From NCBI RefSeq assembly GCF_003852405.1, contig NZ_QAJM01000036.1, forward strand, positions 1 through 37,083: a DNA stretch of 37,083 nt, read 5' to 3'. This stretch comes from Pseudomonas sp. KBW05 (lineage in GTDB: Bacteria > Pseudomonadota > Gammaproteobacteria > Pseudomonadales > Pseudomonadaceae). The translations under genes were made by a program, and so were the position numbers. Numbering within the stretch: the stretch's first letter is position 1; every line of letters begins with the position of its first letter. Below, piece by piece: positions 1 to 37,083 of this stretch. Under the pieces are notes generated by a model that searched no databases, was not told where the DNA came from, and worked only from the letters and a program-made list of their open reading frames with translations.

Positions 1-17
1 CAAGCCCGCTCCCACAG
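1..17. repeat. REP element fragment at window edge
   Basis: The first 17 bases end in CAAGCCCGCTCCCACAG, which equals the 3' end of the REP arms at 7445-7468, 9641-9664 and 20893-20916. The rest of the element lies outside the window. It sits just downstream of the minus-strand GST gene. Confidence 0.75.
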
Positions 18-43
18 GGTTCTCCTACATTCGTTCTACCGCG

Positions 44-877
44 TCAGTCCAGGTCGCTGGCGTCGTGGCGCTCGGCCAACTGTTCCTCGACCGGCCCCGA
101 AACCCGATTCACCCGCCGCCCCCGCTGCACCGCCGGCCGCGCTTCAATCGCTTCCGCCCAACGCAGCACGTGCTTGTACTCATGCACCGACAAAAACTCC
201 GCCGCCCCATACAAGCGTCCTTTGACCAAGCCACCGTACCAAGGCCAGATGGCAATATCGGCGATGGTGTATTCATCCCCGGCGATGTATTCACTCACCG
301 CCAAACGCTGGTCCAGCACGTCCAGCTGGCGCTTGGTCTCCATGGCAAAGCGGTTGATCGCGTATTCCATCTTGCTCGGCGCATAGGCATAAAAATGCCC
401 GAAACCGCCGCCCAGGTACGGCGCGCTGCCCATCTGCCAGAACAGCCACGACAGGCACTCCGCACGGGCCGCCGGTTCAGTGGGGAAAAACTCGCCGAAC
501 TTCTCTGCCAGGTACTGCAGGATCGCGCCGGACTCAAACACGCGAATCGGCGTGGCGCCGCTGCGGTCCTGCAACGCCGGGATCTTGGAGTTCGGGTTGA
601 CCCCGACAAAGCCGCTGCCGAACTGGTCGCCGTCGCCGATCTTGATCAGCCAGGCATCGTATTCGGCACCGCTGTGCCCCAGGGCCAGCAGCTCTTCGAG
701 GAGGATCGTGACCTTTTGCCCATTGGGCGTGGCCAGGGAATACAACTGCAACGGGTGCTTGCCGACCGGCAGCTCTTTGTCATGGGTGGCACCGGCAATA
801 GGCCGGTTGATGCTGGCAAAGGTGCCGCCGTTTTCGGTGTCCCAGGTCCACACTTTCGGGGGTACGTAGTCGGTCAT
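44..877 (-). CDS. yghU: Glutathione S-transferase, YghU/Ure2p-like
   Basis: Predicted cytosolic glutathione/disulfide-bond reductase of the YghU (Nu-class) GST family, 277 aa. The N-terminal extension (VPPKVWTWDTENGG, INRPIAG) and the thioredoxin-fold segment NGQKVTILLEEL, followed by NPNSKIPAL and the ESGAILQYLAEK helix, are typical of YghU. The all-alpha C-terminal domain contains the SWLFWQMGSAPYLGGGFGHF stretch. An in-frame ATG 30 bases upstream exists, but the one at 877 is preceded by CTGGAG at good spacing, so I chose it. It lies 44 bp downstream of the deiminase gene on the same strand and could be cotranscribed. Family assignment is firm; the physiological substrate is unknown. Confidence 0.9.
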   Translation of the reverse strand: MTDYVPPKVWTWDTENGGTFASINRPIAGATHDKELPVGKHPLQLYSLATPNGQKVTILLEELLALGHSGAEYDAWLIKIGDGDQFGSGFVGVNPNSKIPALQDRSGATPIRVFESGAILQYLAEKFGEFFPTEPAARAECLSWLFWQMGSAPYLGGGFGHFYAYAPSKMEYAINRFAMETKRQLDVLDQRLAVSEYIAGDEYTIADIAIWPWYGGLVKGRLYGAAEFLSVHEYKHVLRWAEAIEARPAVQRGRRVNRVSGPVEEQLAERHDASDLD

Positions 878-921
878 GCTTACTGCTCCAGAGGCGCTTG
901 CGATCAACGAAGCGCTCCAGA

Positions 922-2022
922 CTAAACCAAAGGTTGATGGCTCGTCACACAGTGAATGCCGCCGCCACCCGCCGCAATCGCGTCGATATTGAGCTGTAGC
1001 ACCTTGCGCTCCGGGTAGAGCCGGGACAGCAAGTCCAGTGCCTTGCGGTCTGCCAGCGGGTCGCCGAACTCCGGGGCGATAACCGCACCGTTTATCACGA
1101 AGTAATTGATGTAGCCCGCAGCGAAGTCCGGGTTGCCCTGGCTAAAGCGGTTTTTGCGCGGATTGAGCGGCGGCGACACGGTGTGTACCTGCAACGGGCG
1201 GCCGTCGGCGTCGCTGGCGTTTTTGAGGATCTCCAAATGCGCCAGGGTGACCTTGTGGTCGTAGGACTCGGGGTCGGTGTCGAGGTTGGCCAGCACCACC
1301 CCCGGCGCGACGAAGCGCGCGTAGAAATCCACGTGGGCGTCGGTGATGTCCTTGCCCTTGATGCCCGGCAGCCAGATGATCTTGCGCAGGCCCAGGCGTT
1401 CCTTGAGTTCAGCTTCGACCTCAGCCTTGCTCCAGTCGGGGTTGCGGTTGCGGTTGATCCAGCTGCTTTCGGTCATGATGCCGGTGCCCAGGCCATCCAC
1501 CTCGATGGCACCGCCCTCGCCTACCAGCTCACTGCGGACATGCTTGGCCGCGGTTTCTTCGGCGACCAGCGCCGCCAGCAACGCATCGTCGGCGTGCTGC
1601 TGCTTGTTGCCCCAGCCATTGAAATTGAAGTCCACGGCACGCTGGCCGCCGGCGCCGTCGATGACAAAATTGGCGCCGGTGTCGCGCATCCAAATGTCGT
1701 CCAGCGCGGTTTCGACAAAGGTGATATTACGCGTGCCGCAGTGTTTTTCGGCCAGTGAACGTTCGTCTTCGCGGCAGAACACGGTGACCGGTTCATACGC
1801 GGCAATCGCCCGGGCGATGCGGCCCAGGGCGGCTTGCACATCGGCGGTGAAGTCCTCCCAGATCGCGTCCTGGGCGCCAAAGGCGATAAAGGCCTGGTGG
1901 TGTGTTTCGCCTTCGTCAGGCATGTAGAAACCGCCGCGAGTGGCGGCGCGGATGTGCGGGGCAATCAGGGTCATGGCGCAGACCACACTGGCTTGTTTGA
2001 TGAAGGTGCGACGGGTTGGCAT
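922..2022 (-). CDS. Agmatine deiminase family protein with Tat signal
   Basis: Porphyromonas-type peptidyl-arginine/agmatine deiminase family (guanidino-modifying enzyme fold), 366 aa. The N-terminus TRRTFIKQ fits the twin-arginine consensus (S/T-R-R-x-F-L-K). A hydrophobic stretch to about residue 22 and a short-chain cleavage site near IRAA follow, so the folded enzyme is probably exported to the periplasm. Catalytic landmarks are visible: WMRDTGAN near residue 110, AHVDFYARF (His-x-Asp) and GGGGIHC with the nucleophilic Cys near 358. The cytosolic AguA at 4141-5187 has the same motifs without a signal. It lies downstream of the agu operon and is separated from it by a REPIN. The substrate could be agmatine or another guanidino compound; this cannot be told from sequence. 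Confidence 0.85.
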   Translation of the reverse strand: MPTRRTFIKQASVVCAMTLIAPHIRAATRGGFYMPDEGETHHQAFIAFGAQDAIWEDFTADVQAALGRIARAIAAYEPVTVFCREDERSLAEKHCGTRNITFVETALDDIWMRDTGANFVIDGAGGQRAVDFNFNGWGNKQQHADDALLAALVAEETAAKHVRSELVGEGGAIEVDGLGTGIMTESSWINRNRNPDWSKAEVEAELKERLGLRKIIWLPGIKGKDITDAHVDFYARFVAPGVVLANLDTDPESYDHKVTLAHLEILKNASDADGRPLQVHTVSPPLNPRKNRFSQGNPDFAAGYINYFVINGAVIAPEFGDPLADRKALDLLSRLYPERKVLQLNIDAIAAGGGGIHCVTSHQPLV

Positions 2023-2062
2023 AAGGTTCTCTGTTTACGATTCCGAATTGAAAAACACCCCC

Positions 2063-2160
2063 TTTGTGGCGAGGGAGCTTGCTCCCGCTGGAGTGCGCAG
2101 CGCTCCCAAGCTTCTGGGGCCGCTACGCAGCCCAGCGGGAGCAAGCTCCCTCGCCACAAA
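2063..2160. repeat. REPIN (GTGGCGAGGGAGC class)
   Basis: Two 29-bp perfectly complementary arms, 2063-2091 and 2132-2160, flank a 40-bp centre. The arm core is GTGGCGAGGGAGCTTGCTCC, a common REP of fluorescent pseudomonads. It could form a very stable hairpin in the 163-bp gap between the PotF-like gene and the Tat deiminase gene, and might attenuate readthrough or stabilise upstream mRNA. Confidence 0.9.
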
Positions 2161-2186
2161 AGCATTCTCAGGGAACAAAAGTGTTC

Positions 2187-3266
2187 TCAGGGCGTTGCTG
2201 TCTTGAATTTAGTCCACACCCGCATGCGTGCACGCATATCGGCCTGGGGAATGTCCTTGCCGGCGATCAACCGCGTGAAGGTGGCCGCATCGGGGTAGAT
2301 GTCGGGGTTGTCGCGCAGGCTCGCTTCCACGTCCGGGCGGGCCTTGGCGTTCGACGTGGGGTAGCCGGTGAGGTTAGTGATGGCGGCCATGTTCTGCGGG
2401 CGCATCACGAAGTTGATAAACGCGTAGGCGTATTCCGGGTGCCGGGCATCGACGGGGATGGCCATGGTGTCCATCCACACCGTGGTGCCTTCGCGGGGGA
2501 TGTGATAGCCGAACGTCACCGGCTTGCCGGCCGCGTCGGCGGCGCGCTGGGCCTGGGTCATGTCGCCGCTGTAGCCGAGGGACAGGCACAGGTTGCCGTT
2601 GACCAGGTCGGTCACCGGTTGCGATTGGAACTTGCGGATATAGGGGCGCACCTTGAGCAGCAATTCACTCGCCGCCGCCAGGTCCTCGGGCTTGGCACTG
2701 CGCGGGTCGCGGCCCAGGTAGTTGAGCACCACGGCGAGGACTTCGTCCGGCGAGTCGATCAGCGAGATGCCGCAATCGGCGAACTTGGCCGCCAGCTCTG
2801 GCTTGAACAGCAAGTCGAGGCTGTTGACCGGTGCGTTCGGCAAGCGTTGTTCAATCTGCCGGGTGTTGTAGGTCAGGCCGATGGTGCCCCAGGTATACGG
2901 CACGGTGGCCTGGTTGGAATGCACATAGTGGGTGCGCAGCTGTTGCAGGCCCGGCTCGATATCCGCCATTGCGGTGAGCTTGGCGGGGTCCAGGGTTTGC
3001 AAGCTGCCGGCACGCATCAGCCGTTCGGCCACGGTGTCGCCGGGGAAGATCAGGTCGTAGCCGCTGCCGCCGGCCATCAACTTGGCTTCCAGGGTTTCGC
3101 TGCCGTCCATCACGTCGTAGATCACCTGGATGCCGGTTTCGGCGGTGAAGTTGGCCAGGGTGTCGGCGGCGAAATAGTCGGCCCAGTTGTAGAGCTTGAG
3201 GGTTTTGTCATCGGCGCACGCGCAGGCACTGGTGAGCAGCAGCGCACAACTCAAGAGTATTTTCAT
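2187..3266 (-). CDS. Polyamine ABC transporter substrate-binding protein (PotF/SpuD-like)
   Basis: Periplasmic polyamine-binding protein, 359 aa. The start at 3266 gives a clean Sec signal peptide (MKILLSCALLLTSACACA) and overlaps the aguB stop by 4 bp (ATGA). The open frame continues upstream, but that part is a shadow of aguB. The mature protein begins with the LYNWADYF segment (W28, Y31), equivalent to the aromatic/acidic pocket wall of E. coli PotF. GYSGD replaces PotF GWAGD, and the aspartate of MDTMAIP is retained. Context suggests agmatine or putrescine as ligand. No permease or ATPase genes lie nearby, so it would have to work with a transporter encoded elsewhere or act as a sensor. 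Confidence 0.9.
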   Translation of the reverse strand: MKILLSCALLLTSACACADDKTLKLYNWADYFAADTLANFTAETGIQVIYDVMDGSETLEAKLMAGGSGYDLIFPGDTVAERLMRAGSLQTLDPAKLTAMADIEPGLQQLRTHYVHSNQATVPYTWGTIGLTYNTRQIEQRLPNAPVNSLDLLFKPELAAKFADCGISLIDSPDEVLAVVLNYLGRDPRSAKPEDLAAASELLLKVRPYIRKFQSQPVTDLVNGNLCLSLGYSGDMTQAQRAADAAGKPVTFGYHIPREGTTVWMDTMAIPVDARHPEYAYAFINFVMRPQNMAAITNLTGYPTSNAKARPDVEASLRDNPDIYPDAATFTRLIAGKDIPQADMRARMRVWTKFKTATP

Positions 3267-4144
3267 GATGGACGACCGTCGAGGGTGAGCAGGCTGGCGT
3301 ACATCTCCGGGCGACGGTCGCGGAAGATGCCCCAGGTCAGGCGTTCTTCGCGCATCGCCGCCAGATCCAGGCGCTGCACGAGCACGCCGGTGCTGTCGCG
3401 GTCGGCTTCGGCGAGCAACTTGCCCTTGTGGTCGCAGATAAACGACGAGCCGTAGAAGGCCATTTGCAGCGCCGGGTCGGTGGTCGCCACTTCGCGGCCG
3501 ACGCGGTTGGCGGCCACCACCGGCAGGATATTCGCCGCCGCATGGCCGCGCATGGTCACCTGCCAATGGTCCCGCGAATCCAGCGTCGCACAGCCCGGTT
3601 CGGAGCCGATGGCAGTGGGAAACAGCAGCACCTCGGCGCCTTGCAACGCCAGGCAGCGGGCGGTTTCGGGAAACCACTGGTCCCAGCAAATGCCAATGCC
3701 CAGGCGCCCGAAGGCCGTGTCCCACACGCGAAAACCCGTGTCGCCGGGGCTGAAATATTCCTTCTCCTGATAGCCGATGGCGTTGGGGATATGGGTCTTG
3801 CGGTACACCCCCAGCAGGCGCCCATCGGCGTCCGCCACGCTGAGGGAGTTGAAGAAGGCGTTGCCGGCCTTTTCGAACCAACTCAACGGCAGCACCACCC
3901 CCAGCTCCCTGGCCAAGGCGGCGAAGCGCTGCAGCACGCGGCTGCGGGCGTACTCCTCGGCCAGCGCCAAATGCTGGTGGTGCTGCTCGATGCAGAAATA
4001 CGGCGTGGCAAACAGCTCCTGCAACAGGATCACTTGCGCGCCCTGCGCTGCCGCGTCCCGCACCAGTTGTTCGGCGCGGTCGAGGTTGGCGGGCAGGTCC
4101 CAGGTGCAGGGCATCTGGGTGGTGGCAATCGTCAGCAGGCTCAT
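3263..4144 (-). CDS. aguB: N-carbamoylputrescine amidase
   Basis: Hydrolyses N-carbamoylputrescine to putrescine, CO2 and ammonia, the second step of the agmatine deiminase route; cytosolic. It is a nitrilase-superfamily protein of 293 aa with the full Glu-Lys-Cys triad: E43 in LLQELF, K116 in YRKTHIP and C153 in GICWDQWFPE. The signature ATDPALQMAFYGSSFI-like C-terminal half is intact. The start at 4144 was chosen because it overlaps the aguA stop by ATGA; the upstream in-frame ATG lies inside aguA. Its own stop overlaps the start of the PotF-like gene in the same way, so the three genes are translationally coupled. Confidence 0.96.
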   Translation of the reverse strand: MSLLTIATTQMPCTWDLPANLDRAEQLVRDAAAQGAQVILLQELFATPYFCIEQHHQHLALAEEYARSRVLQRFAALARELGVVLPLSWFEKAGNAFFNSLSVADADGRLLGVYRKTHIPNAIGYQEKEYFSPGDTGFRVWDTAFGRLGIGICWDQWFPETARCLALQGAEVLLFPTAIGSEPGCATLDSRDHWQVTMRGHAAANILPVVAANRVGREVATTDPALQMAFYGSSFICDHKGKLLAEADRDSTGVLVQRLDLAAMREERLTWGIFRDRRPEMYASLLTLDGRPS

Positions 4145-5187
4145 GGCTTCACCCACACTGGCTGTTGTTGGGTGATGCAATGCACGCCGCCGCCGCCATG
4201 GGCCAGGTGGTTGATCTGCACCGGCACGATTTCACGGCCGGGGAACGCCTGGGCCAGCACCTGCGCCGCCTCCCAGTCGGCCGCAATGCCATAGGCCGGC
4301 ATGATGATCGCGCCATTGGCGATGTAGAAGTTGGTGTAGGAGGCGCAGAACACGTCGGCGGCGCTGTCCACGGCGTCGCTGGCTTCGAACAGCTCGATCA
4401 TCTCGAAGCGCCGGCCCTGGGCGTCGGTGGCCAGTTCGAGGGCGCGGCGGTTTTCGCGCACTACATCGGCATAGATCGAACCCTGGTCGCGGGTAGCGTC
4501 CACCAGCAGTGCGCCAGGACGGGCGAAGGCGCAGACGCCATCGACATGGCCGTCGGTCATGTCGCCGGTGACGTGATCCGGGTCGCCGGGCAGCCAGATG
4601 GTTTTGCGGATGCCCAGCAGGCGCGCGAAGATCGCCTCGATCTCGGCCTTGGTCATGCCGGGGTTGCGATTGGGGTTGAGCAGCACCGATTCGGTGGTGA
4701 TCAGCGTGCCCTCGCCGTCGACATGGATGGCACCGCCTTCGTTGCTCAGCGCGGTACCGAAGCAGTCCAGCCCCAGGTGGTTGAGCACCCGCCGCGCCAG
4801 GCTTTCATCCAGGTCATGGGCCGACTTGCCGCCCCAGGCGTTGAAGCGCCAGCTGACCCCGACCACGCCCTGTGGCTGGCAGATAAAGGTCGGGCCGGAA
4901 TCGCGGCACCAACTGTCGTTGACCGCCTGCGGGATCAGCTCGATGCCGGGACCGCACAACGCCGTGGCACTGGCCACAGCGGACGGGTCCACCAGCATCT
5001 TCACCGGTTCGAAGCGCGCGATAGCGTTGGCGACCCGGGCAAAGTCCTGCTGCACTTGGGCCAGGGTCACGCCCCAGGTGGTCTCCCACAAGGCTTGGTT
5101 ATGGGGCCAGACCATCCAGGTCGCCGCGTGCTGCGACCACTCCGCGGGCATCCATCCAATGCTGTTAGGAATTGTAGTTTGCTGCAT
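4141..5187 (-). CDS. aguA: Agmatine deiminase
   Basis: Converts agmatine to N-carbamoylputrescine and ammonia; cytosolic, no signal peptide. The 348 aa protein has the AguA hallmarks: SWCRDSGPTF near residue 94, NPNRNPG, the DGHVDG His-x-Asp motif and GGGGVHC with catalytic C337. It is the first gene of the aguA-aguB-potF-like operon and diverges from a LysR gene (5322-6188) across a 134-bp intergenic region that must hold both promoters. In P. aeruginosa the agu operon is controlled by the TetR protein AguR; here the adjacent regulator is LysR type, so control probably differs. Confidence 0.97.
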   Translation of the reverse strand: MQQTTIPNSIGWMPAEWSQHAATWMVWPHNQALWETTWGVTLAQVQQDFARVANAIARFEPVKMLVDPSAVASATALCGPGIELIPQAVNDSWCRDSGPTFICQPQGVVGVSWRFNAWGGKSAHDLDESLARRVLNHLGLDCFGTALSNEGGAIHVDGEGTLITTESVLLNPNRNPGMTKAEIEAIFARLLGIRKTIWLPGDPDHVTGDMTDGHVDGVCAFARPGALLVDATRDQGSIYADVVRENRRALELATDAQGRRFEMIELFEASDAVDSAADVFCASYTNFYIANGAIIMPAYGIAADWEAAQVLAQAFPGREIVPVQINHLAHGGGGVHCITQQQPVWVKP

Positions 5188-5299
5188 GACAAGCCCCCTG
5201 TAGTTAAGTCATTGTGTTCAGCGAAAACTGCCCACGGGTTCGTGTCACACATGCTACGTAGGCGAATAAAGCCGAACAAACGATGAATTTTGTAGAAAA

Positions 5300-5320
5300 C
5301 TGATTAGAGGAACTTATCAG
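5300..5320 (+). promoter_or_regulatory. Candidate LysR-type (T-N11-A) operator overlapping RBS
   Basis: CTGAT at 5300-5304 and ATCAG at 5316-5320 form a dyad with an 11-bp spacer, giving the T-N11-A pattern of LysR-type boxes. The spacer contains the AGAGGAA ribosome-binding site of the LysR gene, so binding here would suit negative autoregulation. T-N11-A is weakly specific. Confidence 0.35.
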
Positions 5321-5321
5321 C

Positions 5322-6188
5322 ATGCTTAACCACTGGCCGCCACTCGGCACCCTGCGCGGCTTCGAAGCGGCCGCCCGGCTGGGCAGTTTCCACAAGGCCG
5401 CCGAAGAGCTGCACCTGACCCAATCGGCCATCAGCCAACAGATCCGCAGCCTGGAGGCCTACCTGGAACAGCCGCTGTTTCTGCGCAGTGGGCGCAGCGT
5501 CAGCCTGACCGACGCCGGCCACGACTTCCTCAGCACCACCCAGGCCCTGCTGCAACAACTGGCGGTGGGCGTGCGGCGCCTGGGGCAGTACCGCAAACCC
5601 AATCAACTGGTGCTCAACACCACGCCGACCTTTGCGCGACACTGGCTGTTGCCGCGCCTGGCTGACTTTCGCCAGCAGCACCCGGAGGTCGACCTGTGGA
5701 TTTTCAGCACCGACGAAGTGCCCGACATGGCCAGCCAGACCATCGACCTGGCAGTGCGTGACGACATCAGCTCCCAGGCCGAATGCAGCTTCAAGGTGCT
5801 GCACGCCGACCGGCTGTTCCCCGCCTGCCACCCGCGCCTGCTGCACACGCCGCCGGCGCAGCGCACTACCCTGCACGGCGAACGGGAAATGGACTGGAGC
5901 CACTGGGCGGTGGACGCCGGGATCGATGTGGGCCAGCAGGATCAGGGCCTGAACTTTTCCGACCCCGGCCTGTTGCTGGACGCAGTCTGCACGGGCCTGG
6001 GGATCGGCCTGGTCAGCCAGTTACTCAGCCACCAGGCCCGTGCCGATGGCTTGCTCACGCCCTTGGTGGACGCGACGATTCGCGGACCCAGCTGGGCGCT
6101 GCTGACCCACCGCGACAGTGAAAACGACCCACTGGCGCGCAGCTTTACCGCGTGGTTGCTGAGCCATTTGCCGGTCACGCCGACATGA
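5322..6188 (+). CDS. LysR-family transcriptional regulator (GcvA-like)
   Basis: 288 aa LysR-type regulator. The N-terminal winged helix-turn-helix (LRGFEAAARLGSFHKAAEEL, then LTQSAISQQIRSLE) occupies residues 9-60. The effector domain from about 90 has the GcvA-subgroup segment TTPTFARHWLLPRL. It is divergent from aguA, so the simplest idea is agmatine- or polyamine-dependent control of the agu genes; that is inference from position. The start at 5322 follows AGAGGAA. Its stop overlaps the mug start (ATGA at 6185-6188). Confidence 0.92.
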   Translation: MLNHWPPLGTLRGFEAAARLGSFHKAAEELHLTQSAISQQIRSLEAYLEQPLFLRSGRSVSLTDAGHDFLSTTQALLQQLAVGVRRLGQYRKPNQLVLNTTPTFARHWLLPRLADFRQQHPEVDLWIFSTDEVPDMASQTIDLAVRDDISSQAECSFKVLHADRLFPACHPRLLHTPPAQRTTLHGEREMDWSHWAVDAGIDVGQQDQGLNFSDPGLLLDAVCTGLGIGLVSQLLSHQARADGLLTPLVDATIRGPSWALLTHRDSENDPLARSFTAWLLSHLPVTPT

Positions 6189-6718
6189 ACGACCGTCTCG
6201 AAGACATCCTCGCCGACCATCTGAATGTAGTGTTCTGCGGCATCAACCCGGGCAAAGGCTCCGCCGCCCTTGGCCTGCACTTTGCCAACCGTAGCAACCG
6301 CTTCTGGCGCACCCTGCACTTGGCCGGGTTCACGCCCCATGAACTACGCCCCGAAGACGGCCGCACCTTGCTGCACTATGGCTGCGGCCTGACCACCCTG
6401 GTGGAACGCCCCACGGCCAGTGCGGGCGAGTTGGCGCGGCACGAGTTCAGCGATGCGGCGGCGGCGTTCAAGCAGAAAATGGGCCGGTGCGCACCGCGCT
6501 TTATCGCGTTTCTCGGCAAGGCAGGCTACAGCGCGCTGACGGGCCAGCGCCAGGTCGCCTGGGGCTGGCAGCCGCAGGCGTTCGGCGCGGCGGCGGTGTG
6601 GGTGCTGCCCAACCCCAGCGGGCGCAACCTGGCGTTCAACCTGGACCAATTGGTGGACGCATACCGGTCACTGCAAGCGGCCATTGCACATGCGGAGCCA
6701 GTGCCCTTACTCTCTTGA
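6185..6718 (+). CDS. mug: G/U (G/T) mismatch-specific DNA glycosylase
   Basis: Mug/TDG-family uracil-DNA glycosylase that removes U or T (and ethenocytosine) opposite G in base excision repair; 177 aa. The catalytic motif GINPG is near residue 18, with the expected Asn, and the second, DNA-intercalating loop region reads LPNPSGRN, as in E. coli Mug (NPSGL). The start ATG at 6185 overlaps the LysR stop by ATGA; an earlier in-frame start lies inside the LysR gene. Translation is therefore coupled to that of the regulator, an unusual partner for a repair gene. Confidence 0.94.
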   Translation: MNDRLEDILADHLNVVFCGINPGKGSAALGLHFANRSNRFWRTLHLAGFTPHELRPEDGRTLLHYGCGLTTLVERPTASAGELARHEFSDAAAAFKQKMGRCAPRFIAFLGKAGYSALTGQRQVAWGWQPQAFGAAAVWVLPNPSGRNLAFNLDQLVDAYRSLQAAIAHAEPVPLLS

Positions 6719-6748
6719 GCCAATGACGTTGAGAGCAATGGAGGCTTC

Positions 6749-7345
6749 ATGAAACTGATCGGCATGCTGGACTCGCCTTACGTACGCCGCGTGGCTATTT
6801 CCCTGGATCTGTACGGGGTGCAATTCGAGCATCAATCGCTGTCGGTGTTCAGCACCTTCGACGAGTTCTCCAGGATCAATCCAGTGGTCAAGGCACCGAC
6901 CCTGGTATTGGACGACGGCACAGTGTTGATGGATTCCAGCCTGATCCTCGATTACCTCGAAGCCCTCGCCCCAGCCGATAAAAAGCTGCTGCCCCAGGCC
7001 CCCGCCGCGCGCGCCCGCGATCTGCAAGTGCTGGGCCTGGCGCTGGCGGCCTGTGAGAAGAGTGTGCAAATCGTCTATGAGCACAACCTGCGCCCGGCCG
7101 AGAAACTGCATGCGCCGTGGCTTGATCGCATCAGTGGGCAACTGCTGGCGGCCTATGGGTTGCTGGACAAGCTTGTGGCTGGCGATGACACGCTGAACCA
7201 GGCAAGCATTACTGCCGCTGTGGCGTGGTCGTTCAGCCAGTATACGGTGGCGTCGGTAGTGAAGGCTGAGGAGTTTCCCAACCTGCAACGCCTGGCTGAG
7301 CGGCTGGAGCAGCATCCGGCTTTCAAAAAGTACCCCATCGAATAA
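6749..7345 (+). CDS. Glutathione S-transferase
   Basis: Cytosolic GST, 198 aa. The N-terminal thioredoxin-like domain has the SPYVRRVAISL active-site helix (Ser near residue 9) and the glutathione-binding VKAPTLVLDDG...LMDSSLILDYLE segment with cis-Pro and the DSS motif. The C-terminal helical domain begins around residue 90. GGAGG stands 6 bases before the ATG. It lies 30 bp after mug and is probably cotranscribed from the LysR promoter. The substrate is unknown. Confidence 0.9.
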   Translation: MKLIGMLDSPYVRRVAISLDLYGVQFEHQSLSVFSTFDEFSRINPVVKAPTLVLDDGTVLMDSSLILDYLEALAPADKKLLPQAPAARARDLQVLGLALAACEKSVQIVYEHNLRPAEKLHAPWLDRISGQLLAAYGLLDKLVAGDDTLNQASITAAVAWSFSQYTVASVVKAEEFPNLQRLAERLEQHPAFKKYPIE

Positions 7346-7349
7346 ACAC

Positions 7350-7377
7350 CACCCGAACACCGGCGGGGTGAGTTTTT
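7350..7377 (+). terminator. Probable Rho-independent terminator of the GST gene
   Basis: CACCC (7350-7354) pairs with GGGTG (7366-7370) around an 11-nt loop that can pair further, and AGTTTTT follows. It is a modest stem just after the GST stop and immediately before a REPIN. Confidence 0.5.
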
Positions 7378-7378
7378 G

Positions 7379-7468
7379 TGTGGGAGCGGGCTTGCTCGCG
7401 AAGGCGGCGTATCAGTCACCGAATTTGTCGACTGACCCACCGCATTCGCGAGCAAGCCCGCTCCCACA
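7379..7468. repeat. REPIN (GTGGGAGCGGGCTTGC class)
   Basis: Perfect 24-bp inverted arms at 7379-7402 and 7445-7468, core TGTGGGAGCGGGCTTGCTCG, separated by 42 bp. It lies between the convergent GST and SDR genes. This class has a single head, unlike the copies at 9560 and 20812. Confidence 0.92.
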
Positions 7469-7502
7469 TTTGTCCTGTATCGCCTGACTATCCGAGCCTG
7501 GC

Positions 7503-8270
7503 TCAGACCCACCCACCATCCACAATAAAGTTCTGCGCCGAACACATCGCCGACGCATCCGAAGCCAGAAACAACGCCATATCGGCGATATGTTCCGGCA
7601 GCACGCTGCCCGGCAGGCATTGGCTGCGGGCGATCAGGGCCTTGGCGTCATCGTCGACCCACATCGCCAGTTGTTTCTCGGTCATCACCCAACCCGGCAC
7701 CAAGGTGTTCACGCGGATCTGGCTCGGCCCCAGTTCCCGGGCCAAGGCGCGGGTCATGCCGTGGGCGGCGGCCTTGCTGGCGGCGTACACCGGGTAGCCG
7801 GCCGAGGCCATCATCCAGCCGACCGAGCCGAGGTTGATGATCGAACCGCCGCCCGCGCTTTTCATCATGGGCACCACGGCCTTGGCGGCAAAGAAGGCGT
7901 GCTTGAGGTTGACGCTGATGAGCTTGTCGAAGGTGTCCGAGTCGACTTCTTCGAGGGTGTGGCGCACGTCATTGGCGGCGTTGTTCACCAGCACGCTGAT
8001 CGGCCCGAGGGAGTGTTCGAAACGCGCGATGGCGGCCTTGTAGGCGATCTCGTCGGTGATGTCGCAATGCACGAACTCCACCGTGCGCCCCTGGGAACTC
8101 AACAGCGCCGCCAGGCGTTCACCCTGGCTTTGCGCACGGTCCACAAAGCCGACCTTGGCGCCCTGCGCAGCGAAGGCGCGCACCATGAACTCGCCAATCC
8201 CCGATGCCCCTCCGGAGATCAGTACGGTCTTGCCTTCAAGGTCGGGGTATACGGCGTGTGGAGTCGTCAT
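7503..8270 (-). CDS. SDR-family oxidoreductase, probable L-arabinose/D-galactose 1-dehydrogenase
   Basis: Classical short-chain dehydrogenase of 255 aa. The cofactor loop GGASGIG is at residues 20-26, and D44 at the end of beta-2 suggests NAD preference. NNAA lies near 96, with the catalytic S149, Y162 and K166 (YAASK). In context it is the only sugar dehydrogenase candidate of the oxidative pentose pathway, so it probably oxidises L-arabinose (and perhaps D-galactose, which has the same C1-C4 configuration) to the lactone. It is transcribed away from the mutarotase gene across a 137-bp intergenic region. The fold is certain; the substrate is inferred from neighbours. D-xylose is the main alternative. 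Confidence 0.85.
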   Translation of the reverse strand: MTTPHAVYPDLEGKTVLISGGASGIGEFMVRAFAAQGAKVGFVDRAQSQGERLAALLSSQGRTVEFVHCDITDEIAYKAAIARFEHSLGPISVLVNNAANDVRHTLEEVDSDTFDKLISVNLKHAFFAAKAVVPMMKSAGGGSIINLGSVGWMMASAGYPVYAASKAAAHGMTRALARELGPSQIRVNTLVPGWVMTEKQLAMWVDDDAKALIARSQCLPGSVLPEHIADMALFLASDASAMCSAQNFIVDGGWV

Positions 8271-8338
8271 AACGTGTGGCCTCGCTTAATTAGTCTTATT
8301 TTATTTTGCATTAAAGGCGTTTAAGGCTATAAATCTGC

Positions 8339-8351
8339 TGTCGTATCGACA
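8339..8351. promoter_or_regulatory. Palindrome in the SDR/mutarotase divergent promoter region
   Basis: TGTCG-TAT-CGACA is a perfect 13-bp inverted repeat roughly midway between the two divergent starts. It does not fit the TNGTNNNACNA pattern found upstream of the dehydratase. It is a possible operator, but short. Confidence 0.3.
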
Positions 8352-8383
8352 AAATATCGCACATTAGTAGAACTATTCCACTC

Positions 8384-8395
8384 AAAACAACAAAA
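8384..8395 (+). promoter_or_regulatory. Crc/Hfq-type CA motif at the galM start
   Basis: AAAACAACAAAA directly precedes the AGGAAG ribosome-binding site of the mutarotase gene and contains a perfect AANAANAA site. In pseudomonads such motifs at translation starts are bound by Hfq with Crc and mediate catabolite repression. Confidence 0.6.
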
Positions 8396-8407
8396 GGAAG
8401 TTCGATC

Positions 8408-9556
8408 ATGAAGCACCCTCGTTACCTGCTCTCGGGCCTGGCGATGTCCATGCTGATCGCCAGCGGTGGCGCCCAGGCGGCAGGCCTCAGCAGCGAGCAC
8501 AAACCCTTCGGTAAAACCAATGACGGCACCGCCGTCGAGCAATACGTGCTGCGCAACAGCCATGGCATGCAAGCCACGGTGATTACCTACGGCGGCGTGT
8601 TGCAGTCGCTGAAGGTGCCGGACAAACACGGCAAGGTCGAAGACGTGGTGCTCGGCTTCGACGACGTGCAAGGCTATCAGGCCGGCACCGCGTTTTTCGG
8701 CGCAACCATCGGCCGCTTCGGCAATCGCCTGGCGGGCGGCGCCTTTGAGCTCGATGGCAAACGCTACCAGGTGCCGCTCAACGACGGCCCCAATTCCCTG
8801 CATGGCGGCGCCCAGGGTTTCGACAAGCACGTGTGGAAAGCCACGCCAGTGAAGGCCAAGGACTCGGTGGGCGTGACCCTCACCTACCTGTCCAAGGACG
8901 GTGAGATGGGCTTCCCCGGCAACCTCAAGACCGAAGTCACCTACCGCCTCAACGACAACAACGAATTACACATCGACTACACCGCCACCACCGACAAACC
9001 GACGGTGCTCAACCTGACCAACCACAGCTACTTCAACCTCGCCGGCGCGGGCAATGGCGACATCCTCAAGCACGTCGCCACCCTGCACGCCAGCCATTAC
9101 ACGCCGGTGAATGCGACGTTGATTCCCACCGGCGAACTGGCGCCGGTGAAGGGCACGCCGATGGATTTCCTCACCCCCACGCCGATCGGCCAGCACATCA
9201 AGGACGATCATCCGCAGCTCAAGTTCGCCGAGCCCAAGAGAGGTGGGTTTGATTTCAACTGGGCCTTGGATAGCAAAGGTGACGTAAAAAAACTCGCCGC
9301 CGAGGTGCATGATCCCGAGTCGGGGCGGCGCTTGCAGCTGTTTACCACGGAGCCTGGGGTGCAGTTTTATACCAGCAACTTCCTCGATGGGACGGTGAAG
9401 GGCAAGGCTGGGAAGACGTATCAGCATTGGAGTGGGTTTACGTTGGAGACCCAGCATTTTCCGGATGCGCCGAACCAGCCTAGTTTTGCATCGACACGTT
9501 TGGACCCGGGCCAGACCTATACCCAGAACACAATTTTCAGATTCACCGCAGACTAA
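8408..9556 (+). CDS. galM: Periplasmic aldose 1-epimerase (mutarotase)
   Basis: Interconverts alpha and beta anomers of aldoses. The 382 aa protein starts with a Sec signal peptide cleaved near AQAAG (residue 25), so it acts in the periplasm; E. coli GalM is cytosolic. Conserved catalytic residues are visible: H132 in SLHGG, H206 in NLTNHSYFNL and the general base E347 in FTLETQHFPD. The sequence GATIGRFGNRLAGG is typical of the family. It probably supplies the anomer preferred by AraF or by the dehydrogenase. AAGGAAG gives a strong ribosome-binding site. It converges on araH, with a REPIN between. Confidence 0.93.
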   Translation: MKHPRYLLSGLAMSMLIASGGAQAAGLSSEHKPFGKTNDGTAVEQYVLRNSHGMQATVITYGGVLQSLKVPDKHGKVEDVVLGFDDVQGYQAGTAFFGATIGRFGNRLAGGAFELDGKRYQVPLNDGPNSLHGGAQGFDKHVWKATPVKAKDSVGVTLTYLSKDGEMGFPGNLKTEVTYRLNDNNELHIDYTATTDKPTVLNLTNHSYFNLAGAGNGDILKHVATLHASHYTPVNATLIPTGELAPVKGTPMDFLTPTPIGQHIKDDHPQLKFAEPKRGGFDFNWALDSKGDVKKLAAEVHDPESGRRLQLFTTEPGVQFYTSNFLDGTVKGKAGKTYQHWSGFTLETQHFPDAPNQPSFASTRLDPGQTYTQNTIFRFTAD

Positions 9557-9559
9557 AAC

Positions 9560-9664
9560 TGTGGGAGCGGGCTTGTGTGGGAGCGGGCTTGCTCGCGAAG
9601 GCGGTGTGTCAGTCAACACATCTGAATCTGACACACCGCATTCGCGAGCAAGCCCGCTCCCACA
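9560..9664. repeat. REPIN with duplicated head
   Basis: Inverted arms at 9576-9599 and 9641-9664 (24 bp) extend inward with GCGGTGTGTCAG/CTGACACACCGC, giving an almost continuous stem. The first 15 bases of the arm are repeated 16 bp upstream (9560-9574), an extra truncated head. It lies between the convergent galM and araH genes. Confidence 0.92.
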
Positions 9665-9688
9665 GTTTGATCTTCACATGGCCTAGAA

Positions 9689-10657
9689 TCAGCGTTGTTT
9701 CATCCGGTCGATTACAACCGCCAAGAGGAGGATCGAGCCACGGATCACGTACTGGTAGAAGGTATCGATATTCTTCAGGTTCATCGCATTCTCGATAATC
9801 GCCAAAATCAACACCCCCGCAATCACATGCCGGATCATGCCAATCCCGCCACTCAACGACACCCCGCCCAACACACACGCCGAGATCACCGTCAGTTCAA
9901 AACCCTGGCCAATCATCGGCTGGCCGGAGGTCATGCGTGACGCCAGGATCACCCCGGCCAGCGCGCCGATCAGGCCGTGCACGGCGAAGATCAGGATCTT
10001 GGTGCGATCAACGTTAACCCCCGCGAGCAACGCCGCCTCCGGGTTACCGCCGATGGCCATGGTGTTGCGCCCGTAGGTGGTGTAGTTGAGCAGCCAGCCA
10101 AAAAACAGGAAGCACAGGATGGTGATCAGGATCGGCACCGGCACGCCCAGCAACTGGCCGTTGCCGAACACGAAGAACTGCTCCTGGGACACGCCCACCG
10201 CTTTGCCATTCGCAAAGATGTAGGCCAGGCCGCGCACGATCTGCATGGTCGCCAGCGTGGTGATCAACGCGTTGACCCGCAGCTTGGCAATCACAATGCC
10301 GTTGATCAGCCCGACGGTCAGGCCCATCAGCAACGCTGCACCAATGCCGAGCATGACGCTATCGGTATCACGCATCACGATGGCCGCAACCACCCCGGCG
10401 CAGGCGATCACCGAGCCCACCGACAAGTCGAAGTGCCCCGAGGCCAGGCAGAACAGCATGGTGCACGCGGCAATGCCGACGGTGGAAATCGCCAGGCCCA
10501 GGCCGCGCATGTTCAGCGGTGAGAGGAAGTTGTCGATAAGCAAGGCGCACAGCAAAAAGATACTCACCGCTGCCAAAAGCATCGCCCAATTGTCGAGCAG
10601 TGCGCGCAGGTCCAGTGGTTTGCGTGCCGTGGGCAACGCGTTTTGTTGAATGGTCAT
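9689..10657 (-). CDS. araH: L-arabinose ABC transporter permease
   Basis: Inner-membrane permease of the CUT2 (ribose/arabinose) sugar ABC family, 322 aa, with about ten hydrophobic segments. Family landmarks include SGHFDLSVGSV near residue 75, GLINGIVIAKLRVNALITTLATM and GGNPEAALLAGVNV. The C-terminus ends in a membrane segment (SILLLAVVIDRMKQR). It follows araG by 9 bp and is the last gene of the seven-gene minus-strand operon. AraF is the binding protein and AraG the ATPase. Confidence 0.94.
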   Translation of the reverse strand: MTIQQNALPTARKPLDLRALLDNWAMLLAAVSIFLLCALLIDNFLSPLNMRGLGLAISTVGIAACTMLFCLASGHFDLSVGSVIACAGVVAAIVMRDTDSVMLGIGAALLMGLTVGLINGIVIAKLRVNALITTLATMQIVRGLAYIFANGKAVGVSQEQFFVFGNGQLLGVPVPILITILCFLFFGWLLNYTTYGRNTMAIGGNPEAALLAGVNVDRTKILIFAVHGLIGALAGVILASRMTSGQPMIGQGFELTVISACVLGGVSLSGGIGMIRHVIAGVLILAIIENAMNLKNIDTFYQYVIRGSILLLAVVIDRMKQR

Positions 10658-10666
10658 AACGTTCTC

Positions 10667-12169
10667 TCAGTTCGCCAGGCTGCGCGGCAGGGCCAGTTGC
10701 AGCAGGTTGGATTCGGTGGCGTTGGCGCGGGTTTGCTCGCCGCGCAGCGCGCCTTCGCACAGCACCAGGATGCGGTCGCTGATGCCCATCACTTCCATCA
10801 GGTCGCTGGACACCACGATCACCGCAATGCCCTGGGCCGCGAGGTTATGGATGATCTGATAGATCTCGGCCTTGGCACCGATATCGATGCCACGGGTCGG
10901 CTCATCCAGCAGCAGGACTTTCATCGGCATCGACAGCCAGCGCCCGAGGATCGCCTTCTGCTGGTTGCCGCCGGACAGGTACATGATTTTCTGTTGCGCG
11001 TTGGGCGTCTTGACCTTCATGGCCTTGATCTGCTGGTCGGCGTTGCCTTTTTCCCAGCCGTCGCGCAACAGCCAGCCGAACGCGGAATGCGCGCCTCGGG
11101 CGCTGATATTGATGTTCTCGGCGACGCTGGACAGCGGGATGATGCCTTCTTTCTTGCGGTCTTCCGGGCACAGCAGCACGCCGGCAGCGATGGCGTCGCG
11201 CGGTGAGCGCAGGTGCAGCGATTCCCCGCACAGCTCCAACTGCCCGGCGCTGGCACGCTCCAGGCCGCTGAGCAGGCGGAACAGTTCCGTGCGCCCTGCC
11301 CCCACCAGTCCGAACAGGCCGAGGATCTCGCCCTTGCGCACCTCGAAGCTGATCGGCGCACGCAAGCCGGGACCTTGCAGACCGTCGACCTTCAACGCCA
11401 CTTCGCCGTGCTCGCGCGGGCGGTAATCGTAGATGTCCTGGATATCGCGGCCGACCATGCAGGTCACCAACTGGTCATGACTCAACGCGCTCATGTCGTC
11501 GAAGGTGCGCACAAAACGGCCGTCCTTGAACACCGTCACCGCGTTGCAGATGCGGAACACCTCTTCCATGCGATGGGACACGTAGAGCACCACTTTTCCC
11601 TCATCGCGCAAGCGCGTGATGATCGCCATCAAGCGGTCGATCTCCCGCGCCGACAGGCTGCTGGTGGGTTCGTCGAAGGCAATCACATGGGCGCCACGGG
11701 ACAACGCCTTGGCGATTTCCACCAGTTGGCGTTGGCCCAGGGACAGGCGACCGAGCTTCTCCGCCGGGTCGATTTCATCCGCCAGGCCCTTGAGGCAAGC
11801 GAGGGCTTGCTTGCGCAACTGCCCCCGATTGACCACGCCAAACCGCGACGGCAAATGCCCGAGGAACAAGTTCTCGGCCACGGTCATTTCCGGCACCAGG
11901 TGCAGTTCCTGGTGAATCACCGCCACGCCGCTGGCGATGCTGTCGGCGGCGTTTTTGAAGGCCATCGTCTGCTCGCCAATCTGCACCGTGCCGCTGCTGG
12001 GAATGTAGGCGCCGCCGAGGATTTTCAGCAGCGTCGACTTGCCCGCGCCGTTCTCCCCCATCAACGCGTGCACCTGCCCGGGCTGGGCGCTGAAGCTGAT
12101 GCCGTCCAGCGCCTTGACCCCGGGAAAGGTTTTGCCGATGCCGTCAAAGCGCAGGGCCGCAGCGGTCAT
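10667..12169 (-). CDS. araG: L-arabinose ABC transporter ATP-binding protein
   Basis: Double-cassette sugar ABC ATPase, 500 aa, energising arabinose import. Cassette 1 has Walker [10 protein letters not shown] (38-46), signature LSLGQRQ and Walker [13 protein letters not shown]. Cassette 2 has the degenerate Walker [10 protein letters not shown], signature LSGGNQQK and [11 protein letters not shown], as usual for CUT2 ATPases. The ATG at 12169 overlaps the araF stop by ATGA. A GTG two codons upstream is also in frame, but the overlap favours the ATG. Confidence 0.96.
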
Positions 12170-13170
12170 TGCCACAACCCGATTTTGGTCAGTTCTTCCT
12201 TGAAGTTGTCGCGGGTGATCAGCGTCACTTCATCCATGGCGGTGTACTTCGCCGGTTCCGTGCCTTTAGTGACCCACTCGTACATCATCAGCGCGGTGTT
12301 GTAGCCCTCGATGTGTGGGCTTGGCAGCATCGAGCCGAAGAAACCGCTGTCAGCTTTCTTCAATTCGCCGATAGCGTCGGTGCCATTGATGCCGATACCG
12401 ATGACATTGGCCGCCTTGAAGCCGGCGCTTTCGGTGGCGCGTACGCCGCCCAGCACAGTGTTGTCGTTCATGCCGCCGATGATCAGGTTTTTCGCACCGC
12501 TGGGCAGCTTGACCAGGGCCGAGTTGGTGGCGTCCATGCTGCCCGGCACGTCGAGGGTCTTGGCAGCGGTGAAGAGAATGTGGTCCTTGGGAATGCCCGC
12601 TTCTTCCAGGGATTTGACCGAGCCGTCGGTGCGTTTCTTGCCGGTATCGAGTTCGTTGAAGGTGTTGATCACGGCGTAGGTGTCTTTCCAATCCCAGCCG
12701 CGCTTTTTCGCTTCGGCGGCCATCGCCGCGCCTTGTTTCTGGCCGACTTCAAACGCTGCCATGCCCAGGTACGGCACGTCTTCCATGAAGTTGCCCTTGG
12801 CATCGACGAAGCGATCATCCACCGCCATCACTTTGAGGCCGTTGGCCTTGGCCTTGGCGACAATGGCCGGGCCGAGGGACACGTCCGGTGGGCAGATCAC
12901 AAAACCCTTGGCGCCATTGGCGGCCAGGCTGTCGATGGCCGACAGGGTTTTCTCGCCATCGGGCACCGCGATCTTGATCACCGTGAAACCGTGTTCCTTG
13001 CCGGCTTTTTCGGCGAAGGCCCATTCGGTCTGGAACCACGGTTCTTCGGCCTGCTTGACCAGGAAGCCGATCTTTACTTCTTCAGCGGCCAGCAACAGCC
13101 CGCTCAAGCTCATGGCCGATACCGCCACAGCGGCGGCGCACAGGGAACGGATACCACGACGACGATTCAT
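12166..13170 (-). CDS. araF: L-arabinose ABC transporter periplasmic binding protein
   Basis: Periplasmic binding protein for L-arabinose (possibly also D-galactose or D-fucose), 334 aa, close to E. coli AraF in length. Residues 1-29 form the signal peptide after MNRRRGIRS. The mature start [21 protein letters not shown] matches the AraF pattern, with the conserved Lys-Gln-Glu-Trp face. [15 protein letters not shown] and [15 protein letters not shown] are also AraF-like. The open frame extends upstream into the palindrome at 13209-13242, but the ATG at 13170 has AAGGAG at optimal distance. A CA motif overlaps the ribosome-binding region. Confidence 0.95.
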
Positions 13171-13181
13171 ACGGTGACTCC

Positions 13182-13195
13182 TTGTTGTTGTTTTT
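13182..13195 (-). promoter_or_regulatory. Crc/Hfq-type CA motif at the araF start
   Basis: On the minus strand the leader reads AAAAACAACAACAAGGAG, so two overlapping perfect AANAANAA sites run straight into the araF ribosome-binding site. This suggests translational catabolite repression of the importer. Confidence 0.65.
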
Positions 13196-13208
13196 AGGTA
13201 GAACAGTT

Positions 13209-13242
13209 CTTGTGGCGAGGGAGCTTGCTCCCTCGCCACAAG
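13209..13242. repeat. Collapsed REP hairpin between lactonase and araF
   Basis: Two 16-bp perfectly complementary arms with a 2-bp centre: CTTGTGGCGAGGGAGC and its complement. They are the outer arms of the 2063-2160 REPIN class with the middle removed. It begins directly after the lactonase stop codon, 39 bp before the araF start, within the operon. It could act as an mRNA stabiliser or attenuator, raising or lowering araFGH relative to the enzymes. Confidence 0.85.
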
Positions 13243-14106
13243 TTATCCGGCGAAACGGGTACAGGGTTTTCCAGGGACATCCACTTCAATCGCCAGCACG
13301 GCACCGTCCAAGGGGTGATCCAAAGGGCTGGCGGCGCTGGTGATGTACAGGGTGGTGAGGGTTGGCCCGCCGAAGACGCAACTGGTGGGCCGGCTGACGG
13401 GCAGCTCGATGACGCGATCGACCCCGCCATCCGGCGCAATGCGCAGCAGGCAGCTGCCGTCCCAACGCGCATTCCAGATATAGCCCTCCACGTCCATCGC
13501 CGAGCCGTCTGGCCCGCCGCGTTCGTGGGGGCCGAACCAGGCATCGGCGGCGCCGAGTTGGCCGTCCGCCTGGATCGCAAACTGGTACAGCGTGCCGTCC
13601 AGGCTGTCGCCAAAATGCACAAGGCTGCCGTCGTCGTTCCACAGCAAGGTGTTGGGAATGCCCAGGCCGCTGAGCAACGGTGTGACCCGCGCGTCGGCAT
13701 CGATACGAAACAGGCCACCGGAACGCCGCGTCACCGGCAGGTCTTCGCCCTGCTCACCGATATTGTTCTGCATGGTGCCCAGCCACAGGCGGCCCTGGGC
13801 ATCGCAGCGTGCTTCATTGCCACGGTTGCCCGGTTGCGGGTCGGCGACGCACAGCAAGATCAGCGCTTCGCTGTCGAGATCGAGGCGATACACGCCGCTG
13901 CTCAAGGTCACCAGCGCATCGCCGCGTTCACACGGGATAAACGCCGAGACAGGCTCGGGCAGTTGCCACACCCGCAACTGCCCGCCCATCAGGCGCAACG
14001 CCTGTTTGCCGGCGATATTCACCCAGTACAGCGCCTGGGTCGGCACGTCCCAGAACGGGCCCTCCCCCAGTTGCGCACGGTGTTCGGTAACGGCGTGAAA
14101 CGACAT
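13243..14106 (-). CDS. SMP-30/gluconolactonase-family lactonase, probable L-arabinolactonase
   Basis: Six-bladed beta-propeller sugar lactonase of 287 aa, hydrolysing L-arabino-gamma-lactone to L-arabonate in the proposed pathway; cytosolic. Metal-site residues of SMP-30/regucalcin are recognisable: E15 in LGEGPFWD, the Asn of GIPNTLLWN and the Asp of FGDSLDGTLY. The RGNEARCDAQGRLWLG segment is also conserved. The start at 14106 has GGAGG just upstream. It lies 39 bp after the semialdehyde dehydrogenase gene in the same operon. Substrate assigned by context. Confidence 0.88.
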   Translation of the reverse strand: MSFHAVTEHRAQLGEGPFWDVPTQALYWVNIAGKQALRLMGGQLRVWQLPEPVSAFIPCERGDALVTLSSGVYRLDLDSEALILLCVADPQPGNRGNEARCDAQGRLWLGTMQNNIGEQGEDLPVTRRSGGLFRIDADARVTPLLSGLGIPNTLLWNDDGSLVHFGDSLDGTLYQFAIQADGQLGAADAWFGPHERGGPDGSAMDVEGYIWNARWDGSCLLRIAPDGGVDRVIELPVSRPTSCVFGGPTLTTLYITSAASPLDHPLDGAVLAIEVDVPGKPCTRFAG

Positions 14107-14123
14107 GATGCCTCCTGGATTTT

Positions 14124-14131
14124 TTGTTGTT
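14124..14131 (-). promoter_or_regulatory. Crc/Hfq-type CA motif before the lactonase gene
   Basis: The minus-strand leader reads AACAACAAAAAA about 7 bases upstream of the AGGAGG ribosome-binding site, a perfect AANAANAA match. Confidence 0.55.
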
Positions 14132-14145
14132 CTCAGGTCTGCGTT

Positions 14146-15726
14146 TTACAACGGATCGCGCGACGGCGTGCCATCTACCAGCCGTTGGATACGCAACGGG
14201 TTGGCGTTTTTCAACGCATCGGGCAGCAGGCTATCAGGGTAGTTCTGGAAGCACACCGGGCGCAGGAAACGGTCGATGGCCAGGGTACCGACCGAGGTGC
14301 CACGGGCATCGGAGGTCGCAGGATACGGGCCGCCGTGCACCATTGCGTCGCAGACTTCGACGCCGGTGGGGTAGCCGTTAAGCAGGATGCGCCCGACTTT
14401 CTGCTCCAGCAGCGGCGTCAGTTCGGCGAACTGTTGCAGGTCATTCAGCTCGCCAATGATCGTCGCCGTGAGTTGCCCGTGCAGGCCATGCAGGGCGGCG
14501 CTGAGTTGGGCCTGGTCAGCCACTTCGACGAACACCGTGGTGGGGCCGAAGACTTCCTCTTGCAGCACTTCATCGCCATCGATCAGCAGGCGCACATCGG
14601 CCTTGAACAGCTGCGGCTGGGCTTGATTGCCCGCCTGTGGGTTGCCCGCCAGATGCTCGATGCCGGGATGCGCGAGGAGTTTTTCCAGGCCCTTGCCGTA
14701 GCTGCCCAGGGTGCCGGCGTTGAGCATGGTCTGCGCCGGTTGGTCGCCGATCAATTGCGCCACCTGCTGGGTGAACGCGGTAAATGCAGGCGATGCGAGA
14801 CCGATCACCAACCCCGGGTTGGTGCAGAACTGGCCGCAGCCTTGCACCACCGATGCGGTGAGGTCGCGCGCCACGCTTTCGGCGCGGGCCTGTAACGCCT
14901 GGGGCAAGACGATCACCGGGTTGATGCTGGACATCTCGGCAAACACCGGGATCGGCTGCGTGCGCGCGGCCGCCATGTCGCACAAGGCGCGGCCGCCCTT
15001 GAGCGAGCCGGTAAAGCCCACCGCCTGGATCGCCGGGTGCTTGACCAGTGCCTCGCCGACACCGCCGCCAAAGATCATGTTGAACACACCGGCCGGCATC
15101 CCGCTGGCTTCAGCGGCACGAATAATTGCATCGGCCACGCATTCGGCCGTCGCCATATGCCCGCTGTGGGCCTTGAACACCACCGGGCAACCGGCCGCCA
15201 ACGCGGCAGCGGTATCCCCGCCCGCCGTGGAGAACGCCAGGGGGAAATTGCTCGCCCCAAACACCGCCACCGGGCCGAGGCCGATGCGGTATTGACGCAG
15301 GTCCGGGCGCGGCAATGGCTGGCGCTCCGGCAAGGCCTTGTCGATGCGCGCGCCGTAGAAGTCCCCGCGCCGCAGCACGCTGGCGAACAGGCGCATCTGG
15401 CCGCTGGTGCGCCCACGCTCGCCTTTGATACGGGCGGCGGGCAGCGCGGTTTCGCGGCAGACCAGTGCGACGAAATCATCGCCCAGGGCGTCCAGCTCAT
15501 CGGCGATCGCATCAAGGAACTGCGCCCGCCGCGCCGCGCTCAGGGCGCGATAGGCCGGATACGCCTGCGCGGCGGCCTTGGCGGCGGCATCGACTTCCTG
15601 CGGGGTGGCCTGGTAGAAGTCCTGGGGCAAGGCTTCGCCGGTGCTCGCATCGACACTCTTGAGGGTCACGCTGCCGTTGGCACTGCGCTGGCCGCCGATA
15701 TAGTTGTGGCCGAGAAACTGGGACAT
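14146..15726 (-). CDS. Alpha-ketoglutaric semialdehyde (2,5-dioxovalerate) dehydrogenase
   Basis: Oxidises alpha-ketoglutarate semialdehyde to 2-oxoglutarate, the last step of the oxidative pentose pathway, feeding the TCA cycle. It is an aldehyde dehydrogenase superfamily member of 526 aa, the length of the type III KGSADH group. Active-site residues are N160 in FGASNFP, K185, E264 in FAEMSSINP and nucleophile C301 in GCGQFCTNPG. The start at 15726 has AAGGAG at proper spacing; the frame is open further upstream, but only as a shadow of the neighbouring gene. It is 11 bp after araD1 in the operon. Confidence 0.94.
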   Translation of the reverse strand: MSQFLGHNYIGGQRSANGSVTLKSVDASTGEALPQDFYQATPQEVDAAAKAAAQAYPAYRALSAARRAQFLDAIADELDALGDDFVALVCRETALPAARIKGERGRTSGQMRLFASVLRRGDFYGARIDKALPERQPLPRPDLRQYRIGLGPVAVFGASNFPLAFSTAGGDTAAALAAGCPVVFKAHSGHMATAECVADAIIRAAEASGMPAGVFNMIFGGGVGEALVKHPAIQAVGFTGSLKGGRALCDMAAARTQPIPVFAEMSSINPVIVLPQALQARAESVARDLTASVVQGCGQFCTNPGLVIGLASPAFTAFTQQVAQLIGDQPAQTMLNAGTLGSYGKGLEKLLAHPGIEHLAGNPQAGNQAQPQLFKADVRLLIDGDEVLQEEVFGPTTVFVEVADQAQLSAALHGLHGQLTATIIGELNDLQQFAELTPLLEQKVGRILLNGYPTGVEVCDAMVHGGPYPATSDARGTSVGTLAIDRFLRPVCFQNYPDSLLPDALKNANPLRIQRLVDGTPSRDPL

Positions 15727-15737
15727 GAAGGGGCTCC

Positions 15738-16727
15738 TTAAAGGGGGGTGACGTAGCCGGGCTCGAACGCTGCGTCGCTGCTGCCGACACGGTTGACCAG
15801 CGGGGCGCCGAACTCGGCCTGGCTGATCTCGAACACATCCCCCGGCTGGGTACGTATACCGTCGGCGAATGACAGCGTGGCGGTGCCGAAGAAGTGGATG
15901 TGCACATCGCCCGGCCTGAGGAACTGGCGGTATTTGAAGTGGTGGTATTCGAGGTTGTCCAGGCTGTGGCACATGTTGGCTTCGCCGCTGAGGAACTCGT
16001 TCTGCCAGATCACTTCGCCGTTGCGCAGGATGCGGCTGCTGCCCGCCAGATGCTGCGGCAACTCACCGACGCGCAATTCGGGGCCATAGCTGCAACTGCG
16101 CAGTTTGGAATGGGCCAGGTACAGGTAGTTCTTGCGCTCCATGACGTGGTCGGAAAACTCGTTGCCCACCGCAAAGCCGACGCGATAGGGCTGGCTGTCC
16201 GGGCCGATCACGTACAAGCCGCCGATTTCCGGCTCTTCACCGGCGTCTTCGGCAAACGGTGGCACCGGGAACGCGGCACCGGGACGCACGACGATGCTGC
16301 CGTCGCCTTTGTAGAACCACTCGGGCTGCACACCGGCAACCCCGGCCGCCGGCTTGCCGCCCTCCACGCCCCATTTGAAGATGCGCATGGTGTCGGTCAG
16401 CGCCGTATCGTCACCGGCCTGGTGCATCTTGTCGCGGGCCGAGGCGCTGCCCAGGTGGGTCAGGCCGGTGCCGCTGATGAGCATGTGGGCGGGGTCGGGA
16501 TGGTCCAGCGGCGGCAGGATCTTCAAGTCGGCCAGTAATGCCGCATAGTCATGGTTGGCGCCCAGGCCCAGGCTGTCGACCTGTTGCGCCAGGCCGACAC
16601 CGGCTTCGATGGCCGCCAGGGCCAATTCACGCACGCTGCGCGCCGTCTGCACCTCGCGTACTGTGCTGCCGTCCACCACGCCGACCCGGCGCTCACCGTT
16701 GGGCAATTCAAACTGAACTAAACGCAT
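15738..16727 (-). CDS. araD1: AraD1/GguC-like FAH-superfamily protein, probable 2-keto-3-deoxy-L-arabonate dehydratase
   Basis: 329 aa protein of the fumarylacetoacetate hydrolase superfamily (AraD1/GguC group). The C-terminal catalytic fold contains GEEPEIGGLYVIG with acidic metal ligands, the VGFAVGNEFSDH segment, and HIHFFGTATLSFADG near the end. By position it should dehydrate 2-keto-3-deoxypentonate to alpha-ketoglutarate semialdehyde, a role known for the FAH-fold KdaD of Sulfolobus in D-arabinose breakdown. No DapA-type dehydratase (the Azospirillum AraD family) is present. The start at 16727 follows GAGGAG. It is 15 bp after the MFS gene. The function is inferred from pathway logic. 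Confidence 0.85.
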   Translation of the reverse strand: MRLVQFELPNGERRVGVVDGSTVREVQTARSVRELALAAIEAGVGLAQQVDSLGLGANHDYAALLADLKILPPLDHPDPAHMLISGTGLTHLGSASARDKMHQAGDDTALTDTMRIFKWGVEGGKPAAGVAGVQPEWFYKGDGSIVVRPGAAFPVPPFAEDAGEEPEIGGLYVIGPDSQPYRVGFAVGNEFSDHVMERKNYLYLAHSKLRSCSYGPELRVGELPQHLAGSSRILRNGEVIWQNEFLSGEANMCHSLDNLEYHHFKYRQFLRPGDVHIHFFGTATLSFADGIRTQPGDVFEISQAEFGAPLVNRVGSSDAAFEPGYVTPL

Positions 16728-16742
16728 GCAACTTCTCCTCAA

Positions 16743-18065
16743 TCAAGTACGTGAAGCGCCACGGGCGCTGGCGGCGAATTGGTCGGCGGGCAGCACGTGC
16801 TTGCGTTCCAGCACGCGGTACACCACGAAGGTCAAAATCAGCCCGAATACCATCACCGCCGACAGGAAGTACAGGCCCGAGGCGAGGTTGCCGGTGTATT
16901 CCTTTAGCGCACCAATCACGAACGGGCCGATGTAGCCGCCGAGGTTGCCCACCGAGTTGATCAGCGCAATGCCCGCCGCCGCACTGGCGCCGGCGAAGAA
17001 ACGCCCCGGCAAGGTCCAGAACACCGCCGTGCAGGAAAACAACGCGAATGCGGCCAGGCACAGCGCGGCCATTTGCAATACCGGCACACTCAACCAGGCG
17101 CTAAAGAACAGGCCGATGGCGCCCAGTACATAAAGCACTGCCAAGTGGCCGTAGCGGTCGTTCAAACGGTCGGAACTGCGCGGAATAATCAGCAGGCCGA
17201 TGATGCCGAAGATGTAGGGCACGGAGGAGACGAAGCCGGTGGTCAAGTCACTGCCGCCGAACTGCTTGATCAGGGTCGGCAGCCACAGGCCCAGGCCGTA
17301 GATGCTCAGCGTCACCGGTAGGTAGAACAGTGCCAGCAGCAACACGCGTTTGTCTTTCAGCGCGTGCAACGGGTTGCCGTGGCGGGTCTGGCCGTAGGCT
17401 TGCAGGTCCTTGGCGAGTTCGCCGGTGAGCCAGGTTTTTTCTTCCTCGCTCATCCAATTGACCTGCTTGGGGCCGTCCGGCAAATAGCGCAATACGGGCC
17501 AGGTGAGCAGGATCGCCGGAGTGCCAATCACGATGAACAACCACTGCCAGCCGTGCAGGCCGAGGATGCCGTCCATGCCCAACAAGCCACCGGACACCGG
17601 GCCGGTGATCATCATTGCAATCGGCTGGGACAGGATAAACAGCCCGAGGATCTTGCCGCGATGGCGCACCGGGAACCATTGGGTGATGTAGTACAGCACG
17701 CCCGGGAAGAACCCCGCCTCTGCCGCGCCAAGCAGAAAGCGCATCACATAGAAGCTGTGCGGGCCCTGCACAAAGGCCATGCCAATCGTGATGGCGCCCC
17801 AGGTGACCATGATCCGCGCAAACCAGCGCCGCGCGCCGAAGCGGTCGAGCATCAGGTTGCTGGGGATCTCGAACAGGAAGTAGCCAATAAAGAACAGGCC
17901 TGCGCCCAAGCCATAGGCGGCATCACCGATGCCGATGTCGGCGCCCATGTGCAGCTTGGCAAAGCCCACGGCGGAACGGTCCACGTAGGCGATCAGGTAC
18001 AGCAGGATCAGGAAGGGAATCAGTTTCAGCGTGATGCGCCGAATAAGCCGCAGTTCCTGGCTCAT
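16743..18065 (-). CDS. MFS transporter, anion:cation symporter (ACS) family
   Basis: Twelve-helix inner-membrane carrier of 440 aa. ACS-family signatures include AYVDRSAVGFAKLHM near residue 30, FLFEIPSNLMLDRFGARRW and the FLLGAAEAGFFPGVLYYITQWFP segment. It resembles glucarate, galactonate or phthalate-type carriers, so it may bring in aldonates such as L-arabonate or galactonate alongside the AraFGH sugar importer. The start at 18065 has GGAG at 10 bases; a farther upstream ATG lacks a well-spaced site. It is the first gene of the operon running to araH and diverges from the dehydratase gene. Confidence 0.88.
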   Translation of the reverse strand: MSQELRLIRRITLKLIPFLILLYLIAYVDRSAVGFAKLHMGADIGIGDAAYGLGAGLFFIGYFLFEIPSNLMLDRFGARRWFARIMVTWGAITIGMAFVQGPHSFYVMRFLLGAAEAGFFPGVLYYITQWFPVRHRGKILGLFILSQPIAMMITGPVSGGLLGMDGILGLHGWQWLFIVIGTPAILLTWPVLRYLPDGPKQVNWMSEEEKTWLTGELAKDLQAYGQTRHGNPLHALKDKRVLLLALFYLPVTLSIYGLGLWLPTLIKQFGGSDLTTGFVSSVPYIFGIIGLLIIPRSSDRLNDRYGHLAVLYVLGAIGLFFSAWLSVPVLQMAALCLAAFALFSCTAVFWTLPGRFFAGASAAAGIALINSVGNLGGYIGPFVIGALKEYTGNLASGLYFLSAVMVFGLILTFVVYRVLERKHVLPADQFAASARGASRT

Positions 18066-18081
18066 GGGGTCGATCTCCACA

Positions 18082-18092
18082 TTGTTGTTTTT
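18082..18092 (-). promoter_or_regulatory. Crc/Hfq-type CA motif before the MFS gene
   Basis: The minus-strand leader reads AAAAACAACAATGTGGAG, with a perfect AANAANAA site a few bases before the ribosome-binding site. It is the first translation start of the pentose operon. Confidence 0.6.
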
Positions 18093-18159
18093 ATAGAAGC
18101 TCGGGGAATGCCTCTCGCGGAAATCCGCCAGGGTCATACCTCAGTTGAGACCGACTATA

Positions 18160-18170
18160 TAGTATGACTA
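18160..18170. promoter_or_regulatory. FadR-subfamily GntR operator, site 1
   Basis: TAGTATGACTA is a perfect TAGT-N3-ACTA palindrome and fits the TNGTNNNACNA consensus of FadR-subfamily GntR regulators. It lies 95 bases upstream of the MFS start, in the divergent promoter region. Confidence 0.7.
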
Positions 18171-18233
18171 TTTACAAAACAACTCTTCCAAATAGTCGTT
18201 TTTGCGCTTATGTTTAAGCACGTACAGAACATA

Positions 18234-18244
18234 TAGTCATACAA
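18234..18244. promoter_or_regulatory. FadR-subfamily GntR operator, site 2
   Basis: TAGTCATACAA fits TNGTNNNACNA. It shares the 10-mer ATAGTCATAC, in inverted orientation, with site 1; the two centres are 74 bp apart. It lies just upstream of the dehydratase ribosome-binding site, a position suited to repression. The GntR gene at 20044-20766 is the obvious candidate binder. Confidence 0.7.
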
Positions 18245-18258
18245 TAAGAGAATCGATC

Positions 18259-19995
18259 ATGCCTGATAAAAAGCCCGGCCTACGCTCCGCCCAGTGGTTT
18301 GGTACCGCCGACAAGAACGGTTTCATGTACCGCAGCTGGATGAAGAACCAGGGCATTGCCGACCATCAGTTCCATGGCAAGCCGATCATCGGCATCTGCA
18401 ATACCTGGTCGGAACTGACGCCGTGCAACGCGCATTTCCGCCAGATCGCCGAGCACGTCAAACGCGGCGTGATCGAGGCCGGTGGCTTCCCGGTGGAGTT
18501 CCCGGTGTTTTCCAATGGCGAATCCAACCTGCGCCCCACCGCCATGCTCACCCGCAACCTGGCGAGCATGGACGTGGAAGAAGCGATTCGCGGCAACCCG
18601 ATTGACGGCGTGGTGCTGCTGACCGGCTGCGACAAAACCACCCCGGCCCTGCTGATGGGCGCCGCCAGTTGTGACGTGCCAGCGATCGTGGTCACCGGTG
18701 GGCCGATGCTCAACGGCAAGCACAAGGGCCAGGACATTGGTTCGGGCACCGTGGTATGGCAGCTCAGCGAGCAGGTCAAGGCCGGCACCATTACCCTGGA
18801 CGACTTCCTGGCGGCCGAGGGCGGCATGTCGCGCTCGGCGGGCACCTGCAACACCATGGGCACGGCCTCGACCATGGCGTGCATGGCCGAAGCGCTGGGC
18901 ACCTCGTTGCCGCACAACGCGGCGATTCCGGCGGTGGATGCACGGCGTTATGTGCTGGCGCATATGTCCGGCATGCGCGCGGTAGAGATGGTGCGTGAAG
19001 ACTTGAAGCTGTCGAAGATCCTCACCAAAGAGGCGTTTGAAAACGCGATCCGCGTGAATGCGGCTATCGGCGGTTCGACCAACGCGGTGATCCACTTGAA
19101 GGCTATCGCCGGGCGCATCGGCGTGGAGCTCGACCTCGACGACTGGACCCGCATGGGCCGTGGCATGCCGACCATCGTCGACTTGCAGCCGTCGGGGCGC
19201 TTCCTGATGGAAGAGTTTTATTACGCCGGCGGCCTGCCTGCGGTGTTGCGCCGCCTCGGTGAAGCCAACCTGATCCCCCATCCGAATGCGCTGACAGTGA
19301 ACGGCAAGTCCCTCGGTGAGAACACCAAGGACTCACCGATCTACGGCCAGGACGAAGTGATCCGCACCCTCGACAACCCGATCCGCGCCGACGGCGGCAT
19401 TTGCGTACTGCGCGGCAACCTGGCGCCGTTGGGTGCGGTGCTCAAGCCGTCTGCCGCCAGCCCGGAGCTGATGCAACATCGCGGCCGTGCGGTGGTGTTC
19501 GAGAACTTCGACATGTACAAGGCGCGCATCAACGACCCGGAGCTGGACGTGGACGCCAACTCGATCCTGGTCATGAAAAACTGCGGGCCCAAGGGTTACC
19601 CGGGCATGGCCGAGGTGGGCAACATGGGCCTGCCGGCCAAGCTGCTGGCCCAGGGTGTGACGGACATGGTGCGCATTTCCGACGCGCGCATGAGCGGCAC
19701 GGCGTACGGCACCGTGGTCTTGCATGTGGCGCCGGAAGCCGCAGCCGGCGGGCCGTTGGCCACGGTAAAGGAAGGTGACTGGATCGAACTGGACTGCGCC
19801 AACGGCCGCCTGCACCTGGACATCCCCGACGCCGAGCTGGCGGCACGCATGGCGGATCTTGCGCCACCGCAGAAAATGATCGTCGGCGGTTATCGCCAGC
19901 TGTATATCGACCACGTATTGCAGGCGGACCAGGGTTGCGACTTTGACTTCCTGGTGGGTTGCCGTGGGGCGGAAGTCCCCCGGCATTCCCACTAA
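18259..19995 (+). CDS. IlvD/EDD-family aldonate dehydratase, probable L-arabonate dehydratase
   Basis: Dehydrates a pentonate (probably L-arabonate) to 2-keto-3-deoxypentonate; cytosolic. The 578 aa length matches the [2Fe-2S] sugar-acid dehydratase subgroup, e.g. the 579 aa Rhizobium leguminosarum L-arabinonate dehydratase. Cluster ligands appear as C56 (ELTPCN), C124 (LTGCDKTTPA) and C197 (GTCNTMG). The Mg-binding lysine of that subgroup corresponds to K126. The C-terminal DARMSGTAYGTVVLHVAPE segment holds the catalytic serine. The start at 18259 was chosen because MPDKKPGLRSAQWFG is the family N-terminus; the upstream frame runs through the promoter. D-xylonate or galactonate are alternative substrates. 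The GntR gene follows and is probably cotranscribed. Confidence 0.93.
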   Translation: MPDKKPGLRSAQWFGTADKNGFMYRSWMKNQGIADHQFHGKPIIGICNTWSELTPCNAHFRQIAEHVKRGVIEAGGFPVEFPVFSNGESNLRPTAMLTRNLASMDVEEAIRGNPIDGVVLLTGCDKTTPALLMGAASCDVPAIVVTGGPMLNGKHKGQDIGSGTVVWQLSEQVKAGTITLDDFLAAEGGMSRSAGTCNTMGTASTMACMAEALGTSLPHNAAIPAVDARRYVLAHMSGMRAVEMVREDLKLSKILTKEAFENAIRVNAAIGGSTNAVIHLKAIAGRIGVELDLDDWTRMGRGMPTIVDLQPSGRFLMEEFYYAGGLPAVLRRLGEANLIPHPNALTVNGKSLGENTKDSPIYGQDEVIRTLDNPIRADGGICVLRGNLAPLGAVLKPSAASPELMQHRGRAVVFENFDMYKARINDPELDVDANSILVMKNCGPKGYPGMAEVGNMGLPAKLLAQGVTDMVRISDARMSGTAYGTVVLHVAPEAAAGGPLATVKEGDWIELDCANGRLHLDIPDAELAARMADLAPPQKMIVGGYRQLYIDHVLQADQGCDFDFLVGCRGAEVPRHSH

Positions 19996-20043
19996 TTGGG
20001 ATGCTATGATGCCGCGTCTTTAAGTCAGAGCCTCCCCGTCGTT

Positions 20044-20766
20044 ATGGATCACCAGCCGCCCAAGCCGCGCAAGAGCATGCATGCCCAGATCGTTCAGGAC
20101 TTGGGCATGCACATCGTTTCCGGGCGCTTCAAGCCCGAAGAAAAGCTGCCCCTGGAGGCCACGCTCTGCGAGGAGTACAAGGTCAGCCGCTCGGTGTTGC
20201 GTGAAGCCACGCGGGTGCTCAGCGCCAAGGGCCTGGTGTATTCCAAGCCACGGGTGGGTGCGGTGGTGCGGCCACGCTTGAAATGGCATTTGCTCGACCC
20301 GGACGTGCTGTCCTGGTTGATGCAGTCCACGCCCCACAGCGAATTCTTCAACACCCTGGCCGGTGTGCGGCGCATCCTCGAACCGGAGATCGCCGCCATG
20401 GCCGCGACCACCGCCACCGATGAAGACATCGCCACCATCGAAAAAGCCTACCTGGGCATGGAAACGGCGAAGACCCACGAAGAGCTGCTACAGGCCGACC
20501 TGGACTTCCACCGTGCGATTGCCGACGCCACGCGCAACGACCTGCTGGCCTACATGTGCAACATGCTGTCGCTGCCGCTGCGCGAGTCGATCAACATCAC
20601 CAACCGCCGCCCGGATATCCAGGGCCTGAGCCTGCCTCGGCACAAGGCGATCCTCACCGCGATCCAGAACCGCGATGCGCTGGGTGCGCGGCATGCGTCG
20701 CTGGTGCAGTTGGATGACACGCGGGTGGCGTTGGATACGGTGATGAATGTGTTGACGCCGCTTTGA
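20044..20766 (+). CDS. GntR-family regulator (FadR subfamily, FCD domain)
   Basis: 240 aa regulator. The N-terminal winged HTH has the GntR hallmark GRFKPEEKLPLEATLCEEYKVSRSVLREA-like region (residues about 24-60). The C-terminal FCD effector domain contains the metal/ligand-binding acidic and His residues (ADLDFHRAIADATRN; the RHKAIL segment). I took ATG 20044 (MDHQPPKP) as start; the ribosome-binding site is weak, and a TTG 48 bases upstream is possible. It is 48 bp after the dehydratase. It probably binds the two TNGTNNNACNA sites and responds to a pathway acid; this is inference from family and position. Confidence 0.92.
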   Translation: MDHQPPKPRKSMHAQIVQDLGMHIVSGRFKPEEKLPLEATLCEEYKVSRSVLREATRVLSAKGLVYSKPRVGAVVRPRLKWHLLDPDVLSWLMQSTPHSEFFNTLAGVRRILEPEIAAMAATTATDEDIATIEKAYLGMETAKTHEELLQADLDFHRAIADATRNDLLAYMCNMLSLPLRESINITNRRPDIQGLSLPRHKAILTAIQNRDALGARHASLVQLDDTRVALDTVMNVLTPL

Positions 20767-20811
20767 CAGCCGAGAGAGCAACCGGGCTTTATCAGGGATA
20801 AGACATTCAAA

Positions 20812-20916
20812 TGTGGGAGCGGGCTTGTGTGGGAGCGGGCTTGCTCGCGAAGACGGTGGGTCAGTTGGAACATTTTTGACTGACACACAGCTTTCGCGAG
20901 CAAGCCCGCTCCCACA
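20812..20916. repeat. REPIN with duplicated head (second copy)
   Basis: 24-bp inverted arms at 20828-20851 and 20893-20916, preceded by a truncated head copy at 20812-20826. The 16-bp offset and junction are identical to those of the REPIN at 9560-9664. It lies between the convergent GntR and TonB-receptor genes. Confidence 0.92.
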
Positions 20917-20941
20917 TTTTGATTTGTAGTGCTCCAGATTA

Positions 20942-23077
20942 TTACAGGGTGTAGGCGATGCCGACCTGGACGGTACGCGGCGCACCTGGGTAGGCGTAGA
21001 TGTTGCCGAACGCCCCTTCTTCAAACTCACGGTTGAACAGGTTCTTCACGTCGAGATTGAGCCGCACCTTGTCGTTGACCTTGTAGTAGCTGAGCAGATC
21101 GACAACGGTGTAGGCATCCATCGCGAACGCGGTATTGGCCGTTTGACCTGCACGCTCATCCACGTATTTGGCACCTGCGCCCAAGCCAAGGCCCTTCAGC
21201 GTGCCGTCCTGGAACTCGTACACATTGAGCAGGCTGAAGCTGTTGCGCGGAATGTTCATCAGGCGAGTGCCGGAGCGGATCGTGTTGTCCTTGGTCACTT
21301 CGGCGTCCACGTAGGCATAGCCACCGATAAGGCGCCATTCAGGCGTGAGGTTGCCCGCCACATTGAGGTCGAACCCACGGCTGCGTACCTGGCCTGCCGC
21401 AACGCTGAAGGTCGAGTCTACCGGGTCGGTGGTGAGGACGTTTTTCTTCTCGATCTGGTAGATCGCCGCATCGACGCTCAACTGGCGATCCAGTGCTTCC
21501 CACTTCACGCCCATCTCATAGGACTTGCCCTTCTCCGGCTCGAACCCGCCCCCGACGCGCGCCGCGCCGGTGTTCGGTTTGAACGAGCGCGCAGCATCGG
21601 CATACACCGCCACGGTGTCGGTGAGGTCGTAGGTCACACCCACACGCGGAGTGACCGCGTTGTCTGCGGCGCTCCACGGCTTGACGCCGCTCACGTAGCT
21701 TTCGTAGTCATGCTCAAAGCGCTCGAAACGCGCGCCGGCCAGCACTTTCAGGCGCTCGGTGAGGGCCACCTGATCTTGCACGAACGCGGCATAGGTCTTG
21801 AGGTTTTCCTTGTCGTGGGTCGGCGTGCGGGTGAGCGGCGGGCGCGCTTGGCCGTAGACCGGATCGAAGATGTCGATGGGATAGGTCCCGGCCGCAGCGC
21901 TGGAACGCTGGATGATCGACTTGTAGTCGTAGTCTTCGAACTCGACACCGGTCAATAAGGTGTGATCGAAACCACCAGCAGAGAAATGCCCGGTGAGGTT
22001 GAGCTGGGTGTCTTTATCGGTCCATTCCAGCTTGCGGTAGTTGAAGTTGCGTTGCAGGGTACGACCGTCGGCGCTCAGGCTGGTGGGGCCGTTGGCTTCA
22101 ATGCCGTTGCCTTGCAAGGTTCCATCCAACCACTGGAAGCCACCACCCAGCGTCCAGTTTTCATTCAGCAAATGCTCAAAACGCAGTTGGGCCATGCTGT
22201 TGTCGTTGTGCAGCATGCCCACATCCTTGTCGCCCCAGAACGTATCGCGCGACGCGGTGCCTTTCTGATTGGCAAAGCGCGTCAGGCCACGGTCCAACGG
22301 GTGGTTGTTGCGCATGAAGTCGCCTTCGAAGATCACCTTGGTGGCATCGGTAGCTTGCCAGGTGATCACCGGCGTGATGCCGTAGCGTTCGGTTTCGACG
22401 TGGTCGCGGAAGGTCTCACCGCCCTCGCCCACCACGTTCAGGCGGTAAGCCAGGCGGCCTTCTTCATCCAGCGGGCCGGAGGCGTCCAGGGTGCCGCGCT
22501 GCATGCCTTGGTCGTTCAGTTGGCTGCCCAGGGTCACGGTGCGCTCAGGCAGCGGTTGCTTGGACACCACGTTGAAGGTGCCGCCTGGATCGCCACGGCC
22601 GTAGAGCATGGTGGCCGGGCCGCGCAGCACTTCGAGGCGCTCGATGGTGTTGGCGTCCGGCATGTTCGGGTAGCCACGATTGATCGGGAAACCGTTGCGG
22701 TAGAACTCGCCGGTGGTGAAGCCACGCACAGTGAAGGTGGTGAGGCCCTGGCCGCCGAAGTTGTTGGCACGGCCGACGCCGCCGGCATAGTCCAGCGCGT
22801 CTTGCAGGCGGGTGGCGCCGATGTCTTCGACGGCGTCCTTGGTCACCACACTGATGGACTGCGGGGTTTCATGAATCGAGGTGTCGGTGCGCGTCGCACT
22901 GGCGGAACGTGTGGCCAGGTAGCCCTTGACCGGGCCCTGGGCGGTCTCGTAGTCCGCGGTGCCGGTGATGGAGGTGGCTTGCAACTCCACGCTGGCCTTG
23001 TCGGCAGGGGCGATTTCGGCCCAGGTCAAAGGGGAAAACGCCTGAAGCACACAGATGGAAACCAGGGTACGACGCAT
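20942..23077 (-). CDS. TonB-dependent siderophore receptor
   Basis: Outer-membrane ferric-siderophore receptor, about 711 aa from ATG 23077, with signal peptide MRRTLVSICVLQAFSPLTWA. A TonB-box-like stretch (VELQATSITG) follows at once, so there is no FecA-type signalling domain. The plug domain contains ETPQSISVVT, LDYAGGVGRANN, TFTVRGF and IERLEVLRGPATMLYGRGDPGG. The 22-strand barrel ends with VQVGIAYTL. The sequence is FhuE/ferrichrome-receptor like; the exact siderophore cannot be named. An upstream in-frame ATG at 23116 is possible; the one at 23179 overlaps the Fur-like box and is rejected. No sigma/anti-sigma pair adjoins it. Confidence 0.92.
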   Translation of the reverse strand: MRRTLVSICVLQAFSPLTWAEIAPADKASVELQATSITGTADYETAQGPVKGYLATRSASATRTDTSIHETPQSISVVTKDAVEDIGATRLQDALDYAGGVGRANNFGGQGLTTFTVRGFTTGEFYRNGFPINRGYPNMPDANTIERLEVLRGPATMLYGRGDPGGTFNVVSKQPLPERTVTLGSQLNDQGMQRGTLDASGPLDEEGRLAYRLNVVGEGGETFRDHVETERYGITPVITWQATDATKVIFEGDFMRNNHPLDRGLTRFANQKGTASRDTFWGDKDVGMLHNDNSMAQLRFEHLLNENWTLGGGFQWLDGTLQGNGIEANGPTSLSADGRTLQRNFNYRKLEWTDKDTQLNLTGHFSAGGFDHTLLTGVEFEDYDYKSIIQRSSAAAGTYPIDIFDPVYGQARPPLTRTPTHDKENLKTYAAFVQDQVALTERLKVLAGARFERFEHDYESYVSGVKPWSAADNAVTPRVGVTYDLTDTVAVYADAARSFKPNTGAARVGGGFEPEKGKSYEMGVKWEALDRQLSVDAAIYQIEKKNVLTTDPVDSTFSVAAGQVRSRGFDLNVAGNLTPEWRLIGGYAYVDAEVTKDNTIRSGTRLMNIPRNSFSLLNVYEFQDGTLKGLGLGAGAKYVDERAGQTANTAFAMDAYTVVDLLSYYKVNDKVRLNLDVKNLFNREFEEGAFGNIYAYPGAPRTVQVGIAYTL

Positions 23078-23164
23078 GAATGATGAACCTAGTGAATGGG
23101 CCAAATGGGGCGGCATAGCTGCCAGATTTTCGCGGCGCGATGGTATATCACGCGATCCATTATT

Positions 23165-23183
23165 GATATGCGTTCTCATTCAC
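23165..23183 (-). promoter_or_regulatory. Fur-like box of the siderophore receptor gene
   Basis: On the minus strand GTGAATGAGAACGCATATC matches the 19-bp Fur consensus (GATAATGATAATCATTATC) at 12 positions by my count, including the AATGA-AA core. It lies 88 bases upstream of the chosen start, consistent with iron-repressed transcription. Confidence 0.6.
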
Positions 23184-23228
23184 TATTTTTTGGGTAACTG
23201 CTTTGTATCGCCTTGATAAAACCGGCGC

Positions 23229-23256
23229 AAAAAAAAGCCACTCGAGTGAGTGGCTC
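23229..23256 (-). terminator. Rho-independent terminator of xenA
   Basis: AGCCACTC and GAGTGGCT (23236-23255) pair around a 4-nt loop. On the minus strand the stem is followed by eight T residues. It lies 21 bases beyond the xenA stop. Confidence 0.88.
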
Positions 23257-23276
23257 CTGAAACGCTGGTGCAAGCC

Positions 23277-24368
23277 TTAGCGATAACGCTCCAACCAGTG
23301 CGCGTAAGGCGCTGGCAAGGTCCACGACGACTTCTCGACACCCAACTCCTTGGCCGCAAAGTACGCCCAATGCGGATCAGCCAAATGGGCGCGGCCTACC
23401 GATACCAGGTCCAGATGCCCAGCCTGCAAGGCGCCTTCTGCCAGTTGCGGCGTGCCAAAGCCCCACGCCGAAGTCACCGGGATACCCGCTTCACGGCGCA
23501 CACGCTCGGCAATCGGCCCCATGAATGCCGGGCCCCACGGGATATTGGTGTCGGGAATGGTGAAGCCGACGCTGACGCTCAACAGGTCCAGGCCACCGGC
23601 CTTGAAGCGGCGGGCCAGTTCGATGGATTCGGCGAGGGTCTGTTCGTCGCGGCCGTCGTATTCCAATACGCCGAAACGTGCGGTCAGCGGCAGGTTTTCG
23701 GGCCAGACTTCACGCACGGCGGCCAGGGTTTCCAGGAGGAACCGGCTGCGGTTGTCAAAGCTGCCACCGTAGGCGTCGGTGCGCTGGTTGGAGTGTTCGG
23801 AGAAGAAACTCTGGCCCAGGTAACCGTGGGCGAAGTGCAGCTCGATCCATTCAAAACCGGCGTCACGGGCACGGCGCGCGCCATCGACGAAGTCCTGGCG
23901 CACCCGGGCGATGTCGTCCAGGGTCATGGCGCGCGGCACCTGCGGCAGGTTCGCACCAAAGGCAATCGCCGACGGCGCGATGGTTTCCCACGAGCGCGGG
24001 TCGGACGCAGCCATATGGTCATCGCCTTCCCACGGGCGGTTGGCGCTGGCTTTACGCCCGGCGTGGCCGATCTGGATGCCCGGCACCGAACCCGCCGCCT
24101 TGATGGCCTTGACCATCGGCACGAACGCCTCGGCGTGGGCATCGCTCCAGATACCGGTGCAGCCCGGGGTGATGCGGCCTTCCGGCGCAACGGCGGTGGC
24201 CTCGACCACTACCAGCCCTGCCCCACCACGGGCCATGCTCGCGAGGTGCACGTGGTGCCAGTCGTTGACGATGCCGTCATCGGCCATGTACTGGCACATC
24301 GGCGGGATGGCAATGCGATTACGCAGGGTGACATCTTTAAGTGTGTACGGTTCGAACAAAGCGGCCAT
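23277..24368 (-). CDS. xenA: NADH:flavin oxidoreductase, XenA-type old yellow enzyme
   Basis: FMN-dependent ene-reductase (xenobiotic reductase A) reducing activated C=C bonds and nitro compounds with NAD(P)H; cytosolic, 363 aa, the same length as P. putida XenA, which it follows almost residue for residue from memory. Key residues are C25 in PPMCQYM, the ELHFAHGYL pair (H178, H181), W302 in SAWGFG and the C-terminal APYAHWLERYR, which carries a Trp entering the partner active site. CCGGAG precedes ATG 24368. It diverges from an ArsR-type regulator across a perfect palindrome and ends at a clear terminator. Confidence 0.96.
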   Translation of the reverse strand: MAALFEPYTLKDVTLRNRIAIPPMCQYMADDGIVNDWHHVHLASMARGGAGLVVVEATAVAPEGRITPGCTGIWSDAHAEAFVPMVKAIKAAGSVPGIQIGHAGRKASANRPWEGDDHMAASDPRSWETIAPSAIAFGANLPQVPRAMTLDDIARVRQDFVDGARRARDAGFEWIELHFAHGYLGQSFFSEHSNQRTDAYGGSFDNRSRFLLETLAAVREVWPENLPLTARFGVLEYDGRDEQTLAESIELARRFKAGGLDLLSVSVGFTIPDTNIPWGPAFMGPIAERVRREAGIPVTSAWGFGTPQLAEGALQAGHLDLVSVGRAHLADPHWAYFAAKELGVEKSSWTLPAPYAHWLERYR

Positions 24369-24400
24369 GGGACAACTCCGGCAAAGTGATGGTTGATTCG

Positions 24401-24424
24401 ATAGTTCGATGGTAATCGAACTAT
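24401..24424. promoter_or_regulatory. Perfect palindrome operator between xenA and arsR-like gene
   Basis: ATAGTTCGAT (24401-24410) and ATCGAACTAT (24415-24424) are exact inverted repeats with a 4-bp spacer. The site lies 33 bases from the xenA start and 37 from the regulator start, so one dimer could control both promoters. ArsR-family operators are imperfect or perfect 12-2-12-like dyads, which fits. Confidence 0.75.
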
Positions 24425-24460
24425 AGTATTCAGCGATACCCCCCTGTTATCATTCGTTTC

Positions 24461-24760
24461 ATGCGAGCCTTCAAACACCCCCTTGTCCAAGACCTTACCC
24501 TGGAACGCGTGCTCTATGCGCTGAGCGACCCGGTGCGCCTGGAAATCGTGCGCTGCCTGGCCGGCGTAGCCGAAGCCACGTGCGGCGAATTGGATGGCGG
24601 GCGGCCCAAGTCGAGCATGTCCCACCACTTTCGCGTGTTGCGTGATGCGGGGTTGGTGCAGACGCGGAGTGTGGGGACCACGCATATGAATGCGCTGCGG
24701 GCGGAAGATCTTGAGGAGCGGTTTCCCGGGTTGCTGGCCAGTATTCTTGCCCAACGGTAA
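24461..24760 (+). CDS. ArsR-family helix-turn-helix regulator
   Basis: 99 aa winged-HTH repressor. RVLYALSDPVRLEIVRCLAG is the ArsR N-terminal helix pair, and SSMSHHFRVLRDAGLVQTR is the recognition helix and following strand. The metal-binding ELCVCDL box of metalloregulators is absent (the segment is EATCGELDGG, with a single Cys). It is therefore probably a redox- or ligand-sensing member controlling xenA. No strong ribosome-binding site precedes the ATG, so the leader may be short. It converges with the fic gene, 8 bp apart. Confidence 0.9.
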   Translation: MRAFKHPLVQDLTLERVLYALSDPVRLEIVRCLAGVAEATCGELDGGRPKSSMSHHFRVLRDAGLVQTRSVGTTHMNALRAEDLEERFPGLLASILAQR

Positions 24761-24768
24761 AGAAAGGG

Positions 24769-25515
24769 TTATTCCATTGGCGGAATCAACCGCCCTCTGT
24801 AGGTGTTGTAGATGTGTTGAACCTCGGGGTTGTCCAGGCTCTCGTAGGTAATCCCCTCCTTATCAAGCCCATCCAACCCTTTGATGCCACCGATCATTGT
24901 TGCCCACTCGTCACGGTGGGCAATGTCCACCACAAAGGGTTTCAAGTAATGACTCAGATGCCCTTTGAACGGTGACTCAATCTCTTCGCTGAGCGCCCTG
25001 AGGTAGTCATCCTTGTTGGTTCTGGACCATTCAATCGCGAACTTGGCTCGATAACAGAGCTCCATGAACACCAGCAGAATCGTACGTCCATTGCCATCCA
25101 GAAAAGGATGCGCGAAGGCTAGCTGGCCCATGACATCGCCAGGACTGTCGCGAAAACGTTTTTTGTTCGACGCCAATTCCAGTGCATAGTCGACTGAAAG
25201 CTTTATAGAGCCAGGATGCTCGAAGACGGTACGGTAAGGATCGTTTTCGGAGCCTTTGAAGACCGCGAGATGCGGTACAAGCTCGTTCCGATCCTTGCCC
25301 GCCCAGGGATAGAAACCAGAAAACAGGATCTCGTGCACTTTGCGCACCGACCTGTAATCAATTGGCTTTTTCTTGGCAAGGAAATCAAGCGCCTCTTCCA
25401 GGCTCAATTCAAACGAAAGATGCTCGGATTCTTTTACTTCGACGGGGTCTTTGAGCTTTAGAGCGTTTTGAAGATATCCAGCGGTTTCAAAATCGCCGAA
25501 GGGATCGAAGCTCAT
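24769..25515 (-). CDS. fic: Fic-domain protein (toxin), non-canonical motif
   Basis: 248 aa Fic-fold protein, usually an enzyme that transfers AMP to target Ser/Thr/Tyr side chains. The N-terminal FDPFGDFETAGYLQN segment is typical of Fic toxins, and GFYPWAGKDR forms the flap-side region. The catalytic loop HPFLDGNGR is at residues 136-144, with catalytic H136 and D140. The usual motif continues as GNGRxxR; here the second Arg is Leu (L147 in GRTIL), removing a residue that contacts nucleotide phosphate and the inhibitory Glu. The start ATG overlaps the stop of the upstream small gene (ATGA), the normal antitoxin-toxin layout. It could use another nucleotide or chemistry, or be inactive. Confidence 0.92.
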   Translation of the reverse strand: MSFDPFGDFETAGYLQNALKLKDPVEVKESEHLSFELSLEEALDFLAKKKPIDYRSVRKVHEILFSGFYPWAGKDRNELVPHLAVFKGSENDPYRTVFEHPGSIKLSVDYALELASNKKRFRDSPGDVMGQLAFAHPFLDGNGRTILLVFMELCYRAKFAIEWSRTNKDDYLRALSEEIESPFKGHLSHYLKPFVVDIAHRDEWATMIGGIKGLDGLDKEGITYESLDNPEVQHIYNTYRGRLIPPME

Positions 25516-25775
25516 GCGCGAAGTTTCTTCGCCAAGCAGCGCTTTTCCTGGAGGTAGCTGCCTTGGAGCGCCAAGGTTTCCGACTTGCTCAGAACGCCCT
25601 TCCTCGTGAGGTTAACCAACAACTGCTCCACGCCGTCCAGCTGGACCACATCGCCAGCCAGGCCGGTAATTGCCACGGCCATCCGGCTAACACCGTCACG
25701 TTCGGCGGTGACATGATGAATTTCAGCCATTTTGCGCACTTTATCAGCGATGGTTTCACGGGCTGTATCAGTCAT
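25512..25775 (-). CDS. Small antitoxin-like protein, VbhA-like C-terminus
   Basis: 87 aa protein encoded immediately upstream of fic, with a 4-bp ATGA overlap. The start at 25775 has GAGGAG at good spacing; the longer frame upstream lacks support. Position and size fit a class I Fic antitoxin. The C-terminal part (residues about 49-78, VEQLLVNLTRKG then VLSKSETLALQ) resembles the VbhA helix, where S-x-x-x-E-G supplies the inhibitory Glu. In this alignment the Ser is N55 and the Glu is K59, so the inhibitory motif is lost. An alternative near-match TAERDG (residues 23-28) has Asp instead of Glu. Function is inferred from arrangement, not from a confident family match. Confidence 0.75.
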   Translation of the reverse strand: MTDTARETIADKVRKMAEIHHVTAERDGVSRMAVAITGLAGDVVQLDGVEQLLVNLTRKGVLSKSETLALQGSYLQEKRCLAKKLRA

Positions 25776-25906
25776 TGCAAACTCCTCGATTAGCCCAAGA
25801 AGCATAGCATGGCGTTCGTTTCCCCTCCCCCCCCAGCGAACCTTTCCCCCCAAACCCGCGTCCGAGCTAAGGCACTCTTGCCCACCGCTCGCCGCGAGGT
25901 CGTCGT

Positions 25907-26797
25907 TTGAAAGCCGCCATCATCAAAAAATACCGCCTGATCATCAAGACCATGGGCTATGTAGGCTGGGCCCTGTTCTGGCTGTTGCTGTGGGATGTCG
26001 CCGTCACGGTGGATTTCATGCTGTTCCTCACCTACAAGATCAACCTGCCGCTGATGCCGCTGACTTTGCTCGGTTCAGCGCTGGTGGTACTGATCAGTTT
26101 TCGCAACAGCAGCGCCTATAACCGTTGGTGGGAGGCGCGCACGCTGTGGGGGGCGATGGTCAACAATTCGCGCAGTTTTGCGCGCCAGGTGCTGACGCTG
26201 CTGGATGACCCCGACAACGAAGTCAACCCGGTCAAGGCCACCCTGTTGCGTCGGCATGTGGCCTATGTGAACTGCCTGGCCGCGCACCTCAAGGGCCAGC
26301 CGTGCCCCGATGAGGTGCGCGCGTTCATCCCCGGCGAAGAGTTCGCGCGCAACGGCACCACCAATAATTTTGCCAACGACATCCTCACCGGCTCGGCAGC
26401 CTTGCTGGCCAAGGAATACAAGGCCGGCCACCTGGACAGCATCCGCCTGGCGCGGCTGGAGTCGACCCTGGTGGATTTGTCCAATGCCCAGGGCGGCATG
26501 GAACGCATCGCCAACACCCCGCTGCCCTACCCCTACGTGTATTTTCCGCGCCTGTTTATCTCGCTGTTCTGTCTGATCGTGCCGGTGGGCCTGGTGGAAT
26601 CCCTCGGCTGGTTCACCCCGCTGGCCTCGACGGTGGTAGGTTTTATGCTGCTGGCCATCGAGCGCATCGGCACCGACCTGCAAAGCCCGTTCAACTCCAG
26701 CGAGCACCAGATCCAGATGGACACCATCTGCGAAACCATCGAGAAAAACCTGCAATCGATGCAGCGTGATGCCCTGGGTGGCGAGCGCATCGGTTAA
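25907..26797 (+). CDS. Bestrophin-like (UPF0187/YneE) channel protein
   Basis: 296 aa inner-membrane protein of the bacterial bestrophin family, which forms pentameric ion channels (KpBest is Na-selective). Visible features are hydrophobic segments near residues 18-40 and 48-65, the family signature FRNSSAYNRWWEARTLWG (about 65-82), and the C-terminal pair of membrane helices around 213-250 (YFPRLFISLFCLIVPVGLVES; PLASTVVGFMLLAIERIGTDLQSPF). The last stretch matches the family's conserved neck/exit region (IG..L..PF). Translation appears to begin at a TTG (25907), since the next ATG would remove the first helix. It stands alone. Confidence 0.88.
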   Translation: MKAAIIKKYRLIIKTMGYVGWALFWLLLWDVAVTVDFMLFLTYKINLPLMPLTLLGSALVVLISFRNSSAYNRWWEARTLWGAMVNNSRSFARQVLTLLDDPDNEVNPVKATLLRRHVAYVNCLAAHLKGQPCPDEVRAFIPGEEFARNGTTNNFANDILTGSAALLAKEYKAGHLDSIRLARLESTLVDLSNAQGGMERIANTPLPYPYVYFPRLFISLFCLIVPVGLVESLGWFTPLASTVVGFMLLAIERIGTDLQSPFNSSEHQIQMDTICETIEKNLQSMQRDALGGERIG

Positions 26798-26812
26798 ACC
26801 CTGCCTACGGCC

Positions 26813-26839
26813 TAAAGTGCGTGACCCACCGGTCGATAT
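26813..26839 (+). promoter_or_regulatory. FliA (sigma-28)-type promoter of the chemoreceptor gene
   Basis: TAAAGTGC, 11 bases, then GTCGATAT matches the sigma-28 consensus TAAAGTTT-N11-GCCGATAA at 6 of 8 and 6 of 8 positions with exact spacing. It lies 105 bases upstream of the chemoreceptor start, as expected for a flagellar-regulon gene. Confidence 0.65.
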
Positions 26840-26944
26840 ACCGGGGGTACGCATGGGCTATCCCCTCTAAAAACAACACATGCGACGCTCTGCGCTACTT
26901 TCCTCCGCCTTGCCAACTCTAATAAGTACCCTGCGGGAGATGTC

Positions 26945-28888
26945 ATGAATATCAAACACAAGCTGACCTGGGCGTTTGCGGCTATCGCCTGCGTGCCGGT
27001 GATCCTGGTGGCCGTGCTGGTGGTACTGAACCTGCGGGATGCGGCCGAGGCCAATTTCGTCGACAGCAGCAGCCGTGAAATCCGCCAGATCGACAACGGC
27101 ATGAAGCAATTCTTCGATGGCATCAGCCAGAACGTCGAATTCGTCGCCAAAGACCCCCGCATCGCCGCCGCCAAAGACCTGAAAAGCTACGCCGGCGCCG
27201 ACGCCGCGCAAATCCCCCTGACCCCGACCAACAAAGCGCTGCTGGACATCTTCGACCAGTTCGCCAAAAGCCACCCGAGCACCGCTTACCTGTCCCTGGG
27301 CCTGAGCGACGGCGGCTACGCCAGTTGGCCCGACGACACCAAGCTGAACAACTACGACCCGCGCCAACGCCCCTGGTACAAGGCCGCCGTGGCCGCGCCA
27401 GGCAACACCGTGCGCACCGGTGCTTATTACTGGGCACCGGATGACGTGGTGCTGATCGGCACCGTGCGCACCGTCGCCGACGCCACCGGCAATATCCTCG
27501 GCGTGGTCGGCCTGGACGTGTCGCTCAAGCAACTCACCGAACTGGTGCGCAACATCAAGCTGGGCGACAGCGGTTACCTGATGCTGGTGGAAGCCAACGG
27601 CAACGTGCTGGTGGACCCCAGCGATGCCAAGCACAACTTCAAACCCCTGGCCGACCTCGGCCCGCAATACGCCGAACTGGCCAAGCGTACCGACGGCGCC
27701 ACTCAGATCGAGATCAACGGTGTGCCCTACATGGCCAACGTGGTCAGTTCCAAAGACTTGGGCTGGCGCTTTATCGGCTTGATCAAGCGTGACGAAGTGA
27801 TGGCCGGCGCGTCAAGCCTGACCTGGTTGATTGCCGCCATCGCCGCTGCCCTGGCCGTGGTCTTCGCCCTGGTCGGTGCAAGTTTTGCCAGCATGATTGT
27901 GCGCCCCATCCGCAGCGTTGCCGATGGCCTGCAAGAAATCGCCGAAGGTGAAGGCGACCTGACCCGCAAACTCACCGTGCAAGGCAAGGACGAAACCGCG
28001 ACCCTGGCCGGCTGGTTCAACCAGTTCCTCGGCGCGATTGCGCAACTGGTGCAACGCATCGGCAGCGCCTCCACCGACCTGCAAAGCGCCGCCGCCGATA
28101 CCAGCACCGTGGCCAACAACATGAACCAGGCCGCCGGCCGTCAGCGTGAAGCCGTGGAGCTGGTGAGCACCGCGTTCAACGAAATGGTCGCCACCGCCAA
28201 CGAAGTCGCGCGTTCGTGCAGCGCCGCCGCCACCAGTGCCGACGAAGGCTACCGCGACGTGTACGACGGCCAGCAGCACATCGGCGAAGCCACCGGCAGC
28301 GTGCTCAAGTTGAGCGAAGACCTGCAAAAGTCGACCCAGACCATGCAGTTGCTGGAGCAGGACAGCCAGAACATCAACACCATCCTCGACACCATCCGCT
28401 CGATTGCCGAACAGACCAACCTGCTGGCGCTCAACGCCGCCATCGAAGCCGCGCGCGCCGGCGATCAGGGCCGGGGTTTTGCGGTGGTGGCCGACGAAGT
28501 GCGCGCCCTCGCCCGCCGTACCGCCGACTCCACCGGCGAGATCGACAGCCTGCTGGGCAACCTCGCCCGGCGCACCCAGGAAGTCACCCAGCAGATGCAG
28601 GGCAGCCTGCTGGTCTCCCACACCAGCGTGGAACGCATCCAACAGGCCCGCGACAGCTTCGACAAGATCCGCGGCTCGGTGGACTCGATCCGCGACCAGA
28701 ACACCCAGATCGCCACCGCCGCCGAAGAGCAGCACCAGGTGGCCGAAGAGATCAACCGGCACATCGCGCAGATCCATGCCGATGCGCAACTGGTCGAAGG
28801 CTTCGCCCACTCGGCGCAGACCGGCTCGGGTCGGTTGACGGATATTTCCGGGCAGCTCAAGGGGTTGGTGGGTCGGTTCAAGTTCTAG
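26945..28888 (+). CDS. Methyl-accepting chemotaxis protein, dCache_1, probable amino-acid sensor
   Basis: 647 aa inner-membrane chemoreceptor. Layout: TM1 about 8-30, periplasmic double-Cache domain to about 280, TM2 about 285-307, HAMP to about 360, then the cytoplasmic coiled-coil with hairpin tip [32 protein letters not shown]-type sequence (in two parts near 490-520). The membrane-distal Cache module has Y137-x4-R142-x-W144-Y145 and D191, which matches the amino-acid-binding dCache_1AA motif (Y-x4-R-x-W-Y and a later Asp). The ligand is thus probably L-amino acids or a related amine. No C-terminal CheR-tethering pentapeptide is seen. GGGAG precedes the ATG. Confidence 0.94.
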
Positions 28889-30314
28889 CCTGCCAGGTTC
28901 GAGACGGTGAGCCATTCACCGTCTCGCTCGCCGACCCCTGCGACGCATCCACCTTGAGTTCCGTCGAACGTCCGGTGGCCTTGAAAAACATCAACACGCC
29001 AATCCCCAGGACAATCCAGCACGTGCCGCCGACCTTGGCGTAAATGTCGGAATTGACCAGCACGTAGCTGATGATCACAAAACCGATCAGCGGCACCAGC
29101 CCGTGTACCAGCCGGCGACCGGCGCTGCGGTAGTGCCAGGCCACCGCCACATGCAGCAGCAGAAACGCGGTCAGCGCACCAAAGTTGCACATCGACGCCA
29201 GCAGGTTGATCTGCCCGACAAAAAACAGCCCCAGCACCAGGCTCAATCCCGCCACCAGAAAAGTCGCGCGCTGTGGCACACCCGTAACCGCGTGCACCTG
29301 GCTGAGAAACTGTGGTAACTGGCGATCCCGCGCCATGGCGAACAACAAGCGCGACGTCGCGGCCTGGGCCACCAGGGAGTTGGCGATAGCGGCGCCGATG
29401 GCCACGGCCAAGGCGATCACCACTTGCAGCCAGGGCCCGGCGACCAGGCGGCCGATTTCGTAGAAGGCATTGTTCGACGCCTCCGCATCCGGGTACTGCA
29501 CAAGATTGGGCTGCAACAGCGCGGCCAGCCACGTCTGCAGCATAAACAGCGCAGCCACCAGCGCCAGCGACCATAACGTTGCGCGCCCGACCGCACGGCT
29601 ACCGCCGCGGGTTTCTTCCGACAGCGTGGAGATGGCGTCGAAACCGAGGAACGACAACACCGCCACCGACAGGGCACTGAAGATCAGCGGCAAGGAAAAT
29701 TCAGCCGGGTTGTACATCGGCTTCAAGGTCCAACTCGCGCCATTGACGCCGTTGCTGATGGCAACACTGGCGAGCACCACAAACACCCCCAGCACCACCA
29801 GTTGGCCATAGAGGAACAAGCGGTTGGCGCGGGCCGTGGTCTGGATTCCGCGCAGGTTGACCAGGGTATTGAGCACCACAAAAAACACGATCCACAGCGG
29901 CTGCGGCACAGCGGGAATGACGTTGGCCATGGCATTGGCGCCAATCACGTAGAGCAGGGTCGGCACCAGCAGGTAATCGAGCAGGATCGCCCAACCCGCG
30001 AGGAACCCCAGTTGGCTGTTCAGGCCGCGCCCCACATAGGCATACACCGAGCCCGCAACCGGGAAAGCGTGGGACATCTGCTGGTAGCTGATGGCGGTGA
30101 ACAGCATGGCGACAAAGCCGATCAAGTACGTCAGCGGCACCATGCCATGGCTGGCGTCGAACACCCCGCCAAAGATCGAGAACGGCGCCAGCGGCACCAT
30201 GAACACCATGCCGTAGATCAACAGGTCACCCAGGCTGAGCTGACGCTTGAGTTGTTGGGTATATCCGAAACGCGCGAGCTGCGCGCTGTCACCGGGTGTG
30301 GAAGGGTCGATCAT
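28878..30314 (-). CDS. APC-superfamily amino acid/amine permease
   Basis: 478 aa inner-membrane transporter with about twelve helices. The N-terminal [24 protein letters not shown] corresponds to the substrate-binding TM1 unwound region of APC carriers; [24 protein letters not shown] and the [17 protein letters not shown] segment (TM6) are also typical. The start at 30314 has GGAG at good spacing. It diverges from the LuxR solo and is probably part of its regulon, transporting amino acids, amines or peptide breakdown products. Its 3' end overlaps the chemoreceptor 3' end by 11 bp (28878-28888) on opposite strands. Confidence 0.9.
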
Positions 30315-30401
30315 GATGGCGCTCCGCAAGGGTTGAACAGAAGCCTCACTCTAGGGCGGCGCAGGCACTGGCTCTATCCTGAAAAATACTAGGTTTTCGC
30401 C

Positions 30402-30418
30402 TTGGCAGACTGTTTGCT
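30402..30418 (+). promoter_or_regulatory. Sigma-54 (-24/-12) type promoter of the LuxR solo gene
   Basis: TTGGCAGACTGTTTGCT fits TGGCAC-N5-TTGCA/T with one mismatch and has the essential GG (30404-30405) and GC (30416-30417) exactly 10 bases apart. A start point near 30429 would leave a short leader before ATG 30453. No enhancer-binding regulator gene is adjacent. Confidence 0.55.
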
Positions 30419-30452
30419 TCCAAAACGCTGCAGCCCAACGCCCGGAGGCGCC

Positions 30453-31211
30453 ATGCACACCGACCTGATCACGTTCAGCGAGCAACTCGCCCACACTACA
30501 ACGCTGGATGCGTGCCTGGCCGAGGTTCAATCAGCCACCAACCAATTGGGTTTCAAGACCCTGATCTACGACTACGCGCCCGTACCCATGAGCCATGAAG
30601 GCGCACTGATCACCCCGTCGGTGTTCAAGGCCCTGAATGCGCCGGGCGACATGCACGCCTTGTGGTGCGAGCGCGGTTATTACCAGATCGACCCGGTGCA
30701 ACAACGCGCGGCGCGGCAAACCCTGCCGTTTGTCTGGTCGTTCTGCACGGACACACACTGGAACGGCGCCCTCACCGATGCCCATCGCCCGGTGGCCCAC
30801 TACATCCGCGACTACGGCCTGAGCACGGGGCTGACCGTGCCGCTGCACTTGCCCGACGGCGGCTTTGCTACCCTGACGGCGATTGTCGATGGCACCCCCG
30901 CCGATGCCGAACAACAAGCCCAACGCAACCTCGGCGAGATGCTGGTGCTGGCCCATGCGTTCCAGGCCCAGGCCAGCGAGCTGCTGGCGCCAGCGGAACG
31001 CCGCTGCACCCATATTCATCTCACCCCGCGCGAACGCGAATGCCTGCAGCACTCGGCCAAAGGGCTGACGGCCAAGGGCATTGCCGCCACCCTCAATCGC
31101 TCCCAGGCGACGATCAACCTGCACCTGGTCGGCGCCGCCCGCAAATTGGGCGCACGCAACCGCGTGGAAGCGGTGGTGCGTGGCCTGCATTACCGGCTGG
31201 TGGAAATCTGA
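30453..31211 (+). CDS. LuxR-family solo, plant-signal (PAB) subfamily, PsoR/OryR/PipR-like
   Basis: 252 aa regulator with an N-terminal autoinducer-binding-type domain (about 10-165) and a C-terminal GerE helix-turn-helix (LTPRERECLQHSAKGLTAKGIA, then RSQATINLHL). Aligning on D80-P81 (TraR/LuxR D70-P71) and W95 (W85), the residues at positions 57 and 61 are M67 and W71 instead of Trp and Tyr. W57M/Y61W is the diagnostic change of the plant-associated-bacteria LuxR solos, which respond to plant-derived compounds rather than acyl-homoserine lactones. No luxI is present. CGGAGG precedes ATG 30453. As in other members, a proline iminopeptidase gene follows on the same strand. Confidence 0.9.
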   Translation: MHTDLITFSEQLAHTTTLDACLAEVQSATNQLGFKTLIYDYAPVPMSHEGALITPSVFKALNAPGDMHALWCERGYYQIDPVQQRAARQTLPFVWSFCTDTHWNGALTDAHRPVAHYIRDYGLSTGLTVPLHLPDGGFATLTAIVDGTPADAEQQAQRNLGEMLVLAHAFQAQASELLAPAERRCTHIHLTPRERECLQHSAKGLTAKGIAATLNRSQATINLHLVGAARKLGARNRVEAVVRGLHYRLVEI

Positions 31212-31213
31212 GA

Positions 31214-31233
31214 ACCTATAATTTTTGCCAGTG
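31214..31233. promoter_or_regulatory. Candidate lux/pip-box before pip
   Basis: ACCTATAATTTTTGCCAGTG keeps the CT-N12-AG frame of 20-bp lux-type boxes but is otherwise poorly symmetric. It lies 60 bases upstream of pip and just after the LuxR stop. PAB LuxR solos are known to activate the adjacent pip gene through a lux-like box. Confidence 0.4.
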
Positions 31234-31292
31234 CCCTTGAGCGATCGTGTTGACTAGCCTGTGCCCCATCGATCCCCAACGAGGTACACAGC

Positions 31293-32183
31293 ATGCAGGT
31301 TCGCGAAGGTTATGCCAGTTTCCGTGGCCACCGGACATGGTTCCGGGTCACGGGTGATCTGAACGCCGGGGGCCCGCCCCTGATCATTGCCCACGGCGGC
31401 CCCGGTTGCACCCATGACTATGTCGACAGCTTCAAGGACCTGGCCGCCACTGGCCGCGCCGTGGTGCACTACGACCAACTCGGCAACGGCCGCTCGACCC
31501 ACCTGCCGGATGCGCCGACCGAGTACTGGGTGGTAGACCTGTTCCTCGCCGAACTGAACAACCTGATCGCTCACCTGGGCATCCACGATTACGCCCTGCT
31601 CGGCCAATCCTGGGGTGGCATCCTCGGCGCCGAACATGCGGTGCGCCAGCCGGTCGGCCTCAAGGCGTTGATCATCGCCAACTCACCGGCGTCCATGGCG
31701 CTGTGGTCCGAGGCCGCGGACCGCTTGCGTCTGGCGCTTCCCACCGAGGTACAGGCCACCTTGCTGCGCCACGAAGACGCCGGCACCACCGACAGCGCCG
31801 AATACCGCGCGGCGTCGGACGTGTTCTACGCTCGCCATGTGTGCCGTATCCAACCGGTGCCCGCCGAAGTCGCGCGAACGTTCGCCGCCATTGACGCAGA
31901 CCCCACGGTCTACCACGCCATGAACGGCCCCACCGAGTTCCATGTGATCGGCGGCATGCGCAACTGGACCATCATCGATCGCCTGTCGCGCATCCAGGTG
32001 CCGACGCTGCTGATCTCCGGCCGCTACGACGAAGCCACACCCGAGACGGTGCAGCCGTTTGCCGACGGCATCAGCGATGTGCAATGGCAGATTTTCGAGC
32101 GCTCCAGCCATATGCCTCACGTTGAAGAGCGTGAAGCGTGCATGGCCTGCGTGGCGCAATTTCTGGAGCAACGCCTGGACTAA
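31293..32183 (+). CDS. pip: Proline iminopeptidase / alpha/beta-hydrolase peptidase
   Basis: 296 aa alpha/beta-hydrolase of the S33 family, releasing N-terminal proline (or other residues) from small peptides or amides. The oxyanion motif HGGPG is at 34-38, nucleophile S106 in GQSWGG, D246 in [10 protein letters not shown] and H273 in SSHMPHVEE, so the triad is intact. There is no signal peptide. In Xanthomonas and Pseudomonas, pip genes next to PAB LuxR solos are induced in plants and contribute to plant interaction; in the cottonwood endophyte system PipR, the peptidase and transporters take part in signal handling. Ribosome-binding site ACGAGG. Confidence 0.9.
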
Positions 32184-32211
32184 AACAGCGGATCGGGCCG
32201 TGGGTCAGCGG

Positions 32212-33438
32212 TTACTTCGGATCGCGCCCGCGGCCAATCAGCCAACTGAGCAACTGATACATCCCCAACAGACCACCGGCCAGCAACAAGGTCCACTGCA
32301 CGTTCAGCGCCGCCGCCAACAGCCCGGCCAACAAGCCGCCAATGGCCTCGAAACCAAAGCGCATGGCGATGTAAAAGGCAATCACCCGCCCGCGCAGCGC
32401 TTCCGGCGCGGCACTTTGCAGGGTCATGTTGCTGCTGACGTTGCTCACGGTGATGCCGAACCCCAACCCGGCCAACGCCGCCAGGGTGAACGCCAACGGC
32501 GGGTTCGCCGCCACCGCACACAGCGACAGGGCGCACACCACCGTGCCCATCACGATGATGCGGCTCAGGCTCGATGAGCTGCCGGCGAACGCCAGGAAGA
32601 TCGTCGCCACAAACGCCCCCGCCCCCGCCGCGCCCCACAGCCAGCCGAGGGTTTGGGCATCGCCGCTGAAGGCGTGCTTGGCCAGGATCGGCAGCAGCAC
32701 CGTGTAGCAGGACGCCAACAGGTTGACCATCACCACGCTGATCAACAGGCGGCGGATTGACAGGGTGTTCCACAAATAGCGCAAACCTTCGCGGAAGATC
32801 TCCCCGGTAGACCCTTTGGCCCGCACCTGTGCGCGGCTTTGCACCTTGCCCAAGCCGATCAACAGCATGCCGAAGGCGATGGAGGTCAGCAGGAAGCAAC
32901 CGGCTTCGCCGCTCCAGGTGATCAGCAAGCCGGCCAACGGCGGGCCGATAAAGCGCGCGGCATTGATCAGCATCGCATTGAGCACGAGGGCGTTGGGCAG
33001 GTCCTTGGGCTCGTCGACAAAGCTGGCGATCAAGGCTTGGCGCAGGGGTGTTTCCAGGGCATTGAGCAAGCCCAACAGCAGCGCCATGGCGATGATCACG
33101 TCGCGGCCCATCCACTGCTGCCAGGTGAGCACCGCGAGGACCAGGGATTGCACGGCCAGCGTGGCCTGCACCGCCATCAGCAGGCGGCGCTTGTCATGGC
33201 GGTCGGACCAGGCGCCCGCCAGCGGTCCGACCAGCAACTGCGGCAACAGCGTCAGAAACGCAATCGCCCCCAGCAGCACGGCCGAGCCCGTCAGGTGATA
33301 GGCCAGCCACGACAGCGCGACCTGTTGCACCCATTTGCCCAGGGTGGAGAGGCCCTGGCCGACAAAGTAGATCTGGAAATTACGATGGCGCAGCGCGCGG
33401 ATCGGCGTGGGCCAACCGGTGGTAGACGCAGGATTCAA
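32212..33438 (-). CDS. MFS transporter (MFS_3/EntS-like)
   Basis: 408 aa, about twelve membrane segments. Landmarks are HRNFQIYFVGQGLSTLGKWVQQVALSWL, typical of MFS_3 members, GPLAGAWSDRHDKRRLL (motif A) and the NALVLNAMLINAARFIGPPLAGLL region. Such proteins usually act as exporters (siderophores, macrolides). Translation seems to start at TTG 33438, which overlaps the stop of the RraA-like gene as TTGA, so it is coupled to that gene; no ATG is available that keeps the first helix. It converges with pip, 28 bp apart. Confidence 0.88.
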   Translation of the reverse strand: MNPASTTGWPTPIRALRHRNFQIYFVGQGLSTLGKWVQQVALSWLAYHLTGSAVLLGAIAFLTLLPQLLVGPLAGAWSDRHDKRRLLMAVQATLAVQSLVLAVLTWQQWMGRDVIIAMALLLGLLNALETPLRQALIASFVDEPKDLPNALVLNAMLINAARFIGPPLAGLLITWSGEAGCFLLTSIAFGMLLIGLGKVQSRAQVRAKGSTGEIFREGLRYLWNTLSIRRLLISVVMVNLLASCYTVLLPILAKHAFSGDAQTLGWLWGAAGAGAFVATIFLAFAGSSSSLSRIIVMGTVVCALSLCAVAANPPLAFTLAALAGLGFGITVSNVSSNMTLQSAAPEALRGRVIAFYIAMRFGFEAIGGLLAGLLAAALNVQWTLLLAGGLLGMYQLLSWLIGRGRDPK

Positions 33439-34109
33439 ATAAACTCGCAGCCCTTTTGTATAAGGGATTTAAGGACCCAGGTACGGTCGTTTTCGCCCAG
33501 CGCAATCTGTTCCAACTGCTTTTGCTCGGCGGCATGTTTGGCGTAGGCGCGATCATACACTTCAGCGACCTGATCGAACGGCACGCACAGCAAGCCGTCT
33601 TCATCCCCGATCACCAAGTCGCCCGGCTCGATCACCATGCCGGCCAGGGCAATCGGTACGTTGACCTCGCCCGGGCCGTCCTTGTAAGGGCCGCGATGGG
33701 TGATACCCGCCGCAAACACCGGGAACTCCCCGGCACCGATGCTCGCTGCATCGCGAATCGCGCCGTTGATCACGATGCCGGCCACGCCTTTCTTGATCGC
33801 ATACGCCACCATCATTTCGCCGATCAGTGCGTTGCTCAGGTCACCCCCGGCATCCACCACGATGACGTCGCCCGGCTGGGCGATATCCAGGGCGTGATGC
33901 AGCATCAGGTTGTCCCCTGGGCGCGCCTTGACGGTCAACGCCGGGCCCACCAGGACGCCGGTGCGGTGCATCGGTTTGAGGCTCGCGCCGCCGGCGGTCA
34001 TGCGGTGCATCGAATCACTGATATTGGCGACGGGCACGCTGCGGTAACGCTCAACCCACTCGGCGGCAACCTTGCGTTGTTGCTTGAGCACTCTGAATCC
34101 GATGGACAT
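33435..34109 (-). CDS. RraA-like protein, probable HMG/CHA-type aldolase or oxaloacetate decarboxylase
   Basis: 224 aa protein of the RraA / 4-hydroxy-4-methyl-2-oxoglutarate aldolase fold. The class II aldolases of this family carry D-x20-R-D; here it is E98-x20-R119-D120 (GEMMVAYA to GAIRDA), with a conservative Glu. E. coli RraA, the RNase E inhibitor, lacks such a motif, so an enzymatic role (cleavage or decarboxylation of a branched 2-oxo acid) is more likely. N-terminal SVPVANISDSMHRM is the usual family start. A palindrome lies 30 bases upstream. It is divergent from the dehydrogenase/MFS pair. The substrate is unknown. Confidence 0.85.
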   Translation of the reverse strand: MSIGFRVLKQQRKVAAEWVERYRSVPVANISDSMHRMTAGGASLKPMHRTGVLVGPALTVKARPGDNLMLHHALDIAQPGDVIVVDAGGDLSNALIGEMMVAYAIKKGVAGIVINGAIRDAASIGAGEFPVFAAGITHRGPYKDGPGEVNVPIALAGMVIEPGDLVIGDEDGLLCVPFDQVAEVYDRAYAKHAAEQKQLEQIALGENDRTWVLKSLIQKGCEFI

Positions 34110-34138
34110 GGGGTATTCCTCTGCTGATTTTTATGTTG

Positions 34139-34159
34139 TTTTGAAACGACATTTCAAAA
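34139..34159. promoter_or_regulatory. Palindromic operator candidate of the hydroxy-acid cluster
   Basis: Arms TTTTGAAA (34139-34146) and TTTCAAAA (34152-34159) are perfectly complementary with a 5-bp spacer. The TGAAA...TTTCA core resembles IclR-type (KdgR) operators. No regulator gene is adjacent within the window. Confidence 0.6.
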
Positions 34160-34213
34160 TTACCATCATGATTTGCAACCAGCAAGGCTCAAGGCGGATT
34201 CAGAATCCAACGA

Positions 34214-34264
34214 CCCGTGCCAAATAAAATTATAAATTTGAATAAACATTAGATTTTATTGGGT
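34214..34264. promoter_or_regulatory. AT-rich promoter region of the dehydrogenase gene
   Basis: This stretch is strikingly A/T rich (ATAAAATTATAAATTTG, AACATTAGATTTTATT) in an otherwise GC-rich window. It lies 145 bases or more upstream of the dehydrogenase start and probably holds the promoter or an UP/H-NS-type (MvaT) binding region. Between it and 34409 I see no convincing gene, although a frame stays open. Confidence 0.4.
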
Positions 34265-34408
34265 TTTTTCACTGATACAGCGTCGATCAAAACAGCCTGG
34301 GTGAATTTATTTATTGCAACGCCGTTTCATTATGCTAGTTTTCAACCACTGTTGAGCGCCGCAAACGGCCGCCAACTGCACACAGACAAGAAAACCAAGG
34401 TGCGCACA

Positions 34409-35377
34409 ATGACCCGAACCCTCCTGCTGACCGGCCCGGAACTGACCGCCGACGCCATGGCCCACGCCGCTTCCCACGGCGTACGCGTAATCCCCACCAC
34501 GCCCTACGCACCCGCCGATGAACTCACTGCAATCATTGCCCGCGAACAACCGGACGCGATCATCGTGCGCCAGGGCAAGCTGACCCGGGAGATGATCAAC
34601 GCCTCGGCCGCGCTGAAAATCATCGCCAAGCACGGCGTGGGCTACGACACCATCGACATTGCCGCCGCCGCCGAGCGCCAGATCCCGGTGACCATCGCCT
34701 TGGGCGCCAACGCACAATCGGTGGCCGAGCACGCCCTGGCGCTGATGTTCAGCGTGGCGCGCCAGACCGCCCTGCTCGATGCACGCATGCGTGACGGGCA
34801 TTGGGACAAAGCCACCTCGGTGGGCATCGAACTGTCCGGCAAGACCCTCGGTCTGGTCGGCCTGGGCGCGATCGGCCAGATCCTGATGGACCTAGTGGCC
34901 CCGCTGCGCATGACCATCAAGGTGTTTGACCCGTACCTGGCGGAGTTGCCGAATGTAGAGCGGGTCAACAGCGTGGATGAGCTGCTGGCCAGCTGCGATA
35001 TCATCAGCCTGCATTGCCCGCTGACCGAGCAGAACCGCAACCTGTTTGGCGCGGCGCAGTTCAAGCGCATGCGCCCGGGCGCAATTTTGATCAACACCGC
35101 GCGCGGTGAACTGATCGACACCGAAGCGCTGGTCCACGCCCTGAGCACCGGGCAAATCGCCGGCGCCGGCCTCGACACTTTCAACCCCGAACCACCGCCG
35201 GCGGACTCGGCGCTGTGGGGTTTGCCGACACTGGTGGCGACGCCCCACGTCGGCGCCAACACCGCCGAAGCCCGAGACCGCGTGGGCCTGCTGGCGCTGC
35301 AACAGATCATCGATTTCTGGGACGGCACCGCGCCGCCGCCGCGTGCGGTGGTCAACCGCCATCTCTACGCACACTGA
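34409..35377 (+). CDS. D-2-hydroxyacid dehydrogenase (SerA/phosphoglycerate dehydrogenase-like)
   Basis: 322 aa NAD-dependent D-isomer-specific 2-hydroxyacid dehydrogenase. The Rossmann motif GLVGLGAIGQ is near residues 147-156, followed by an Asp (VFDPYL) indicating NAD. The catalytic Arg is in INTARGEL, the Glu in the TFNPEPPP region and the His in ATPHVGAN. The KHGVGYDTIDI and NAQSVAEHALALM segments are typical. The start at 34409 (AAGG upstream, MTRTLLLTGPE) is preferred over the long upstream open frame. It lacks the ACT domain of SerA, so it is probably catabolic. The ACS-type MFS gene follows after 65 bp. Confidence 0.92.
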   Translation: MTRTLLLTGPELTADAMAHAASHGVRVIPTTPYAPADELTAIIAREQPDAIIVRQGKLTREMINASAALKIIAKHGVGYDTIDIAAAAERQIPVTIALGANAQSVAEHALALMFSVARQTALLDARMRDGHWDKATSVGIELSGKTLGLVGLGAIGQILMDLVAPLRMTIKVFDPYLAELPNVERVNSVDELLASCDIISLHCPLTEQNRNLFGAAQFKRMRPGAILINTARGELIDTEALVHALSTGQIAGAGLDTFNPEPPPADSALWGLPTLVATPHVGANTAEARDRVGLLALQQIIDFWDGTAPPPRAVVNRHLYAH

Positions 35378-35417
35378 CATCGCCCGCGTTGTAATCGCGG
35401 GCCCATAACGCTTCTCC

Positions 35418-35430
35418 AAAAAAAACAAAA
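35418..35430 (+). promoter_or_regulatory. A-rich CA-type motif before the MFS gene
   Basis: AAAAAAAACAAAA lies just upstream of the GGGAGAG ribosome-binding site and satisfies AANAANAA, so Crc/Hfq control is possible. The low complexity makes it a weaker call than the pentose motifs. Confidence 0.4.
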
Positions 35431-35442
35431 TGGGAGAGAGTC

Positions 35443-36780
35443 ATGTCCATCAGTTCTACCGACATCAGCGCCATCGAGCGCTCAACCATGCGCAAGGTGG
35501 CGTGGCGACTATTGCCGTTCCTCATCCTTTGCTACCTGCTGGCGATCATCGATCGCGGCAATATCGGCATGGCCTCCTTGCAGATGAACCAGGACCTGGG
35601 CCTGACCCCGGCGATCTTCGGCTTTGCCAGCAGCCTGTTTTTTGTCTCCTACTTCCTCGTGGAAGTGCCGAGCAACCTGGCCCTGCAACGCTTTGGCGCG
35701 CGGGTGTGGATTGCCCGGATCATGATCACCTGGGGCCTGATCTCCGCCGGCACCGCGTTTGTCACCGGCGCCAACTCGCTGTACGTGATGCGCTTTTTGC
35801 TGGGGGCGGCCGAAGCCGGCTTCTTCCCCGGCGTGCTGCTTTACCTCACTTACTGGCTGCCAGCGGCCTACCGTGGGCGCATGGTTGCGATCTTCATGGT
35901 GGCGATTCCCGGCGCCAACTTCATCGGCTCGCCACTATCCGGCCTGCTGTTGAGCATGGATGGCTGGTTCGGCATGCGCGGCTGGCACTGGTTGTTCATC
36001 ATCGAGGGGATTCCCGCCGTACTGCTGGGCATCGCCTGCCTGTTCGTGCTGACTGACCGCCCGGAGCAAGCCAAATGGCTGAGCCACGAGCAACGCCACT
36101 GGCTCACCAGCCGCCTCGACGAAGAGCGCAGCCGCAAGACAGCCATCGGGCATATCTCGCTGTGGAAACTGTTACGCCACAAACACATCTGGGTGTTGGC
36201 ACTGATCTACTCCGGCGCCTCGGCGGCGGGCAGCACCATGAGCGTGTGGGCACCGCAACTGCTCAAGACGTTTGGCCTGAGCAACCTGGAGATCGGCATG
36301 GTCAACGCCATTCCTTACGGGCTGGCATCGATCCTGATGATCCTGTGGGGCCGCAGCTCCGACAAGACCGGCGAACGCCGCTGGCACACCGCGACCACCT
36401 TGCTGCTGATCACCGCAGGTTTGCTGCTGGCGCTGGTGACGTCCTCGTTGGTGGCGACAGTGTTCATGTTGTCGATGGTGCTGATCGGCGCGTATTCCAT
36501 GAAAGGGCCGTTCTGGGCGCTAGTATCCACCTGGCTCTCCTCCTCCACTGCTGCTGCCGGTTTGGCTGCTGTAGGGGCGATGGCCAACCTGATTGGTGGC
36601 GGGATCATGGTCAACGTGTACGGCACCATTCATCACGCCACCGGCAGTTATGCGCTGGCATTGCTGCCCTTGGCGGCGCTGTGTGCAGCGGGTGCGGTGA
36701 TGGTGTTGCTGATGGGGCGCAAGCAGATGAAGGAAGCGGGCGAGGCGATGGAACTCAGCAAGCCTGTGAGCGCAAGCTGA
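35443..36780 (+). CDS. MFS transporter, anion:cation symporter (ACS) family
   Basis: 445 aa inner-membrane carrier with twelve predicted helices. The LLAIIDRGNIGMASLQM loop near residue 36, SYFLVEVPSNLALQRFGARVW and FLLGAAEAGFFPGVLLYLTYWLP are ACS-family signatures, closely paralogous to the carrier at 16743-18065. Such carriers import organic or sugar acids with protons. Next to a 2-hydroxyacid dehydrogenase and divergent from an aldolase-like gene, it probably takes up the acid the cluster degrades. GGGAGAG precedes ATG 35443. Confidence 0.9.
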   Translation: MSISSTDISAIERSTMRKVAWRLLPFLILCYLLAIIDRGNIGMASLQMNQDLGLTPAIFGFASSLFFVSYFLVEVPSNLALQRFGARVWIARIMITWGLISAGTAFVTGANSLYVMRFLLGAAEAGFFPGVLLYLTYWLPAAYRGRMVAIFMVAIPGANFIGSPLSGLLLSMDGWFGMRGWHWLFIIEGIPAVLLGIACLFVLTDRPEQAKWLSHEQRHWLTSRLDEERSRKTAIGHISLWKLLRHKHIWVLALIYSGASAAGSTMSVWAPQLLKTFGLSNLEIGMVNAIPYGLASILMILWGRSSDKTGERRWHTATTLLLITAGLLLALVTSSLVATVFMLSMVLIGAYSMKGPFWALVSTWLSSSTAAAGLAAVGAMANLIGGGIMVNVYGTIHHATGSYALALLPLAALCAAGAVMVLLMGRKQMKEAGEAMELSKPVSAS

Positions 36781-36848
36781 CCACAGCATGGAGCGGCAGC
36801 AATGGATATGTACTCCGACCTGAAAGCTCCAGCGCCAGACACATAGTC

Positions 36849-36871
36849 ATCGCAGGCAAGCCAGCTCCCAC
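36849..36871. repeat. Solo REP (ATCGCAGGCAAGCCAGC class)
   Basis: ATCGCAGGCAAGCCAGCTCC followed by CAC is a REP sequence class common in fluorescent pseudomonads and distinct from the two other classes in the window. No inverted partner is seen nearby. Confidence 0.7.
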
Positions 36872-36920
36872 CCTGGAGCAGTGTGCAGCCAATAAAAATT
36901 CAGTTGCCTGACAGGCCGCC

Positions 36921-36944
36921 TTCGCGAGCAAGCCCGCTCCCACA
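36921..36944. repeat. Solo REP (GTGGGAGCGGGCTTGC class)
   Basis: It is identical to the right arms of the REPINs at 7445, 9641 and 20893. A left arm is not present in the 140 bases upstream, so it is a singlet. Confidence 0.85.
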
Positions 36945-37083
36945 GGGGAACGCGTACGCTTCATTGATCAGGTCGGCTGTCAGGCCGCCTCGCTTTGCTT
37001 TTGATCTTGATCTTAGGCGCCCCGTTAAACACGCTGGCCGGAATTCGGCATGGATTTGGGGGGCCTAGGCGAGGCACCGAGTG
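36945..37083. other. Non-coding right end, possible dispersed repeat
   Basis: The 303 bases after the MFS stop (36781-37083) hold two solo REPs and no convincing gene; the small open frames have no ribosome-binding site or family features. From about 36990 the sequence (CTTTTGATCTTGATCTTAGG, then CGCCCCGTTAAACACGCTGG) resembles an intergenic sequence I associate with many Pseudomonas genomes; that recognition is from memory only. Confidence 0.3.

Follow-up and report, generated by a model that had tools for sequence, protein, structure and literature searches.

A Fic gene and its overlapping upstream partner

The window analysed here, a 37,083-nucleotide stretch of the genome of Pseudomonas sp. 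KBW05, carries on its minus strand a gene for a Fic-domain protein, directly preceded by the gene for an 87-amino-acid partner (Table 1). The two overlap, as the earlier note had read, by 4 nt, and the same 4-nt overlap occurs at most of the homologous loci tabulated. A small overlapping antitoxin-type gene directly upstream of the Fic gene is the arrangement of class I FicTA modules, and the ATGA overlap is expected to couple the translation of the two proteins. In base composition the pair stands apart from its surroundings (52.0% G+C versus 62.3% for the window), and 0 of 145 one-kb windows are equally low. The insertion site is variable. In the window (24400-26500) the neighbours of the Fic/partner pair are an arsR/old-yellow-enzyme pair on one side and a bestrophin-like gene on the other, all named by eye; at the same site one relative (G004) has a phosphoesterase-like ORF and another (G017) a GGDEF-type ORF, also named by eye from sequence. 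Because other genes occupy this site in the two relatives, the Fic/partner pair appears to be an accessory module that has moved horizontally. The best PADLOC model for the window Fic is PDC-S04 (5e-23), a name that we take to denote a phage-defence candidate.

Table 1. Features of the Fic/partner pair, in window coordinates
Feature	Position	Strand	Evidence or remark
Candidate antitoxin gene	25512..25775	-	87 aa, ATG start; ORF list
Fic-domain toxin candidate	24769..25515	-	248 aa ORF; PF02661; AlphaFold2 pLDDT 87.6
ATGA overlap, antitoxin stop/Fic start	25512..25515	-	4 nt; sequence
Shine-Dalgarno-like GAGGAG, 5' of antitoxin start	25782..25787	-	sequence
Fic active-site motif HPFLDGNGRTIL (residues 136-147)	25075..25110	-	sequence
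Leu147 in place of the canonical second Arg	25075-25077	-	Leu/Met/Ile/Val in 146/146 subfamily loci
Ala133 (His minus 3), inferred ribose-side position	25117..25119	-	Ala in 144/146; Asn in 19/19 canonical
Leu175, aligned with VbhT Ser175; inferred equivalent of BepA 198, ribose hydrogen bond	24991..24993	-	Leu in 141/146
Partner N55 to G60 (NLTRKG)	25596..25613	-	position 58 Arg/Lys in 75/75 aligned partners
Partner D42 to D47 (DVVQLD)	25635..25652	-	both Asp invariant, 75/75

The window protein belongs to the Fic/Doc superfamily by its Pfam match (PF02661, 36.5 bits versus a cutoff of 24) and by its Fic fold, and Fic is the only Pfam family that matches the chain. VbhT is the best match in the fold search (3shg_A; E 1.6e-8, 25% identity, TM by target 0.77) and the best solved relative by sequence (8.7e-14); the AlphaFold2 model has predicted strands at residues 83-87 and 97-98. 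His136 and Asp140, reported as intact in the earlier note, are present together with Arg144, and the ORF bears out the central observation that Leu147 stands at the place of the second Arg, where it aligns with the VbhT Arg. The protein departs from the canonical AMPylating motif HxFx(D/E)GNGRxxR at position 12, which is Leu, and from the Doc motif HxFx(D/N)(A/G)NKR at residue 143, which is Gly and not Lys, as in 77 of 78 subfamily members. No (S/T)xxxE(G/N) inhibitory motif of the class II/III kind lies within the window Fic chain.

An altered nucleotide pocket

Goepfert et al. (PMC3667792) show that the second Arg contacts the gamma-phosphate. Section 3.3 of PMC8401265 places Asn or Asp and Ser or Cys next to the ribose, with a flap Phe stacked on the base. 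Judging by alignment and by the spacing of the motif, we infer that the ribose and base residues correspond to positions 133, 175 and 98 of the window Fic, with position 133 equated, on the wording of that section, to BepA 156. The residue three before the catalytic His (His-3) is Ala in 29 of 30 aligned subfamily members versus Asn in 19 of 19 class I-type Fics, which were chosen for comparison for having the second Arg. At position 175, Leu is found in 29 of the 30; among the 19 canonical Fics this residue is Asn in 12, Ser in three, Leu in two, Met in one and Cys in one, and in view of the two with Leu the change is less clear-cut. The flap Phe98, located by alignment, is kept in 30 of 30 subfamily members versus 17 of 19 Arg-bearing comparison Fics. 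The pocket has thus lost its gamma-phosphate contact and at least one residue on the ribose side, and it retains the alpha/beta-phosphate nest, the Mg ligand and the catalytic His. Since the flap Phe is retained, the pocket may still be compatible with an adenine nucleotide in the usual pose.

The residue at His-3 varies between Fic classes: of 75 other motifs that bear the second Arg, 28 have Glu there and 38 have Asn. Other Fics without the second Arg retain Asn133 in eight of nine cases, and for this reason the other Arg-less Fics of the pocket comparison are a different phenomenon.

A subfamily without the second Arg

Subfamily sequences occur in 36 of 299 Pseudomonas genomes (by our reading of the match rows), and 80 loci were kept out of 102 relatives on GTDB contigs. 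The subfamily was found in 20 of 146 genomes of one genus (that of G512), of which one locus (L150) groups in the tree with a Bradyrhizobium locus (L098), and in 7 of 249 genomes of one family (that of G549). Plasmids were also searched for homologues, and viral contigs gave seven loci, three of them subfamily members by motif. Among 398 Pseudomonadota genomes, six subfamily matches score at least 326 bits and the next Fic among the matches listed scores 66 bits. Further members come from Acidobacteria and Desulfobacteraceae bins (L100, L102).

Over the 146 subfamily loci, a count that includes between-collection duplicates and broken copies, motif position 12 is Leu in 108, Met in 34, Ile in 2, Val in 2 and Arg in none. 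The earlier note had named close relatives with the normal Arg and Glu as the sign of point decay; none of the subfamily relatives examined has the Arg. The catalytic core is conserved in the aligned subfamily, with His in 77 of 78, Asp or Glu in 78 of 78 and the first Arg in 78 of 78. D75, R156, W163, K168 and Y171 are invariant in the 30 aligned subfamily members of the pocket comparison (across the 146 loci, Arg at position 156 in 144) and are absent, or only partly present, in the comparison Fics. In a tree of 58 selected Fics (30 subfamily, 28 other) the subfamily forms one clade with support 97/95. Other Arg-less Fics fall outside this clade, so the second Arg has probably been lost more than once among Fics. 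Both genes are under purifying selection. Against close relatives, dN/dS is 0.03-0.08 for the Fic gene (3 pairs with estimable dS; two more are saturated); for the partner, five pairs give 0.11-0.17. All these values are rough given the high dS.

Some members vary further. Two loci (L011, L053) have the subfamily motif HPFLDGNRRTIL, in which the second Gly is Arg, a change that should block the usual triphosphate pose, and in one (L083) the catalytic His is Gln (QPFLDGNGR). In a Pseudomonas group that includes P. monteilii, the Fic ORF continues in frame to form a fusion protein of 428-430 aa (L027, L028, L083, L087; also L085 and L088), and the remainder of the L027 fusion is a near full-length MobA (TIGR02665, 5.1e-59). 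The Agrobacterium plasmid pAtG3_79b (L145:3986-5377) and the Allorhizobium plasmid pAtS4b, typed as conjugative (L147:2838-4212), each encode a subfamily Fic domain inside a longer protein; the L147 protein is annotated as BID-domain, and its copy is split. By eye, both have a similar small partner upstream.

The partner protein

The partner is predicted to form four helices (9-19, 28-39, 48-58 and 64-86; pLDDT 90.2). A17, A33, D42, D47 and L53 are invariant in the 75 aligned partners, and E50 is nearly invariant. N55 and K59 are as given in the earlier note, followed by G60, and (S/T)xxxE(G/N) is found neither in the window partner nor in any of the 75 aligned partners. With the motif absent from all 75 partners and the Arg from all 146 loci, the pattern goes beyond chance.

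The line-up of the partner with the VbhA inhibitory helix, proposed in the earlier note, found no support in sequence. Comparison by hhalign with five VbhA-family proteins gave probabilities of 0.2% and 0.1%, from few enough sequences that a remote kinship could escape; the window partner has no credible match in Pfam or NCBIfam, the VbhA family included; a search of PDB sequences with the partner profile (hmmsearch) gave no credible match; and Foldseek gave nothing at E <= 0.001. A weak structural hint comes from the FicA antitoxin BiaA (5eu0_B), a non-significant entry in the Foldseek list (E 6.2, rank 34) that was spotted post hoc.

Longer partner homologues from beta- and gamma-proteobacteria carry an AbiEi/DUF6088 winged-helix domain at the N-terminus. 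Pfam matches to AbiEi and DUF6088 occur in 8 and 7 of 18 members, respectively (limit E 1; best 1.2e-5 and 2.3e-5), and PADLOC called AbiEi on the two long partners that it was given (L104, 4.7e-24; L108, 7.4e-19). In Pfam and PADLOC the window partner lacks this domain.

Genomic context suggests what the partner does. Searched alone in 200 Pseudomonas genomes, it gave 25 loci, and a Fic gene or its remnant flanks 24 of them. Among 121 non-duplicate loci (the 146 minus 23 duplicates and two cut by locus ends, L100 and L162), both genes are intact at 104 and a broken Fic gene lies beside an intact partner at 15, where broken is defined by a length and motif rule and some cases may be sequencing errors. 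The rest comprise one locus with both genes broken and one broken Fic gene for which no partner was found; an intact Fic gene beside a broken partner occurs at none. Under a null in which breakage is proportional to length, the chance of 15 out of 15 is about 1% by our own arithmetic. This asymmetry is the pattern expected if the toxin must go first. Broken partners do exist elsewhere, one beside a Fic fragment (G107) and one where no Fic was found (G064). Linkage, overlap and toxin-first decay make the partner a candidate antitoxin.

In two Pseudomonas loci (L035, L069) the Fic stops after nine residues, both at codon 10, and the partner is intact. Among the fetched loci no natural single-ORF fusion of the two proteins turned up; long frames such as those of L155 (345 aa) and, within its locus, L162 (713 aa) were set aside, by eye, as upstream sequence read out of frame or as a truncated Fic attached to a different protein. 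Covariation between Fic and partner, computed as mutual information with average-product correction over 57 non-redundant pairs, was not used, as the top pairs look phylogeny-driven.

Loss of Arg and of Glu in other Fic lineages

The earlier note had called the two losses complementary. Both sides are indeed absent in the subfamily, but the relation is not a strict rule in other lineages. We took a census of 84 other loci that contain a Fic frame; it is a convenience sample, and its motif-bearing loci are chiefly Pseudomonas AntF-type pairs. The strict motif occurs in the upstream ORF at 31 of the 84, and the Arg is kept in 30 of these, including a second Fic of the KBW05 genome (L001). At the remaining locus (L206) the Fic is of the Doc type, with GNKR, and the motif-bearing ORF is probably a chance occurrence. 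Nine of the 10 Arg-less loci lack a strict upstream motif. The 44 Arg-bearing loci without an upstream motif divide into 34 that have it in the Fic frame itself and 10 that have it in neither. Coupling between Arg loss and Glu loss is therefore suggestive and no rule, and as a strict general rule it was rejected on possible counter-examples both ways. Four GNGRxQL Fics (L129, L143, L208, L218) have lost the Arg, and their upstream partner (ISAVEGxxLSPRM, 'ISAVEG') may keep the Glu; two full-motif Fics (L205, L214) keep the Arg, and their upstream ORF reads SFAYGN, with Gly where the inhibitory Glu is expected. Two GNGRxQM Fics (L139, L140), also without the second Arg, have their own small upstream ORF with LQAMEDNPLD.

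One further locus (L141) has Glu at the second Arg position (GNGRTTE) and, by eye, a VbhA-like partner with Gln for the inhibitory Glu (NYRQG). By analogy with the Arg-to-Glu form of Fic-1 (R146E), which deAMPylates without antitoxin and whose change is shared by at least 95 UniProt proteins according to PMC13327609, the L141 Fic could be a built-in deAMPylase.

Interpretation

What kind of Fic pair is this? With moderate confidence, we read it as a type II toxin-antitoxin module whose Fic belongs to a separate subfamily, with altered donor binding and a neutralisation that is independent of the Glu-Arg2 contact. Of these two traits, non-canonical donor handling is likely, and a neutralisation that needs no Glu is very likely. 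The Fic protein, given its fold and intact core, would be a His136-dependent transferase onto a hydroxyl of a cellular protein. It retains the alpha/beta-phosphate and Mg site (D140, G141, N142, G143, R144), and the gamma-phosphate position (L/M147) and, by our mapping, the ribose positions (A133; less surely L175) are apolar, so that the donor would be bound differently, either as a nucleotide with an unclamped gamma-phosphate or as a donor lacking a gamma-phosphate. The upstream protein would neutralise the Fic by direct binding without a Glu-Arg2 salt bridge, and its AbiEi-type winged-helix homologues probably also repress their operon.

Different neutralisation, which the earlier note had proposed, follows from the absence of both sides of the known salt bridge. 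Its alternative of different nucleotide handling is strengthened by the further pocket change at A133, and less firmly by that at L175; the idea that loss of the Arg by itself alters the chemistry is weakened. As described in PMC13327609, the Fic-1 mutant R146A, altered at the same Arg, still AMPylates and its toxicity is detectable; an enzyme that loses only Arg2 may thus keep its usual donor.

More speculatively, and as a tentative proposal that we would not call likely, this could be a Fic lineage with an intact catalytic loop in which the residues that contact the gamma-phosphate and the ribose of ATP (the second Arg, the Asn at His-3 and probably residue 175) have given way to apolar ones, and which takes the transferred group from something other than ATP bound in the usual way, together with a new antitoxin family that has a different interface and doubles as an AbiEi-type repressor where fused. 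Such an interface might, for example, set the subfamily-specific toxin residues R156 and K168 against antitoxin D42/D47 and E50.

A plainer account, possible though unlikely in our judgement, is an ordinary class I AMPylating Fic that tolerates Arg2 loss and holds ATP in the usual pose, with an antitoxin that is a diverged FicA and uses its third helix (48-58), not a Glu, as a steric block of the site. In favour of this account, Fic-1 R146A remains active, the flap Phe, His, Asp, second Gly and first Arg are all kept, VbhT is the best match in both fold and sequence, and BiaA is among the partner's Foldseek rows, though at a non-significant score. Plain tolerance of Arg loss, however, does not explain the fixed change at position 133, where most other Arg2-less Fics keep Asn, and a diverged FicA sits uneasily with a partner that has no detectable sequence similarity to VbhA. 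It is improbable that the protein is instead a phosphotransferase of the Doc/AnkX type, which binds its donor inverted and transfers a phosphate or other phosphoryl-linked group, not a nucleotide. Doc-type GNKRxx[not R] proteins, as grouped in PMC4454073, and AnkX, whose motif is given as HxFxDANGRxxV in PMC3667792, also lack the second Arg, and the donors of Doc and AnkX are bound inverted (PMC4177925); yet the Gly-to-Lys change blamed for the Doc inversion in that paper is absent from the subfamily, the flap Phe is kept by alignment, and the extra CMP domain that AnkX uses (PMC4177925) has no counterpart in a protein that is Fic alone in Pfam.

Very improbable, in our view, is a catalytically dead or regulatory pseudo-Fic whose relation to the partner has nothing to do with toxicity. 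The departure from the canonical AMPylation signature and the single relative without the catalytic His (L083) would fit it, but the near-complete conservation of His, Asp/Glu and the first Arg, the purifying selection and the toxin-first decay all argue against it, as does the Campylobacter fetus protein Fic2, described in PMC5651007 as lacking the second Arg and the second Gly and yet being toxic through its His. Random point decay of a normal FicTA pair would fit the accessory nature of the module and its frequent breakage in Pseudomonas (broken or fragmentary in 10 of 36 genomes with subfamily sequence, by our reading of the rows). It is ruled out by the fixation of the Arg-less state in 146 of 146 loci, intact ones included, by the 97/95 clade and by dN/dS well below 1, and the earlier note's preference for a coevolved subclass over decay is upheld on the same evidence.

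The toxin-antitoxin module with altered donor binding and Glu-independent neutralisation that we favour matters for a known rule. One Arg clamps the ATP gamma-phosphate and is also what the antitoxin Glu grips to turn the Fic off, and the same Arg-Glu contact switches Fic-1/AntF on to deAMPylation. A large natural clade without either side, selected together with its own partner, offers a test of other donors and other off switches. An Arg-less Fic toxin as such is already known; the GNGR-keeping Arg-less clade, its coupled His-3 change and the antitoxin family are new. Text searches of part of the literature returned no title or abstract describing this Fic group.

Comparison with known systems

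The window pair resembles VbhT/VbhA and FicT/FicA in its Fic fold, a similar N-terminal start and a small candidate antitoxin gene immediately upstream. It is unlike them in that the subfamily lacks the second Arg and has Ala, not Asn, at His-3, and the subfamily partner has neither (S/T)xxxE(G/N) nor detectable sequence similarity to VbhA. Fic-1/AntF, a toxin with a small partner, is also from Pseudomonas. In the account given in PMC13327609, AntF Glu28 inhibits Fic-1 and drives deAMPylation, with Fic-1 Arg146 as its salt-bridge partner; unlike that system, the window pair lacks the equivalents of both residues. The KBW05 genome also encodes a Fic-1/AntF-type pair (L001), with GNGRAQR in the Fic and SLRLEG upstream.

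Campylobacter fetus Fic2, together with clade F3 GNTRxx[not R], offers a parallel as an Arg2-less Fic with unusual neutralisation (by Fic1 and Fti3; PMC5651007, PMC4454073). Fic2 has Thr at the second Gly, whereas GNGR is retained in the subfamily, whose Fic genes have an upstream partner of their own. Five Fic/Doc motif groups, some without the last Arg, are distinguished by Khater and Mohanty in section 6 of PMC4454073; they account for the majority of sequences though not for every one, and none of them combines GNGR with the absence of the last Arg. Like Doc/Phd, the window pair is a candidate toxin-antitoxin module whose Fic protein does not have Arg at position 12. Doc, however, has Lys at the second Gly (PMC4177925), where the window Fic keeps GNGR, and is described in PMC2686095 as lacking core helices and the beta-hairpin, whereas strands 83-87 and 97-98 are predicted in the window Fic.

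Finally, the beta/gamma-proteobacterial partner homologues share an N-terminal winged helix with AbiEi/DUF6088 antitoxins, whereas the window partner lacks the winged helix and, unlike in AbiEi systems, the candidate toxin is a Fic. The AbiE toxin is the AbiEii nucleotidyltransferase, and the AbiEi winged-helix link connects two toxin-antitoxin worlds.
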